64,000 nucleotides of DNA from Inhella proteolytica. Lineage in GTDB: Bacteria > Pseudomonadota > Gammaproteobacteria > Burkholderiales > Burkholderiaceae_C. Shown here piece after piece: positions 1 through 64,000 of the stretch. The stretch is from assembly GCF_016093275.1 (NCBI RefSeq), contig NZ_JAEDAK010000013.1, positions 1-64,000 of the forward strand. The letters are read 5' to 3'. Made by a program: the position numbers and the translations under genes. The notes beneath the pieces are model-generated. The model worked only from the letters and a program-made list of their open reading frames with translations, made no database searches and was not told the DNA's origin. Position 1 is the stretch's first letter. Each line of letters starts with the position of its first letter.

Positions 1-57
1 CACGGGCTTGGGCGCTTGGCTCATCGCCTTGCGCTTGGCCCAAAGCCTTATCGACAT
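1..57 (-). CDS. possible 5' end of a leftward gene (partial)
   Basis: A leftward reading frame opens with ATG at 57-55 and runs off the window edge after about 19 codons (basic start MSIRLWAKRKAMSQ). A GAGG lies just upstream but very close to the ATG. A second ATG at 79-77 opens a competing frame, so the call is weak. No product can be assigned. The rest of 1-176 holds only an inverted copy of a short repeat (137-154). Confidence 0.22.
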   Translation of the reverse strand, partial: MSIRLWAKRKAMSQAPKPV

Positions 58-136
58 CACCTCGACCGGCCTGGTTCATCGTGCCATCGGCAGTGATGGA
101 TTCGGCAGGGGAAAGATACGAGGCCTTAATTTGGAA

Positions 137-154
137 GGGGGTTCAGATTAAAGG
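137..154 (+). repeat. inverted copy of an 18-nt repeat
   Basis: GGGGGTTCAGATTAAAGG on the plus strand. The same 18 bases occur on the minus strand at 1371-1354, and 13 of them (TTCAGATTAAAGG) on the minus strand at 1266-1254. The copy here sits about 22 nt beyond the stop of the disrupted secreted-protein gene, so the gene is bracketed by inverted copies. An exact 18-mer is very unlikely by chance in 64 kb. Its role is unknown. Confidence 0.7.
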
Positions 155-176
155 CCCCGGCAGCCCACTGGGGCCG

Positions 177-1297
177 TTACAGCCAATCGGTGGTGATGAT
201 GCACTCCAACACGTACTGGTGTATGGGCACGCCGGCGCCAACTTCATTGATCGTGGTCTTCTGGGCATTCCACAGCGTTTGAATATGCGCAACTTGCGCC
301 TCGCTGAACTTGAAGGTTCCTGCAGCGGTGCGGCATACGCCGCGCGGGTAGTCGATGGCCATGAGATGTTTGTCAGTTCAAGTCAACGGGAAGCAGATCG
401 GGGTGCGCTGGGTGACTTGCTCGGGCGCGAATGGGTTGGCATTGCGGTGTTTACCGACGGGGGCACCAACACGCTGCGCACAACGTCCCGCACTCGGCGG
501 TCGTACTCGATGTAGTTCAGCGGTGTGCAATCTGGCTCTTTCCCATCTTGGAGCCGGGTGCAGGGAACCGTGCTGTAGCCAACCACCAGGGATTGATCCC
601 ATCGGTAGGTGACGGCCCAGTCTCGAACCGGAAGCGGGACAGTGACGAACCGACTCACAAAGAAGTGCGTTCCTGTCGGCGTTTGAAAGAAGTCCAGATC
701 GAACCTCAGGCTGACCCAGCCGCTCGCTCCGTCTGCGCCTCCGGAGCCGAGCATCCTCATCGTTTCCGGTGTACTACACCAAGTCCAGTGCGCCCCCCGC
801 TTGCAGCTCGATTCATGGGGCTCGAAGTTGTCTCTGAGCTGCTTGAGCTGGGGGAAAGTGCCATCGGCCAGCACTACGGCTCCCAAAGTACTCGTCTGGG
901 GGTGCTCGACGAGCCTGACCCAAAAGACGCTTAGCGGGGCGGACTGGCACGCTTGCAGCGGCGGGAGCTTGGGCGGGGACGCGGACACCGATTCGCCGCG
1001 CAAGCGCACCGAGTTGTCGAGCAAGCTCAGCTCGATCGCCCAGCGTTTCGGGTCCACGCGCACGAGGTGATCGCCCACCCGGAAGTAGAGGTCGCCCCCG
1101 CTGGCGCAACCCACGCGTCGATTGACGGATGCATCGATGGGGGTGGCCAAAGTTGGCGTAGGGATAGAGCTGACTGGCGGCTGGGCTGTGGCGGGCGGAT
1201 TGGCCAGCGCAGCCACTGGCGCTACCAGTGGCGCCAGCAGCACCAGGATCAGCCCTTTAATCTGAAGCCGTTGATCCGGTTTAACTACTTGGATCAC
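177..1297 (-). pseudogene. secreted hypothetical protein, frameshifted with an internal stop
   Basis: A GTG start at 1297 is preceded by a strong AGGAGG four bases upstream. The first ~33 residues look like a signal peptide (hydrophobic LILVLLAPLVAPVAALA). The open frame (304 aa, ending at 383) is cysteine-containing and matches no family I recognise. Its last ~25 residues become Pro/Ser/Arg-rich, as out-of-frame GC-rich DNA does. The neighbouring frame instead reads plausibly (NPFAPEQVTQRTPICFPLT) to a TGA at 378-380 and then, still in that frame, continues through MAIDYPRGVC to a TAA at 177. The simplest reading is one longer gene broken by a frameshift around 430-500 plus one stop. Two adjacent small genes or sequencing errors are alternatives. 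Base composition is less GC-rich than its neighbours. Confidence 0.5.
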
Positions 1298-1308
1298 AAG
1301 TCCTCCTT
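1249..1308. repeat. direct repeat, copy A (100-bp offset)
   Basis: Two blocks recur exactly 100 bp to the right: TCAGCCCTTTAATCTGAA (1249-1266 and 1349-1366) and GGATCACAAGTC-T-TCCTT-like sequence (1291-1308 and 1391-1408, one mismatch). The stretch between the blocks is diverged. The repeat covers the ribosome-binding site, GTG start and first codons of the secreted-protein gene, so it is a local duplication of a gene start. Confidence 0.8.
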
Positions 1309-1397
1309 TTGGCGGAATCTGCCCTCTTGGACATCAGGGACGTCAGGGTCAGCCCTTTAATCTGAACCCCCGCCGCTGGTTCTGGTGCCCGGATCAC
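1281..1397 (-). pseudogene. duplicated gene start (38-codon remnant)
   Basis: GTG at 1397-1395 overlaps the TGA of the HlyD-like remnant (GTGA) and opens a 38-codon frame, beginning MIRAPEPAAGVQIKGLTLTS, that stops at 1281. It aligns with the start of the neighbouring secreted-protein gene (MIQVVKPDQRLQIKGLILVL), sharing QIKGL and the upstream sequence. It looks like a second, truncated copy of that gene's 5' end. It could still act as a short coupling leader for the gene that starts at 1297. Confidence 0.5.
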
Positions 1398-1408
1398 AAG
1401 TCTTCCTT
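1349..1408. repeat. direct repeat, copy B
   Basis: Second copy of the duplicated gene-start block described for 1249-1308. It carries a weaker ribosome-binding site (GGAAG instead of AGGAGG) before its GTG. Positions 1354-1371 also form the 18-nt inverted repeat shared with 137-154. Confidence 0.8.
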
Positions 1409-1826
1409 CATCAGGGCTATCGCCCTTCTGATCAATGGGCTGATCGCCTTCCTGGCTCTACCCGAGGCGCCAACCGGTTCCTGGGCTGCCCAACTTTCCC
1501 GCACCCGGGGCCAGCGTTCGCGAATCTGTCGGCTGAGGGTCTGGCGCCGGTCAGCTCGGCTTGCTTGCGCAGGGCTTCGGCGGCCAGCTTGGCCTGCTTG
1601 GCCAGGATCTCGGCCCTTTGGATTGCAGTTGGGCGCGGTCGCTCTGGCTCAGGCCTGCGGTCTTGAATGCTTGGCCGCTCAGTGCCGCCAGCAGGACATG
1701 TTCGAGGGCCAGGTGCTTCGGGCTCACGAGTTCGTCGCGCTGGGCCCAGGCGGCCGATAGAACAGCGGCGTAACGTGCCAGCAGTTCGCTCACCGGGTGG
1801 CGTTGGGATTCGGGAACGGAGCTCAT
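1394..1826 (-). pseudogene. HlyD-type secretion adaptor remnant, frameshifted
   Basis: ATG at 1826 follows a GGGAG. The first ~50 residues (HPVSELLARYAAVLSAAWAQ, then ELVSPKHLALEHVLLAAL) resemble the cytoplasmic N-terminus of type I secretion membrane-fusion proteins of Burkholderiales. The frame then turns into nonsense near 1625. A neighbouring frame carries a helical segment (AEILAKQAKLAAEALRKQAE), and a third reads VRESWAAQEPVGASGRARKA to ...LMKEDL and a TGA at 1394-1396. At least two frame changes are therefore needed to join the coding-looking pieces. The transmembrane helix and lipoyl/beta-barrel parts expected of HlyD are absent. I read it as a decayed, rearranged gene. The N-terminal resemblance is from memory of the family. 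Confidence 0.45.
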
Positions 1827-1907
1827 GCTGCGCTCCCTTCGTCCAGGCCTTGGGACTGCACGCGCCAGAGCTGCGCGTGCACGCCGCCCGGCTTCTTCCG
1901 CAGCTGT

Positions 1908-2351
1908 TTAGTTCCCGAAGGGCTTGCCCTGCAGCTTCATGCCGGGCTTCAATCCCCGCTTGGCAAACCAGCCCAGGTTCATCTCCAGCGCATAGCGCAC
2001 CGGCTCCTTCGAGCAATGGCTGGTTTCGTCGAGCGGCTGCATGTCGGCCAGGGAGGCGATGCGGCCGTCATCCGCCAGGAAGGCGATGGATAGCGGCAGC
2101 AGGGTGTTCTTCATCCAGAAGCACTGCGTCTCGCGCGACTCGAACACGAACAGCATGCCCTCGTGCTGCGGCATGTCCCGGCGGTGCATCAGGCCGATGG
2201 CGCGCTGCTCAGGCTCGATGGCCAGCTGGGCCTGGATCTGGTGCATGCCCGCGCGCAGCGTGGTGGTGGGCAGGCGCTGGGCCTGGGCGTGGGCCTGGGC
2301 GCCGGTGAGCAGCAGCACCAGGATGAAGAGCAGGGGCTTGATACGCGTCAT
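1908..2351 (-). CDS. DUF192 family exported protein
   Basis: A 147-residue protein of the DUF192 family, a small beta-rich fold of unknown function usually exported. The ATG at 2351 is chosen because it gives a clean signal peptide (MTRIKPLLFILVLLL, then AQAHA). The upstream in-frame ATG at 2408 would add 19 unlikely residues and overlap the divergent ATPase gene. Family features visible are the ERAIGLMHRRDMPQHEGMLF segment and CFWMKNTLLPLSIAF. It stands back to back with ccoI. Its function is unknown, so a link to copper or cbb3 assembly would rest only on position. Confidence 0.85.
   Translation of the reverse strand: MTRIKPLLFILVLLLTGAQAHAQAQRLPTTTLRAGMHQIQAQLAIEPEQRAIGLMHRRDMPQHEGMLFVFESRETQCFWMKNTLLPLSIAFLADDGRIASLADMQPLDETSHCSKEPVRYALEMNLGWFAKRGLKPGMKLQGKPFGN
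2338..2351. promoter_or_regulatory. possible FNR/ANR site upstream of ccoI
   Basis: TTGATACGCGTCAT matches the FNR consensus TTGAT-N4-ATCAA in its left half and three of five bases in its right half (G at the first position, T at the last). It ends 34 bp before the ccoI start and overlaps the DUF192 start codon. A cbb3 assembly gene under Fnr control is expected, but this is a near-match only. Confidence 0.3.
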
Positions 2352-2385
2352 GAGATGAAGAGGCGGCAACAGGAACAATGGCGCA

Positions 2386-4536
2386 ATGCACGCCGTGGCC
2401 GCGCCCATTATCTCGACCGCCCCTGAAGCCCCGGCTCCCAGTCCCGCCCAGTCCGTGACCCTGCAGGTCAGCGGCCTGCATTGCGCCGCCTGCGCGGATC
2501 TGCTGCGCGCGCGCCTGGAGGCCCTGCCCGGCGTGCACCGCGCCGGCGTGGGTTATGCCGCCGCACTGGCCTGGGTGGAGTTCGAGCCGGCGCAGGTGGA
2601 CCTGGCCGCCCTGCAGGCCGCCGGCCGTGCGGCCGGCTACGAACTGGTGCCCGCCCAGCCTGAGGCCGCGGCCGCGCTGCGCCGGCGCGAGGCGCGCGCC
2701 ATGCTGTGGCGCGTGTTCGTGGCCTGGTTCTGCATGATGCAGGTGATGATGATGGCCGCGCCGACCTACTTCGACAGCGGCGCCGAAGTGCCGCCCGACC
2801 TGCGTGCCCTGCTGCACGGCGCCAGCTGGGTGCTGAGTCTGCCGGTGATCCTGTTTGCCGCCGGCCCTTTCCTGCGCGGCGCCTGGCGCAGCCTGCAGCA
2901 ACGCCGCCTGGGCATGGACGTGCCGGTGGCGCTGGGCATCCTGCTCACCTTTGGCGCCAGCACCCTGGCGCTGGCGGACCCAGGCGGGCCGCTGGGCGAT
3001 GCGGTGTACCTCGATTCGCTCACCATGTTTGTGGCCTTCCTGCTGGCCGCGCGCTGGCTGGAATTGCGCGCCCGCCATGCGGCCGCGGCCAGCCTGGAGG
3101 CTCTGGGCGAAGCCCTGCCGGCCGAGGTACGCCGGCTGGCGCCCGGAGGCTGGGAGACCGTGGCGCGCAGCGCGCTGCGCCCGGGGGACCGCATCCAGGT
3201 GGCCCTGGGTGAAACCGTGCCGGCCGACGGCATGCTGCTCGAAGCCCCGGCGCTGCTCGACGAAGCCCTGCTCAGCGGCGAATCGCGCCCCGTGCCGCGC
3301 CAGCCTGGCGAGGCGGTGGTGGCCGGCAGCCTGAACCTGGGCGCGCCGCTGCAATTGCAGGTGCGGGCGGTGGGCGATCAGACCCGCTCGGCGGCGCTGG
3401 GCCGGCTGTTGCAGCAGGCCCTGACGGAGCGGCCCGCCTGGGCCTGCGAGGCCGACCGCTGGGCGCCGGCCTTTCTGGCCCTGGTGCTGCTGCTGGCGGC
3501 CGGCGCTGGCCTGGCCTGGTGGTGGCTGGCGCCAAGTCGCGCACTGGGCGTGGTGGCCGCGGTGCTGGTGGTGACCTGCCCCTGCGCCCTGGCCCTGGCC
3601 GCACCCGCGGCCCTGGTGGCCAGCGCGCGTGCGCTGGCGGCTCAGGGGGTGTGGCTGCAGCGCCTGCCGGCGCTGGAGCGCTTGGCCAGCGTCAACCATG
3701 TGGTGCTGGACAAGACCGGCACCCTGACCGAGCCGCTGGTGCGCGCGCCGGCTGGCACCGAACCCGAACTGCTGGCCGCGGCGGTGGGGCTGGCGCAGTG
3801 GTCGCGCCATCCGCTGGCCAAGGCCTTGGCGCGCCTGCCGCTGGACCGGCCAGCCTGGCGCTGGAGCGAGGTGCAGGAGCAGCCCGGGCAGGGCCTGCGT
3901 GCGCTCGACCCGGCCGGCCACTGGTGCTGGCTCGGCCGGGCCCCCGATGGCACGGCCGCCCTGTCCTTCGGGCGCGAGGACGGCAGCCAGCGCCTGGACT
4001 TCGCGGTGGACGAACAGGCCCGGCCGGCGGCCCGCAGCAGCCTGGAGAGGTTGCGCGCCCTGGGGCTCAAGCTCAGCCTGCTGTCGGGCGATCGACCCGA
4101 GCGCGTGGCGGCCCTGGCCGCCCAGCTGGAACTGCGAGAAGCGCGCGGTGGATGCAGCCCCGAGGACAAGCGCCAGGCCGTGCAGGCCCTGCAGGCCGCG
4201 GGTGATTGCGTGCTGATGGTGGGCGATGGCCTGAACGACGCCCCGGTACTGGCCCAGGCCGATGCCTCGGTGGCGCTGGGGGAGGGCGCCGGCCTGGCCC
4301 GTCAGGGGGCGGACCTGACCCTGCTGCGCAATGAGCTGGCGGCGTTGCCCGAGTTGCTGTTGCAGGCGCGCCGCACCCGCCGGGTGATGCGGCAGAACCT
4401 GGCCTGGGCCGCCGCCTACAACCTGCTGGCCGTGCCGCTGGCCGTCACCGGCCAGCTGCCGCCCTGGGCCGCCGGCCTGGGCATGGCCCTGAGTTCGCTG
4501 CTGGTGGTCGGAAACGCCCTGCGCCTGGCCCGTTGA
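2386..4536 (+). CDS. ccoI: copper-transporting P1B-type ATPase of the cbb3 cluster (CcoI/FixI)
   Basis: Inner-membrane ATPase that moves copper for assembly of the cbb3 oxidase. The 716 residues contain an N-terminal heavy-metal-binding domain with GLHCAAC (Cys33, Cys36), the intramembrane CPC motif (398-400), the phosphorylation loop DKTGT beginning at Asp442, and the hinge GDGLNDAP around 613-620. Several hydrophobic helices lie in residues 105-225 and 360-420 and at the C-terminus. It begins the ccoI-ccoS-ccoNOQP-ccoG-fixH run, and ccoS follows after three bases. The ATG at 2386 has an AGGAA about nine bases upstream. Placement next to ccoS and ccoN favours CcoI over a general copper-resistance CopA. 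Confidence 0.92.
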   Translation: MHAVAAPIISTAPEAPAPSPAQSVTLQVSGLHCAACADLLRARLEALPGVHRAGVGYAAALAWVEFEPAQVDLAALQAAGRAAGYELVPAQPEAAAALRRREARAMLWRVFVAWFCMMQVMMMAAPTYFDSGAEVPPDLRALLHGASWVLSLPVILFAAGPFLRGAWRSLQQRRLGMDVPVALGILLTFGASTLALADPGGPLGDAVYLDSLTMFVAFLLAARWLELRARHAAAASLEALGEALPAEVRRLAPGGWETVARSALRPGDRIQVALGETVPADGMLLEAPALLDEALLSGESRPVPRQPGEAVVAGSLNLGAPLQLQVRAVGDQTRSAALGRLLQQALTERPAWACEADRWAPAFLALVLLLAAGAGLAWWWLAPSRALGVVAAVLVVTCPCALALAAPAALVASARALAAQGVWLQRLPALERLASVNHVVLDKTGTLTEPLVRAPAGTEPELLAAAVGLAQWSRHPLAKALARLPLDRPAWRWSEVQEQPGQGLRALDPAGHWCWLGRAPDGTAALSFGREDGSQRLDFAVDEQARPAARSSLERLRALGLKLSLLSGDRPERVAALAAQLELREARGGCSPEDKRQAVQALQAAGDCVLMVGDGLNDAPVLAQADASVALGEGAGLARQGADLTLLRNELAALPELLLQARRTRRVMRQNLAWAAAYNLLAVPLAVTGQLPPWAAGLGMALSSLLVVGNALRLAR

Positions 4537-4539
4537 GCG

Positions 4540-4725
4540 ATGGAAATCCTCTATCTCTTGATCCCCGTCACGGTGCTGCTGGCCTTCCTGGTGCTGGGCA
4601 TCTTTGCCTGGGCGCTGAAGGCGGGGCAGTTCGAGAGCATCGAGCGCGAGGGCGAGCGCATCCTCGAAGAAGACGCGGATGTCGATAGTCAGACCCCGGT
4701 TGACGGCGATCAAGGCACCCCATGA
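4540..4725 (+). CDS. ccoS: cbb3 oxidase maturation protein CcoS
   Basis: A 61-residue protein with one N-terminal membrane helix ([20 protein letters not shown]) and a short acidic tail, the typical size and layout of CcoS. CcoS is needed to insert the haem and copper cofactors into the CcoN subunit. It lies three bases after ccoI and 40 bases before ccoN, in the expected maturation/structural arrangement. Confidence 0.92.
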
Positions 4726-4765
4726 CCTTGTAACCAAAGAATGTGAGCCAGAAGGAGAACCCCGA

Positions 4766-6202
4766 ATGGCTCATCCACATTCATCGGCGGCACCTGCTGC
4801 CTACTTTGACGGCCCGGTCAGGGCCTTTGCTTTGGCCGCGGTGCTCTGGGGCATCGTCGGCATGTTGGTTGGCGTGCTCATCGCCGCCCAACTGGCCTTC
4901 CCAGACATGACGCAGGGCATCTCGTGGCTGAGCTACGGGCGCTTGCGCCCGCTGCACACCAACGCGGTGATCTTCGCGTTCGGCGGCTCGGTGCTGTTTG
5001 CCACCGCCTACCACGTGGTGCAGCGCACCTGCCAGGTGCGCCTGTTCGCGCCCCAACTGGCCTGGTTCACGTTCGTGGGCTGGCAATTGGTCATCCTGCT
5101 GGCGGCCATCACCCTACCGGCGGGCATCACCAGCGGCAAGGAGTACGCCGAGCTGGAGTGGCCGATCGACCTGCTGATCGCCGTGGTGTGGGTGTCCTAC
5201 GCCATCGTGTTCTTCGGCACGGTGGGCACGCGCAAGGTGCGCCACATCTATGTGGCGAACTGGTTCTTCGGCGCCTTCATCATCACCGTGGCGCTGCTGC
5301 ACATCGTGAACAGCGCGGCCATGCCGGTCAGCCTGTGGAAGAGCTACTCGGCCTACGCCGGTGTGCAGGACGCGATGGTGCAGTGGTGGTACGGCCACAA
5401 CGCGGTGGGCTTCTTCCTCACCGCCGGCTTCCTGGGGATCATGTACTACTACATCCCCAAGCAGGCCGAGCGCCCGGTCTACAGCTACCGCCTGTCCATC
5501 GTCCACTTCTGGGCGCTGATCTTCACCTACATGTGGGCGGGCCCCCACCACCTGCACTACACCGCGCTGCCGGACTGGGCGCAGAGCCTGGGCATGCTGT
5601 TCAGCCTGGTGCTGTTGGCGCCGAGCTGGGGCGGCATGATCAACGGCATCATGACCCTGTCGGGCGCCTGGCATAAGTTGCGCGACGACCCGGTGCTGAA
5701 GTTCCTGATCGTGTCCCTGTCCTTCTACGGCATGAGCACCTTCGAGGGCCCGATGATGTCCATCAAGACCGTCAACGCCCTCAGCCACTACACGGACTGG
5801 ACCGTCGGTCACGTGCACAGCGGTGCCTTGGGCTGGGTGGGTCTGGTGTCGATGGGCGCGCTCTACGCCTTGATCCCGCGTCTGTGGGGCCGCAAGGAAA
5901 TGCACAGCAAGAGCGCGATCGAGCTGCACTTCTGGATCGCCACCATCGGCATCGTGCTCTACATCGCCGCGATGTGGATTGCCGGTGTGATGCAGGGCCT
6001 GATGTGGCGTGCCACCAACCCGGACGGCACCCTGGTCTACAGCTTCGTCGAATCGGTGAAGGCGACCTATCCCTTCTACCTGATCCGTCTGGCCGGTGGC
6101 CTGCTCTATCTGTCCGGCATGTTCGTCATGGCCTGGAACGTCTGGATGACCGTCAAGGGCCGCGAGGTGGCCGTGCAGTCGCCCAAGCTGGCTGCTGCTT
6201 AA
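4766..6202 (+). CDS. ccoN: cbb3-type cytochrome c oxidase subunit I
   Basis: Catalytic haem b/haem b3-CuB subunit of the high-affinity terminal oxidase, 478 residues with about 12 membrane helices. The ATG at 4766 is chosen because AAGGAG lies just upstream; an earlier in-frame start would run back into ccoS. Haem and copper ligand histidines are visible at His64 and His83, at His211 in the YGHNAVGF segment, at the His261-His262 pair in GPHHLHY, and at His349/His351 in VGHVHSG. It is followed by ccoO after ten bases. The whole set supports respiration at low oxygen. Confidence 0.97.
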
Positions 6203-6212
6203 GGAGAACAAC

Positions 6213-6836
6213 ATGGCAGACCACAACAAGCCTGTCAGCGGTCACGAGCGCATCGAGACCAACAACTTTCTGATGATCGTCCTCATCCTGGTGGCCGTGG
6301 CCGTCGGTGGGTTGGTCGAGATCGTGCCGCTGTTCTTCCAGCGCAGCACCACGCAGGCCGCGCCGGGCGTCAAGCCCTACACGGCCCTGCAGCTGGCCGG
6401 GCGTGACATCTACATCCGCGAGGGTTGCTACAACTGCCACTCGCAGATGATCCGCCCGCTGCGTGCCGAAACCCTGCGTTACGGCGCCTTCTCCAAGGCT
6501 GGCGAGTTCGTCTACGACCACCCCTTCCAATGGGGCAGCAAGCGCACCGGCCCGGACCTGCACCGCGTCGGTGGCCGCTACAGCGACGAGTGGCATCGCA
6601 TCCACCTGACGCAGCCGCGCGACCTGGTGCCGGAAAGCAATATGCCGGCCTACCCCTGGCTGGCCAGCGCCACCATCGACCCGGCCAGCATGGAGCCGCG
6701 CATGAAGGCCTTGCGCACCCTGGGCGTGCCCTACTCGGATGCCGACATCGCCGGTGCCGCCGAGGCCGTCAAGGGCAAGACCGAGATGGAAGCGCTGATC
6801 GCCTACCTGCAAGGCCTGGGGAGGACCACGCCATGA
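6213..6836 (+). CDS. ccoO: cbb3 oxidase subunit II, membrane-bound monohaem cytochrome c
   Basis: A 207-residue protein with one N-terminal membrane anchor (residues ~19-42) and a periplasmic cytochrome c domain carrying the haem-binding GCYNCHSQM (Cys72, Cys75, His76). A Met in the [10 protein letters not shown] segment is the likely axial ligand. It passes electrons from CcoP to CcoN. AAGGAG lies seven bases before the ATG. Its TGA overlaps the ATG of ccoQ. Confidence 0.97.
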
Positions 6837-6997
6837 GCCCCGACGACATCAACCTCTTGCGCGGCCTGGTGACCGTGGTGTCCTTCATCGGCTTCGTGGC
6901 CCTGGTGTGGCACAGCTGGAGCCGCAAGCGCAGCGCCGAACACGCCGAAGCCGCCGCGCTGCCCTTTCAGGAAGAACAAGGAGTGAACCGTGAGTGA
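6833..6997 (+). CDS. ccoQ: cbb3 oxidase accessory subunit CcoQ
   Basis: A 54-residue protein whose ATG overlaps the ccoO stop (ATGA), so it is probably translationally coupled. It has one membrane helix ([20 protein letters not shown]) followed by a charged tail, matching the CcoQ/FixQ family, which stabilises the oxidase complex. Its end overlaps the GTG start of ccoP. Confidence 0.92.
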
Positions 6998-7895
6998 TTT
7001 CTTCAGCAGCGGCTGGCACTGGTTCATTGCCGCCGTCTCGGTGGCGGGCCTGGCCTTCTGCATCTGGCTGCTGTTCACCAGCAGCAAGACCACGCATATG
7101 TCGGACGACGGCACCACCGGCCACGTCTGGGACGAGGACCTGCGTGAGATGAACAACCCGTTGCCGCGCTGGTGGCTGGGCCTGTTCGTCATCACCGTGG
7201 TGTTCAGTGCCATCTACCTCTACCTCTACCCGGGCCTGGGCCAGGCCGAGGGCTCTCTGAAGTGGAGCAGCGAGGGGCAGCATCAGGCCGAGGTGGATGC
7301 CGCCAAGGCCAAGACGGCGCCGCTGTACCAGCGCCTGGCCGCGATGGATGCCAAGGCCCTGGCGGCGGATGCCGAGGCCATGGGCATTGGTCAGCGCCTG
7401 TTCCTGAACAACTGCGCCACCTGTCACGGCTCGGACGCCAAGGGCAGCAAGGGCTTCCCCAACCTGACCGATGGCGACTGGCTGTGGGGTGGTGAGTTCG
7501 AGACCATCAAGCAGACCATCACCGAAGGCCGCATCGGCCAAATGCCGCCGATGGCCGCCGCCGTGGGCACGGGCGAGGACCAGCGCAACGTGGCGCACTA
7601 CGTGCTGAGCCTTTCCGGCAGCGCGCATGACAACCTGCGCGCTCAGCTCGGCAAGGAGAAGTTCGCCGCCTGCGCCGCCTGCCACGGCAGCAAGGGCGAC
7701 GGCAACACGGCCCTCGGAGCGCCGCGCTTGAACGACAAGATCTGGCTGCATGGCTGGGGTGAGCAGGCCATCATGGCCATGATCGCCAACGGCAAGCACA
7801 ACCAGATGCCTGCACAGAAGGCGACGCTCGCTCCCGAGCAGATCCATGTGCTGGCCGGCTATGTGTGGAGCCTCTCCAACGGCGGAAAGCGCTAA
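6990..7895 (+). CDS. ccoP: cbb3 oxidase subunit III, dihaem cytochrome c
   Basis: 301 residues beginning with GTG, preceded by AAGGAG. Two N-terminal membrane helices (about 8-28 and 56-77) are followed by two cytochrome c domains with haem-binding CATCH (in NNCATCHGSD) and CAACH (in CAACHGSKGD). It receives electrons from the soluble c-type or bc1 route and hands them to CcoO. The two-helix N-terminus is the usual CcoP form, in which the first helix interacts with assembly factors. Confidence 0.96.
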   Translation: MSDFFSSGWHWFIAAVSVAGLAFCIWLLFTSSKTTHMSDDGTTGHVWDEDLREMNNPLPRWWLGLFVITVVFSAIYLYLYPGLGQAEGSLKWSSEGQHQAEVDAAKAKTAPLYQRLAAMDAKALAADAEAMGIGQRLFLNNCATCHGSDAKGSKGFPNLTDGDWLWGGEFETIKQTITEGRIGQMPPMAAAVGTGEDQRNVAHYVLSLSGSAHDNLRAQLGKEKFAACAACHGSKGDGNTALGAPRLNDKIWLHGWGEQAIMAMIANGKHNQMPAQKATLAPEQIHVLAGYVWSLSNGGKR

Positions 7896-7898
7896 GCA

Positions 7899-9314
7899 GT
7901 GAGCGAAGAAGCGGTCGTTCGCCTGTACCGGAAGCGCCAGAAGATCCACCCTCGGGAGATCAGCGGGCGCTTCCAGAATTGGCGCTGGGTGTTCGTGTTC
8001 CTCACGCAGGCCGTGTTCTACGGCCTGCCCTGGATCGAATGGAACGCTCGCCAGGCGGTGCTGTTCGACCTGGAGGCGCGCCGCTTCTTCCTGTTCGGCC
8101 TGGTGCTCTACCCGCAGGACCTGTTCTACCTGACGGCCCTGCTGCTGCTGAGTGCCTACGCGCTATTCCTATTTACCGCGGTGGCGGGGCGCCTGTGGTG
8201 CGGCTATGCCTGCCCGCAGACCGTCTACACCTCGGTGTTCCTGTGGATCGAGGCGCGCTGCGAGGGCAACAAGAGCCAGCGTGAGCGCCTCGACAAGTCG
8301 CCTTGGAACGCCGAGAAACTACGCAAGCGCGGCCTGAAGCACCTCATCTGGATCGCGCTCGCACTCATCACCGGCTTCAGCTTCGTGGGCTACTTCACGC
8401 CCATCCGAACCCTTTGGCAGGAACTCGCCGCCCTCCAGCTGGGGCCCTGGCAGACCTTCTGGATCGGCTTCTACGCCTTTGCCACCTGGGGCAATGCGGG
8501 CTTCATGCGCGAGCAGGTCTGCAAGTACATGTGCCCCTACGCGCGCTTCCAGAGCGCGATGTTCGACCGCGACACGCTCATCATTGGCTATGACGTCGAG
8601 CGCGGCGAGCCGCGTGGCCCGCGTGCGCGCAAGGACGATCTGAAGACCAAAAACCTGGGGCACTGCATCGATTGCGGGCTGTGCGTGCAGGTCTGCCCAG
8701 TCGGCATCGACATCCGCAAGGGCCTGCAGTACGAGTGCATCGGCTGCGCCGCCTGCATCGACGCCTGCGACCAGGTGATGGACAAGCTGCAGTACCCGCG
8801 CGGCCTGATCCGCTACGACACCGAGAACGGCATCGAGCAGCATCTGGACCGCAAGACCGAGTGGCTGCGCGTGCTGCGGCCGCGCGTCTGGGTCTATTCG
8901 GCGGCGCTGTGGTTGATCGTCGCGGCCGTGGCCGCAAGCCTGTGGTGGCGGCCGCCGCTGCGTTTCGACGTGGTGCGCGACCGCGGCGCACTGGCGCGTT
9001 GGAACGAGCAGGGTCAGCTGGAGAACGTGTACCGGCTGCAGTTGATGAACGTGGTGGAGCGGCCGCAGCGCTATCGCATCCGTGTCGAACCCGTGGACGC
9101 CGCCCTGACCCAGCTGCAGCTCGGCAGCGGCACCGAAATTGAGCTCGGGCCCATCGAGGCCCGCTGGGTGCCGGTGACCGTCCACCTGCCGGCCGATACC
9201 GCGCCACCGGCGCCAGGTGCGCATGCCCTGCGCTTTGTCATCGAACGCGTGGCGCAGGGGGCCGACAGCAGCCGCAGCGTCGAAGAAAAATCCACCTTCG
9301 TGGTGCCCCGATAG
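7899..9314 (+). CDS. ccoG: CcoG, polyferredoxin copper reductase for cbb3 maturation
   Basis: A 471-residue membrane protein starting at GTG, three bases after ccoP. It has N-terminal membrane helices, a cysteine-containing CGYACPQ and CKYMCPY pair, two 4Fe-4S clusters (CIDCGLCVQVCP and CIGCAACIDAC), and a C-terminal immunoglobulin-like periplasmic domain (IG_FixG type). CcoG family members reduce copper for delivery to the oxidase. Its position directly after ccoNOQP is standard. Confidence 0.94.
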   Translation: MSEEAVVRLYRKRQKIHPREISGRFQNWRWVFVFLTQAVFYGLPWIEWNARQAVLFDLEARRFFLFGLVLYPQDLFYLTALLLLSAYALFLFTAVAGRLWCGYACPQTVYTSVFLWIEARCEGNKSQRERLDKSPWNAEKLRKRGLKHLIWIALALITGFSFVGYFTPIRTLWQELAALQLGPWQTFWIGFYAFATWGNAGFMREQVCKYMCPYARFQSAMFDRDTLIIGYDVERGEPRGPRARKDDLKTKNLGHCIDCGLCVQVCPVGIDIRKGLQYECIGCAACIDACDQVMDKLQYPRGLIRYDTENGIEQHLDRKTEWLRVLRPRVWVYSAALWLIVAAVAASLWWRPPLRFDVVRDRGALARWNEQGQLENVYRLQLMNVVERPQRYRIRVEPVDAALTQLQLGSGTEIELGPIEARWVPVTVHLPADTAPPAPGAHALRFVIERVAQGADSSRSVEEKSTFVVPR

Positions 9315-9325
9315 GAGAGAAGCCC

Positions 9326-9559
9326 ATGCAAGCCGCCCTGAAAGAGAAGATCGCCGGTCCGGCCCAGCCCTGGTGGCGTGTGCGCATGGTGTGGCTGGTG
9401 TTGGCCCTGCCGCTGAGTGCGGTGGTGGCGGGCATGACGACCGCGGTCATCGCGCTCAGCGACCCCGATCCGGTGGTGCGCGCCAGTGCCGAGGCGCCGG
9501 CCGAGCGCCCGGCGGTGGAGGGGCGCAACCACGCCAGCACAGGTGGCAAGCAGCCCTGA
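9326..9559 (+). CDS. short FixH-like membrane protein
   Basis: 77 residues with one membrane helix (about 22-45), followed by a short hydrophilic tail (DPDPVVRASAEAPAERPAVE). AGGAGAG precedes the ATG. The position after ccoG and the WWRVRMVW-helix-SDPDPVV layout fit FixH/CcoH. Full-length FixH is about twice as long and carries an extra periplasmic domain, missing here. It is probably needed for cbb3 maturation or stability. Confidence 0.7.
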   Translation: MQAALKEKIAGPAQPWWRVRMVWLVLALPLSAVVAGMTTAVIALSDPDPVVRASAEAPAERPAVEGRNHASTGGKQP

Positions 9560-9580
9560 GCGAGGCATTGCTATCAACAA

Positions 9581-9610
9581 AAAGGGCCGCGTGAGCGGCC
9601 CTTTGTTCTT
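9581..9610. terminator. bidirectional intrinsic terminator between fixH and fnr
   Basis: AAGGGCCGC, loop GTGA, GCGGCCCTT, with a T-rich tail on the plus strand and an A-run before it that serves the minus strand. It separates the convergent fixH-like and fnr genes. Confidence 0.85.
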
Positions 9611-9622
9611 GGCGTGGCTTCC

Positions 9623-10366
9623 TCAGCAGGCGGCCGAGGACACCAGGCGCTGCAAGGCGTCAGGCTCCAGCACGGTGATCTGGCGCTGCTTCACTTCGAG
9701 GATGCCTTCGTCCTGGAAGCGCGAGAAGGTGCGGCTCACCGTCTCCAACTTCAGGCCGAGGTAGCTGCCGATCTCTTCGCGCGTCATGCGCAGCACCAGC
9801 TCGCTGGCCGAGTAACCGCGCGCCTGCAGGCGCTGCGTCAGGTTCAGCAGGAAGGCGGCCAGGCGCTCTTCGGCGCGCATCGAGCCCAAGAGCAGCATCA
9901 CGCCATGGTCGCGCACGATCTCGCGGCTCATGATGCGGTGCAGCTGATGCTGCAGCGCGGTGAACTCGCGCGCCAGGTGCTCCAGTTCGTCGAACGGCAG
10001 CACGCAGACCTGGGAGTCTTCGAGGGCTTCCGCATCCACCGTGTGGCGATGGCTGCCGATACCGTCCAGCCCCAGCAACTCGCCCGCCATCTGGAAGCCG
10101 GTGACCTGCACGCGGCCGTCTTCGGCATTCACACAGGTCTTGAAGAAGCCCGTGCGCACGGCATACAGCGCATGGAATTCTTCACCGACGCGGAACAGGG
10201 TCTGGCCCCGAGCCACCGTGCGGCGCTGGTTGATCACCCCATCCAGGCGTGTCATGTCGGACTCGCTCAAGCCAAGGGGAAGACAGAGTTCGCGCAAATT
10301 GCAGCTCGAACAGGCGGTGCGCAGCGGCTCCACGCGGATCGGGGTCGGGCTCAGCATGCTTGGCAT
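9623..10366 (-). CDS. fnr: Crp/Fnr family oxygen-sensing regulator
   Basis: About 247 residues from the ATG at 10366 (a second ATG at 10357 is also possible). The N-terminus has the Fnr cysteine signature CSSCNLRELC, with a further central Cys (FKTCVNAEDG) that would complete a 4Fe-4S cluster. A cyclic-nucleotide-binding-type domain follows, then a helix-turn-helix with the Fnr recognition segment (EEIGSYLGLKLETVSRTFSR). It should activate low-oxygen genes by binding TTGAT-N4-ATCAA. It is divergent from hemN with a matching site between them and faces the cbb3 cluster, its usual partner. Confidence 0.93.
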   Translation of the reverse strand: MPSMLSPTPIRVEPLRTACSSCNLRELCLPLGLSESDMTRLDGVINQRRTVARGQTLFRVGEEFHALYAVRTGFFKTCVNAEDGRVQVTGFQMAGELLGLDGIGSHRHTVDAEALEDSQVCVLPFDELEHLAREFTALQHQLHRIMSREIVRDHGVMLLLGSMRAEERLAAFLLNLTQRLQARGYSASELVLRMTREEIGSYLGLKLETVSRTFSRFQDEGILEVKQRQITVLEPDALQRLVSSAAC

Positions 10367-10403
10367 TATCGGGATCCCTGGCTGAATTGAGGCTGACGGT
10401 GGC

Positions 10404-10417
10404 TTGAGCGGCGTCAA
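10404..10417. promoter_or_regulatory. FNR box between fnr and hemN
   Basis: TTGAGCGGCGTCAA is a perfect inverted repeat (TTGA-N6-TCAA; consensus TTGAT-N4-ATCAA) located 34 bp before the hemN start and 37 bp before the fnr start. It fits Fnr activation of hemN and/or autoregulation. Confidence 0.7.
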
Positions 10418-10451
10418 GGACAGCACAGCCAGCGGTCGGCAGTATTCAACC

Positions 10452-11888
10452 ATGTCCCCAGACCACACCACCACCACCGCTGTTTTGCCCGATTCCGCCG
10501 GTTTTTTGCCCCCGGGTCTGCTCAGCCGGCTGGAATCCAGCGGCCCCCGCTACACCTCCTACCCGACGGCCGATCGATTCGTGGAGGCCCACGGGCCGGA
10601 GCAGCATATGCGGGCCTTGGCCCAGCGCGCGGCTGGGGTCGGGGGGCTGACCGGCAGCGGCGCGCCGCTTTCGGTGTATGTGCATGTGCCGTTCTGCGAG
10701 TCGCTCTGCTATTACTGCGCCTGCAACAAGATCATCACCAAGCACCATGAACGCGGTGGCGAGTACCTGCAGCTGCTGGACGCCGAGATCCGCATGTGGA
10801 CCCAGGCCCTGGGCCCGCGCCAGGGCGTCACCCAACTGCACCTGGGCGGGGGCTCGCCCACCTTCCTGAGCGACACCGAACTCACGCAGATGACCGAGCG
10901 TCTGAAGGCCGCGTTCGAGTGGTTGCCCGGCATCGAGGCGTCGATCGAGGTCGATCCGCGCACCGTCAACGAGGCGCGCTTGGCCCATTTGAAGCAGCTC
11001 GGCTTCAACCGCCTGAGCCTGGGCATCCAGGATTTCGACGAGCGCGTCCAGCAGGCCGTGCACCGCGTGCAGTCCTACGGGCAGGTCGAGGCGCTGATGA
11101 AGTCGGCGCGCGAGCTGGGCTTCCAGTCCATCAATCTGGATCTGATCTGCGGCCTGCCGCTCCAGACCACCACCAGCTTCCAGCGCACGCTGGAGCAGGT
11201 GATCGAGCTGCGCCCCGAGCGCATCGCGCTTTACGCCTACGCCCACCTGCCACAGCGCTTCAAGGCGCAGCGCCGCATCCACAGCGTGGACATTCCGCTG
11301 CCCGAGGTGCGCCTGCAGATGCATGCCCAGGCCATCGCCGCCTTCCTGGAGGCCGGCTACGAGCACATCGGCATGGATCATTTCGCGCTGCCCAGTGACG
11401 CCCTGGCCCAGGCCAAGCGCCAGGGCCGGCTGCACCGCAATTTCCAGGGCTACACCGTGCAGCCCGACGGCGACCTGATCGGACTAGGGGTTTCGGCCAT
11501 CTCGCGCGTGGGCGCGAGCTACTGCCAGAACGCCAAAACCATTGAGGAATACCGCGATGCATTGGAGCAGGGCCAATGGCCGGTGGTGCGCGGCATCACT
11601 CTGAGCCGCGACGACTTGGTGCGCCGCGCCACCATCATGGCGCTGATGTGCCAGGGCCGGCTGGACTTCCAAGCGTTGGCCGACGCCCACCTGATCGACC
11701 CGCGCAAGTACTTCGCGGCCGAGCTGGAAGCGCTGCAGAACCATGCCGAACAAGGCCTGGTGACGATCAGCGAGCAGGCCGTCGAGATCACGGCGCTGGG
11801 TTGGTTCTTCGTGCGCTCGATCGCCGCGGTGTTCGACCGTTTCCTGCAACTCGAAGGCGCGCGCGAGAAGTTCTCGAAGATCATCTGA
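10452..11888 (+). CDS. hemN: oxygen-independent coproporphyrinogen III oxidase
   Basis: Radical-SAM enzyme that converts coproporphyrinogen III to protoporphyrinogen IX without oxygen, supplying haem under the conditions in which cbb3 oxidase is made. It is 478 residues from ATG 10452. The cluster motif is CESLCYYCAC near residue 80, followed by HLGGGSPTFL and the substrate-related TSYPTADRF close to the N-terminus, all typical of HemN. An FNR-box-like site precedes it. A membrane-protein gene follows after 24 bases. Confidence 0.95.
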   Translation: MSPDHTTTTAVLPDSAGFLPPGLLSRLESSGPRYTSYPTADRFVEAHGPEQHMRALAQRAAGVGGLTGSGAPLSVYVHVPFCESLCYYCACNKIITKHHERGGEYLQLLDAEIRMWTQALGPRQGVTQLHLGGGSPTFLSDTELTQMTERLKAAFEWLPGIEASIEVDPRTVNEARLAHLKQLGFNRLSLGIQDFDERVQQAVHRVQSYGQVEALMKSARELGFQSINLDLICGLPLQTTTSFQRTLEQVIELRPERIALYAYAHLPQRFKAQRRIHSVDIPLPEVRLQMHAQAIAAFLEAGYEHIGMDHFALPSDALAQAKRQGRLHRNFQGYTVQPDGDLIGLGVSAISRVGASYCQNAKTIEEYRDALEQGQWPVVRGITLSRDDLVRRATIMALMCQGRLDFQALADAHLIDPRKYFAAELEALQNHAEQGLVTISEQAVEITALGWFFVRSIAAVFDRFLQLEGAREKFSKII

Positions 11889-11912
11889 GCTCCGCCTCGC
11901 CACAATCGGCGC

Positions 11913-12557
11913 ATGCTTGTTTCTTCGGCCTTGGTCGTCAGCACCGCGCTGATGGGCCTGGCGGCCATTCCCCATTGCGCGCTGATGTGCGGTGCCCCAT
12001 GCGCCGCGCTCGCCCCCGCGGCTCGCCAGCAACTGGGCTTTCAGACCCTGCGCCTGCTCAGCTACGCCGCGGCCGGTGCGTTGGCTGCAGCCAGCGTGGG
12101 CTGGCTGCGCGAATCGGTGCAACTGACCCAAGCTTTGCGCCCGTTCTGGACCTTGATCCATGTCGGCCTGCTGGCGCTGGGCCTGTGGCTGCTGGTGGCC
12201 GGGCAATTGCCGGCCTGGCTGGGCCGCTGGGGCCGCCAGCCGAGCCAGCCGCGCCGCTGGGGCTGGACGGCCGGTGCGCTCTGGGCCGCCTGGCCCTGCG
12301 GGCTGCTGCAGGCGGCACTGATGGTCGCGGCGCTGGCCGATCACCCCATCGGCGGTGCCGCCGCCATGGCTGCGTTCGCGCTCGTTTCCGGCCCGGGCTT
12401 GCTGTGGGCGCCGCTGTGGCTCAAGCGCCTGCGGGGCGGGCGCGAGGCCACGCTGCCCATTCGCCTGGCGGGCGCCGCCCTGGTGGCTGCCGCTTTGTTT
12501 GCCCTGGGTCATGGCCTATGGGCACGCTTCGTGGAATGGTGTAGCCAGGCGTTCTGA
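11913..12557 (+). CDS. TauE/SafE (DsbD_2-like) membrane protein
   Basis: 214 residues with about six hydrophobic helices and a conserved N-terminal HCALMCGAPC motif plus a WPCGLLQ segment later. These features characterise the sulfite exporter TauE/SafE / cytochrome-biogenesis-like family often encoded beside cbb3 genes. The cysteine/histidine motifs and context suggest copper or redox handling during oxidase assembly, but this is inference. A CACAAT sequence ends six bases before the ATG, so the transcript could be leaderless. Confidence 0.8.
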   Translation: MLVSSALVVSTALMGLAAIPHCALMCGAPCAALAPAARQQLGFQTLRLLSYAAAGALAAASVGWLRESVQLTQALRPFWTLIHVGLLALGLWLLVAGQLPAWLGRWGRQPSQPRRWGWTAGALWAAWPCGLLQAALMVAALADHPIGGAAAMAAFALVSGPGLLWAPLWLKRLRGGREATLPIRLAGAALVAAALFALGHGLWARFVEWCSQAF

Positions 12558-12620
12558 ACGCGGTTCACGCCTCCTAGAATCCCCTGTTCGTTACTTCCCC
12601 CAACGCCTGGAGCCTCATCC

Positions 12621-13874
<1,254 letters not shown>

Positions 13875-13896
13875 GCCTTTCGGCTTTCATCGCAGG

Positions 13897-13920
13897 GGCC
13901 CCGCTGTGCGGGGCCTTTTT
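13897..13920 (+). terminator. intrinsic terminator after icd
   Basis: Perfect eight-base stem GGCCCCGC / GCGGGGCC with a TGT loop, followed by TTTTT. It ends the icd transcript. Confidence 0.9.
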
Positions 13921-14099
13921 CTTTGCGCCGCACGCTCGATTGCTTGGGTGCGAAGGATCTCCGGGGCAACCCTGTCGCATTCCCCGCAGCGATTACGCCG
14001 GGTTACGCCTGCGCGGCGCGCGGCTGGGCAGCATCGGCCTCCCGTTCCTGGCTGTCTGCAGGGCCGGATCTCCTCCTTCAACTTTCACGAGGTGTTCCG

Positions 14100-15284
14100 A
14101 TGCAGCGATGGTGGATTGCAATGGCGATGGCTGGCCTGGCCGCATTCGCCCCGGCGGCGCAGGCCGCGAATGAGGACCCGATCGTGCTGGTGCACGGTTT
14201 TGGCGGCTGGGGTCGCGACGAGGTGTTTGGCTACAAGCACTGGGGCGGCAACCTGGATCTGCAGGAGTTCCTCAAGGGCCAGGGCCACCCGACGGTGACC
14301 GTGGCCATGGGCCCGACCAGCTCGAACTGGGACCGTGCCGCCGAGGCCTATGCGCAGATCAAGGGCGGCTGTGTGGATTACGGTGCGGCGCATGCGGCCC
14401 GCCATGGCCATGCGCGCCATGGGCGCTGCTACACGGCCCTGTACTCGGGCTGGAGTGCGGCCAAGCGCGTGCACCTGGTGTCGCACAGCCAGGGCGGGCC
14501 GACCTCGAACATGCTGATCGAGCTGCTGCGCAACGGTTCGGCCGCGGAGCGTGCCGCCACCGGCGCAGCCACCTCGCCGCTCTTCACGGGCGGCAAGGAC
14601 TGGGTGCACAGCCACACCTCAATGGCCGGAGCGCACAACGGCACCACCTTCGGCCGGCTCACGAGCTTCAACGAGTTTGCCAAGCAGCTGCTCAAGGTGG
14701 TGGCCGGCGCGGTGGGCGCGAGCGGTGCGGATGCGCTGCCCTTCGACTTCAAGCTCGACCAATGGGGACTGAAGCGCCAGCCGGGTGAGAGCCAGGCCAG
14801 CTATGCGAACCGGGTCTGGGCCTCGTCGATCTGGAACACCCAGGACGTGGCGCTTTACAGCCTCAGCCCCGAGGGCGCAGCGGCCGAGAACCAGTGGGTC
14901 AAGACCTCGCCCGAGGTCATCTACTTCTCGTACAGCGTAGGTACCACCTACCGCGAGCCCCTGTTTGGCAACCACCTGCCGGACTTCAACACCAATCTCG
15001 CGCTCTCGCCCTTCGCCACCGGCATGGGCGTGTATCGGGCGCTGGGCACGGGTTGGCTGCAGAACGATGGCGTGGTCAATACCATCAGCATGAAGGCGCC
15101 CTTTGGCGCCCCGACGCGCGAGTACGACGGCACGGCACGCAAAGGCTGGTGGAACCATCTCGGGCATCTGCAGGCCGACCACTGGGACGTGGTGGGCAGC
15201 GGTGATCTGGCGCGTAATCTGGGCCCGAACCCGTACCTGCGCGATCTCTACCTTTCAATCGCACGCCGGCTGAAGGCCCTGTAG
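14100..15284 (+). CDS. secreted triacylglycerol lipase, family I.5-like
   Basis: 394 residues with a signal peptide (cleavage near AQAA, residue ~23); the ATG at 14100 has a GAGG upstream. From recall of Bacillus/Geobacillus thermoalkalophilic (I.5) lipases, the resemblance is extensive: IVLVHGFGGWGRDE (oxyanion loop), GPTSSNWDRA, DYGAAHAARHGHAR (zinc-site region, with Asp78 as a further likely ligand), SHSQGG with nucleophile Ser130, DFKLDQWGL, NDGVVNT with Asp323, and ADHWDVVG with His361. The catalytic triad is therefore complete. It probably hydrolyses extracellular lipids. No lipase foldase gene is nearby, consistent with this family. It stands alone between icd and a convergent two-component system. 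Confidence 0.88.
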   Translation: MQRWWIAMAMAGLAAFAPAAQAANEDPIVLVHGFGGWGRDEVFGYKHWGGNLDLQEFLKGQGHPTVTVAMGPTSSNWDRAAEAYAQIKGGCVDYGAAHAARHGHARHGRCYTALYSGWSAAKRVHLVSHSQGGPTSNMLIELLRNGSAAERAATGAATSPLFTGGKDWVHSHTSMAGAHNGTTFGRLTSFNEFAKQLLKVVAGAVGASGADALPFDFKLDQWGLKRQPGESQASYANRVWASSIWNTQDVALYSLSPEGAAAENQWVKTSPEVIYFSYSVGTTYREPLFGNHLPDFNTNLALSPFATGMGVYRALGTGWLQNDGVVNTISMKAPFGAPTREYDGTARKGWWNHLGHLQADHWDVVGSGDLARNLGPNPYLRDLYLSIARRLKAL

Positions 15285-15288
15285 GCGC

Positions 15289-15999
15289 TCAGGCGTCGTA
15301 GCGGTAGCCCACGCCGTAGACGGCACGGATGCGGTCGCTGCCGGCGCCGGCCAGCTCCAGCTTGCGGCGCAGGTTCTTCACATGGCTGTCGACCGCACGC
15401 TCGGTCACGGCGCGCAGGTCGTCGTGCAGTTGATCGAGCAACTGCTGACGTGGCCACACGCGCCCGGGCTGGGCGGCCAGGCAACGCAGCAGGCGGAACT
15501 CGTTGGGCGTCAGGTCCAGGTCCTGCCCCTGCCAGCTGGCGCGCCAGCCCTCGGCGTCGATCTGCAGGGGTTGGTGGGTGGGTGTTGGGGCCGGTCGGGT
15601 GCGGCGCAGCACGGCTTTGATGCGGGCCACCACCTCGCGCGGGCTGAAGGGGTTCTTGGCGATGTAGTCGTCGGCGCCGAGCTCCAGGCCGAGCAGGCGG
15701 TCGGCCTCGTCGGCGCGTGCCGTCAGCATCACGATGGGCACGGCGGAGCGTGCGCGCAGGGCCCGGCACACCGCCAGGCCATCCAGGCCGGGCAGCATCA
15801 GGTCCAGCAGCACCAGCTCGTGCCGGCCCGCTTCCCAGGTGGGCAGCACGGCCAGGCCATCGGCCACGCAGTCCACCTGGTGGCCGGCGGCGCGCAGGTA
15901 GTCGACCAGCAGGGCGGCCAGCTTGGGTTCGTCCTCGACGACGAGGATGCGCGCCGGGCCGGGGTCCAGCGGCAGGCTTGGGGGCAGGGGCTCAAGCAT
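15289..15999 (-). CDS. OmpR-family response regulator, BaeR-like
   Basis: 236 residues: a receiver domain with the acidic pair in VVEDEPK, phospho-acceptor Asp in LLDLMLPG and Thr in MLTARAD, then a winged-helix DNA-binding domain (LTPNEFRLLRCL ... RAVYGVGYRYD). Its ATG at 15999 overlaps the end of the kinase gene by eight bases. The conserved Lys-Pro of the receiver is split by an extra Asn: DDYIAKNPFSPREV, where relatives read AKPFSPREV. It is divergent from an RND efflux operon, which it probably controls, as BaeR does for MdtABC. Confidence 0.88.
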   Translation of the reverse strand: MLEPLPPSLPLDPGPARILVVEDEPKLAALLVDYLRAAGHQVDCVADGLAVLPTWEAGRHELVLLDLMLPGLDGLAVCRALRARSAVPIVMLTARADEADRLLGLELGADDYIAKNPFSPREVVARIKAVLRRTRPAPTPTHQPLQIDAEGWRASWQGQDLDLTPNEFRLLRCLAAQPGRVWPRQQLLDQLHDDLRAVTERAVDSHVKNLRRKLELAGAGSDRIRAVYGVGYRYDA

Positions 16000-17377
16000 G
16001 GGCCGGCAGCACCACCTGCACCCACAGGCCGCCCAGCGGCGAGGGCTTGGCCTCGATGCGGCCCTCGTGCGCCTCGACGATGCGCTGGCAGATCGACAGG
16101 CCCAGGCCGGCGCCGCCGGTGCGCCGGTTGCGCGAGGCCTCACCGCGGAAGAAGCGCTCAAAGAGGCGCGGCAGCTGCTCGGGCGTGACGCCCGGGCCGC
16201 TGTCCTGCACGTCGATCACCGTGCCCCCCGGGCCGCGAGCGGCCTGGATGCGCAAACGTCCGCCGGCGTCGGTGTAGCGGCAGCTGTTCTCGAACAGGTT
16301 GTTGAAGAGCTGGCGCAGGCGGCGTTCGTCGCCAAAGGCGGGCAGGGGCTGCTCGGGCAGTTCCAGCTGCAGCTGCAGGCCGCTGCCCTGCAGGCGCTCG
16401 CCGAAGGCACCGGCGGTGCTGCGCAGCAGCGGGCGCAGGTCCAGCTCAGCCTTGCGGTAGGCCAGGGCGCCCACATCGGCAAGCGACAGCTCGTACAGGT
16501 CATCCACCAGCTTGTGCAAGGTGACCACCTCGCCGCGCAGCGAGGCCAGGGCGGTGCCATCCAGCTGGCGCACGCCATCCTCCAGGGCTTCGAGCTCGCC
16601 GTTCAGGATGCCCAGCGGCGTGCGCAGCTCGTGCGAGACATCGGCCATGAACTCACGCCGCATGGCCTCGTTGCGCTGCAAGGTGTGGGCGAGCTGGTTG
16701 AAGTCGCGGCTCAGCTGCGCCACCTCGTCGCCGGAGCGGCGCTCGGGCACGCGGGCGTTGTAGTCGCCCGCGGCCAGGCGATGCGAGGCCTCGGCCACCT
16801 GGCGCACCGGCCGCGCCAGCCGGCGCGAGGCCCAGAAGGCCAGGCCGGCGGCCAGCAGCAAGGCGCCACCGCCCACCGCCCAGGCCACGCGCGCTTGCGC
16901 GTCGGCAAAGCGCTTCTCCGCGCCGGAGCTGACGGATTCGAAGGGTGTCAGCGCCAGCCAGCCCACGGTCAAGCCGTCGACGACGACGGGTCGTTCCAGC
17001 GCGTCGGCAGACGGGGTGGCGAAGCCGGCAATGCGCTGGCGGTCGGCGTCAAAGAGGGTGAAGCGGCGCGTCGCGCCGGTCAGCTCCGCGGGGCTGCTCT
17101 TCACCGCCGGCGCCTGGGCCTCGGGCAGGCGCGGGCGCAGCAGGCGGCCCCAGAGCTCGGGCTTTTCGCGCAGGAAGTCCCAGCTGCCGCCGTTTTCGCG
17201 GTAGCCCGCCGTCACGCTCACCAGCGCCAGCTCCAGCCGGTTCACGGCCTGCTCGTTCAGGTAGCCCAGGAAGCCGCGGTTCAGCGCCATGTGCGCGGAC
17301 ACGCCCATGGCCACGGCCACTGCGAGGGCCGTGCCAAGCACGATGGCGAAGACTTGGGTGCTGAGGCTCGGTTTCAT
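15992..17377 (-). CDS. membrane histidine kinase, BaeS-like
   Basis: 461 residues from ATG 17377. An N-terminal helix, a periplasmic sensor (~35-165) and a second helix (~175-195) lead into a HAMP domain (RRLARPVRQVAEASHRLAAG). The H-box FMADVSHELRTPLG and ATP-binding motifs (NLFENSCRYT, DSGPGV, GGAGLGLSIC) follow. It forms an operon with the response regulator downstream and lies opposite the RND adaptor gene. It probably senses envelope or drug stress; the actual signal cannot be read from sequence. Confidence 0.88.
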   Translation of the reverse strand: MKPSLSTQVFAIVLGTALAVAVAMGVSAHMALNRGFLGYLNEQAVNRLELALVSVTAGYRENGGSWDFLREKPELWGRLLRPRLPEAQAPAVKSSPAELTGATRRFTLFDADRQRIAGFATPSADALERPVVVDGLTVGWLALTPFESVSSGAEKRFADAQARVAWAVGGGALLLAAGLAFWASRRLARPVRQVAEASHRLAAGDYNARVPERRSGDEVAQLSRDFNQLAHTLQRNEAMRREFMADVSHELRTPLGILNGELEALEDGVRQLDGTALASLRGEVVTLHKLVDDLYELSLADVGALAYRKAELDLRPLLRSTAGAFGERLQGSGLQLQLELPEQPLPAFGDERRLRQLFNNLFENSCRYTDAGGRLRIQAARGPGGTVIDVQDSGPGVTPEQLPRLFERFFRGEASRNRRTGGAGLGLSICQRIVEAHEGRIEAKPSPLGGLWVQVVLPAHA

Positions 17378-17482
17378 GACGGGTCGCACTGTGGCGGTTG
17401 AGCTTGGGCAGAGCAAGCGGCAACCCAGCGTGGTGCGGGCTCTTCAAGCTGGCTCCATATTCTTGATGCAGCATGCGCCGCC

Positions 17483-18661
17483 ATGACCTTCAAGCTGCCC
17501 GTTCTCCTTGCTGCGCTGAGCGCCGCGCTCCTGATTGCCGGATGCCAGAAGTCATCCGACGCCACCAACAAGCCCGCACCCAAGCCGCCTGAGGTGGGTG
17601 TGGTGACGGTGACGGCGCAGGACGCCCCGCTGGAGCTGGCACTGCCCGGGCGGCTGAGTGCGGGCCAGGTGGCGGAGATTCGCCCGCAGGTCAGCGGCAT
17701 CGTGCAGCGCCGCTTGTTCACCGAAGGCTCGATGGTCAGGGCCGGCCAGCCGCTCTACCAGATCGATGCGGCCAGCTTCGAGGCCGAGCGCGCCCGTGCG
17801 GCCGCCGCTCTGCAGAAGGCCGAGGCCCAGGCCGCCAATGCCAAGGCACGCGCGGCGCGCGACGCCGAGCTGCTGCAGTCCGGCATCGTCACCCGCCAGG
17901 CCGGCGACGACAGCGCCGCCGCGCTGCGCCAGGCCGAGGCCGAGGTGGCGGTGGCGCGTGCCGCCTTGGAGGCCGCGCGCATCCAGCTGGCGCGCACCCG
18001 CATCGAGGCGCCCATCAGCGGCCGCGTGGATCTTTCCACCGTCACCCCCGGCGCGCTGGTGACGGCCAACCAGACCCAGGCCCTGACCACCGTGCAGCAG
18101 CTCGACCCCATGCAGGTGGACATCGTGCAAAGCAGCGCCGAGCTGCTGGCGCTGCGCCGCCAGCTCGAAGGCCGCAGCGGCAGCAATCAGCTGCAGATCG
18201 TGCTGGAGGATGGCACGGTCTACCCGCTGCCGGGCCAGCTGCAGGTCAGCGGCGTGGCGGTGGACCGCGGCACCGGCGCCGTGACCCTGCGTGCCAGCGT
18301 GCCCAACCCCAAGGGCCAGCTGCTGCCCGGCATGGTGGTGACGGCCAAGCTGCTGGCCGGCATCGATGCCGGCGCCATCCTGGTGCCGCAGCAGGGCGTC
18401 AGCCGCTCGCCCACCGGCGAGGCCACGGCCCTGGTGGTGGGGGCCGACAACAAGGCCGAGCGCCGCCGCCTGAAGCTGGAACGCGCCGTGGGCAACCAGT
18501 GGCTGGTGACGGCAGGCCTGAAGGTGGGCGACAAGCTCATCGTCGAGGGCCTGCAGCGCGCCCGCCCGAACCAGCCGGTGACGCCGGTGCCGGCCGGCTC
18601 GGCGCCGAAGAAGAGGGGCGAGGGCAAGCCCGCGGCCGCCGCCTCTGCGCCGAAGGCCTAA
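17483..18661 (+). CDS. RND efflux periplasmic adaptor lipoprotein (AcrA/MexA type)
   Basis: 392 residues with a lipoprotein signal (LLIAGC, Cys21), a lipoyl half-motif, an alpha-helical hairpin rich in Ala/Glu/Arg (about residues 95-165) and the conserved TRIEAPISGRV segment. It would bridge the pump to an outer-membrane channel. The pump gene follows after four bases. No TolC-type channel gene is present in this cluster, so the complex must use one encoded elsewhere. Confidence 0.93.
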   Translation: MTFKLPVLLAALSAALLIAGCQKSSDATNKPAPKPPEVGVVTVTAQDAPLELALPGRLSAGQVAEIRPQVSGIVQRRLFTEGSMVRAGQPLYQIDAASFEAERARAAAALQKAEAQAANAKARAARDAELLQSGIVTRQAGDDSAAALRQAEAEVAVARAALEAARIQLARTRIEAPISGRVDLSTVTPGALVTANQTQALTTVQQLDPMQVDIVQSSAELLALRRQLEGRSGSNQLQIVLEDGTVYPLPGQLQVSGVAVDRGTGAVTLRASVPNPKGQLLPGMVVTAKLLAGIDAGAILVPQQGVSRSPTGEATALVVGADNKAERRRLKLERAVGNQWLVTAGLKVGDKLIVEGLQRARPNQPVTPVPAGSAPKKRGEGKPAAAASAPKA

Positions 18662-18665
18662 GCAG

Positions 18666-21600
18666 ATGGCCAGCTTCTTCATCGACCGACCCATCTTTGC
18701 CTGGGTCATCGCCATCGTCATCATGCTGTTCGGCCTGGGGGCGATTCACAAACTGGCGCTGGAGCGCTACCCGGACATCGCGCCCACGCGCGTGTCCATC
18801 AACACCAGCTACCCCGGCGCCTCGGCCCAGGCGATCGAGGATTCGGTGACCCAGGTCATCGAGCAGAGTCTGAAGGGCATCGACGGCCTGCTGTCGATCG
18901 AATCCACCAGCAGCGCCACCGGCAATGCCAACACCAACCTGACCTTTGTGGCCGGCACCAACCCTGACACCGCGCAGGTGCAGGTGCAGAACAAGGTGGC
19001 CTCGGTCATCAGCCGGCTGCCGCAGGCGGTGCAATCGCAGGGCGTGCGCGTCACCAAATCGGGCGTGGATTTCCTGATGGTGGCCATGCTGACCAGCGAC
19101 GACCCCGCGGTAACGTCCAGCGACCTGGGCGACTACCTCAACAGCACCCTGGTGGACATCATCAGCCGCGTCGAGGGCGTGGGCGATGTCAACGTCTTCG
19201 GCTCCGGCTATGCGATGCGCATCTGGCTGGACCCGACCAAGCTGCAGCGCTACGGCCTGGTGCCGGGCGACATCCGCACCGCCTTGCTGCAGCAGAACAC
19301 CGAGGTCTCGGCCGGCCAGATCGGCGCGCTGCCGGCGCCCGAAGGCCAGCGGCTCACGGCCATCATCACCGCGCGCTCCAAACTCACCACGGCCGAGCAG
19401 TTCCGCGACATCGTGCTGCGCGTGCAGGCCGACGGCTCGGCCCTGCGCCTGGGCGATGTGGCCCGCGTGGAACTGGGCCGCGACAGCTACACCACCAATG
19501 TGCGCTCTAGCGGCGTCACGGCGGCCGGCATGGCCATCTTCCCGGCCAGCGGCGCCAATGCCCTGGCCACGGGCGATGCCGTGAAGGCCAAGCTCAAGGA
19601 GCTGGAGCCCTTCTTCCCGCCCGGCATGAAGGCCACGGTCACCTTCGACACCACGCCCTTCATCCGCGTGTCGATCGAGGGCGTGGTCGAGACCCTGGTG
19701 GAGGCCATGCTGCTGGTGGTCTTCATCATGTACCTGTTCATGCAGAACCTGCGCGCCACCCTGGTGCCGGCGATCGCCGTGCCGGTCGTGCTGCTGGGCA
19801 CCTTCGGCGTGCTCTCGCTGGCGGGTTACTCGATCAACTCGCTCACCATGTTCGGCCTGGTGCTGGCCATCGGCCTGCTGGTGGACGACGCCATCGTGGT
19901 GGTCGAGAACGTCGAGCGCCTGATGCGCGAGGAGGGCCTGTCGCCCAAGGAGGCGACGCGGCGCAGCATGCGCGAGATCACCGGGGCGCTGGTCGGCATC
20001 GCCGTGGTGCTCAGCGCCGTGTTCATCCCGATGGCCTTCTTCGGCGGCTCCACCGGCATCATCTACCGGCAGTTCAGCATCACCGTGGTCAGCGCCATGG
20101 TGCTCTCGGTGCTGGTGGCCATGAGCCTGTCGCCCGCGCTGTGCGCCACCGTGCTGCAGCCGGTGAAGAAGGGTGAGCATGCCGCCCACACCGGCCCGCT
20201 GGCCAAGCCGCTGGACTGGTTCTTCGGCGGCTTCAACCGCCGCTTCGATGCCTTCACCGAGCGCTATGTGCGCCAGGTGCGCTGGCTCACGGCGCGCGGC
20301 GTGCGCAGCTTCGTGGTCTATGGCCTGGTGATTGCCGGCATGGCCTGGATGTACAAGAGCCTGCCGACCTCCTTCCTGCCCGACGAGGACCAGGGCGGCC
20401 TGCAGATCCAGGTGCGCATGGCGCCCGGCTCCACCAACGAGCGCCTGGAAGCCGTGATGCAGCAGCTGGAGGCCTATCTGGCCGACCAGAAGGAAGTGCT
20501 GTTCTACAACGTGGTGCGCGGCGCCGGCGGCGACCAGGGCTCGGGCCAGGGCTTCATCCGCCTGCGGGACTGGAAGGAGCGCAAGCGGCCCGAACAGAGT
20601 GCCGCGCAGCTCGCCGAGCGCTTCACGCGCGAGCTGGGGCGACGCATCCGCGATGCCAATGTTTTCATCGTCATGCCGCCCACCGTGCGTGGCCTGGGCG
20701 GCAGCGCCGGCATCCAGCTCTTCCTGCAAGATCTGGGCGGCCTGGGGCAGGAGCAGCTGATCGCCGCGCGTGAGCAGCTGATCGAGCTGGCCAATGCCCG
20801 CCCCGAGCTGGCGCGCACCCGCACCAACAGCCTCACGGAAACGCCGCAGCTGCAGATCAGCATCGACGACCACAAGGCCGGCGTGCTGGGGGTCTCCACC
20901 CAGGTCATCAATGACACCATGTCGATCGCCCTGGGCGGCGCCTATGTGAACGACTTCATCGACCGCGGCCGCGTCAAGCGCGTGCTGCTGCAGGGCGAGG
21001 CCGCCTACCGCGCCGACCCCGAAGCGCTGCGCCACTGGTACGTGCGCAACGGCAGCGGCCAGATGGTCTCCTTCGCCGCCTTTGCCAGCAGTCGCTGGGT
21101 CAGCGGGCCGCGCCAGCTGGTGCGCTACAACGGCAGCTCGGCCTACGAGATCCAGGCCGATGTGCCACCCGGCGTGAGCTCCGGCGCGGCCATGAAGGCG
21201 ATGGAAGAGGTGCTGCGCGAGCTGCCGCCGGGCATCGGCTACGAGTGGTCGGGCCGCAGCTACCAGGAACGCCTGAGCGGCGACCAGGCGCCGCTGCTCT
21301 ACGCCGTCTCGGTGCTGTTCATCTTTCTTTGCCTGGCAGCGCTGTACGAGAGCTGGTCGGTGCCCTTCAGCGTGATGCTGGTGGTGCCGCTGGGCATCTT
21401 CGGCGCGCTGGCGGCCAGCCATCTGGGCGGGCAGCTGAACGATGTGTTCTTCCAGGTCGGCCTGCTCACCACCGTGGGCCTGTCGGCCAAGAACGCCATC
21501 CTGATCGTCGAGTTCGCCCAGACCCTGGTGAGCCAGGGCATGGGCCTGCTGGAGGCCACGCTGAAGGCGAGCCGGCAGCGCCTGCGCCCGATCCTGATGA

Positions 21601-21818
21601 CCTCGATGGCCTTCATGATGGGTGTGCTGCCCCTGGCCCTGGCCAGCGGCGCGGGTTCGGGCTCGCAGCGCGCCATCGGCGTGGGCGTGCTCGGCGGCAT
21701 GGCAAGCGCCACCGTGCTGGGCATCTTCTTCGTGCCGCTGTTCTATCTGTGGGTACGCCAGCGCTTCAGCCGCGCAGTGGCCAAGCCGGCGGCGGCGGCC
21801 GCCACCGTCAGTGACTGA
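18666..21818 (+). CDS. RND multidrug efflux pump, HAE-1 family (AcrB/MexB type)
   Basis: A 1,050-residue inner-membrane proton antiporter. It starts ASFFIDRPIFAWVIAIVIML as in AcrB. The proton-relay Asp pair is in GLLVDDAIVVVENVERLM (helix 4), and the second half carries GLSAKNAILIVEF. The sequence is complete with 12 expected membrane helices and two large periplasmic loops. It exports hydrophobic and amphiphilic compounds with the upstream adaptor. Its 3' end overlaps the convergent universal-stress gene by 11 bases. Confidence 0.95.
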   Translation: MASFFIDRPIFAWVIAIVIMLFGLGAIHKLALERYPDIAPTRVSINTSYPGASAQAIEDSVTQVIEQSLKGIDGLLSIESTSSATGNANTNLTFVAGTNPDTAQVQVQNKVASVISRLPQAVQSQGVRVTKSGVDFLMVAMLTSDDPAVTSSDLGDYLNSTLVDIISRVEGVGDVNVFGSGYAMRIWLDPTKLQRYGLVPGDIRTALLQQNTEVSAGQIGALPAPEGQRLTAIITARSKLTTAEQFRDIVLRVQADGSALRLGDVARVELGRDSYTTNVRSSGVTAAGMAIFPASGANALATGDAVKAKLKELEPFFPPGMKATVTFDTTPFIRVSIEGVVETLVEAMLLVVFIMYLFMQNLRATLVPAIAVPVVLLGTFGVLSLAGYSINSLTMFGLVLAIGLLVDDAIVVVENVERLMREEGLSPKEATRRSMREITGALVGIAVVLSAVFIPMAFFGGSTGIIYRQFSITVVSAMVLSVLVAMSLSPALCATVLQPVKKGEHAAHTGPLAKPLDWFFGGFNRRFDAFTERYVRQVRWLTARGVRSFVVYGLVIAGMAWMYKSLPTSFLPDEDQGGLQIQVRMAPGSTNERLEAVMQQLEAYLADQKEVLFYNVVRGAGGDQGSGQGFIRLRDWKERKRPEQSAAQLAERFTRELGRRIRDANVFIVMPPTVRGLGGSAGIQLFLQDLGGLGQEQLIAAREQLIELANARPELARTRTNSLTETPQLQISIDDHKAGVLGVSTQVINDTMSIALGGAYVNDFIDRGRVKRVLLQGEAAYRADPEALRHWYVRNGSGQMVSFAAFASSRWVSGPRQLVRYNGSSAYEIQADVPPGVSSGAAMKAMEEVLRELPPGIGYEWSGRSYQERLSGDQAPLLYAVSVLFIFLCLAALYESWSVPFSVMLVVPLGIFGALAASHLGGQLNDVFFQVGLLTTVGLSAKNAILIVEFAQTLVSQGMGLLEATLKASRQRLRPILMTSMAFMMGVLPLALASGAGSGSQRAIGVGVLGGMASATVLGIFFVPLFYLWVRQRFSRAVAKPAAAAATVSD

Positions 21819-22662
21819 AGAGCACCGGCACCGTCATGCTCTGCAGCAGCTCGCGCGTCACACCGCCCAGCACCAGCTCCCAGGCGCGCGGGTGGCCGTA
21901 GGCGCCGCAGACGATCAGGTCGGCACCGCTGTCGGCCGCGCGTGAGAGCAGGGCCTCGGCCACCGAGGCATCCGGGCTCCAGGCGCGCGCCAGGCGCTCG
22001 CCCAGACTGGGCTGGCGCGCCAGCGGCAGCAGGCGTGGCTGCAGCGGCACGCCGTGGCGGCGCAGATGCGCCTGCACGGCGCTCCAGGCCAGAGGTTCTT
22101 CGGCATCCAGCGCCAGCTGCTCCACCTGGCGCGCCGCGCGCAGCCAGGGCAGGGCGTCGTTCATGGCGCGTGCGCTTTCGCGCGTGCCCGACCAGGCCAG
22201 CAGCACCGTTTGCCCCAGCGTGGGCGCGGCGCCGATGAAGGGCACCAGCAGCACCGGGCAGCTGGCCTGCACCAGGATGCGCGCCATCGCCTCCAGGCTC
22301 AGGCCGCGGCCGGGTTCGGGCTGGCTGAGAACCAGCAGGTCGGTGGCGCGGCTGGCTTCGATCAGGTGGTCCACCGCCTCATCGGCCCGGTGCACCAGCT
22401 CGGCCTGCACGCCGCCACACTGCGCCTCCAGCTGCGCCTGCGCCTGGGTCTTGAGCGTCTGCATCTGCTCCGTCACCAGCTGGGTGGCCAGGGCCGCGGC
22501 CTCGGGGCTGAGGTAGGCCCCGGAGGCCACCGACTCCACCACCGCGCGCAGGCTCAGCCCCGCGCCATGCTGGCGGGCCAGGGCGGCCGCCACGCCCAGC
22601 GCATGCTGGCTGGCCGGGCTGGCGTCGCCGAAATGCACCACGATCTGACGAATGCTGTCCAT
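21808..22662 (-). CDS. universal stress protein, tandem UspA domains
   Basis: 284 residues with two UspA-type domains. The first starts IRQIVVHFGDASPASQHAL. The second ends with GADLIVCGAYGHPRAWELVL and GGVTRELLQSMTVPVLFSH, the nucleotide-binding signature region. The ATG at 22662 is preferred over 22692 because GGGAG lies seven bases before it. It is probably a cytoplasmic stress protein; partners are unknown. Confidence 0.88.
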   Translation of the reverse strand: MDSIRQIVVHFGDASPASQHALGVAAALARQHGAGLSLRAVVESVASGAYLSPEAAALATQLVTEQMQTLKTQAQAQLEAQCGGVQAELVHRADEAVDHLIEASRATDLLVLSQPEPGRGLSLEAMARILVQASCPVLLVPFIGAAPTLGQTVLLAWSGTRESARAMNDALPWLRAARQVEQLALDAEEPLAWSAVQAHLRRHGVPLQPRLLPLARQPSLGERLARAWSPDASVAEALLSRAADSGADLIVCGAYGHPRAWELVLGGVTRELLQSMTVPVLFSH

Positions 22663-22727
22663 GCGAGGCTCCCGAAGAGTGGATGGGTCCATCCTAGACT
22701 CGGCCGCCCTGACTTCGGATGCTGCCC

Positions 22728-23639
22728 ATGAGCCTGAGCCCCGCCAGCCTGCAAGCCCTGGCCGATGACACGGCCTTCTGCGACGCCCTGCTGGCGCGCT
22801 CGCAGCACCTGCGCGAGCAGCTCGATGCCCGCATGGAGCAGGTGCTGGTGGATCAGCTGGACGGCCTGGCGGCGGCCTTCAAGCCCAGCCAGGTCGAGGT
22901 GGAGGTGGACGAGGCCACGCGCGCACGCCTCTTTGAGATCGTGGCGCGGCAATGGGCCCATGTGGGCGAGCAGATGCCGCACTTTTCCGTGCTCTCGCAC
23001 GAGGACTGGCGCCCCGAGCAGCTGACTGCCGAGCGCCTGGCGGACTTCTATGAGACCGGCCGCGGCGAACTGGTGCTGCTGCGGCGCCTGCTCTCGCAGG
23101 TCGGCCTGGGCCTGCCCTGCAAGGCGCGCTGCGTGGAGCTGGGCTGCGGCGTGGGCCGGGTCACGGTGCACCTGGCGCCGCAGTTCGGCGAGGTCGAGGG
23201 CCTGGATGTCTCACCCGGCAATCTGGCCGAGTGCGAGCGCGCCCTGGCGGCGCGCGACATTCGCAACGTGCGTCTGACGCGTCTGCAGGCACCGCCCGAC
23301 ATCCAGCAGCTGGCGCCCTACGACCTGCTGTTCTCGCGCATGGTGCTGCAGCACAACCCGCCGCCCATCCAGCACTACCTGCTGCGCGAGCTGCTGGCGC
23401 GGCTGCGCCCTGGGGGCATCGTGGTGTTCCAGCTGGTCACGGGCGGCCCAAGCTACGGCTACCTGGCGGCGCAGCACCTGCAGAAGCACGCCACCACCGA
23501 CTTCGAGATCCACGCCCTGCCCATGCCGGCTGCGCTGGCGCTGCTGCGCGCCAGCGGCTGCGCGCTGCTGGATGTGTTCCGCGACACCGCGGGCGGCTTC
23601 AACGTCTCCTCCTACACCTTCCTGGCGCAGAAGCTCTGA
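22728..23639 (+). CDS. class I SAM-dependent methyltransferase
   Basis: About 303 residues. The SAM-binding motif I is VELGCGVGRVTVHLA, followed by an acidic residue in VEGLDVSPGN. Later come LLFSRMVLQHNPPP and RPGGIVVFQLVTGG, the usual post-motif order. An ATG at 22719 is an alternative start; 22728 has a GGATG at better spacing. The N-terminal 100 residues are helical and unassigned. The substrate is unknown and the genes on either side point the other way. Confidence 0.8.
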   Translation: MSLSPASLQALADDTAFCDALLARSQHLREQLDARMEQVLVDQLDGLAAAFKPSQVEVEVDEATRARLFEIVARQWAHVGEQMPHFSVLSHEDWRPEQLTAERLADFYETGRGELVLLRRLLSQVGLGLPCKARCVELGCGVGRVTVHLAPQFGEVEGLDVSPGNLAECERALAARDIRNVRLTRLQAPPDIQQLAPYDLLFSRMVLQHNPPPIQHYLLRELLARLRPGGIVVFQLVTGGPSYGYLAAQHLQKHATTDFEIHALPMPAALALLRASGCALLDVFRDTAGGFNVSSYTFLAQKL

Positions 23640-23646
23640 AGCGGCC

Positions 23647-25329
23647 TCAGGGCTGCTGGCCCGGCGGCGCCTGCTCCACACGGTTGCGGCCGCCCTGCTT
23701 GGCGGCGTAGAGCGCCTCATCGGCCGCCTGCAGGGCGGCGGCCACGCTGGCATGCATCTGGGCGCCGTAGCACAGGCCCAGGCTCAGCGTCACTTTCACG
23801 GGTGGGCCTTCGCTGTCTTCCACCGCCTGACGCAGGCGCTCGGCGAGCTGGCGTGCGCCTTCCTGTGGGGTCTCGGGCATCAGAACCAGGAACTCCTCGC
23901 CACCGAAGCGGGCCAGGAAATCGGTGCGCCGCACGGCCGCGGCCAGCACCCGGGCCACGCGTTGCAGCACCTCGTCGCCCCCCGCGTGGCCATAGCGGTC
24001 GTTGACGGACTTGAAGCGGTCGATGTCAATCAAACCCAGCGCCAGGGCCTGGCCGTTGCGGCGGTGGCGCTGGAACTCCATTTCCAGGCGCGCATCTGCC
24101 GCCCGGCGGTTGGGCAGGCCGGTCAGCGCGTCGTTCAGCGCCATGGCGCTGAGTACGGCATTGGCCTGGCTCAGCTCGGCATGGGCCTGCTCCAGCTCGG
24201 CGGTGCGCAGTTGCACGCGCTGTTCCAGCTCGGCCTCGCGCCCCAGCAAGGCCTGCTGCATGCCGCGCAGCGCGCTGCTGAGCTGCTCCACCTCCAAAGA
24301 GTGGTGTTCCTCGGGGATCTGCACGCCCTGCTGGCCCGCTTCCACGCGGCGGGCCGCTTCGGCCATGCGTTGCAGCGGCCGGCTGAAGCGCCCGGCCAGC
24401 CAACCCGCCAGCAGCAGGCCGAGCAGCGCGGCCAGCGCGCCCGCCAGCAGGGCCTGCCGGCGCGCCTGTTCGGCGCCCTGCGCGGCGCGCGCCAGGGGCT
24501 GGCGGGTCACTACCGTCCAGCCCAGATCGCCGGTGATCTCGCGTGCGGGCACCGGGGTAGAGGCACTGAGGTAGCGCTTGCCGTCCGACCACCGCCAGAC
24601 CTGGGCCAAGCCGCGCGGCAACGGACGCGGAGGTGCCTCGTCCGCAGTGGCATCGCGCGGGCGATGGATGACCTTCCCGGCGCGGTCCAGCACAAAAACC
24701 CGCACGCCTTGCTGGTACAGGGCATCGCTGCGGAGGCTGTTGATGACTTCGGTCGCCCAGTCCCAGCTTGCATGGACGCCCAGCACTGCGATCGTGCCCC
24801 CCGCAGGATCTCGAATTGGCGCTGCGAAATCCAAGAAGCGAAGCGGTTCGCCTGTGGCGGACGGCGCCAGCAGCGTCGTCAACATCTTGGCAGCGTGTAC
24901 ATCCCCGGTAAAAGGCTGGCTCAGTGCGGCCTGGAACCAGGGACGGCTGGCCACGTTTTGTCCGACCAGCAACCCGCCGCTCGCCGCCAGGACCTGGCCT
25001 TGATGGTCGGCCAATCCGATCCAGGAATAGTGTGTTCGGCTGCGCTGAAGGCGATCCAGCGCGGGCTGCCAATGCTGCGGGGTCAGACCGGCGCCCGGCG
25101 GGGGGTCGTCGGCCAGCAACTCAATCTCCCGCTGCCGCTCATGCAGGCCCTCGGAAAACACCACGGCCGTGCTGGTGGCCAGGGTTTGGAGGGTGGTGCC
25201 CTGGTCGCGTAGCGCCTGCTCGGCCAGCCCTTCAGCCAGCCACAAACTGAGGCCACCCGCCACCAGACCGACAAGACCACCAAACAGAAGCGCAACCTGA
25301 GTGCGCAGCGTGAACTTGGGATTCAGCAT
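23647..25329 (-). CDS. membrane diguanylate cyclase with extracytoplasmic sensor
   Basis: 560 residues. An N-terminal helix (~12-32), a periplasmic Cache-like sensor (~35-280), a second helix (~290-310) and a HAMP domain precede a GGDEF domain. The active-site motif is GGEEF (476-480), and the RRTD just before it has the form of the inhibitory I-site (RxxD), so cyclic-di-GMP synthesis with product inhibition is likely. It begins 38 bases after phoB ends, on the same strand, in the place normally taken by phoR. It may share phoB transcripts. Confidence 0.88.
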   Translation of the reverse strand: MLNPKFTLRTQVALLFGGLVGLVAGGLSLWLAEGLAEQALRDQGTTLQTLATSTAVVFSEGLHERQREIELLADDPPPGAGLTPQHWQPALDRLQRSRTHYSWIGLADHQGQVLAASGGLLVGQNVASRPWFQAALSQPFTGDVHAAKMLTTLLAPSATGEPLRFLDFAAPIRDPAGGTIAVLGVHASWDWATEVINSLRSDALYQQGVRVFVLDRAGKVIHRPRDATADEAPPRPLPRGLAQVWRWSDGKRYLSASTPVPAREITGDLGWTVVTRQPLARAAQGAEQARRQALLAGALAALLGLLLAGWLAGRFSRPLQRMAEAARRVEAGQQGVQIPEEHHSLEVEQLSSALRGMQQALLGREAELEQRVQLRTAELEQAHAELSQANAVLSAMALNDALTGLPNRRAADARLEMEFQRHRRNGQALALGLIDIDRFKSVNDRYGHAGGDEVLQRVARVLAAAVRRTDFLARFGGEEFLVLMPETPQEGARQLAERLRQAVEDSEGPPVKVTLSLGLCYGAQMHASVAAALQAADEALYAAKQGGRNRVEQAPPGQQP

Positions 25330-25367
25330 GACCGGCAGCTTAGAGCCAGGCCGCCGAATGGCGAAAG

Positions 25368-26063
25368 TCAGGCGTTGGCCACTTGTCGTGTCAATCGGTA
25401 ACCGGCGCCGCGCACGGTTTCGATCAGCTGGGCGCAGCCGGCCGGGTGCAGGGCATCGCGCAGGCGCTTGATGTGCACGTCCACCGTGCGTTCCTCGATG
25501 AACACATGGTCGCCCCAGACCTTGTCAAGCAGCTGTGCACGGCTGTGCACGCGCTCCGGGTGCGTCATCAGGTAGCGCAGCAGCCGGAACTCGGTGGGGC
25601 CGAGCTGCACTTCGGCACTGCCGCTGAACACGCGGCGTGCGCTCGGGTCCAGCTTCAGCGGGCCGATTTCTACCGGCGCCTCCAGCGCCTCGGGCACCTT
25701 GCGGCGCAGCAGGGCGCGGATGCGCGCCATCAGCTCGGCGGGCGAGAAGGGCTTGCTGAGGTAGTCGTCCGCGCCGGCGTCCAGGCCCTGGACCTTGTCG
25801 CTCTCCTGGGCGCGGGCGGTGAGCATGATGATGGGCAGATGCTTGGTGCGCGCCTCGGCGCGCCAGCGCCGCGGCAGCACCACGCCGGGCTCGCCCGGCA
25901 GCATCCAGTCCAGCACCACCAGATCGGGCAGCTGCTCCAGCAGGGCCTGCTGGGCCGCCGCCGAGGAGTCGGCCACCCGCACCTCGTGGCCCTCGTGGCG
26001 CAGGTGCAGGGCGATGAGCTCGGCGATGGCCGGCTCGTCTTCAACAACCAGGATGCGTCCCAT
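25368..26063 (-). CDS. phoB: phosphate regulon response regulator PhoB
   Basis: 231 residues: receiver domain (VVEDEPAIAELI, phospho-Asp in VVLDWMLPGEPG, Lys in LSKPFSPAEL) and a winged-helix domain (LGPTEFRLLRYLMTHPERVH ... VDVHIKRLRDAL ... ETVRGAGYRL), which is characteristic PhoB sequence. It follows pstSCAB-phoU in order. Pho-box-like sites occur at several promoters in the window. No phoR is visible downstream. Confidence 0.95.
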   Translation of the reverse strand: MGRILVVEDEPAIAELIALHLRHEGHEVRVADSSAAAQQALLEQLPDLVVLDWMLPGEPGVVLPRRWRAEARTKHLPIIMLTARAQESDKVQGLDAGADDYLSKPFSPAELMARIRALLRRKVPEALEAPVEIGPLKLDPSARRVFSGSAEVQLGPTEFRLLRYLMTHPERVHSRAQLLDKVWGDHVFIEERTVDVHIKRLRDALHPAGCAQLIETVRGAGYRLTRQVANA

Positions 26064-26080
26064 GCTTGCGGAGGTCCTGC

Positions 26081-26785
26081 TCAGGACACCGCCGAGGCCA
26101 GGCCCTCGGGCGGGGTGTGGCGCACGTCGGTGCCCTTGGCGATGTAGATCACCTGCTCGGCCAGGTTCTTGGCGTGGTCGCCCACCCGCTCCAGGGCCTT
26201 GGCCACGAACACCAGGTCGATCGAGGCGGTGATGGTGCGCGGGTCTTCCATCATGTAGGTGATGAGCTTGCGCAGCAGGCCGTCGAACTCGGCGTCGATT
26301 TCGTTGTCCTGCTTGATGACTTCCATCGCCAGGTTCACGTCCAGGCGGGCGAAGGCATCCAGCGCGCGGCGCAACGAGGTGGTAGCCAGCTTGGCCTCCA
26401 GCGTCATCTGCGTGGTCGGGAACAGGCGGCCGTGCATGCCGGTGGCGATCAGGCGTTGCACCGTACGGGCGATGCGGGCGGCTTCGTCCCCCACGCGCTC
26501 CAGATTGCCGATGGTCTTGGAGACGCCGATCAGCAAGCGCAGGTCGCGCGCGGTGGGCTGGCGGCGCGCAATGATGGAGCTGAGGTCGCGGTCGATCTCC
26601 AGCTCGAACTGGTTGACGCGCTGCTCGGCCTTGATGACCTCGCCGGCGCGTTCCTCGCTCAGATTGGCCAGCGCGTCGACGGCCTGGGCCACCTGCTGCT
26701 CGACCAGGCCGCCCATCTCCAGCACGCGGGTGGAGATGGCGCTGAGTTCGGCGTCGAACTGGGTGGAGAGGTGTTTGTCGTTCAT
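26081..26785 (-). CDS. phoU: phosphate signalling protein PhoU
   Basis: 234 residues, two PhoU helical repeats with the metal-binding-type acidic motifs (ERVGDEAARIARTV and ERVGDHAKNLAEQV). It links the Pst transporter to PhoR/PhoB signalling and restrains the regulon when phosphate is ample. It lies between pstB and phoB in one leftward operon. Confidence 0.95.
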   Translation of the reverse strand: MNDKHLSTQFDAELSAISTRVLEMGGLVEQQVAQAVDALANLSEERAGEVIKAEQRVNQFELEIDRDLSSIIARRQPTARDLRLLIGVSKTIGNLERVGDEAARIARTVQRLIATGMHGRLFPTTQMTLEAKLATTSLRRALDAFARLDVNLAMEVIKQDNEIDAEFDGLLRKLITYMMEDPRTITASIDLVFVAKALERVGDHAKNLAEQVIYIAKGTDVRHTPPEGLASAVS

Positions 26786-26802
26786 CGATTTGCTCCCTCG
26801 GA

Positions 26803-27597
<795 letters not shown>

Positions 27598-27604
27598 AGT
27601 CAGT

Positions 27605-28540
27605 TCACCACTTGATGTTTTTGCGGAGGCGGTAGCGCAGCCAGATGGCAATGGCGTTCATCGAGAGCGTCATCAGCACCAGCACGAAGGCGGCCGCGGC
27701 GGCGTTCTCGTGGAAGCGCGGGTCGGGGCGGCTGGTCCAGTTGAAGATCTGGATCGGCATCACCGTGAAGGGGCTCCACAGCCAGTCAAACAGGCCGGCG
27801 GCCTGGCCGGTCTCGATGTTCATCTGGCCCGGTGCGGGCGGTAGGAAGGCGATGAAGGTCAGCGCGCCGATGGTGATGATGGGCGCGGTCTCGCCGATGG
27901 CGCGGCTCATGCCGATGATCACGCCGGTCAGGATGCCGGGCGTGGCGTACTTCACCAGGTGGTGCTGCACCACCTGCCATTGCGAGGCGCCGCAGGCATA
28001 GGCCGCCTCGCGGATGTGCTGCGGAATGGAGCGCAGGGCCTCGCGGGTGGCGGTGATGACGATGGGCAGGATCAACAGGGCCAGCGTCAGGCCGGCGGTC
28101 AGGATGCTCTGGCCCAGCTTGAAGGTGTAGACGAACAAGCCCAGCGCCAGCAGGCCGTAGATGATGGAGGGCACGCCGGCCAGATTCGTGATGTTGATCT
28201 CGATGACATCCGTGATCCAGTTTTTGCGCGCGTATTCCTCCAGGTAGATGGCGCCGGCGATGCCCAGCGGCACGGCCACGAAGGCGGTCACCGTCATCAC
28301 CAGGATCGAACCCACCCAGCTGGAGAGGATGCCGGCCTCGGCCGGGCGGCGCGAGGGGAAGTTGAGGAAGAAGTCGGCCGTCAGGCGCGGCACGCCGGTG
28401 ACGGCCATGTCGATGAACAGCGCGGCCAGCGTGAAGATGCCGATCGACAGCGCCAGCAGCCCGAGCAGGGCGACCAGCAGGTCGTAGCGCCGTGCCTTGC
28501 GGATGATGGCCCGGATGGCCAGGGTCTTTTCTGCGTTCAT
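27605..28540 (-). CDS. pstA: phosphate ABC transporter permease PstA
   Basis: 311 residues from ATG 28540 (a TTG four codons earlier is possible). Six membrane helices are expected, and the EAA-type cytoplasmic loop [20 protein letters not shown] couples to PstB. It follows pstC after 12 bases and precedes pstB by seven, in one operon. Confidence 0.96.
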
Positions 28541-28552
28541 TTCGAACCCCAA

Positions 28553-29521
28553 TCAATACGCTTCGCGGTACTTCTTGCGCAGCCAGTAGCCGAGCAGGTT
28601 GAAGCACAGGGTCAGCAGCATCAGCGACAGGCCGGCGGCGAAGATGGTCTGGTAGCCGATCGAGCCGTGCGGCAGATCGCCCAGGGCCACCTGCACGATG
28701 AAGCTGGTGATGGTGGCGGCCGGCTCCATGGGGTTGAAGCTCAGCGTGGGCTGCATGCCGGCGGCGACTGCCAGGATCATGGTCTCGCCCACGGCGCGGC
28801 TGATGCCCAGGATGTAGGCCGAGGCGATGCCCGAGAAGGCAGCCGGCACGACCACGTTCACGGCCGTCTGGAAGCGTGTGCTGCCCATGGCATAGGCACC
28901 CTCGCGCAGGCTCATGGGCACGGCGCGCATCGCGTCTTCCGAGAGCGAGGCCACATAGGGAATGATCATCACGCCCATCACCAGGCCGGCCGAGAGCACG
29001 TTGAAGCCCGGCAGCTCGGGAAAGATCTTCTGCAGCAGTGGCGTCACCACCAGCAGCGCGAAGAAGCCGTAGATGATGGTCGGCACGCCGGAGAGCAGCT
29101 CCAGCAGGGGCTTGAGCGTTTCGCGCGTCTTGTGGCCGGCGAACTCGCTCAGGTAGATGGCGATCACGGTGCCCAGCGGAATGGCCACGGCCAGCGCGAC
29201 CAGTGAGCTGGTGATGGTGCCGGACATCAGCACAAAGATGCCGAAATGGGCGTCGTCGAACAGCGGTGTCCACTGCTTGTCGGTCAGGAAGTCCCAGATC
29301 GACACGTGGCTGAAGAAGCTGATCGACTCGCGCACCAGGATGTAGACGATGCCCACGGTGGTGAGCACCGAGACGCTGGCGGCCAGGAACAACACGGCTT
29401 CGATCAGGCGTTCACGGCGCTGGCGGGCCTTCTTCAATTCGGCGAACTCGGCCAGCCGCGCTTCGCCGCGGGGCGAATGCGTGGCGGTGCTGGGCAGGGC
29501 ATCAGGTGGGGCGATGGCCAT
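28553..29521 (-). CDS. pstC: phosphate ABC transporter permease PstC
   Basis: 322 residues with an N-terminal cytoplasmic stretch and six membrane helices. The EAA loop is REGAYAMGSTRFQTAVNVVV. Partner of PstA in the inner-membrane channel. The 123-base gap back to pstS contains two stem-loops and a Pho-box-like site, so its expression is probably lower than that of pstS. Confidence 0.96.
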   Translation of the reverse strand: MAIAPPDALPSTATHSPRGEARLAEFAELKKARQRRERLIEAVLFLAASVSVLTTVGIVYILVRESISFFSHVSIWDFLTDKQWTPLFDDAHFGIFVLMSGTITSSLVALAVAIPLGTVIAIYLSEFAGHKTRETLKPLLELLSGVPTIIYGFFALLVVTPLLQKIFPELPGFNVLSAGLVMGVMIIPYVASLSEDAMRAVPMSLREGAYAMGSTRFQTAVNVVVPAAFSGIASAYILGISRAVGETMILAVAAGMQPTLSFNPMEPAATITSFIVQVALGDLPHGSIGYQTIFAAGLSLMLLTLCFNLLGYWLRKKYREAY

Positions 29522-29568
29522 GGCGAATACCTAGGAACGGGGAGGCGACAGGACGCCAGAAAGAACAG

Positions 29569-29638
29569 CGGGCCCGCATGGCGAAATCCGGGCCCGTTGT
29601 CACGTCGCTGTCATTTTGCGGCAGGCCCGGGGGCCTGC
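29569..29638 (-). terminator. two stem-loops between pstS and pstC (attenuator or mRNA end)
   Basis: Reading leftward, the first stem-loop is 29638-29621 (GCAGGCCC / GGGCCTGC, two-base loop). The second is 29596-29569 (CGGGCCCG on both arms, 12-base loop), followed by a CTGTTCTTTCT tail. Such structures typically let the binding-protein message accumulate above the permease messages. The short U-tract suggests partial rather than full termination. Confidence 0.6.
29597..29614 (+). promoter_or_regulatory. Pho-box-like site, opposite orientation to the pst genes
   Basis: TTGTCACGTCGCTGTCAT contains two TGTCA repeats spaced 11 bases apart, as in Pho boxes. It reads rightward, toward the 3' end of pstS, whereas the pst genes run leftward. 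It could bind PhoB for an antisense or internal transcript, or be fortuitous. Confidence 0.4.
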
Positions 29639-29644
29639 GTGCGA

Positions 29645-30628
29645 TCACAGGGCGGTTTCGCGGGCCAGCAGTTCCTCGATGGTGATGCCGACCTCGTTCT
29701 TGCCACCGAACACGGTGCCCTTCTTGCCCTTGTTCAGGTGCTCCAGGCCGCCCGTGTAGGCCTTGGCCGGCAGCGGCACGTACTTCACTTCCTTGGCGAT
29801 CTTGGCCGCGTTCTTCATCATGTACTCGACGAACTCCTTGACCTCGGGCTTGCCCAGGGACTTGGCGTTCACGTAGATGAAGATCGGGCGGCTCAGCGGC
29901 TCGTAGGTGCCGGCCAGCACGGCGGCTTCGCTCGGAGCGACGGCCTGGCCCTTGGGGTTGACGATCGGCAGGGCCTTGAGCTTGCCCTGGTTCTCGGCGT
30001 AGTAGGCGTAGCCAAAGTAGCCGATGGCGTTGATGTCTGAGCTCACGCCCTGCACCAGCACGTTGTCGTCTTCCGAGGCGGTGAAGTCGCCGCGGCTGGC
30101 CTTGCTCTTGCCGTTGATGGCTTCGGTGAAGTAGTCGAAGGTGCCCGAGTCGGCGCCGGCGCCGAACAGCTTGATCGGGGCATCCGGCCAGGCCGGGTTG
30201 ACCTGGTTCCAGCGCGTCACCTTGCCCTGGGCGGCCGGTTCCCAGATCTTCTTCAGTTCTTCAACGGTGATCTGCTTCAGGAACGGGTTGCGGGGGTTGA
30301 TGACCACGGTCAGCGCATCAAAGGCCACCGGCAGCTCGTAGTACTCGACGCCGGCCGCCTTGCAGTCGGCCATTTCCTTGGCCAGGATGGGGCGCGAGGC
30401 GTTGCTGATGTCGGTCTCGCCGCGGCAGAACTTCTTGAAGCCGCCGCCGGTGCCCGAAATGCCCACGGTGACCTTGACGGCACCTTTCTTGACCTTCTGG
30501 AAGTCTTCGGCCACGCCCTCGGTGATCGGGAACACGGTCGACGAACCGTCGATCTTGACGACTTGCGCCTGGGCGGCGAAAGCGGTGGCGGCCAGGCCCA
30601 GCAGGGCGAACAGCTTGTTCAGTTGCAT
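29645..30628 (-). CDS. pstS: phosphate-binding periplasmic protein PstS
   Basis: 327 residues with a signal peptide (cleavage after AFAAQA, residue ~21). The ligand-binding signatures are [39 protein letters not shown] and [10 protein letters not shown]. It captures phosphate for PstCAB. A Pho-box-like site lies 56-74 bases upstream, so it should be strongly induced on phosphate starvation. Confidence 0.96.
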
Positions 30629-30683
30629 TGCAGACTCCGTTTTGGGGTCGTTGGGTGGATGCCTGCCACTCTAGGCAGGCTGA

Positions 30684-30702
30684 ATGACGGCTTTGTGACA
30701 GC
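30684..30702 (-). promoter_or_regulatory. Pho box upstream of pstS
   Basis: On the minus strand CTGTCACAAAGCCGTCATT, that is TGTCA and CGTCA repeats 11 bases apart with an AT-leaning spacer, close to the PhoB consensus. It is correctly oriented and placed for the pstS promoter. Confidence 0.8.
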
Positions 30703-30729
30703 CGCCGGGAGGAACTGAAATATTTGGGG

Positions 30730-31401
30730 CTAAGCCGGATCAAACCGGTAACCGAGGCCGCGCAGGGAGCGCAGCCGGCCATCCAACCCCAGGGGCTGCA
30801 GGCCCACGCGCAGGCGGCGCACGGTCTGGTCCACGGTGCGGGGCAGGGGGCGGGCCTCGGCGGGCCAGACGGTTTCCAGCAGCTCCTGGCGGCTGACCAC
30901 CCGCCCGGCGCGCCGCAGCAGGGTGCCCAGCAGGCGCAGCTCCAGGGCCGGGATGGCAGCCTGGCGGCGCAGGCCGTCGCCGCCGCGCAGGCGCACCACG
31001 CCGGCCTGGGGGTCGGCCTCGATGTCGCCGCAGACGATGCGCTGAGGGCGCACGCACAGCTCGGGCAGCCAGGCGGCCAGGCGCCGGGAGGTCTGTTCCA
31101 GGTCGCCCTCCCAGGCCAAGACGGGGCAGGGGGGTGGGTGCAGGCGCTCCAGCAACTGGGGGTCGCCCAGCAACAGGTCGGGGGCCAGGGTGTCCAGCCA
31201 GCGCTGGGCCTGGCTGGGGTCGCTGGTGTGTGCCACCAGGGCGCCGCTGGCGGTGGCGGCCTGCAGCAGCTGGCTGAGGCGCGGGTCGGCGCGGCTGACG
31301 GACAACAGGGTGAGCGGGGCGGCGGGGTGCAAGGCGGGAAGGAGAAGCCCAGGACAGCCGCGATGCTGGCCAGGGGCGGTGACACCACTGTGACGCGCCA
31401 T
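30730..31401 (-). CDS. winged-helix regulator with degenerate receiver-like N-terminus
   Basis: About 223 residues if the ATG at 31401 is used; the start is uncertain because the ribosome-binding site lies almost on it. The C-terminal ~100 residues are an OmpR-type winged helix (LELRLLGTLLRRAGRVVSRQ, VDQTVRRLRVGL, LRSLRGLGYRFD). The N-terminal part has the length and alternating pattern of a receiver (LTLLSVSRADPRLSQLL ... PDLLLGDPQLLE). However, the acidic pair is replaced by Ser-Arg, and I see no conserved Thr or Lys. It is therefore probably not a normal phosphorylated regulator. It starts five bases after the glycosyltransferase gene and precedes pstS, so it is likely part of the phosphate response. 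Confidence 0.72.
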   Translation of the reverse strand: MARHSGVTAPGQHRGCPGLLLPALHPAAPLTLLSVSRADPRLSQLLQAATASGALVAHTSDPSQAQRWLDTLAPDLLLGDPQLLERLHPPPCPVLAWEGDLEQTSRRLAAWLPELCVRPQRIVCGDIEADPQAGVVRLRGGDGLRRQAAIPALELRLLGTLLRRAGRVVSRQELLETVWPAEARPLPRTVDQTVRRLRVGLQPLGLDGRLRSLRGLGYRFDPA

Positions 31402-31406
31402 CCCCT

Positions 31407-32651
31407 TCACGCCTCGGGCCCCGACAGCAGCTCGCGGTAGTGGGCCTCGATGCCCGCCACGATGGCGGGCCAGCCCTGTTGCAGGGCCACGGCGCGGGCA
31501 GCCTGCGCCATGCGCTGCAGTTCGGGCGGCTGGCTGCCCAGTTCGGCCACAGCCGTGCAGAAGGCGGTGGGCTGACCCTGCGGTACCAGGCGGCCGGCCG
31601 GGCCCTCGCGCAGCAGCTTGGCGGCCGCCGCGTAGTCGAAAGCGACGACCGGCAGGCCGCTGGCCAGGGCCTCGGGCACCACATTGCCGAAGGTCTCGGT
31701 CAGGCTGGGAAAGGCGAACAGGTCGGCGCTGGCGTAATGCGCCGCCAGCGCGGTGCCGATCTGCAGGCCGCAGAACACCGCGTCCGGGCAGCGTTGGCGC
31801 AGGCGTTCGCGCTCGGGGCCGTCGCCCACCAGCACGAGGCGGGCCTGCGGGGCGCGTTGACGCAGCGTGGCGTAGGCGTCCAGCAGCAGCTCCAGGTTCT
31901 TTTCGGCCGCCAGCCGGCCCACGCAGAGCAGCACCGGGCTGTCCGGCCCGGCGCCCCATTGCGCGCGCAGCGCGGGGTCGCGGCGGCCGGGGTGGAAGCG
32001 CTCGGTGTCCACGCCCCGTGCCACCACCGCCAGGCGCTCGAAGCGCTGGCCGGCCAGGGTGGCGCGCAGGTCCTCCGAGGGCACCAGGGTCCGCTGGCAT
32101 TGGTTGTGGAACTTGCGCAGGTAGGCGTGGATGGGGTGGCGCAGCCAGCCCACGCCGTAGTGCTGGCTGTAGGCGTGGAAATTGGTGCGGAACTCGCTCA
32201 GCACCGGCAGGCGCAGCTGGCGCGCCGCCTGCAGGGCCGACCAGCCCAGCGGCCCCTCGGTGGCGATGTGCACCACGTCGGGCCGCTCGAAGCTCCAGCG
32301 CCGCAGCAGCGCGCGCTTGGCAGGCAGGCCCATGCGCAGCTGCGGGTAGCGCGGGATCGGCAGGCCGCGCATCAGCAGTTCGGCAAAGCCAGCCTCGCTC
32401 TGCGCCTGCTCGGCCTTGTGCTGGCGCGGGCGCACCAGCTGCAGCTCGTGCCCGAACTCGCGCAGGCCCTCGACGATGCGCGCCACCGTGCCCGCCACGC
32501 CGTTCACTTCGGGCGGATAGGTCTCGGTGACGAGGGCGATGCGCAGCCAGCGGTGCTCGCTGCGCGCCGGCAGGATCTCCAGTGCGTCCGGCGCGGCTGG
32601 GGACAGGGGGCTGCGTTCCAGCAGCGCGGCGGTGCGGGCGGCGGTGTTCAT
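31407..32651 (-). CDS. GT4-family glycosyltransferase, probable glycolipid synthase
   Basis: 414 residues with a GT-B fold: N-terminal acceptor domain (RIALVTETYPPEVNGVAGTV) and donor domain with VLLCVGRLAAEKNLELLL and the nucleotide-sugar motif PSLTETFGNVVPEALASGLP. It resembles the diacylglycerol glycosyltransferases (Agt/SqdX/MgtA type) that make glycolipids during phosphate starvation. A Pho-box-like site lies 22-40 bases upstream, and a PlcP-type phosphoesterase that could supply diacylglycerol is encoded 3.4 kb away. Sugar and acceptor are inferred, not shown. Confidence 0.82.
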   Translation of the reverse strand: MNTAARTAALLERSPLSPAAPDALEILPARSEHRWLRIALVTETYPPEVNGVAGTVARIVEGLREFGHELQLVRPRQHKAEQAQSEAGFAELLMRGLPIPRYPQLRMGLPAKRALLRRWSFERPDVVHIATEGPLGWSALQAARQLRLPVLSEFRTNFHAYSQHYGVGWLRHPIHAYLRKFHNQCQRTLVPSEDLRATLAGQRFERLAVVARGVDTERFHPGRRDPALRAQWGAGPDSPVLLCVGRLAAEKNLELLLDAYATLRQRAPQARLVLVGDGPERERLRQRCPDAVFCGLQIGTALAAHYASADLFAFPSLTETFGNVVPEALASGLPVVAFDYAAAAKLLREGPAGRLVPQGQPTAFCTAVAELGSQPPELQRMAQAARAVALQQGWPAIVAGIEAHYRELLSGPEA

Positions 32652-32672
32652 GCGGCCATGCTCAGCCGCCCC

Positions 32673-32691
32673 TGCGACAGCGCTGTGACAG
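32673..32691 (-). promoter_or_regulatory. Pho box upstream of the glycosyltransferase
   Basis: On the minus strand CTGTCACAGCGCTGTCGCA: TGTCA and TGTCG repeats exactly 11 bases apart, the same spacing as at pstS. It ends 22 bases before the annotated ATG. This leaves little room for a -10 and leader, so the transcript may be leaderless. Confidence 0.65.
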
Positions 32692-32726
32692 CGGGCGTCA
32701 CGTCTTTTTCATCAGCGCTGCCGAGC

Positions 32727-33365
32727 ATGCCGCACCCACAACCCCCAGGAGCCTTTGTGACGGAATTCCTGCAAGCCCTGCGCACCCAGCGCTGGGACGA
32801 CCACCGCTACTACCACCACAGCCGCATCAACCAGAGCCTGCACCTGCTCAGCGCGCTGAGCTTTCTGTGCGCCTACGGCCTGCTTTTTGAGGACCCCGCG
32901 CTGGCCGCGCTGCTGGCCTGGGGGGTGTCGATGAGCTCGCGCCAGGCCGGCCACTTCTTCTTCGAGCCCAAGGGTTATGACGAAGTCAACCAGGCCACGC
33001 ACGAGCACAAGGAAGCCATCAAGGTGGGCTACAACCTGCGCCGCAAGGTGTTCCTGATGTCGGCCTGGGCCGCCATGCCGCTGTTGCTGTGGCTGCAGCC
33101 TTCGCTCTGGGGCTGGATTGAGCCGGCGACGGACTTCAACGGGTATTGGCACGACGTCGGCCTGGCCTGGCTGGCCCTGGGCGTGACGGGACTCCTGATG
33201 CGCACCGTGCATCTGTTCCACCTGTACGACGTGCAGACCGGCCTGGTGTGGATGTGCAAGATCCTGACCGACCCCTTCCACGATGTGCTGCTGTACTGGA
33301 AAGCGCCGCTCTACCTCCTGAAGGGCGAACTCATCGACCCCATGCACCACGCCCGTCGGACTTGA
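32727..33365 (+). CDS. Mpo1/DUF962-like membrane protein
   Basis: 212 residues with three to four hydrophobic helices. Histidine motifs cluster at RYYHHSRINQSLHLLSAL, RQAGHFFFEPKGYDEVN, THEHKEAIK and VHLFHLYDV. The H-x3-N-x3-H pattern followed by a GHFFFEP segment recalls the DUF962/Mpo1 family. The yeast member is an iron-dependent dioxygenase of 2-hydroxy fatty acids. The match is by motif only, so a lipid-modifying oxygenase is a guess. It is divergent from the glycosyltransferase (sharing a Pho-box-containing gap) and convergent with the aminotransferase. A run of nine C follows its stop. Confidence 0.6.
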   Translation: MPHPQPPGAFVTEFLQALRTQRWDDHRYYHHSRINQSLHLLSALSFLCAYGLLFEDPALAALLAWGVSMSSRQAGHFFFEPKGYDEVNQATHEHKEAIKVGYNLRRKVFLMSAWAAMPLLLWLQPSLWGWIEPATDFNGYWHDVGLAWLALGVTGLLMRTVHLFHLYDVQTGLVWMCKILTDPFHDVLLYWKAPLYLLKGELIDPMHHARRT

Positions 33366-33465
33366 CCCCCCCCCGAAGCGGCCGGGAGCTCCGTCCCGGC
33401 CGCCTCCCCCATGGGGGCGCCACCAGCGGCCCGGCCAAGTCGGTTCCGCGGTGGCACTGGATCCA

Positions 33466-35112
33466 TCAGCGATTGCGCCAGGCGCCAATCAGCTCACGAA
33501 CCAGCCGGCGCTTCAGATGCCCGGCCGGCGGCGCGCCTTCCCACCAGCCGTCCGCCTGCATGGCGGCGCAGGCGGCCAGGAAGCGTTCGCAGACGGCGTC
33601 GAAATCGGCCTCGCGGTAATCCAGGCTGAAGACGATGCGTCCGCTGCCCACCCAGGACAGCAGCAGGCCCTGCTCGCGCAGGTAGAACTGCAGCATCCAG
33701 TGGTAGCGCCCGGGTTGCAGGAATTCCACCGCCCAGATCGTGGCCAGCTGCTGCACACGCACCGGGAAGCCGGCGGCCTCGAGGCCGGCGTTCAGGCGCT
33801 GGGCGCGGCCGCTCCAGCGCGCGTCCATGCCCTCGTACAGGGCCTGGATCTCGGGCCGCTCCAACTGCTCCAGGAACACCTGCATGGCGCACACCACCTG
33901 CGGGTGGGCGTTGAAGGTGCCGCGCGCGAAGCAGATGTCGGCCGGGCGGTCCTCGCGGAAGCGCTTCATCCAGGCCGCCTTGCCGCACACCACGCCCACC
34001 GGCAGGCCGCCGCCCAGGGTCTTGCCATAGGTCACCAGATCCGCCTGCACGCCGAAGCGCTGCTGCGCGCCGCCCGGGCCGAGGCGAAAGCCCACGAACA
34101 CCTCGTCGAAGATCAGCGCGATGCCGCGCGCGCTGCAGACCTCGCGCAGACGGCGCAGCCAGTCGGCGTAATCCTGCAGATCGGCCGCTTGCAGGCGGCG
34201 CGCGCCCATCAGGCTGCTGTCGCCCGGCGCGGCTGCGTTCGGGTGCAGGGCCTGCAGCGGGTTCACCAGCACGCAGGCGATGTCCTTGCGGGTGCGCAGC
34301 ACGCGCAAGCTGCGCTCGTCCATGTCGCGCAGCGTATAGGTGTGTTCGGCCGCCACCGGGTTGCCCGGCCCGGGCTGCACATCGCCCCACCAACCGTGGT
34401 ACGCGCCGCAAAAGCGCACCAGCTTGGCGCGGCCGGTGTGGTAGCGCGCCAGGCGCACGGCCTGCATCACCGCCTCGGTGCCGGACATATGAAAGCTCAC
34501 CTCGTCCATGCCCGAGAGCCGGCACAGGCGCTGGGCCACATCGGCCACCGCCGGGTGGTAGGCGCCCAGCAGCACGCCGTGGTCCAGCGCGCGCTCCTGC
34601 GCCTGCACCAGGCAGCGCTTGTAGAACTCGTGGCCGAACAGATTGACGCCGTAGCTGCCGGTCAGGTCGTAGAACTCCTGGCCGTCCAGGTCGGTCAGGA
34701 TGAAGCCGTCGGCCCGCTGCAGGAAGGCGCCCAGGCCCAGCTGCGCGCGCACCTGGCGGCTGAAGGGCGGGGGCACGCGGTAGGCGCCGGTGAACTGCAG
34801 GTCGCTGATGAAGGGGCGGGCCTGCTGGGTGAGTGCCAGGCTGCGCGGGTGGCGCTCGCGCAAGGTGGTGGCCAGGCGCTCGAAGCCGGCGCGGCGGCGC
34901 TGCTGCAAGGCGGGCTCTGCGCCGTCGGCCGCGTAGAACTGGGTGTCTTCCAGGTGGTAGCCCGGCAGCAGCCGGCTGACGCGGCGCGCCATCTTGGCGT
35001 GGCCGGTCAGCGAGGGGTGCTTGGCCAGTGAGAGCTGGGCGCGCTGGTAGGCCTTGTGTGCCAGCACGCCGCCCGTGGCAAGGGCCAGGGCGAGCGTCCA
35101 CGGTTCTGTCAT
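33466..35112 (-). CDS. class III aminotransferase, glutamate-1-semialdehyde aminotransferase-like
   Basis: 548 residues from ATG 35112. The N-terminus has a hydrophobic stretch (WTLALALATGGVLAHKAY) that could anchor it to the membrane, which is unusual for this family. The PLP fold is complete: MSGTEAVMQAVRLAR, FCGAYHGWWGD, IFDEVFVGFR and PLP-binding Lys364 in TYGKTLGGGLPVG. It is longer than HemL (about 430 residues), with roughly 110 extra N-terminal residues, so it is unlikely to be the haem-pathway enzyme. It is divergent from the decarboxylase-family gene with 55 bases between, inside the phosphate/lipid region. Substrate unknown; an aminolipid or headgroup precursor is an inference. Confidence 0.8.
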   Translation of the reverse strand: MTEPWTLALALATGGVLAHKAYQRAQLSLAKHPSLTGHAKMARRVSRLLPGYHLEDTQFYAADGAEPALQQRRRAGFERLATTLRERHPRSLALTQQARPFISDLQFTGAYRVPPPFSRQVRAQLGLGAFLQRADGFILTDLDGQEFYDLTGSYGVNLFGHEFYKRCLVQAQERALDHGVLLGAYHPAVADVAQRLCRLSGMDEVSFHMSGTEAVMQAVRLARYHTGRAKLVRFCGAYHGWWGDVQPGPGNPVAAEHTYTLRDMDERSLRVLRTRKDIACVLVNPLQALHPNAAAPGDSSLMGARRLQAADLQDYADWLRRLREVCSARGIALIFDEVFVGFRLGPGGAQQRFGVQADLVTYGKTLGGGLPVGVVCGKAAWMKRFREDRPADICFARGTFNAHPQVVCAMQVFLEQLERPEIQALYEGMDARWSGRAQRLNAGLEAAGFPVRVQQLATIWAVEFLQPGRYHWMLQFYLREQGLLLSWVGSGRIVFSLDYREADFDAVCERFLAACAAMQADGWWEGAPPAGHLKRRLVRELIGAWRNR

Positions 35113-35157
35113 ATCGGCTCCCGACACTGTGAAGCCCGCCGGTGTACGCCGCTGACT

Positions 35158-35174
35158 TGACAGGCTCATGACCT
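35158..35174 (-). promoter_or_regulatory. possible Pho box upstream of the aminotransferase
   Basis: On the minus strand AGGTCATGAGCCTGTCA: GTCAT and GTCAA elements 11 bases apart. It is weaker than the sites at pstS and the glycosyltransferase, and it overlaps the start codon of the divergent decarboxylase-family gene. Confidence 0.35.
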
Positions 35175-36055
35175 CCACCCCCCAAGCCGCGCCACGCCGC
35201 TGGCGCGAGCGCTTGCTGCTGAACGAAGACCTCAATTTCCTGCTCACCAACCGCCTGCCGCGCCGCTGGCTGACGCTAGCGATGGGCCGCTTCAGCAAGA
35301 TCCGCAGCCCCTGGCTGACGCGGTTCTCGATCGGGGTCTGGCGCCAGTTCACCGAGCTGGATCTGAGCGAGGCCAAGGAACAGCGCTTCGAGAGCCTGCA
35401 CGCCTGCTTCACCCGCGAACTGAAGGAGGGCGCGCGCCCGCTAGCCCCCGACCCGGCGCTGCTGATCAGCCCCTGCGATGCCCTTGTGGGCGCCATCGGC
35501 CGGGTGCAGCGGGGCACGGTGCTGCAGGCCAAGGGCATGCCCTACCGGTTGGCCGAGCTGTTCGGCTGCAGCGAGGAGCCAGCCGAGTTTGAGGGCGGCC
35601 ATTACCTGACCCTGCGCCTGACCTCGGCGATGTACCACCGCTTCCACGCCCCGGCTGACGCGTGCATCGAGGCGGTGCGCTACCTCAGCGGCGACACCTG
35701 GAACGTCAACCCGATCGCGCTCAAGCGCATCGAGCGCCTGTTCTGCCGCAACGAGCGCGCGCGCATCCGCCTGCGCCTAGCCGATGGGCGGCCGATGGCC
35801 CTCGTGCCGGTGGCGGCCATCCTGGTGGCCAGCATCCGCCTGCACTTTCTGGACGTGCTGCTGCACCTGCGCTGGGCCGGCCCGCGCGACCTGCCCTGTG
35901 ACGTGCCGGTGCGGCGCGGCCAGGAGCTGGGCTGGTTCGAGCATGGCTCGACCCTGGTGGTCTTCGTGCCGCCCGGCTTCGAGCCCTGCGTGACCACGGG
36001 GCAGCGCTTGCGCATGGGGCAGGCGCTCTTGCGGCCTGTCATCGCGCCGTCTTGA
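35168..36055 (+). CDS. phosphatidylserine decarboxylase family protein
   Basis: 295 residues. Family motifs are ISPCDALVGAIG, LKEGARPLA, MPYRLAELFG, MYHRFHAPAD and the self-cleavage site HGST (Ser261), where most bacterial Psd enzymes have LGST. Cleavage before Ser would leave a pyruvoyl group that decarboxylates a serine-type phospholipid headgroup. The Leu-to-His change and the location beside an aminotransferase, glycosyltransferase and PlcP suggest a second, specialised Psd rather than the housekeeping one, though I cannot see the rest of the genome. plcP follows after 22 bases, probably in one operon. Confidence 0.85.
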   Translation: MTSTPQAAPRRWRERLLLNEDLNFLLTNRLPRRWLTLAMGRFSKIRSPWLTRFSIGVWRQFTELDLSEAKEQRFESLHACFTRELKEGARPLAPDPALLISPCDALVGAIGRVQRGTVLQAKGMPYRLAELFGCSEEPAEFEGGHYLTLRLTSAMYHRFHAPADACIEAVRYLSGDTWNVNPIALKRIERLFCRNERARIRLRLADGRPMALVPVAAILVASIRLHFLDVLLHLRWAGPRDLPCDVPVRRGQELGWFEHGSTLVVFVPPGFEPCVTTGQRLRMGQALLRPVIAPS

Positions 36056-36077
36056 TCGGCCCCCAGCATGACGGGCC

Positions 36078-36944
36078 ATGCGACGCGACCTGCCCTGTGA
36101 TGTCCGCACCGATCTGGCCTCCGCGCTGCTGGGCGCTCCCGCTCAGGAGGGCGACGAAACCGGCGAGCTGCGCCTGCGCACGGTCTGGATTTCCGACCTG
36201 CACCTCGGCACCCCGGGCTGCCAGGCCGGTGCGCTGCTGGATTTCCTGCGCCGGGTGGAGTGCGAGACGCTCTATCTGGTGGGCGACATCATTGACGGCT
36301 GGCAGCTGCGCCGTCAGTGGTTCTGGCCGCAGCAGCACAACGACGTGGTGCAAAAGCTCCTGCGCAAGGTGCGCAAGGGCACGCGCGTGGTCTTCGTGCC
36401 CGGCAACCACGACGAGTTCGCGCGCCGCTACCTGGGTCACAGCTTTGGTGGCATCGAGGTGCTGGCCGAGGCCATCCACACCACGGCCGATGGGCGACGG
36501 CTCTGGGTCACCCATGGCGACCACTTTGACGGCGTCATCCAGTGCGCCAAATGGCTGGCCTATCTGGGCGACTGGGCCTACACGCGCGCACTGGCGCTGA
36601 ACCACTGGCTGAACTCGGCGCGCGCGCGCCTGGGGCTGCCGTACTGGAGCCTTTCGCGCTACCTGAAGCTCAAGGTCAAGCGCGCGGTGGCCTATGTGGA
36701 CGATTTCGAGGCCGCGGTGGCGCGCGAGGCGCGCGCCCGGGGGCTGGACGGCGTGGTGTGTGGGCATATCCACCACGCCGAGCTGCGCGAAATAGAGGGC
36801 ATCCTCTATGCGAACGACGGCGACTGGGTGGAAAGCCTGACCGCCTTGGCCGAGCACCCGGATGGGCGCCTGGAGATCTTGGACTGGAGCGCGAGCCTGC
36901 AGGCGCGCCGGGCGGCCGAGCCGACCGCCCTGATCACCACCTGA
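36078..36944 (+). CDS. calcineurin-like phosphoesterase, PlcP-type phospholipase C
   Basis: 288 residues. Metal ligands are in WISDLHLG (Asp40, His42), GDIIDG (Asp70), GNHDE (Asn110, His111), THGDHFD (His146) and GHIHHAE. The TLYLVGDIIDGW, HNDVVQKLLRK and IHTTADGRRL segments are those of PlcP, often mis-named UDP-2,3-diacylglucosamine hydrolase. PlcP removes phospholipid headgroups during phosphate starvation, releasing diacylglycerol for glycolipid synthesis. A true LpxH is encoded at 40.9-41.7 kb, which supports this reading. It sits downstream of the decarboxylase-family gene. Confidence 0.85.
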   Translation: MRRDLPCDVRTDLASALLGAPAQEGDETGELRLRTVWISDLHLGTPGCQAGALLDFLRRVECETLYLVGDIIDGWQLRRQWFWPQQHNDVVQKLLRKVRKGTRVVFVPGNHDEFARRYLGHSFGGIEVLAEAIHTTADGRRLWVTHGDHFDGVIQCAKWLAYLGDWAYTRALALNHWLNSARARLGLPYWSLSRYLKLKVKRAVAYVDDFEAAVAREARARGLDGVVCGHIHHAELREIEGILYANDGDWVESLTALAEHPDGRLEILDWSASLQARRAAEPTALITT

Positions 36945-36950
36945 ACCCGC

Positions 36951-37169
36951 TCAGGCCGGGCTCATCTCCACGGGCTGGATGTTCTGGGCCAGCAGGCCCT
37001 TGGGGCCTTCAATGGTCTCAAAGCTCACCTTGCTGCCCTGGCGCAGCGTGCGGAAGCCTTCCATCTGGATGGCGCTGAAATGCGCGAATACGTCCGCGCC
37101 GCCGGCCTCCGGTTCGATGAACCCGAAGCCTTTGGCGTCGTTAAACCACTTCACTGTTCCTATCGCCAT
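36951..37169 (-). CDS. cold-shock domain protein (CspA family)
   Basis: 72 residues, a single cold-shock domain with RNA-binding motifs KGFGFI (RNP1) and VFAHFSAI (RNP2). It binds single-stranded nucleic acid and acts as an RNA chaperone. GGAGA precedes the ATG. About 250 bases of non-coding sequence separate it from clpS, enough for its own promoter and a leader; I see no further feature there. Confidence 0.95.
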
Positions 37170-37407
37170 GGTGTATCTCCGGGTCTAGCTTGGGTGCCGA
37201 AAGAAAGCGCGCGATTGTTGGAATCGGTCTTTGGAGCGTCAATTCCGGGCCAGCCCGATCGGTGCAGACCCCAGTTCCCACCCCGGTGAAGAGGACTTGA
37301 AAGCCCGCCTGGGCCCCCCAACTCGGCTAAACGGGTGGGCGTGATGCTGCGCACAATCCATTGCAGGTCCCATGCCCCAGCGCCCCATGGGGAGCAGGGG
37401 AGATCCC

Positions 37408-37413
37408 TAGAAT
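37408..37413 (+). promoter_or_regulatory. -10 element abutting the clpS start
   Basis: TAGAAT ends six bases before the clpS ATG, so transcription would begin at or next to the start codon and give a leaderless mRNA. There is no Shine-Dalgarno sequence in the six intervening bases. Similar spacing occurs at accA and at the TauE-type gene. Confidence 0.5.
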
Positions 37414-37419
37414 CGAACC

Positions 37420-37779
37420 ATGTTTTCGCCCCCGTCTCTCCATGCGCAGCCCCCTGGGCCCACGCCCCCCACGCCGGATGACGGCGCGGGCTCGGTCGTG
37501 GCCGAGCGCCAGGCCCAGCGCACCGAGCCGCCGCGGCTGTACCAAGTGCTGATGCTGAACGACGACTTCACGCCCATGGAGTTCGTCGTCATGGTGCTGC
37601 AGGAATATTTCCGGCACGACCTGGATTCCGCCACGCTGATCATGCTGAAGATCCACCACGAGGGTCGCGGCGTCTGCGGGGTGTTCTCCAAAGACGTGGC
37701 GGCGACCAAGGTCGAACTCGTACTGGACGCCGCAAGGCGCGCCGGCCATCCCCTTCAATGCGTCATGGAGCCCTCATGA
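37420..37779 (+). CDS. clpS: ATP-dependent Clp protease adaptor ClpS
   Basis: 119 residues. The core carries [20 protein letters not shown], the N-degron-binding pocket motif, and ends in CVMEPS. The N-terminal ~40 residues are Pro-rich and variable, as usual. ClpS delivers N-end-rule substrates to ClpA. Its stop overlaps the clpA start (ATGA), so the two are translationally coupled. Confidence 0.96.
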
Positions 37780-40118
37780 TTGCCCAGGAACTCGAAGTCA
37801 GCCTGCACATGGCCTTCGTGGACGCACGCCAGCAGCGCCACGAATTCATCACCGTCGAGCACCTGCTGATGGCTCTGCTTGACAATCCCTCCGCGGCCGA
37901 GGTGCTGCGTGCCTGCGCAGCGCAGATCGAAGACCTGCGCAAGAGCCTGGCGCAGTTCATCAAGGACAACACTCCCACGGTGGGTGGCACCGAGGAGGTG
38001 GACACCCAGCCCACGCTCGGGTTCCAGCGCGTCATCCAGCGCGCCATCATGCATGTGCAGAGCACTGGCAATGGCAAGAAGGAAGTGACCGGCGCGAACG
38101 TGCTGGTGGCGATCTTCGGCGAGAAGGATTCGCACGCCGTTTACTACCTGCACCAACAGGGCGTGACGCGCCTCGATGTGGTGAACTTCATCGCCCACGG
38201 CATCCGCAAGACGGACGCCTCCGAGCCGCCCAAGGGCCCGGAAGGCAAGCCCGAAGGCGAGGGCGGCAGCCAGCCTCCGCAAGAGGAGGGCGAAGCCCAG
38301 GCCAGCAAGGCCTCGCCGCTGGAGCAGTTCACCCACAACCTGAACGCGGCGGCCAAGGAAGGCCGCATCGACCCCCTGATCGGGCGCGAACACGAGGTCG
38401 AGCGCGTCATCCAGGTGCTGTGCCGCCGCCGCAAGAACAACCCGCTGCTGGTGGGCGAGGCCGGCGTGGGCAAGACGGCGATTGCCGAGGGCCTGGCCTG
38501 GCGCATCACCGAAGGCGCAGTGCCCGAGGTGCTGGCCGAGAGCACCGTCTACTCGCTCGACATGGGCGCACTGCTGGCCGGTACCAAGTACCGCGGCGAC
38601 TTCGAGCAGCGCCTCAAGGCCGTGCTCAAGCAGCTGAAGGACCAGCCGGGTGCGATCCTCTTCATCGACGAGATTCACACCCTGATCGGCGCCGGCGCGG
38701 CCAGCGGCGGCACGCTTGACGCGAGCAATCTGCTCAAGCCCGCGCTGTCCAATGGCCAGCTGAAGTGCATCGGCGCCACCACCTTCACCGAGTACCGCGG
38801 CATCTTCGAAAAGGATGCGGCGCTCTCACGGCGCTTTCAGAAGGTCGATGTGGTGGAGCCCACGGTCAGCCAGACCATCGAGATCCTGAAGGGCCTGAAG
38901 AGCCGTTTCGAGGAGCACCACGCCGTCAAGTACGCGCTCGGTGCGCTCGAGGCCGCGGCCGAGCTGTCGGCCAAATTCATCAACGACCGCTACCTGCCCG
39001 ACAAGGCCATCGACGTCATCGACGAGGCCGGTGCGGCCCAGCGCGTGCTGCCGGCCAGCAAGCGCAAGAAGACCATCACCCGCAACGAGGTCGAGGACAT
39101 CGTCTCTAAGATCGCGCGCATTCCGCCGGCCACCGTCAACAGCGATGACCGCGGCAAGCTGCGCAACCTGGAGCGCGACCTCAAGGCCACGGTGTTCGGG
39201 CAGGACGTCGCCATCGAGGCCTTGGCCGCCAGCATCAAGATGGCGCGCTCGGGCCTGGGCAAGCCCGACAAGCCGATCGGCGCCTTCCTGTTCAGCGGCC
39301 CCACCGGCGTCGGCAAGACCGAGGTGGCCAAGCAGCTCGCCTTTATTTTGGGCATCGAGCTGATCCGCTTCGACATGTCCGAGTACATGGAGCGCCACAC
39401 GGTGAGCCGCCTGATCGGCGCGCCCCCGGGCTATGTGGGCTTCGACCAGGGCGGCCTGCTGACCGAGGCGGTCACGAAGAAGCCGCACGCGGTGCTGCTG
39501 CTCGACGAGATCGAGAAGGCCCACCCCGACGTCTTCAACGTGCTGCTGCAGGTGATGGACCACGGCACGCTGACCGACAACAACGGCCGCAAGTCGGACT
39601 TCCGCAATGTGGTCATCATCATGACGACCAACGCGGGGGCCGAGGCGCTGCAGAAATCCACCATCGGCTTCACCACCGAGCGCCAGCTGGGTGACGAGAT
39701 GGTCGACATCAAGCGCCTGTTCACGCCGGAGTTTCGCAACCGCCTGGACAGCATCATCAGCTTCCGCTCGCTGGACGAAACCATCATCCTGCGCGTGGTC
39801 GACAAGTTCCTGTTGCAGCTCGAAGGTCAGCTCGCCGAGAAGAAGGTCGAGGTCACCTTCACCGATGCGCTGCGGCGCCATCTGGGCAAGAAGGGCTTCG
39901 ACCCGCTGATGGGCGCGCGGCCGATGCAGCGCCTGATCCAGGACACCATCCGTCGCGCCCTGGCCGACGAGCTGCTGTTCGGTCGTCTGGTCGATGGCGG
40001 TCGCCTGACCGTGGACGTCGACGCCGAGGGTCAGGTGCAGCTCGACATCCAGCCCAACCCCCCCAGCAAGGGCAAGGGCAAGGCCGACCGGAGCACGGAG
40101 CCCGCGCCCGCGGGCTGA
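37776..40118 (+). CDS. clpA: ATP-dependent Clp protease ATP-binding subunit ClpA
   Basis: 780 residues starting [14 protein letters not shown]. Clp N-domain, first AAA+ module with Walker [14 protein letters not shown], second with [13 protein letters not shown], and a Clp D2-small domain. It unfolds substrates for ClpP. The start at 37776 is preferred over an ATG six codons earlier because it overlaps the clpS stop and matches the family N-terminus. Confidence 0.97.
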
Positions 40119-40135
40119 GGAGGGGCCGCCGGCGC

Positions 40136-40912
40136 TCAGGCGTCGGCGGGGTCCTGACGGAAGTAGGCGGCCAGCAGCGCGTAGAGCGGCGGGTCTTCGG
40201 CCCGCAGCTCCTGCGGTGCCACGAAAAAGGCCTCCGCCGCCACGGCGAAGAATTCGTCCAGGGCCGCGCTGCCATAGGGGTCGATGCAGCTGGATTCGCG
40301 GTGCGCCACCCGGTCCGCAAAGCGGTCCCAGGCCAGCGGCAGCTCCGCCAGCCAGCGCTGGCGCAAGACGGGGTCGGTGATCTCGGGCAGGCCGTTGGCG
40401 TCGCCGCCATGGCGCAGGTCCAGCAGGTGCACGAACTCGTGCACCACCACATTGAAGACGGGCTGTTCCGGGTCGTCGGCCTGCTGCACCGCTTCCCAGC
40501 TCAGCATCAAGGGGCCGCCCGGCATGGCCTCGCCGGCGAGCACTTCGTCCCACTGGTGCACCACGCCGTGCTCGTCCACTTCCTCGCGCGGGGCCAGCAC
40601 CTCACCGGGGTGCAGCACGATGCCCACCGTGCCGTCGTACAGCGCCAGATCCAGGCGCAGCACCGGCAGGCAGGCCTGGGCTGCCACCGCCAGCGCCATG
40701 GCATCGGTCAGCTGCAGCCCGCCGCTGGTGTGGAAGCGCTTGCGGGCCAGGAACAGGCTGCACAGGCGTCGCAATTCGGCCAGGTCCGCGGCGCTGCGCC
40801 GAGCAACGAAGGGGTAGTTGGCCAGCAGGGCGTGCCAGAGCGCGTCCGGAATCGCGAAGCGCTGCAGCTGCCGCTGCTCGCGCCAGCGCTGCCAGCGCGC
40901 CCACAGGCTCAT
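40136..40912 (-). CDS. mtfA: M90 family zinc metallopeptidase MtfA
   Basis: 258 residues with the zinc motif HEFVH (158-162, HExxH) in NVVVHEFVHLLDLRHG and a downstream DEFFAVAAEAFF glutamate region, matching MtfA, the factor that titrates the glucose regulator Mlc in enterobacteria. In betaproteobacteria its role is less clear. Its ATG overlaps the lpxH stop (ATGA). Confidence 0.9.
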   Translation of the reverse strand: MSLWARWQRWREQRQLQRFAIPDALWHALLANYPFVARRSAADLAELRRLCSLFLARKRFHTSGGLQLTDAMALAVAAQACLPVLRLDLALYDGTVGIVLHPGEVLAPREEVDEHGVVHQWDEVLAGEAMPGGPLMLSWEAVQQADDPEQPVFNVVVHEFVHLLDLRHGGDANGLPEITDPVLRQRWLAELPLAWDRFADRVAHRESSCIDPYGSAALDEFFAVAAEAFFVAPQELRAEDPPLYALLAAYFRQDPADA

Positions 40913-41658
40913 GGCTGCGGCAGGCGCTGCCAACCCTGGGGGCTGAAGAGCATCACTTCGCCGCGCGTGCCGCCATGGTCATGGTCCCAGTCGCTCAGCA
41001 CCAGGCGCTGGGCGCCGCCGGGCAGTGCGTGCCGGGCCGGGCGATGCGTGTGGCCATGTAGCAGGGTCAGGGCGGCGTGGCGCTGCAGCAGGGCGGCGCA
41101 GGCCTGGGCGTCCAGGTCGGCATAGGGCCCGTCCGCCTGGGCCTGCTGACTGGCGTCACGCATCTGCGCCGCCAACTGCAGGCGCGTGGCCAGAGGCTGG
41201 GCCAAAAATCCCTGCTGCCAGGCCGGCTGCCGCACCTGGGCCCGAAAGGCCTGGTAGGGGCGGTCCTCCAGACATTGGGCGTCGCCATGCACCAGCACGA
41301 CGCGCTGCCCGAAGGCCTGCAGACAGACCTCCTCGGCCAGCAACTGCAGGCCGCAGGCCTCGGCCATTGCCGGGCCGAGCAGGAAGTCGCGATTGCCATG
41401 CTGGAAATACACCGGACGCGTGGCGGCGCAGGTGCTCAGCAGCGCCACCACGGCCTGTGCCCAGGGCAGTTCACGGGCGTCGTCGCCCACCCAGGCCTCG
41501 AACAGGTCGCCCAGGATGAAGAGCGCGTCCGCATCCAGTGCTTGCAGCGCGCGCTGCAAGGCCAGCTGGGTTCTCGGCGTGTCCGGCCCGAGGTGCAGGT
41601 CGGAGATGAAAGCAAGGCGCCGCCACGCGGGCGGCGCCTGGATCTGATCGATGAGCAG
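40909..41658 (-). CDS. lpxH: UDP-2,3-diacylglucosamine pyrophosphatase LpxH, non-standard start
   Basis: Lipid A pathway enzyme that makes lipid X. Motifs are FISDLHLG, GDLFEAWVGDD, HGNRDFLLG and HGHTHRPA. The metal-binding FISDLHLG lies upstream of the first in-frame ATG/GTG/TTG (a TTG at 41559), so that start would delete an essential part. Reading back in frame gives LLIDQIQAPPAWRRLAFISD with no standard start before overlap with ppiB. A CTG at 41658 has GAGG seven bases upstream and is chosen here, giving 249 residues, normal for the family. An ATC a few codons later or a sequence error is possible. It probably shares a transcript with ppiA-ppiB-mtfA. Confidence 0.85.
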   Translation of the reverse strand: MLIDQIQAPPAWRRLAFISDLHLGPDTPRTQLALQRALQALDADALFILGDLFEAWVGDDARELPWAQAVVALLSTCAATRPVYFQHGNRDFLLGPAMAEACGLQLLAEEVCLQAFGQRVVLVHGDAQCLEDRPYQAFRAQVRQPAWQQGFLAQPLATRLQLAAQMRDASQQAQADGPYADLDAQACAALLQRHAALTLLHGHTHRPARHALPGGAQRLVLSDWDHDHGGTRGEVMLFSPQGWQRLPQP

Positions 41659-41660
41659 AC

Positions 41661-42164
41661 TCAGACCTCGACGGCCTTCTCGACGACGATGGGCTCGACC
41701 GGGACGTTCTCGTGGAAGCCGGAGCGGCCGGTGCGCACCTTCTCGATGGCGTCGACGATGCCCTGGCCCTCGACGACGCGGCCGAACACCGCATAGCCCC
41801 AGCCCGACGAGGACTCGCTCTTGAAGTCGAGGAAGTCGTTGTCCACGGTGTTGATGAAAAACTGCGCGCTGGCCGAGTGCGGCGCGTTGGTGCGCGCCAT
41901 GGCCAGCGTGTACTTCAGGTTCTTCAGGCCGTTGTTGGCCTCGTTCTGGATCGGGGCTTCGGTGGGCTTTTGCTGCATCTCGGCCGTGAAGCCGCCGCCC
42001 TGGATCATGAAGCCCTTGATGACGCGGTGAAAGATCGTGCCGTCGTAGTGGCCGCGACGCACATAACCGAGGAAGTTCTCGGCCGAGATGGGCGCCTTCT
42101 CGGCATCCAGCTCGATGCGGATCAGGCCCTGGTTGGTGTGCAGTTCAACTTGCTTGGTGCTCAT
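41661..42164 (-). CDS. ppiB: peptidyl-prolyl cis-trans isomerase B, cytoplasmic cyclophilin
   Basis: 167 residues without a signal peptide. Cyclophilin core motifs are [34 protein letters not shown] and [10 protein letters not shown]. It speeds proline isomerisation during folding. Its ATG overlaps the stop of ppiA. The two are tandem paralogues, one exported and one cytoplasmic. Confidence 0.95.
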
Positions 42165-42721
42165 TTCTTGGTCTCCACGCTGGCTTTGAGGATGAGGATG
42201 GGGGTTTCGGGCACGTTGCCGTGCATGCCGCGGTCGGCCACGGGCACGGCGCGGATCTTGTCGACCACTTCCATGCCGGACTCCACCTTGCCGAACACCG
42301 TGTAGCCGAAGCCGTCCGGCGACATGTCGGCATCCAGGCGCTGGTTGTCCACCACGTTGATGAAGAACTGCGCGGTGGCCGAGTTCGGGTCGCCGGTGCG
42401 CGCCATGGCGATGCTGCCGCGCAAGTTCGACAGGCCATTGCGCGATTCGATCGGAATCGGCGCGCGGGTGGGCTTTTGCTGCATCTGCGGTGTGAAGCCG
42501 CCGCCCTGGATCATGAAGTCGGCGATGACGCGGTGAAAGATCGTGCCGTTGTAATGCCCGGCCTTCACGTACTGCAGGAAGTTGGCCACGGTCTTGGGCG
42601 CCTTGGTGGCGTCCAGCTGCAGGCGGATGTCGCCCATGCTGGTCTTGAGCAGCACGGTCTGGGCGTTGGCAGCCAGCGGGGCCAGGGCCAGCAGGGAGCT
42701 GAGGAGAAGTTTGCGAAGCAT
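42161..42721 (-). CDS. ppiA: peptidyl-prolyl cis-trans isomerase A, periplasmic cyclophilin
   Basis: 186 residues with a signal peptide ([19 protein letters not shown], cleavage near residue 21) and the cyclophilin core [15 protein letters not shown] and [22 protein letters not shown] at 42721. Exported partner of PpiB. A TPR gene ends four bases upstream on the same strand. Confidence 0.94.
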
Positions 42722-42725
42722 GGGT

Positions 42726-43241
42726 TCAGCGCTGCGGGGCGCGCAGCAGGGGTTCAAGAAGCTTGAGCTTGAGTTGCACGCCGCCGGGTGCGGGCGATTG
42801 CGCGGCGCGCAGATAGGCGCGTTGGGCCAGGCGCAGCAGCAGATCGCCGAGGTTTTCCTGCGCTTGCCAATGCTCCGGGTGCAACTGCACGGCACGCTCC
42901 AGCAATTGCTGCGCGGCGTCGAGCTCACCACGCTGCGCGAGGATGACGGCGAGGTTGTTCTGCGCTTCGCTGTGGTCCGGGAATTCTTCGATCAGGGACC
43001 GCAGCAACTGCTCGGCGCTGCCGGTCTGGCCCTGCTCCTGGCGCATCCAGGCCAGTGCAAAGCGCAATTTGGCGTCGCGCGGCTGGGCCGTCAGGGCCGC
43101 TTCTAGGGTGTTCACCGCCTCGGTCTGACGGCCGGCATACCAATGCGATTGCGCCTGTTCCAGCGCGCCCTGGGCCTGCGCCGGCAGGGTCAGGGCCCAG
43201 AGCAGGGCGAGGAGGGAGAGGGGTCGGAACGACAGCGTCAT
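42726..43241 (-). CDS. exported TPR-repeat protein
   Basis: 171 residues from ATG 43241 with a signal peptide ([16 protein letters not shown]). Three to four tetratricopeptide repeats follow ([60 protein letters not shown]). Likely a periplasmic protein-protein interaction module; partner unknown. It leads the ppiA-ppiB-lpxH-mtfA series and is divergent from cysS. Confidence 0.85.
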
Positions 43242-43409
43242 GCAGGGGCGCGCCACCCGAACTGCGAGGGGGCGCTGGATATACTGATCGGCCATTCTAG
43301 GGAGCCGCAGCGGCGGTTCCGTTTCCGTCCTAGGGATGCTCCGGCCTTGCCCCCGCGCCGGCCCACGCTACCCTCCCCGGTCTTCGCACCGGGCCCCCTC
43401 CGAAGACCC

Positions 43410-44785
<1,376 letters not shown>

Positions 44786-44786
<1 letters not shown>

Positions 44787-45433
44787 TGGCGCCCAAGCTG
44801 GGCGTCACGCCCGAGTACTGGGACGAAGCCTGCAAGCACCTGGCCAAGCGCGACCGGGTGATGAAGAAGCTCATCCCGCAGTTCGGCGAAGCCCGCTTGC
44901 AGAACAAGGGCGATGCCTTCACCACGCTGGCACGTTCGATCGTTGGTCAGCAGATTTCCGTCAAGGCGGCCCAATCGGTCTGGGACCGTTTCGTGGGTCT
45001 GGTCGGTGGCCCCAGCCACAAGCTGGCGCCGGGCGCCGTGCTGGGGCATGAAGTGGCGGCGCTGCGCGAGGCTGGCCTTTCCGTGCGCAAGGCCGAGTAC
45101 CTGCGCGACTTGGCCGACCACTTTCAGGCCGGCCAGGTGCATGTGCGCCAATGGGCGCAGATGGACGACGAAGCCATCATTGAGGAATTGGTGGCGATTC
45201 GCGGAATCGGCCGCTGGACGGCCGAAATGTTCCTCATCTTTCATCTGATGCGCCCCAACGTGCTGCCTTTGGATGACATCGGCCTCATCAAGGGCATCAG
45301 CGTGAACTACTTTTCCGGCGAGCCGGTGTCCCGCGCCGAAGCGCGCGAGGTGGGTGAGAACTGGGCGCCGTTCCGCTCCGTGGCCACTTGGTATCTCTGG
45401 CGCAGCCTGGATCCCTTGCCTGTCGAGTACTGA
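44786..45433 (+). CDS. DNA-3-methyladenine glycosylase (AlkA-type)
   Basis: 215 residues of the HhH-GPD superfamily: FTTLARSIVGQQISVKAA, then helix-hairpin-helix VAIRGIGRWTAEMFL and catalytic Asp in PLDDIGLIKG. It removes alkylated bases in base-excision repair. Its ATG overlaps the cysS stop (TGATG). The order cysS - glycosylase - accA is conserved in Burkholderiales. Confidence 0.9.
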
Positions 45434-45446
45434 GTTGGTGAAACGT

Positions 45447-45466
45447 TCGACCGACCGTTCGGTCGA
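45447..45466. promoter_or_regulatory. palindromic operator-like site upstream of accA
   Basis: The core CGACCGACCGTTCGGTCG (45448-45465) is an inverted repeat with one mismatched base pair, extended by T/A at the ends. It looks like a TetR-type operator. It lies 51 bases before the accA ATG, consistent with control of fatty-acid synthesis, but the regulator is unknown. Confidence 0.5.
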
Positions 45467-45517
45467 TTGCGGCTTGCCCGGGGGGATCCAAATCCTCCAT
45501 CTGCGAGAATCTGTGAC

Positions 45518-46489
<972 letters not shown>

Positions 46490-47487
46490 CACTGTTGCCG
46501 TCGCGTTCAGCGGCGGCCTGGATTCCACCGCACTCTTGCTAGCCACCGCCCGCCAGGCGGTGGCTTTGCATTTGCGGGTGCTGGCCCTGCATGTCCACCA
46601 TGGTCTGCAGCCCGAAGCCGATGCCTGGGTGGCGCATGCGCAGGCCGTGGCGGCCCAGCTTGGGGCCGCCGGTTGGCCGGTGGAGCTGCAGGTGTACCGG
46701 TTGCAAGGGCAACCGCAGCCGGGCGACAGCGTGGAAGCCTGGGCGCGGCGCGAGCGCTACGCGGCCCTGGCCACGATGGCCAAGGCGGCGGGGGCCAGCT
46801 TGATCCTGCTTGGCCAACACGCCGAAGACCAGGCCGAAACCGTGCTGCTGCAGGCCCTGCGCGGCGGCGGCCCGGCTGGCTTGGCCGCCATGCCGGCGCA
46901 GTGGCAAAGCGCCGGCCTGCACTGGTGCCGGCCCTGGCTGCAGCGGCCGCGCCGGGCCTTGCAGGCCTTGGTCGAGGCGGCTGGCCTGCCCTTTGTGCAG
47001 GACCCGAGCAACCAGAACCCGCGCTATGCGCGCAGCCGGCTGCGCCAGCAGCTGATGCCCGTGCTGGTGGCGCAGTTTCCGCAGGCCGTTACGGTGCTGG
47101 GAGAGGTGGCGCGCCATGCGGCGCAGGCGCGCGAGCTGGCCGACGAGGCGGCTGCGCTGGACCTGCCCGCCTGCCGCACCGTGCAGGGCGGCCTGCGCCA
47201 TGCCGCCTGGGCGGCGCTGCCGCCAGCGCGCCGGCGCAATGTGCTGGCGGCCTGGCTGGCGCCGCAGCTGCCAGCGGGCGTGCCCGTCTCGCTGCTGGAC
47301 CGCCTGATGAGCGAATGGCAGGGCCTGGGCCGGCGCTGGCCGGCACCGGGGGGCTGGCTGCACTCGCGCAAGGGCGTGCTCGGGCTGGAGCTTTCGCGCG
47401 CCACGAAGTAACTCTGGAGCGGGTTTTCCCGGGCGGATCCCTAGAATCGGGCCTTCTTCCGCCTGAAACCCGTAACCCGGTTACATC

Positions 47488-48759
47488 ATGGCCCTGATTG
47501 TTCACAAGTACGGTGGCACCTCCATGGGCTCCACCGAGCGCATCCGCAACGTCGCCAAGCGGGTCGCCAAATGGGTGCGGGCCGGCCACCAACTGGTGGT
47601 GGTGCCCTCGGCCATGTCGGGCGAGACCAATCGTCTGCTCGGGCTGGCCAAAGAGCTCTCGCCCGAGGTGGTGACGCCGCCGATCCAGCGCGAGCTCGAT
47701 GCGATTGCCGCCACCGGCGAGCAGGTGTCGGTGGGCCTGCTGTCGATCGCGCTGCAGAGCGAGGGCATGGAGGCCGTCAGCTACAGCGGCTGGCAGGTTC
47801 CGATCCGTACCGACAGCAGCTACACCAAGGCGCGCATCCAGAGCATTGACGACGCCAAGGTGCGCGCCGACCTCGCCGCGGGCCGCGTCGTCGTCATCAC
47901 CGGCTTCCAGGGCATCGACGAGGAAGGGAACATCACCACGCTGGGCCGTGGCGGTTCCGACACCTCGGCCGTGGCCGTGGCGGCCGCGATGAAGGCCGAC
48001 GAATGCCTGATCTACACCGATGTGGACGGGGTCTACACCACCGATCCGCGCATCGTGCCCGAGGCGCGCCGCATGGCCACCATCAGCTTTGAAGAGATGC
48101 TGGAGATGGCCTCGCTGGGCAGCAAGGTGCTGCAGATCCGCTCGGTGGAATTCGCCGGCAAGTACCGCGTGCCGCTGCGCGTGCTCTCCAGCTTCACGCC
48201 CTGGGACATCCCGATCGACGAGGAAGCCAAGTCCGGCACCCTGATCACCTTTGAAGAGGACGAAAACATGGAACAAGCTGTCGTCTCCGGCATCGCCTTC
48301 AACCGCGACGAGGCCAAGGTGACCCTGCTGGGCGTGCCCGACAAGCCGGGCGTGGCCTTTCAGATCCTGGGCCCGGTGGCCGATGCCAACATCGACATCG
48401 ACGTCATCATCCAGAACGTCAGCCACGACGGCCGCACCGACTTCAGCTTCACCGTGCACCGCAACGACTACGCGCGCTGCCTCGATCTGCTGAAGACCAA
48501 GGTGGCACCGGCCACCGGCGCCGCGCAGGTGCTGGGCGATCCGAAGATCTGCAAAGTCAGCATCGTGGGCATTGGCATGAAGAGCCATGTGGGCGTGGCC
48601 GCCAAGATGTTCCGCTGCCTGTCGGAAGAGGGCATCAACATCCAGATGATCTCGACCAGCGAGATCAAGACCTCCGTCGTCATCGACGAGAAGTACATGG
48701 AGCTGGCCGTGCGCGCGCTGCACAAGGCCTTCGATTTGGATCGGCCTGCAGAAAACTAA
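47488..48759 (+). CDS. lysC: aspartate kinase
   Basis: 423 residues. Kinase motif [17 protein letters not shown], catalytic region [15 protein letters not shown], and two C-terminal ACT domains for lysine/threonine feedback (about 265-410). It catalyses the first step from aspartate to lysine, threonine, methionine and diaminopimelate. A TAGAAT -10-like element lies about 40 bases upstream. Confidence 0.97.
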
Positions 48760-48789
48760 AAAATCTCTGCCATAATGCAGGGCTTCGCC

Positions 48790-48882
48790 GGAGACGTGAC
48801 CGAGTGGCCGAAGGTGCTCCCCTGCTAAGGGAGTATGTGGGCAAAACCTGCATCGAGGGTTCGAATCCCTCCGTCTCCGCCA
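48790..48882 (+). tRNA. tRNA-Ser(GCU)
   Basis: Acceptor stem GGAGACG pairs with CGTCTCC, discriminator G and encoded CCA. The anticodon stem CTCCC/GGGAG encloses the loop CTGCTAA, giving anticodon GCU (reads AGC/AGU). A long variable arm (GTATGTGGGCAAAACCTGCATC) marks it as a class II serine tRNA, and the T-arm has GGTTCGAATCC. A CATAAT -10-like element lies at 48771-48776 just after lysC, so it may have its own promoter. Confidence 0.97.
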
Positions 48883-48890
48883 GATACGAG

Positions 48891-48923
48891 AACGCCCTGA
48901 TGGTTCGCCATCAGGGCGTTTTT
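48891..48923 (+). terminator. intrinsic terminator after tRNA-Ser
   Basis: Thirteen-base perfect stem AACGCCCTGATGG / CCATCAGGGCGTT with a stable TTCG tetraloop, followed by TTT. It ends the lysC-tRNA-Ser or tRNA transcript. Confidence 0.95.
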
Positions 48924-48957
48924 CATTGCGCGCGCAGCGGCGGGCTCTAATGCCCGC

Positions 48958-49530
48958 ATGCCTGACCACCGCGACCTTCAGCTCTTCACCGAACGCCTGC
49001 ACTTGCGCCCTCTGCGGGCGGACGATGCGCAGGCGCTGTTCGGCATCCACTCCGACCCGGCCTTCACGCGCTACTGGAGCAGCGCGCCCTGGACGGAGCT
49101 GGCGCAGGCCCAGCAGCTGATCGAGCAGGATCAGCTGGACCTCGCCCGAGGCGAGCATGTGCGCCTGGGGCTGGTGCGGCGCGCCGACGATGCCCTTCTG
49201 GGCACCTGCACGCTCTACAAGATCCACGACGGCAACCGTCGTGCCGAGCTGGGCTACGGCCTGGGGCCGCGGCACTGGGGCCAGGGCTATGCCCGCGAGG
49301 CGGTGGCAGCGCTGCTGGACTGGGGCTTCGGCCCGCTGAACCTGCACCGCGTCGAGGCCGACATCGACCCCGAGAACGAGGCCTCGGCCCAGCTGCTCAC
49401 GCGTCTGGGCTTTCAGCTCGAAGGGCGCTTGCGCGAGCGCTGGATCGTCGCCGGCCAGGTGTCGGACTCGGCCATGTACGGCCTGCTGGCGCGCGAGTGG
49501 CAGGCCTTGCGCGCACGCGCCAGCGGCTGA
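48958..49530 (+). CDS. GNAT acetyltransferase, RimJ/RimL type
   Basis: 190 residues. TERLHLRPLRADDAQALF start, acetyl-CoA-binding region YGLGPRHWGQGYAREAVAAL and NEASAQLLTRLGFQLEGRLR near the end are typical of the RimJ/RimL branch. The substrate could be a protein N-terminus or a small molecule and cannot be read from sequence. It is convergent with the ABC permease gene with no gap. Confidence 0.88.
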   Translation: MPDHRDLQLFTERLHLRPLRADDAQALFGIHSDPAFTRYWSSAPWTELAQAQQLIEQDQLDLARGEHVRLGLVRRADDALLGTCTLYKIHDGNRRAELGYGLGPRHWGQGYAREAVAALLDWGFGPLNLHRVEADIDPENEASAQLLTRLGFQLEGRLRERWIVAGQVSDSAMYGLLAREWQALRARASG

Positions 49531-51938
49531 TCAGTTCAGCACATCGATCGGCCGCAGGGCCAGGGCCAGGCGCACATGGCGCACCACCGCGCCGGCCAGT
49601 ACCGCCAGCGTCAGCAGGGCGGCCGACAGCAGCGGCAGCAGCAGGCCGGGCAGGGGCGCCACGCGTTCCTGGAAACCCGCCAGGTAGACCGAACCCAGCC
49701 AGGCCGCCAGCGGCAGGGCCAGCAGGGCGGCCAGGGCCATGGGGGTGCGGAACTCGCTGATCACGCTGCGCACGATGTCCAGGCCGCCCGCGCCATGCAG
49801 GCGGCGCAGCACCAGCTCGGTGCGGCGCCGGCGCAGGGTGTCGGCCACCAGCGCATAGGCGCCCAGCGCCGCCACGCCCACGGCCAGCAGGGCCAGGGCG
49901 GCCAGCAGGCCGGCGAGCTGGGCCTCCTGGCGGTAGGCCAGGGAACGCTGCTCATCCACGCTGCGCACGTAGCGCACCAGCGGGGCACCGATGTCCTTCC
50001 AGGCCTGGTCCAGCGCGGCGCGCAGGGCCGGCAGGTCGGGGCCGTAGAGGGTCAGATTGCCCTGGGGTTCGTCGCTGACCAGGAAGCCCTGGGCCTGCGG
50101 CGCCTCGCGCACGCCCTCCTGCTTCACGGCGGCCACCACGCCGACGACGCGGCGCGGGTCCTGGCCTTCCTGCAGGTAGTCGCCGCCACCGCGCAGCACC
50201 GCGCCCAGCGCGGCTTGGGGCGTGGCAAAGCCCAGCGCGCGGGCGGCGCGTTCGTCCAGCACCAGCAGCTTTTCGCCCGAGCTGGCGCGGGGCTCGCCGG
50301 CCAGCCAGCGCATGCCGTAGGTGGCGAAGTAGCCGGGCGAGACACGGGTCAGGCGCAGCACCTGTTTGTGGCCGCTGGCGCTCACATGCACCTCCTGCTG
50401 GCCGCGCGTGTCGCGTGCCGGCACCGCGCTGCTGAAGCCCCAGTGCTGTACGGCCGGGTGGCGGTTCAGCGCGGCCAGCAAGGGGGCGGCTTTGGGGGCG
50501 TCGGCCGGCGTGGCCCAGACGGTCATGACGAGCCGGTTTTCGGTGGCGAAGCCGCGATCGGCCTGCAGCAGGTGCCGGTGCTGCAGCGCCAGCACGCCGG
50601 TCAGGGCCAGCAGCAGCAAGGCGCCGGCGAGTTGCAGGGCCAGCAGCAGCTGGCGTACGCGCCGGCCCCAGGGGCCCTCGCTGGCGGTGCGGCCCTGCAG
50701 CGCCGGGGCGGGGGCGCGGCGCAGCGCGGCCCAGGCCGGCAGGGCGAGCGCCAGCGGCAGCAGCAGGGCGCAGACGCCGAGCAGGCCGACCAGGGCCACC
50801 CGCGGTGGCGGGTCGGCCAGGTTCAGCGCGGGCGGCAGGCCCAGCCAGGCAGCCAAGGCGGGTGCCAGCCACCAGGCCAGCAGCAGTGCGCCGGCGCCGG
50901 CCAGCAGCAGAGGCAGCAGCAGCTCGGTGGCCCAGAGCTGCAGCAGCTGCGGCGCGGCCGCCCCCAGGCTGCGCCGCAGCGCGGTTTCGCGCTGGCGCTG
51001 CAGCAACTGGGCGGCCTGCAGGTTCATCGTGTTGATGGCGGCCAGCAGCAGCAGCAGGGCGCTGGCGGCGCCCAGTGCGCCCACCTGCAGCCAGCGCATG
51101 CCGTTCTCGGCGCCGGCAAAGGGCAGCTCGACCAGGGGCAGGCCGCGGAAGTAGGCGGCTTCGCGGCCGTCCTTCCAATCTGCCGGCAGCTGCGCATAGC
51201 CGGGGCTGGCGCGGAAGGCCTCGCGCATCCAGGGGCCGATCTCTGCCGCTGTGCCGCCGGGGCGCAGGCGCGCGAACACGCGGCCGTTGACCATGAAGAT
51301 CGCCTGCTGATCTTGCTCGTTTAGGGCATTGGCCTGGCCGTCGAAGCCGGCCAGCAGCTGGTAGTCGCTCAAGGGGTTGCGGGCGTCGGGGTCGGGGATG
51401 ACGGCCGTGACGACATAGACCTTGCCGTTGGACTCCAGGCTGCGGCCAAGCGCCTGCTGCGGCGCCAGCTCGCCCCAGAGCCGGCGCACCAGGCTCTGCG
51501 TCAGCGCGAGGGCGTCGCGCCGCTGCAGGGTGGCCCGCAGGTCGCCGGCCAGGGCGCGCCAGCCGAACAGGCTGACGAGTTCGGGGTCGGCCACCACCAG
51601 GTTCAGCGGCTGCAGCTCGCCTTCGAGGCGCAGATTGAAACCGTCATCGCTGCTGCGGGCGATCAGGTCCAGGGGGGCGCCGCTGTGCTTGAGCAGGCTG
51701 CCGAAGGCCACCGGCGAGGCGGCGAACCAGTCGCTGGGCTGGCCGGGCGGGTTGCCCTTGAAGTCCAGCATCACGATGCGCTCGGGTTCCGGGATGGCAG
51801 GGTCGGTGCTGGCCAGGGCCAGGGCCAGCAGGCCGACCAGCAGGGTGGTGGCCAGGGCCAGCATCAGGCCGCCGGCTGCCACCGCGGTGGCGCCGGGGCG
51901 CTTGCGCAGTGCGCGCAGGGCGTCGAGCAGCAGCGCTT

Positions 51939-51942
<4 letters not shown>
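49531..51942 (-). CDS. ABC exporter permease, MacB/FtsX-type with two FtsX units
   Basis: 803 residues with an N-terminal helix (~20-45), a large periplasmic MacB_PCD-type domain, three helices near 280-400, a second periplasmic domain and three C-terminal helices. This is the duplicated eight-helix layout of unfused MacB-like permeases. It works with the ATPase and adaptor encoded just upstream; the genes overlap (ATGA). Substrate unknown: antimicrobial peptide, macrolide or lipid-like compounds are typical. Confidence 0.87.
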
Positions 51943-52621
<679 letters not shown>

Positions 52622-52625
<4 letters not shown>

Positions 52626-53884
52626 GGCAGGGCGAGGCGCTCGGCCTCGTGAGGGGGTTGAGAGATCAGGACCTGCTCGCCAGCCTGCAGGCCGGCCAGC
52701 ACTTCCACCTGGCCGGCTGCGCGGCGGCCGAGCTGCACCGTGCGGCGCAGCAGCTGCCCGCCCTGGCGCACATAGAGGCGGCTCTGCACGCCCGGTCCAT
52801 CGGGCAGCAGCAGGGCCGCGCTGGGCGGGCTGAACTGCAGGCGCAGCTCCACCGCCTGGCCGGGGCGCAGGCTGGCTGCGGCCGGCGGCTGCAGCCAGCG
52901 CAGCAGCACGCGGGCCTTGCCGCCCTGCACCTGGGGCAGGGTCTGGGTCAGGCGTAGCGGCCCCAGGCTGCTGAGTGCCTGCTGGCCGGGCTGCAGGCGC
53001 GGCAGGTAGTACTCGTCCAGCTCGGCCACCAGCTGCATGCCGGCGTCCGGGTCGTCAATGCGGCCCAGGCGCTCGCCCGGCTGCAGCGTGGCGCCCAGCT
53101 GCGGCGTGAAGCCGCTCAGGCGACCGCTCAAGGGGGCGCGCAGTTGCAGGCGCTCGTGCGCGCGCTGCAGCAGTTGCAGGCCCCCCTGCAGGCCGCTGAC
53201 GGCGCGTGCCATTTCATCCAGGGACTGCTGGCGGGTCAGCGCCTCCTGCGCCTGGTCCTCGCGGGTCTGGGCCAGCAGCTGCTCGGCCAGCTGCAGCTGG
53301 CGCTGCGCCTGATCGAGCGCGGCGCTGGAGACGAAGCCCTGCGCGGCCAGGGTGGCCTGGCGCCGGTATTCGGCCTCGGCCTGCTGCTGCGCGGCCTGCA
53401 GCTGCAGCAGCTCGCGCCGGCTCTGCGCCAGGCTGGCGGCCTGGGCGCTGCGCTGCGCGGCCATATTGGCCAGCTGCTGCGCCACCTCGGCACGGCGCTG
53501 CATCAGCAGCTGTTCCTGCTCCGGGCTGTGCAGGCGGTAGAGCGGGCTGCCGGCCTCGACCCAATCCCCATCGCGCACGAACACCGCTTCGACGCGGCCG
53601 CTTTCCTGCGCATCCAGTTGCACCGAGCGCAGGGGCTCCACGCGGGCACGCAGGGCGAGCTCGTCGCGGAACTCGCCTTGCCGCACCGGGGCGAGCTGGG
53701 CGTTGCGGGCCACGGGCTGGCTGGGCAGGGCCTGACCGCCCCAGAGCGCCAGGCTGAGCAGACCCAGCCCGCCAAGCCCCCAGGGCGCGAACCGGCGCAG
53801 CCGGCCGGTGGGCGGCAGGGCGCGGTCCATCGCAGCGCCGGAGTGCGGTGCCGGCGGGGCGGGGGGGCTGGGAACAACAGACAT
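52622..53884 (-). CDS. HlyD/MacA-type periplasmic adaptor of the ABC exporter
   Basis: 420 residues from ATG 53884. An N-terminal anchor helix (~33-52, WGLGGLGLLSLALWGG), a lipoyl-like segment, a long Gln/Ala-rich coiled-coil hairpin (about 135-260) and LRAPLSGRLSGF mark it as an adaptor. It heads the exporter operon. An 18-base palindrome lies 41 bases upstream in the gap shared with the response-regulator gene. Confidence 0.87.
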
Positions 53885-53924
53885 GGCGCCACTGTCGCGG
53901 CCGGTCCCGGGCTTGCCCAGTCCC

Positions 53925-53942
53925 CTGTCCGAAAGCGGACAG
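53925..53942. promoter_or_regulatory. palindromic operator between exporter and two-component genes
   Basis: CTGTCCGAAAGCGGACAG: perfect seven-base arms separated by AAAG. It sits in the 90-100 base gap between the divergent adaptor and response-regulator genes, and is very likely the binding site of that regulator. Confidence 0.7.
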
Positions 53943-53986
53943 CCGCCTCGCCCGCCACCGCCCAGGCGACGAAGATGCAGGTCGTG

Positions 53987-54556
53987 ATGAGCCCTACGCC
54001 GCCGATCCTGCTGCTTGACGACGACCCGGACGTCGGCCTCGCCGCCCAACTGCTGCTGCAGCGCCGTGTCGCCCCGGTGCATTGCATCCAGCGCCCGGCC
54101 GAGCTGCCGGCTGCGCTGGATCGCCTTCGCCCCGGCTTGCTGCTGCTGGACCTGAACTTCGGCCCGGGCCGCAGCGATGGCGCGCAGGGGCTGCGCCTGC
54201 TGGCCGAGGTGCAGGCGCGGCCGCAGCCGCCGGCCGTGGTGGTGATGACGGCCTATGCCGAGATCGACCTGGCCGTGCAGGCGGTCAAGCGCGGCGCCTT
54301 CGATTTCCTCACCAAACCCTGGGACAACCCCCGCTTGGTGGCCACCTGCCGGGACGCCTTGCAGCTGACCCCGCGCGCAGCCGCGGAGACCGTGGCGGGG
54401 GCACCGGCCGAGCCGCCGCGCTCGCTGGCGGTGCAGGAGCGCGCCGCTGTGCTGGCCGCCATGGCCGAGGCGCAAGGCAATCTGAGCGCGGCCGCGCGGC
54501 TGCTCGGTCTTTCGCGTGCGGCCCTGTACCGGCGCCTGGACAAACATGGGCTCTGA
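53987..54556 (+). CDS. response regulator, receiver plus Fis-type helix-turn-helix (no AAA+ domain)
   Basis: About 189 residues (an ATG at 53975 is an alternative start). The receiver has LLLDDDPDVG, phospho-Asp in LLLLDLNFGPG and Lys in FLTKPWDNPR. The C-terminus is a Fis/NtrC-type helix-turn-helix (GNLSAAARLLGLSRAALYRR). The sigma-54-interacting ATPase domain of NtrC relatives is missing, giving a RegA/ActR-like layout. Its stop overlaps the kinase start by 11 bases. It probably binds the palindrome at 53925-53942 to control the exporter. Confidence 0.85.
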   Translation: MSPTPPILLLDDDPDVGLAAQLLLQRRVAPVHCIQRPAELPAALDRLRPGLLLLDLNFGPGRSDGAQGLRLLAEVQARPQPPAVVVMTAYAEIDLAVQAVKRGAFDFLTKPWDNPRLVATCRDALQLTPRAAAETVAGAPAEPPRSLAVQERAAVLAAMAEAQGNLSAAARLLGLSRAALYRRLDKHGL

Positions 54557-55712
54557 GCGCTGGCGTGCCCTGGCAGGCCTGGCGCTGGCGGTGGCGGCCG
54601 GTGCCGCTGCCGGCCAGGCCAGCGCGCGCTGGCTCAGTGCGGCCGCCCTGCTGCTGCTGGCCGCGCTGGCCCTGGGCTGGCCACGCCGCACGGCCGCGCC
54701 ACCCCCACCGGAGCCGCTTGCGCCCGCGCCGCCGCCCGACGCCCTGGCGCGCCTGCAGATCCAGCTGGAGCACCTGCCGGCGGCCAGCTGGGTGCTGAGC
54801 GGCGCGGGCCGGCTGCAGCCGCTGAGCCAGCGCGCGCGCCGCCTGCTGGCCCCCGGCGCGGTGCAGGACGCGGCGGCACTGCAAGCCTTGCTGATTGAGC
54901 GTGCGCGCGCCGGTCAGGCCGGTCAGCTGCAGCTGGACACCGAGCGCGGCAGCGAGCGCTGGAGCCTGGCCCTGCAGCCCCTGCAGCTGGCGGGCGAAGC
55001 CCAGGTGCTGCTGGTGCTGCTGCCGCTGGAGTCGGCGCTGGAAAGCGAGCGCCTGCTGGCCTGGCAGCAGCTGGTGCAGGTGCTGACGCACGAGATCATG
55101 AACTCGCTCACGCCCATCGCCAGCCTGAGCCAAGGCGCACTGGAACTGCTGGACGACCCCGCGGCGGGCGACGAGCTGCGCCTGGCGCTGGACACCATCG
55201 CCCAGCGCGCCGCCGGTCTGCAGCGCTTCGTGGCCGACTACCGGCGTCTGAGCCAGCTGCCGCCGCCGCAGCTGGAGCCGGTGGACCTGGGCGCGCTGCT
55301 GGCACGCCTGCAGGCCGCGGTGGCGCCGTCCTGGGCCGCGCGTGGCGGGGCGGCGCACTTCGATCTGGCCCACCCCGGCCTGCGCCTGCAGGCCGACCCG
55401 GCGCAGCTGGAGCAGGCGCTGCTGAATCTGATTCGCAACGCCGAGATCGCCACCCAGGACACCCCGCAGCCGCAGCTGTGGATCGAGGCGCGCCTGTCTC
55501 GCGGCGGACGCCTGCGCCTGACCGTGCGCGACAACGGCCCCGGCGTGCCACCCGGGCTGGAGCAGCAGATCTTCCTGCCCTTCTTCAGCGCCACGCCCGG
55601 GGGGCATGGCATCGGCCTGACGCTGACGCGCCAGCTGGTGCACGGCATGGGCGGCCGCCTGCGCCATGCGCGGCCGCTGGAGGGGGGCGCGGCATTCGTG
55701 CTGAGCTTCTGA
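54546..55712 (+). CDS. histidine kinase, NtrB/NtrY-like
   Basis: 388 residues. Two short N-terminal hydrophobic segments (residues ~9-50) are followed by a PAS-like region, the H-box LTHEIMNSLTPIASLS (His182) and ATP-binding motifs NLIRNAEIAT, DNGPGVPPG and GGHGIGLTLT. The H-box form matches kinases paired with NtrC-type regulators. It overlaps and follows its cognate regulator gene. No large periplasmic sensor is present, so it may sense within the membrane, for example the exporter's substrate. Confidence 0.88.
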   Translation: MGSERWRALAGLALAVAAGAAAGQASARWLSAAALLLLAALALGWPRRTAAPPPPEPLAPAPPPDALARLQIQLEHLPAASWVLSGAGRLQPLSQRARRLLAPGAVQDAAALQALLIERARAGQAGQLQLDTERGSERWSLALQPLQLAGEAQVLLVLLPLESALESERLLAWQQLVQVLTHEIMNSLTPIASLSQGALELLDDPAAGDELRLALDTIAQRAAGLQRFVADYRRLSQLPPPQLEPVDLGALLARLQAAVAPSWAARGGAAHFDLAHPGLRLQADPAQLEQALLNLIRNAEIATQDTPQPQLWIEARLSRGGRLRLTVRDNGPGVPPGLEQQIFLPFFSATPGGHGIGLTLTRQLVHGMGGRLRHARPLEGGAAFVLSF

Positions 55713-55720
55713 GGCTCAGA

Positions 55721-56116
55721 TCAGTTGCCTGCCAGGGCCGCGCAGGCGCGCCGCAGGCGGCGCTCGGCTTCGTCGGCCACCGCCTTCACGCCGGGCTTGC
55801 CCACCAAGGCCACCATGGTCTGCGGGTCCAAGAAACCCACCACCACCTGCCCCGGTGCCTCTTCGCGCACGATGACATTGCAGGGCAGCAGCAGGCCGAT
55901 GTCGGGCTCGGCCTGCAGGGCTTGGTGGGCCAGCGGCGGGTTGCAGGCGCCCAGGATGCGGTAGGGGCGCATCTCGGCGCCGAGCTTCTCCTTCATGGCG
56001 TGCTGCACGTCGATGTCGCTGAGCACGCCGAAGCCCTCGGCCTTCAGGGCGGCCGTGGTGCGGCTGAGGGCTTCGTCGAACGACAGGCCGGTGAGGGTGG
56101 TGGTGAATCCGTACAT
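55721..56116 (-). CDS. DUF302 family protein
   Basis: 131 residues. The family pattern is visible: start [55 protein letters not shown] and [13 protein letters not shown]302 proteins are small alpha/beta proteins of unknown role, sometimes near redox genes. GAGG lies nine bases before the ATG. Monocistronic, convergent with the kinase gene. Confidence 0.9.
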
Positions 56117-56283
56117 GGCAGACCTCGCGAGGGGCGGGTGGGGTAGCGCAGCTCAGGCGCTGCGGGAACGTTTTGATTATTGGAGTCCGACCTTTGCGGG
56201 GTGGCTGGGGCGGCCGCATGGGCCAGGGACCTACCCGGATTTCCAGGGGCCCCCTGGCAGCCTGCGTCAAAAGTGCGTAGACT

Positions 56284-56307
56284 TGGCAAGTAATAGGTTA
56301 CTTACCA
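56284..56307. promoter_or_regulatory. TetR-type operator upstream of the tetR-exporter operon
   Basis: Arms TGGCAAGTAA and TTACTTACCA flank a TAGG spacer; nine of ten positions are complementary. It ends 15 bases before the TetR start codon, the classic position for autorepression, and would control the whole downstream exporter operon. Confidence 0.8.
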
Positions 56308-56322
56308 ATAGGACGCAGTCCC

Positions 56323-56922
56323 ATGCCCGCCCGACTGCCCACCGAAAAACGCCAGGCCGAGATCGTGGCCGCGGCCTTGCGCTTGGCCAGCGAACGCAGT
56401 CCGGGCCAGATCACCACCGGCGAGATCGCCGAGGCCGTGGGCGTGACGCAGGGTGCGCTGTTCAAACATTTCTCCAGCAAGGACGCCATCTGGCTGGCGG
56501 CCATGTGCTGGGTGCACGCCACCCTCCTGCAAGCCGTGCAGGAAGCCGCGGAGGGTGCCGCTTCACCCCGCGCCGCGCTTGAGGCGGTGTTCCACGCCCA
56601 TGTCGAGTTCGTGGTGGCCCACCCCGGCGTGCCGCGCGTCATCTTTCATGAGCTGCAGCAGCCGGGAGACTCCCCCGCCAAGCGGGAGGTGCGCGCCCTG
56701 CTGCAGGCTTACCGGCAGCTGCTGCTGGCGCTGCTGGGGGCTGCCGGCGCGCAAGGGCAGCTGCGCGCCGGGCTGGACGCCGAGGCGGCCGCCACCGCCT
56801 TCCTGGGCTTGCTCCAGGGCCTGGTGATGCAGTCCATGCTGACCGGGCAACCGGCGGCGATGCGCCCGCTGGCTGGGCGTGTGCTGGCGCTCTACCTGCG
56901 CGGCGTGGGAGCTTCGTCATGA
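56323..56922 (+). CDS. TetR family transcriptional repressor
   Basis: 199 residues with an N-terminal helix-turn-helix (ITTGEIAEAVGVTQGALFKH followed by FSSKDAIW) and a helical ligand-binding C-terminus. A palindrome just upstream is its likely operator. Its stop overlaps the ATG of the adaptor gene (ATGA), so it is co-translated with the exporter it probably represses. Confidence 0.92.
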   Translation: MPARLPTEKRQAEIVAAALRLASERSPGQITTGEIAEAVGVTQGALFKHFSSKDAIWLAAMCWVHATLLQAVQEAAEGAASPRAALEAVFHAHVEFVVAHPGVPRVIFHELQQPGDSPAKREVRALLQAYRQLLLALLGAAGAQGQLRAGLDAEAAATAFLGLLQGLVMQSMLTGQPAAMRPLAGRVLALYLRGVGASS

Positions 56923-58109
56923 AGCGCCTGGGTGTGAAGGGGCGTCGGTTGGTGCTCGGGCTGCTGGGCTTGGCGCTGCTGGCGGCGCTGCTCTTTGGGG
57001 CGCTGCGCGCCGGGCCGCTGGCGCCCGTGCGCGTCACGGTGGCGCGGGCCGAGCCGGCGCGCCTGGCGCCCGCCTTGTTCGGCATCGGCACGGTGGAAGC
57101 GCGCCGCAGCGTGCTGATCGGCCCCACGGGGGCCGGGCGCGTGCAAAGCGTGGCGGTGGATGTGGGGGAGCGCGTGCGGGCCGGTCAGCTGCTGGCCGAA
57201 ATGGACCCCGTGGACCTGGAGGCCCGCGTGGCCGCGCTGGACGCCGCCAGCGCCCGTGCAGCAAGCGCGCTGCAAGCGGCCCAGGCGCAGTTGGACGACG
57301 CGCGGGCGCGCCAGGCCCTGACCGCGGCCAACTGGCGCCGCCATGCCGAGCTGGCGGCCCAGAACTTCATCAGCCCCGGCGCGTTGGAGGCCCGGCAGCA
57401 GGAGCTGGCCTCGGCGCAGGCCGCCGTCGGTGCGGCGCAGGCCAATCTGGCCGCCGCGCGGCTGGACCAGCAGCGCCTGGCGGCCGAACGCGCGGCGGTG
57501 CGCCAGCAGCGCGCCCATGTGCAGCTGCTGGCGCCGTTTGATGCCGTGGTTGTCAGCCGCGAGGCCGAGCCCGGCGCCACGGTGGTGGCCGGCCAGCCGG
57601 TGTTGCGCCTGATCGACCCGAGCTCGCTCTGGGTCAAGCTGCGCCTGGACCAGGGGCGCTCGGCCGGATTGGCCGCCGGCCTGCCGGCGCAGATCGTGCT
57701 GCGCTCCGACCCCGAGCACCCGCTCCCTGGCCAGGTGGCCCGGGTGGAGGCGCTGAGCGACAGCGTGACTGAGGAGCGCGTGGCCCAGGTGCGCTTCGAG
57801 CGCCTGCCCGCCACGCTTTCGGTGGGCGAACTGGCCGAAGTCACGCTGAACCTGCCCGAGACTGGCCTGGCGCCGACCGTGCCCAATGCCGCCATCCGGC
57901 GCCAGCAGGGCCGCAGCGGCGTCTGGCAGCTGGATGCCGAGGGCCTGCATTTCCGCCCGGTGCGCCTGGGAGCCAGCAGCCTGGAGGGCCGCGTGCAGGT
58001 GCTGGAGGGCCTGCCCGCCGGAGCCACCGTGGTGGTGCACAGCGAACGGGCGCTGGAGGCCGGCAGCCGCACGCGCGTGGTGGCCGCGCTGGCGGGGGCG
58101 CCCTTGTGA
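56919..58109 (+). CDS. periplasmic adaptor of a DevBCA-like ABC exporter
   Basis: 396 residues: N-terminal helix (~11-29), lipoyl half-motif, coiled-coil hairpin (about 105-195, Ala/Arg/Gln-rich), then QLLAPFDAVVVSREAEPGAT and beta-barrel domains. HlyD/RND-type membrane fusion protein. It overlaps the TetR gene upstream and the permease gene downstream (GTGA). Confidence 0.9.
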   Translation: MKRLGVKGRRLVLGLLGLALLAALLFGALRAGPLAPVRVTVARAEPARLAPALFGIGTVEARRSVLIGPTGAGRVQSVAVDVGERVRAGQLLAEMDPVDLEARVAALDAASARAASALQAAQAQLDDARARQALTAANWRRHAELAAQNFISPGALEARQQELASAQAAVGAAQANLAAARLDQQRLAAERAAVRQQRAHVQLLAPFDAVVVSREAEPGATVVAGQPVLRLIDPSSLWVKLRLDQGRSAGLAAGLPAQIVLRSDPEHPLPGQVARVEALSDSVTEERVAQVRFERLPATLSVGELAEVTLNLPETGLAPTVPNAAIRRQQGRSGVWQLDAEGLHFRPVRLGASSLEGRVQVLEGLPAGATVVVHSERALEAGSRTRVVAALAGAPL

Positions 58110-59326
58110 TCAGCCTGGCCGGCCGCGACATCCTGCATGCCTGGGGCAAGTTCGTTCTCACCGGCATGGGCCTGGGCCTGCTGATCGGCGTGACCCTGAC
58201 CATGGCGGGCGTCTATCGCGGCATGGTGGATGACGCGCGCGCCTTGCTCAGCAACAGCGGCGCAGACCTGTGGATCGTTCAGCAGGACACCCAGGGCCCC
58301 TATGCCGATGCCTCCAGCCTGCGCGACGACGTGGTGCGCAGCGTGCGTGGCCTGCCCGGCGTGGCGCGCGCCGCCAACGTCACCTACCTGACGATGCAGG
58401 TGCGCCGCGTGGGCCCGCTGCACGAGGCCGCCAGCGGCGAGGGCGAGGTGCGCGCCCTGGTGGTCGGCTTCGAAGCCGGCCAGCCGGGCGAGCCCGGTTA
58501 CCTGGTGGCCGGCCGGCAGCTGACGCGCAGCCACTACGAGGCCGTGGCCGATGTGCGCACCGGCTTCGCGCTGGGCGAGCGCATCCGCATCCGGCGCCAC
58601 GACTACACGGTGGTCGGGCTGACGCGGCGCCAGGTGTCTTCCGGCGGCGACCCGATGGTCTTCATTCCGCTCAAGGATGCGCAGGAAGCGCAGTTCCTGA
58701 AGGACAACGAGGCCATCCTGAACGAGCGCGCGCGCAGCGCGGCCAACCCGGTCTTCAACCGCCCCGGCGTGCCGGGCCTGCTGGAAAGCACGCAGGCCGC
58801 GTTGGCCAGCAACCACCAGGTCAACGCCATCCTGGTGCAGCTGGCCCCCGGCTTCCCGGCCGAGGCGGTGGCCGAGCCGGTGCGCCGCTGGAAGCACCTG
58901 GCGGCCTACAGCCGTGCGCAGATGGAGGAGCTCCTGGTGGCCAAGCTGATCGCCACCTCGGCGCGGCAGATCGGCCTGTTCCTGGTGATTCTGGCCGTGG
59001 TCAGCGCGGCCATCGTGGCCTTCATCATCTACACGATGACGCTGGGCAAGATCCGCGAGATCGCGGTGCTCAAGCTCATCGGCACCCACAACCGCACCAT
59101 CGCCGCCATGATCCTGCAGCAGGCCTTGGGCCTGGGTCTGATCGGCTTTGCGGTGGGCAAGTTGGCGGCCACCGTTTGGGCGCCGGTGTTCCCCAAGTAC
59201 GTGCTGCTGGAAGCGGGCGACGCGGCGCGCGGCCTGGTGGCCGTGCTGCTGATCTGCGCGCTGGCCAGCACCCTGGCCATCCGGGCGGCGCTGCGGGTCG
59301 ATCCGGCCGAGGCGATCGGGGGCTGA
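58106..59326 (+). CDS. ABC exporter permease, DevC/FtsX family
   Basis: 406 residues, GTG start overlapping the adaptor stop. One N-terminal helix (~16-36), a large extracytoplasmic domain and three C-terminal helices, including LFLVILAVVSAAIVAFIIYT and the conserved KIREIAVLKLIGTHNRTI loop of FtsX-type permeases. It acts with the adjacent adaptor and ATPase. Substrate unknown. Confidence 0.9.
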   Translation: MISLAGRDILHAWGKFVLTGMGLGLLIGVTLTMAGVYRGMVDDARALLSNSGADLWIVQQDTQGPYADASSLRDDVVRSVRGLPGVARAANVTYLTMQVRRVGPLHEAASGEGEVRALVVGFEAGQPGEPGYLVAGRQLTRSHYEAVADVRTGFALGERIRIRRHDYTVVGLTRRQVSSGGDPMVFIPLKDAQEAQFLKDNEAILNERARSAANPVFNRPGVPGLLESTQAALASNHQVNAILVQLAPGFPAEAVAEPVRRWKHLAAYSRAQMEELLVAKLIATSARQIGLFLVILAVVSAAIVAFIIYTMTLGKIREIAVLKLIGTHNRTIAAMILQQALGLGLIGFAVGKLAATVWAPVFPKYVLLEAGDAARGLVAVLLICALASTLAIRAALRVDPAEAIGG

Positions 59327-59327
59327 G

Positions 59328-60032
59328 GTGACGGAGCCGGGCATCCGCATCGAAGGCCTGCGCAAGCGCTACGGCCAGGGCGACACTGCGGTGGATGCGC
59401 TCAAGGACGTGCACCTGCATGTGGCGCCGGGCGAGGTGGTGGGCCTGGTCGGCCCGTCGGGCTCGGGCAAGAGCACGCTGCTGAAGTGCCTCGGCGCGGT
59501 CATCGAGCCCAGCGGCGGCCGCATGGTGCTGGGGGGCGACACCATCTACGACGAAGGCTGGAAGACCCCCGACCTGCGCGCGCTGCGGCGCGACCGCATC
59601 GGCTTCGTGTTCCAGGCGCCCTACCTGATTCCCTTCCTGGACGTGACCGACAACGTGGCCCTGCTGCCCATGCTGGCCGGTCGGCCCAATGCCGAGGCGC
59701 GTGCCCGTGCCCGCGAGCTGTTGAAGGCGCTGGACATGGACCACCGCGCGCGGGCGCAGCCCTCGGAGCTCTCGGGCGGCGAGCAGCAGCGCGTGTCGAT
59801 TGCGCGTGCGCTGGCCAACCGCCCGCCGGTGATCCTGGCCGACGAGCCCACCGCCCCGCTGGACAGCGAGCGCGCCCTGGCCGTGGTGGCGCTGCTGAAC
59901 CAGATGGCGGTGCAGCACCACACGGCGGTGATCGTCGTCACCCACGACGAGAAGATCATCCCGACCTTCAAGCGCCTGTATCACATCCGTGATGGCCGCA
60001 CCCATGAGGTGAGGGGCGAGGGCCAGACTTGA
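59328..60032 (+). CDS. ABC exporter ATP-binding protein (DevA-like)
   Basis: 234 residues, GTG start one base after the permease stop. Walker A GPSGSGKSTLLKCLG, Q-loop VFQAPYLIPFLD, signature LSGGEQQRVSIARA and Walker B ILADEPTAPLD; note Pro in place of the usual Ala/Asn near the D-loop. Last gene of the tetR-adaptor-permease-ATPase operon. Confidence 0.94.
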   Translation: MTEPGIRIEGLRKRYGQGDTAVDALKDVHLHVAPGEVVGLVGPSGSGKSTLLKCLGAVIEPSGGRMVLGGDTIYDEGWKTPDLRALRRDRIGFVFQAPYLIPFLDVTDNVALLPMLAGRPNAEARARARELLKALDMDHRARAQPSELSGGEQQRVSIARALANRPPVILADEPTAPLDSERALAVVALLNQMAVQHHTAVIVVTHDEKIIPTFKRLYHIRDGRTHEVRGEGQT

Positions 60033-60069
60033 GCGACAGTGCGGCCCCCGCTTTTTGGAATCCCCGCCC

Positions 60070-60414
60070 GTGATCACGATCTATCACAACCCCCGCTGCA
60101 GCAACTCGCGCGCCGCGCTGGAACTCATCCGCCAGGCCGGCCACGAGCCGGTGGTGGTGGAGTATCTGCAGGCCCCGCCGGACCGCGCCACGCTGAAGGA
60201 GTTGGCGCGTGCCAGCGGCCTGGGCCTGCGCGGCCTGCTGCGCAGCAAGGAAACGACCTACGCCGAGCTGGGCCTGGACAACCCGGCGCTGGACGACGAG
60301 GCCCTGCTGGATGCGATGGCGCAGCACCCGGTGCTGCTGAACCGTCCCATCGTGGTGGGGCCACGCGGCGTGGGCCTGTGCCGCCCGCCCGAGCGGGTGC
60401 TCGATCTGCTATGA
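60070..60414 (+). CDS. arsC: ArsC-family thioredoxin-fold reductase (arsenate reductase-like)
   Basis: 114 residues from GTG 60070 (a TTG five codons earlier is possible). Thioredoxin-like fold with catalytic Cys in YHNPRCSNSRAALELI, and LLNRPIVVGPRG near the end with the Arg residues of the ArsC/Spx superfamily. It fits glutaredoxin-dependent arsenate reductase. No other ars gene is nearby, so a different redox role is possible. Confidence 0.82.
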   Translation: MITIYHNPRCSNSRAALELIRQAGHEPVVVEYLQAPPDRATLKELARASGLGLRGLLRSKETTYAELGLDNPALDDEALLDAMAQHPVLLNRPIVVGPRGVGLCRPPERVLDLL

Positions 60415-60417
60415 AAA

Positions 60418-60438
60418 AAGGCCCGCAGCGCGGGCCTT
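60418..60438 (-). terminator. intrinsic terminator between arsC and GNAT gene
   Basis: Nine-base stem AAGGCCCGC / GCGGGCCTT with an AGC loop. A run of six A before it gives a U-tract for leftward transcription, so it mainly ends the prolyl-oligopeptidase/GNAT transcript. It may also stop rightward reads weakly. Confidence 0.75.
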
Positions 60439-60458
60439 CGGATCACCGGCGCCTGTGC

Positions 60459-60731
60459 TCAGGCGCGCAGGTCGTTCCACTCGGGGTGGCGCTGCATGTA
60501 CACCGCCACATAGCTGCAGGCCGGCACCACCTTGCAGCCTTCGCTGCGCGCCCACTGCAGGCCGGCTTCCACCACCTGTGCGGCCAGGCCCTGGCCGCGC
60601 AACGCCGGCGGGGTGCCGGTGTGGGTGAAGGTCAGCACCTGGCCCTGGCGGACGTAGTCCAACTCGCACACGCCGTTCGGGTGGCGGCCCTCGAAGCGCT
60701 GCTGCTCGGGCAGGTGGTGGATCTCGAGCAT
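60459..60731 (-). CDS. small GNAT-fold N-acetyltransferase (YjdJ-like)
   Basis: 90 residues from ATG 60731, which overlaps the stop of the oligopeptidase gene (ATGA). The acetyl-CoA motif PPALRGQGLAAQVVEAGLQW and a C-terminal VVPACSYVAVYMQRHPEW match the small one-domain GNAT family (COG2388-type). Substrate unknown. Confidence 0.88.
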   Translation of the reverse strand: MLEIHHLPEQQRFEGRHPNGVCELDYVRQGQVLTFTHTGTPPALRGQGLAAQVVEAGLQWARSEGCKVVPACSYVAVYMQRHPEWNDLRA

Positions 60732-62830
60732 CACTTGCCGCCCAGTTGCATCCACAGGTAGCTGTACTCGATGGCCTGCCAGGTGGCGCGCTGTTCGTTG
60801 TCTGCCGCGCCGCCGTGGCCGCCCTCGATGTTTTCCCAGTACAGCGGGTTGTGGCCCAGCTCGATCATGCGCGCGGCCATCTTGCGGGCGTGGCCGGGGT
60901 GCACGCGGTCGTCCTTGGTGCTGGTGTTGATCAGCACGCGCGGCATCTTCACGCCGGCCTTGACGTTCTGGTAGGGGCTGTACTGGCTGATGAAGGCCCA
61001 GTCCTCGGCCTTGTCGGGGTCACCGTACTCGGCCATCCACGAAGCACCGGCCAGCAGCTTGTGATAGCGCTTCATGTCCAGCAGCGGCACCTGGCAGACC
61101 ACGGCGTTGAACAGGTCGGGCCGCTGGGTGACGATGGCGCCCATCAGCAGGCCGCCGTTGCTGCCGCCCATGATGCCGAGCTGCGCCGGGGTGGTGATCT
61201 TCTTGGCGATCAGGTCCTCCGCCACGGCAATGAAGTCGTCGTAGGAGCGCTGCTTGTTCTCGCGGATGGCGGCCTTGTGCCAGGTGGGGCCGAACTCGCC
61301 GCCGCCACGGATGTTGGCCAGCACGAACACGCCACCCTTGGCGAGCCAGCCACGGCCGCGGCTGCTGCTGTAGCCCGGCGTCATGCTCACCTCGAAGCCG
61401 CCGTAGCCGTACAGCAGCGTGGGGTTTTTGCCGTCCGCCTTCGCCCCCTTGGGGTAGATGACGAAGTAGGGGATGGACGTGCCGTCCTTGCTGTTGACGA
61501 AGTGCTGCTCGGCGCGCATGCCCTCGGCGTCGAACCAGGTGGTGCGGCTCTTCAGGGCCTGGCGCTCGTCGCTGCCGGCGCGTGCCAGCGAGAGCGTGTC
61601 GGGGGTCAGGAAGTCCGTGTAGCTGATCAGGTAGCGGTCGGCCAGGGCGTCCTTCTTCAGGTCGCTGTCGTACAGACTGCTGATCGTCAGCGTGCCGGGG
61701 AAGGGCGCCTGCACGGCGCGCTTGGCGGGCGTCTTGCCGCGGAAGTCCCATTCCTCCAGCTTGGAGGCCACCTTGTCCGAGACGTTCAGCACCACATGCT
61801 GCTGGGTGGTGATGAAGCCGGCCAGCGAACGGGTGCTGGTGGGCTCGAACAGGCTGCTGAACTTGGGTTTGCCGGCCAGGAAATCCTTCCAGCTGCCGAC
61901 CAGCAGGCTGCCGGCCTTGAAGCTCTGGCCGCCCACGGTCCAGTCGGAGCGCAGGCGCACCAGCAGGCGCTCTCTCCAGAGCTGGGGTTGGGCGTCCAGT
62001 GGCAGGTCCAGCTTCTTCAGGCCCTTGGGCGTGAGCAGGCGGTACTCGGCGCGGTAGAAGTCCAGCGCGCGCTGGATCAGGGCCCGCTGCTGGGCGCCGT
62101 GGCCGTCCACGCCCACGCCCACCCAGGTGTCCTTCTGCTCGCCTTCGAACAGGGTCTTGGCGCTGGCCAGCGGGGTGCCGCGCTGCCAGAGCTTGCTGAT
62201 GCGCGGGTAGCCCGAATCCGTCATGCTGCCGGGGCCGAAATCGGTGCCGACGAAGATGTGGTTGCTGTCCTTCCAGTCCACCTGGCTCTTGGCCTCGGGC
62301 AGTTCGAAGCCGCCCTTGACGAAGGCCTTGTCGCGGGTGTCGAACTCGCGCACCACGGAGGCGTCCGAGCCGCCCGGCGAGAGCGAGAGCAGGCAGCGGC
62401 GGTAGTCGGGCGCCAGGCAGTTGGCGCCAGCAAACACCCAGCTCTTGCCTTCGGTGGCGCCCAGGGCGTCCAGGTCCAGCACGGTTTCCCAGGCGGGTTC
62501 GGCCTTGGCGTACTCGGCCAGCGTGGTGCGGCGCCAGATGCCGCGCTTGTGCTTGTCGTCCTGCCACAGGTTGTAGACCCAGTCGCCCATGCGCGTGAAG
62601 CGGGGAATGCGGTCCTTGGCGTTCAGGCCTTCAAGCAGCTCGGCGCGCAGGGCCTCGAAGCCGGGGCGGTTCTTCAGCAGCGCTTCGGTCTCGGCATTGC
62701 GGGCCTTGACCCAGGCCATGGCCTTCTCGCCGCTGACTTCTTCAAGCCAGAGGTAGGGGTCTTCGTCGGGGGTCTGGGCGCCGGCGGTCAGCGCGGTGGC
62801 CAGCAGGCTGGCCAGCAGGACGGGTTTCAT
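60731..62830 (-). CDS. exported prolyl oligopeptidase (S9A)
   Basis: 699 residues with a signal peptide (VLLASLLATALTAGA, cleavage near residue 19). A beta-propeller domain (~90-400) precedes the alpha/beta-hydrolase catalytic domain with nucleophile Ser557 in MGGSNGGLLMG, followed by an Asp near TSTKDDRVHP and His in IEGGHGGAAD. It would cleave proline-containing peptides in the periplasm. The small GNAT gene is translationally coupled behind it. Confidence 0.93.
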   Translation of the reverse strand: MKPVLLASLLATALTAGAQTPDEDPYLWLEEVSGEKAMAWVKARNAETEALLKNRPGFEALRAELLEGLNAKDRIPRFTRMGDWVYNLWQDDKHKRGIWRRTTLAEYAKAEPAWETVLDLDALGATEGKSWVFAGANCLAPDYRRCLLSLSPGGSDASVVREFDTRDKAFVKGGFELPEAKSQVDWKDSNHIFVGTDFGPGSMTDSGYPRISKLWQRGTPLASAKTLFEGEQKDTWVGVGVDGHGAQQRALIQRALDFYRAEYRLLTPKGLKKLDLPLDAQPQLWRERLLVRLRSDWTVGGQSFKAGSLLVGSWKDFLAGKPKFSSLFEPTSTRSLAGFITTQQHVVLNVSDKVASKLEEWDFRGKTPAKRAVQAPFPGTLTISSLYDSDLKKDALADRYLISYTDFLTPDTLSLARAGSDERQALKSRTTWFDAEGMRAEQHFVNSKDGTSIPYFVIYPKGAKADGKNPTLLYGYGGFEVSMTPGYSSSRGRGWLAKGGVFVLANIRGGGEFGPTWHKAAIRENKQRSYDDFIAVAEDLIAKKITTPAQLGIMGGSNGGLLMGAIVTQRPDLFNAVVCQVPLLDMKRYHKLLAGASWMAEYGDPDKAEDWAFISQYSPYQNVKAGVKMPRVLINTSTKDDRVHPGHARKMAARMIELGHNPLYWENIEGGHGGAADNEQRATWQAIEYSYLWMQLGGK

Positions 62831-62952
62831 GAGCGGCTGGGGCGGCGCAGGGCGCCGACGGTTTGGGAAGCCGGGGATTATGGGGAGGCTTCCGGTGCCA
62901 GACGGGGGTCATGGCATCATCGCCGGTTCGTCCAACTGACCCCGTTTCAGCC

Positions 62953-63633
62953 ATGCGCGCACCCCTTCTGACCCTGGCTTTGATCGCCGCCCTGAGCACC
63001 ACCGCGGTGAACGCGCAAACCCCGCCCAAGCAGCCGGCCAAGCCCGCCGCCAAGGCGCCGGCCAAGCCCGAAGCCACGCCGGCCAAGGCCAGGCCCAAGC
63101 TGATGACGCGCGACGAGTTGCGTGAATGCCTGGCGCGCCGCGAGGCCAATGTCACCGAGAGCAAGGCCATCGAGGCGGAAGACAAGGAACTGCTGACGCA
63201 TGCCGACGCCGTCAAGTCCGACAAGACCGCGTTCGAGAACGAGCAGAAGGATTTCGTGGCCGCGCAGACCGTGCTGGTGGCCGACAACGAGGCCCTGCGC
63301 AAGCGCGGTGAAGAGCTGAGCAAGACCATCGGTGAACTCAAGCCGGCCAAGCAGAAGGAAGTGAAGGCCGACTACGACAAGGCCGCCGCCGAACTGACCG
63401 CCCGCGTGGACGCCCACAACGCCCGCCTCAAGGCCCTGAAGGCGCGTGAAGAAGCCTTGATGCAGAAGATCGACGACTTCAACAAGCGCCAGTCGGAAGC
63501 TTCGGCGCGCGTGGACAAGCTCGGCGAGGCCGAGGACAAGTGGCGCGCCGAGTGCGGCAACCGCCCCTACGACGAGCGCGACGAAGACGCGATCAAGAAG
63601 GAAATGGCCGCCAAGAAGGCTGCCGGCCAGTGA
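62953..63633 (+). CDS. exported coiled-coil protein of unknown function
   Basis: 226 residues from ATG 62953. A signal peptide (LLTLALIAALSTTAVNAQ) is followed by a Pro/Ala/Lys linker (~22-48) and a long charged coiled coil (about 50-205, rich in Glu/Lys/Ala). Two cysteines lie in ELRECLARRE and RAECGNRPYD. The C-terminus contains CGNRPYDERDE. I do not recognise a named family. It starts 122 bases from the divergent oligopeptidase gene, and the M3 peptidase follows directly. Confidence 0.8.
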   Translation: MRAPLLTLALIAALSTTAVNAQTPPKQPAKPAAKAPAKPEATPAKARPKLMTRDELRECLARREANVTESKAIEAEDKELLTHADAVKSDKTAFENEQKDFVAAQTVLVADNEALRKRGEELSKTIGELKPAKQKEVKADYDKAAAELTARVDAHNARLKALKAREEALMQKIDDFNKRQSEASARVDKLGEAEDKWRAECGNRPYDERDEDAIKKEMAAKKAAGQ

Positions 63634-63644
63634 GCGGGGTGCGC

Positions 63645-64000
63645 ATGAACCCGCTGCTGCAGGAGTGGACCGGTCCGGCCGGTCTGCCGCCCTTCGCCGA
63701 GATTGAGCCGGCGCATTTCATGCCGGCGTTTGAGGCCGCAATGGCCGCGCACCGGCAAGAGATCGAGGCCATCGCCGCCAACCCAGCGCCGCCGAGCTTC
63801 GACAACACCGTGGCCGCCTTCGACGCCAGCGGCCGCCTGCTGAACCGCATCGAATCGCTGTTCTACACGCTGGCCGCCTCGGCCACGAACGAGGCCCTGC
63901 AGGCCGTGCAGCGCGAAGTGGCCGCCCCGATGGCCGCGCACGCCAGCTGGGTGGCCATGCACCAGGGCCTGTTCCAGCGCCTGGATGCGCTGATGGCGCA
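63645..64000 (+). CDS. M3 family oligopeptidase, N-terminal part (cut by window end)
   Basis: At least 118 residues, beginning MNPLLQEWTGPAGLPPFAEI, with EPAHFMPAFEAAMAAHRQEI and DNTVAAFDASGRLLNRIESL, typical of oligopeptidase A / dipeptidyl carboxypeptidase N-termini. The zinc HExxH lies beyond the window. A GTG at 63630 in the same frame overlaps the previous stop and is an alternative start. Confidence 0.85.
   Translation, partial: MNPLLQEWTGPAGLPPFAEIEPAHFMPAFEAAMAAHRQEIEAIAANPAPPSFDNTVAAFDASGRLLNRIESLFYTLAASATNEALQAVQREVAAPMAAHASWVAMHQGLFQRLDALMA

Follow-up and report, generated by a model that had tools for sequence, protein, structure and literature searches.

In phosphate-poor water and soil, bacteria spare phosphate by altering their membranes, and the known low-phosphate routes lead to glycolipids, ornithine lipids and betaine lipids. 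One of the described systems closest to the locus analyzed here is the PlcP/Agt remodelling of Agrobacterium, Phaeobacter, SAR11, Pseudomonas aeruginosa and Methylosinus, with which it shares a phosphoesterase and a GT4-type enzyme. Neighbourhoods of plcP containing glycosyltransferases as well as Pho boxes have been reported in PMC4796936, PMC8528852 and PMC9239053, texts in which word counts returned neither 'phosphatidylserine decarboxylase' nor 'aminotransferase', whereas the core of the present cassette is a trio of genes encoding an aminotransferase (AT), a phosphatidylserine-decarboxylase family protein (PSD*) and a remote Mpo1-like protein (MPO). Literature searches aimed at the cassette or its product returned no description of either. 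The locus lies within a 64-kb stretch of Inhella proteolytica DNA, hereafter the window, with the following features.

29597..29614, (+) strand: Pho-box-like site in the pstS/pstC gap, TTGTCACGTCGCTGTCAT, score 16.9/18
29645..30628, (-) strand: pstS, NCBIfam PstS family 309.1 bits, cut-off 206.6
Downstream of pstS: pstC, pstA, pstB, phoU and phoB, from the ORF list, named by eye
30684..30701, (-) strand: Pho box 56 bp before pstS, CTGTCACAAAGCCGTCAT, score 16.4
About 30730..31401, (-) strand: orphan PhoB-like DNA-binding protein, PF00486 58.1 bits, start codon placed by eye
31407..32651, (-) strand: GT4 glycosyltransferase, candidate diacylglycerol glycosyltransferase, Pfam Glyco_trans_1_4 113.6 bits
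32674..32691, (-) strand: Pho box in the divergent GT4/MPO promoter, CTGTCACAGCGCTGTCGC, score 16.6
32727..33365, (+) strand: MPO, remote Mpo1-like (DUF962), helical and, judging by the sequence, membrane-bound
33466..35112, (-) strand: AT, class III PLP aminotransferase, Pfam Aminotran_3 133.6 bits
35168..36055, (+) strand: PSD*, phosphatidylserine-decarboxylase family, Pfam PS_Dcarbxylase 193.9 bits
36078..36944, (+) strand: PlcP-type calcineurin-like phosphoesterase, Pfam Metallophos 47.3 bits

The matches to Glyco_trans_1_4, Aminotran_3, PS_Dcarbxylase and Metallophos each scored above the respective Pfam cut-off, and the genes named in the first-pass annotation were all found as intact reading frames, correctly placed, in the ORF list of the window. 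The island is real and extends more widely than the window shows.

The linkage of AT, PSD* and MPO is near-obligate. Genome counts, in which related genomes are taken as independent, revealed AT in 14, MPO in 15 and PSD* in 15 of 120 genomes sampled from the order, with all three in the identical 14 and AT and MPO remnants in one more (G064); among 398 genomes sampled from the phylum, AT and PSD* were each present in 25, with 24 of the 26 carriers common to both. One genome with PSD* and no AT (G396) is 78% complete. The neighbourhood was inspected for 19 of the 25 phylum carriers of AT and contained the whole trio in 18, the other locus (G266) ending at a contig edge. AT was 58-71% identical in at least 80 named genomes. 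Being the top 80 of 583 matching stretches, the loci fetched are biased to close kin; PSD was present in 78, MPO in 78, a GT4 homologue in 69 (some just 30-38% identical) and a PlcP-like gene in only 39, the last two counts including weaker homologues wherever they lay in the flank retrieved. Chance proximity was rejected since the trio is fixed across genera. Overall, the conserved co-occurrence proposed in the first-pass annotation was strongly borne out for the trio, as well as for the PlcP-like gene at the level of whole genomes, and the results indicate that the conserved core is the trio and that PlcP is the variable part.

The PlcP-type gene begins 22 bp after PSD*, and the two probably form one operon. 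Its product scored 45.1 and 37.3 bits against LpxH models with cut-offs of 134 and 190.35, and is distinct from LpxH. A PlcP-like gene (match at E ≤ 1e-50) was found in 14 of 14 AT carriers of the order versus 43 of the 106 other genomes (Fisher p = 1.1e-5, with G064 entered as AT-free), and in 18 of 25 AT carriers of the phylum versus 130 of 373 others (p = 3.8e-4). Homologues occurred in 148 of the 398 phylum genomes and were 39-81% identical among the matches listed. Each of the seven AT carriers lacking a PlcP-like gene encodes a PHP-like domain instead; in six it is part of a fusion with GT4, and in G266 it is truncated at the contig edge. The window glycosyltransferase belongs to the GT4 family, as does Agt; the closest NCBIfam model was that of a lipid GT4, matched with 159 of 480 bits, far under the cut-off.

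PSD* shares with E. coli Psd the sequence family, the pyruvoyl-forming GST and equivalents of His144 and Asp90, and differs from it in having R/M/N at positions 137/142/166 and HGST in place of LGST. The pyruvoyl site is HGS261T; among 93 aligned PSD* sequences H157 and S261 were invariant and D104 was present in at least 97%. Also invariant were R150, M155 and N179, which occupy the positions of Y137, D142 and S166 of the E. coli enzyme. PMC7952604 reports that the lipid phosphate is contacted by Y137 and S166 in E. coli PSD and that 15% of PSDs have Arg at position 137. As judged from the alignment, both side chains contacting the lipid phosphate are replaced in PSD*, by Arg and Asn. The non-cassette PSDs compared were those returned as loci, ten of E. 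coli type from carrier genomes (Y in 10/10, D in 10/10 and S in the 8/8 readable) and one (L203) that also has Arg at position 137. Since Arg at this position could itself bind phosphate, PSD* may still use phosphatidylserine. All 28 genomes tested had at least two PSDs, PSD* always being the extra copy, and a role for PSD* as the sole PSD was rejected on this ground.

The assignment of MPO to the Mpo1/DUF962 family, made in the first-pass annotation, stood as a remote family match across members, while the window protein itself scored 15.3 bits, below the cut-off of 24. PF06127 was matched at E ≤ 0.1 by 15 of 15 members scanned, that of the window included, with 24.6 bits for the G014 member, and no other family was matched by more than one of these 15. 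Alignment with hhalign gave a probability of 38-56% (E 3e-4 to 1e-4) against one DUF962 subgroup and 0.8% against a second, in which comparison two of the ten rows (L123 and L125) were overlong reading frames. Searching the PDB for folds similar to the MPO model gave no match at E ≤ 0.001, and a literature search on bacterial Mpo1 was likewise unproductive. Like the 2-hydroxy-fatty-acid dioxygenase of the Mpo1/DUF962 family, MPO contains H-x7-LH and GHFxFE motifs, with H26, H30, H39, H76 and E80 invariant; unlike it, MPO is longer and has an extra DDHRYYHH stretch and C-terminal helices. The Mpo1 family name points to 2-hydroxy-palmitic acid.

AT scored 173.6 bits against the HemL (glutamate-1-semialdehyde aminomutase) equivalog, short of the cut-off of 527.3, and its best sequence match in the PDB was the aminotransferase domain of mycosubtilin synthase. 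K364 is the likely PLP lysine. The structure model was mediocre overall (pLDDT 74), and a hydrophobic N-terminal helix at residues 4-30 was modelled at low confidence (pLDDT 49-65).

Pho boxes were scored to a maximum of 18, with weights of our own, on both strands of the 64 kb. Only three sites reached at least 16, those before pstS and GT4, as the first-pass annotation had claimed, and that in the pstS/pstC gap, which had the top score among 127,966 window positions. In 500 shuffles each, none reached the score before pstS, for which the gap was shuffled, or that before GT4. The weaker box claimed before the aminotransferase was not above chance in the window, where the best score was 12.3 and 9% of shuffles reached it, although two Bradyrhizobium-like relatives scored 17.5 at this place. 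The 80 best of 583 loci, with the window included and L099 excluded, gave 61 usable GT4/MPO gaps and 67 usable AT/PSD* gaps, others being dropped for a missing gene, non-divergent order or unfitting length. Scores of at least 14 were found in 48 of the 61 GT4/MPO gaps versus 1.4 expected from shuffles, and in 11 of the 67 AT/PSD* gaps versus 16 of 72 control gaps that include true Pho-gene promoters, with no excess of boxes in the AT/PSD* gap over local controls. The 11-bp spacing of TGTCA repeats that marks PhoB-regulon promoters was present in 25 of the 61 GT4/MPO gaps; in the AT/PSD* gaps it showed no excess over controls from which the Pho-gene clusters were excluded (6/67 versus 7/55). 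The spacing in 7 of these 55 control gaps may reflect either additional Pho boxes in the neighbourhoods or an unclean control. No good box was found at the GT4/MPO or AT/PSD* promoter in 4 of the 7 alphaproteobacteria-like loci scored. The Pho box conserved in the GT4/MPO promoter supports phosphate control of the cassette and suggests that the gene block would be switched on at phosphate exhaustion.

Other lipid genes adjoin the cassette. Neighbouring ORFs from 81 clustered loci, grouped by simple linkage with one representative scanned per cluster, included LplT in 31, a nucleotide-sugar (UDP-glucose-like) dehydrogenase in 15 and a GT28 protein weakly resembling diglucosyl-DAG synthase in 8. 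OlsF was identified in L176 (816 bits, cut-off 620), with a copy 87% identical in L170, and an OlsB-domain gene adjoins GT4 in G012 and, by coordinates, in G060 and G104. The OlsB domain PF13444 occurred in 95 of the 120 genomes of the order, among them 13 of 14 AT carriers (all except G070), so that the two are not mutually exclusive, and the idea that the cassette takes the place of ornithine lipids was rejected. The gene block includes a PmtA-like N-methyltransferase in L075, L107 and eight loci from other classes of the phylum, the protein scanned scoring 143.7 of 390 bits, far under the model cut-off. Ornithine-lipid synthesis and PmtA methylation likewise concern phosphorus-free or amine-bearing lipids and their genes stand beside the cassette in some lineages; unlike the core genes, OlsF, OlsB and the PmtA-like gene are neighbours only. 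Bradyrhizobium is among the carriers of the cassette. PMC8590670 describes ordinary phosphatidylethanolamine or its methyl forms as substrates of Bradyrhizobium Pmt enzymes, so that a PmtA-like partner suits a phospholipid substrate equally well.

We favor, with a probability of roughly 0.55, PhoB-controlled lipid remodelling in which a PlcP/GT4 glycolipid pathway is joined by a new amine-lipid branch encoded by the trio, of which we infer the product and the order of reactions. By analogy with the known PlcP/Agt pathway, the phosphoesterase would remove phospholipid head groups during phosphate starvation and GT4 would add sugar to the leftover diacylglycerol. MPO, AT and PSD* would build an amine on a phosphorus-free lipid substituting for the lost phosphatidylethanolamine, the favored order being oxidation by MPO, transamination by AT and pyruvoyl-dependent decarboxylation by PSD*, after which the PmtA-like enzyme, where present, would methylate the amine. 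An amine-bearing surrogate lipid fits as the predicted product, above all because the PmtA-like N-methyltransferase joins the gene block. The trio, linked to a Pho box and present in 25 of 398 sampled phylum genomes, would then predict one more membrane lipid beyond the known routes, and PSD* would be a natural example of a phospholipid enzyme shifted to a new substrate. In a more specific version, which we consider unlikely, the trio would rebuild a head group of ethanolamine type on the phosphorus-free lipid, MPO converting a lipid-linked 2-hydroxy acid to a 2-oxo acid, AT yielding the amino acid and PSD* the amine. Every trio enzyme would keep the reaction class known for its family. If true, phosphorus-free analogues of phosphatidylethanolamine and phosphatidylcholine would arise by a membrane-bound serine-ethanolamine-choline pathway, with PmtA-like methylation in some lineages.

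The invariant H157 and S261, the near-invariant D104, the existence of Arg-type PSDs, the PmtA-like partner and the reference to 2-hydroxy-palmitic acid in the Mpo1 name would also suit a different role, in which PSD* is a starvation isozyme making phosphatidylethanolamine from phosphatidylserine to feed PlcP, and PmtA-like phosphatidylcholine synthesis, while AT and MPO act on the acyl chains or the backbone. Examples would be alpha-oxidation of 2-hydroxy acyl chains or amination of a keto lipid, the head group being untouched. This is a tentative and somewhat unlikely alternative, against which stand the other PSD in every genome tested, the replacement of both phosphate-contacting side chains throughout PSD* and the lack of any recurring acyl-modifying partner save the OlsF and OlsB-domain genes of a few lineages. 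That the trio makes or decorates a PhoB-controlled surface glycolipid, a part of LPS or a secreted lipid-like metabolite instead of a bulk membrane lipid would account for GT4, the nucleotide-sugar dehydrogenase neighbours and the mycosubtilin synthase match of AT, and is nevertheless very unlikely, as membrane lipids are indicated by the genome-wide association with the phosphoesterase, its replacement domain included, and by the neighbouring LplT, OlsF, OlsB-domain and PmtA-like genes. Ordinary PlcP/Agt remodelling with unrelated genes merely nearby in the window explains by itself the GT4 and phosphoesterase genes, and a PlcP-like gene is indeed common without the trio (in the 43 AT-free order genomes given above); however, it is the trio and not PlcP that forms the conserved core, both in the class of the window and in families of other phylum classes, which renders this explanation extremely improbable.

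The fusion to the pst operon, as described in the first-pass annotation, is limited to the window and its close kin (L032, L033, L175 and L178), whereas pstS adjoins the cassette in 2 of the 80 loci (best of 583), and a general link to pst was rejected on that count. The linkage is local. It was looked at in two (G121 and G122) of the four other AT-carrying genomes of the genus, and phoB-phoU-pstB lies inside the flank of three more loci (L098, L099 and L111), of which L099 resembles a duplicate of L098. The PhoB-like protein encoded between pstS and GT4 had been overlooked in the first reading. Scanned from 31377 down, it contained Trans_reg_C (winged helix) only, with no receiver domain found, and it scored 54.9 bits against the PhoB model, far under the cut-off of 296.2. 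Among the 80 loci (best of 583) and 14 further loci, this orphan protein stands beside GT4 in the same four close kin.

AT, PSD* and MPO, a class III aminotransferase, a second phosphatidylserine-decarboxylase-like protein and a remote Mpo1-like protein, form a near-obligate trio that is the new part of a cassette shared with a GT4 glycosyltransferase and a calcineurin-like (PlcP-like) phosphoesterase. The arrangement in the window is as follows.

Features of the cassette and the adjoining pst genes in the window
29597-29614, plus strand: Pho-box-like site in the pstS/pstC gap, with the top score of the window; the genes lie on the other strand
29645-30628, minus strand: pstS
30684: Pho box upstream of pstS, score at least 16
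about 30730-31401, minus strand: orphan PhoB-like DNA-binding protein, winged helix, between GT4 and pstS
31407-32651, minus strand: GT4 glycosyltransferase
32674: Pho box in the GT4/MPO gap, score at least 16
32727-33365, plus strand: MPO, helical protein of remote Mpo1 type
33466-35112, minus strand: AT, class III aminotransferase
35168-36055, plus strand: PSD*, phosphatidylserine-decarboxylase family
36078-36944, plus strand: calcineurin-like phosphoesterase (PlcP-like), 22 bp from PSD*

The order and strands of the genes therefore define two divergent promoters, GT4/MPO and AT/PSD*. The first-pass annotation had placed the genes correctly and overlooked the PhoB-like gene, the product of which has no detectable receiver domain in the window; this orphan protein was also observed in four pst-linked relatives (loci L032, L033, L175 and L178). 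The cassette is read as probable phosphate-starvation lipid remodelling. Among the open-access papers listed, judged by title and start of abstract, no description of the gene set was found; an earlier description elsewhere, in a subscription paper or preprint, is possible.

Among 120 genomes sampled from the order, that of the window included, AT was found in 14, MPO in 15 and PSD* in 15. The same 14 genomes hold all three with the genes together in each, a strongly positive outcome, for the trio, of the co-occurrence check proposed on first reading. The extra genome, G064, is a natural loss leaving remnants (L211:6022-6987), with AT cut down to about residues 103-224, MPO to 11-155, and PSD* and GT4 intact. 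No PlcP-like match at E ≤ 1e-50 was found in G064, whose GT4 has a phoU homologue some 1.2 kb away. AT and PSD* were each present in 25 of 398 genomes of the phylum and together in 24; the unpaired AT (G266) is on a 4.4-kb contig ending short of the expected PSD* position, and the genome having PSD* and no AT match (G396) is 78% complete. In the best 80 of 583 matching stretches from named genomes, a set biased to close kin, PSD and MPO each occur in 78, a GT4 in 69 and the phosphoesterase in 39. Two of the 80 have pstS; the proposed fusion to the pst operon holds for the window and its close kin, but not for most of these relatives. The absent PSD of L045 and L109 would fall past the contig end, and 0.6 and 1.3 kb of contig remain beyond AT in L066 and L110, which have no MPO. 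A different gene comes after AT in L110 and L089, the MPO of L089 being 3.4 kb away. Carriers named among these 80 include Rubrivivax, Roseateles, Pelomonas, Limnohabitans, Variovorax, Malikia, Parazoarcus, Sulfuricella and Bradyrhizobium.

PSD* is, as judged from its sequence, a distinct subfamily, and at least two PSD-family genes were found in 28 of 28 genomes tested (carriers plus G064). A study of E. coli PSD (PMC7952604) reports that Tyr137 and Ser166 are the side chains in contact with the lipid phosphate, that Y137F halves activity, that S166A alone has little effect with the double mutant much weaker, and that Arg replaces Tyr137 in 15% of PSDs. Arg150 and Asn179 of PSD* align with Tyr137 and Ser166 and, together with Met155 at the position of Asp142, are invariant among 93 aligned PSD* (stop-free rows with coverage of at least 85%, gaps passed over). 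A divergent PSD* outside this set (G003) keeps Arg and Asn and has Gln for Met. Ten E. coli-type PSDs read in carrier genomes all have Tyr and Asp, show Ser in 8 of 8 readable sequences, and carry LGST at the site where PSD* reads HGST; L203, a further PSD outside the cassette, combines Arg with Asp. Within PSD* the pyruvoyl serine and the catalytic His do not vary, and conservation of the Asp90 equivalent is 97% or higher. The results suggest, and do not prove, that PSD* acts on a different head group; its Arg may still be able to bind phosphate.

All 15 MPO members scanned matched PF06127 (Mpo1-like) with a best E of 8.3e-6, the window protein reaching only 0.021 and one genome match passing the cut-off. 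The MPO profile aligned with one DUF962 subgroup of relatives through H-x7-LH and GHFxFE, with a probability of 38% (15 rows) or 56% (92 rows), and failed against a second subgroup (0.8%). H26, H30, H39, H76 and E80, invariant among 92 sequences, are candidate metal ligands. The structure model was confident (pLDDT 86.9), and a PDB fold search with it returned no solved relative at E ≤ 0.001. The N-terminal helix of AT is hydrophobic and of low model confidence (pLDDT 49-65); Lys364 and Asp336 are invariant among 98 sequences. The nearest kin of AT are glutamate-1-semialdehyde aminomutases and the mycosubtilin aminotransferase, and it missed every NCBIfam cut-off shown.

In other classes of the phylum, eight loci (L165-L169, L171, L177 and L213) have a PmtA-like methyltransferase gene adjoining MPO. 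Two of the best 80 of 583 have one there as well (L075, Bradyrhizobium; L107, labelled Nitrosovibrio). The L075 protein scored 143.7 of 390 bits against the PmtA model, and the carriers of the eight loci are taken as alphaproteobacteria because of their likeness to L075 (methyltransferase 81-84% in three loci). Mpo1, as its family name indicates, acts on 2-hydroxy acids. Taken together, the families of the trio point to possible amine chemistry on a membrane lipid. Should each enzyme keep the usual reaction class of its family, the simplest chain would be conversion of a 2-hydroxy acid to a 2-oxo acid by MPO, to an amino acid by AT, to an amine by PSD* and to a methylated amine by the PmtA-like enzyme.

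The known part of the cassette is the PlcP/Agt-type swap of phospholipids for glycolipids, as described in PMC4796936, PMC8528852 and PMC9239053. The phosphoesterase, called present at E ≤ 1e-50, was found in 57 of the 120 order genomes: all 14 AT carriers have it, sometimes unlinked to the cassette, as do 43 of the 106 remaining genomes (Fisher p = 1.1e-5). For the phylum the values were 18 of 25 versus 130 of 373 (p = 3.8e-4), so that the expected co-occurrence extends to the PlcP-like gene. All seven phosphoesterase-free phylum carriers (G494, G155, G236, G262, G266, G320 and G358) were inspected and have a domain of roughly 520 residues adjoining AT; the four read for motifs show D[LM]HCHD, NHNN, HP and [ST]DDH in that order. 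GT4 follows directly in frame in six, the G266 contig stopping inside the domain, and the two form a single ORF in the four loci viewed (L176:3674-6352, L172:2344-5022, L173:4111-6984 and L170:8994-11669); the other three of the seven loci are L209 and L210, with GT4, and L153, cut by the contig end. Pfam gave no match for three domains scanned, and one of two scanned with NCBIfam matched PHP-type metallohydrolases weakly (CehA/McbA, E = 2.9e-5; nucleoside bisphosphate phosphatase, E = 0.009). The PHP-like domain was found in none of the best 80 of 583 named-genome loci. The fusion is read as a second means to the same end, in which GT4 is coupled to a phosphoesterase, and is possibly a one-protein PlcP-plus-Agt.

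Pho boxes were scored as matches to CTGTCAT-N4-CTGTCAT under weights of our own choice, the maximum being 18. On both strands of the 64 kb, no more than three sites scored at least 16 (29597, 30684 and 32674), the latter two being the boxes first noticed before pstS and GT4. Gaps in relatives were measured strictly from start codon to start codon. Of 61 usable GT4/MPO gaps, 48 scored at least 14 versus 1.4 expected by shuffling, with 16 of 72 control gaps doing so. A score-free test found TGTCA with a copy of at least four of five bases 11 bp away in 25 of the 61. Each of the other spacings between 7 and 19 gave at most 7, and of 55 control gaps 7 had the 11-bp spacing. The weaker box proposed before the aminotransferase does not exceed chance in the window, where 9% of shuffles reach the best score of that gap; 11 of 67 AT/PSD* gaps in relatives scored at least 14, no excess over controls, with the 11-bp spacing in 6 of 67. 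Near-perfect AT/PSD* boxes (17.5) occur in the Bradyrhizobium-like L165 and L166, with boxes of 17.9 and 14.9, respectively, preceding the glycosyltransferase. The score search gave a good box at neither promoter of L167, L168, L169 and L177; L171 has one of 15.3 upstream of the methyltransferase.

Neighbours were counted in 81 clustered loci. LplT lies near the cassette in 31, with a representative exceeding the cut-off, a nucleotide-sugar dehydrogenase closest to UDP-glucose dehydrogenase in 15, and a GT28 weakly akin to diglucosyl-diacylglycerol synthase in 8; polyphosphate kinase (9 loci) and exopolyphosphatase (8 loci) were both named by eye. OlsF, above the curated cut-off, is downstream of the cassette in L176, and L170 has a copy 87% identical to it. 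An OlsB-domain (PF13444) gene adjoins GT4 in G012, and coordinates place one there in G060 and G104 as well. An ORF at 40909-41559 (minus strand) of the window, 4 kb from the PlcP-like gene, is by eye a putative true LpxH. PlcP-like and OlsB-domain genes also lie at most 3 kb apart in several order genomes (G069:C1:2660300-2662504, G076:C1:1214916-1217775, G031:C1:997240-1000172 and G108:C19:59080-61409).
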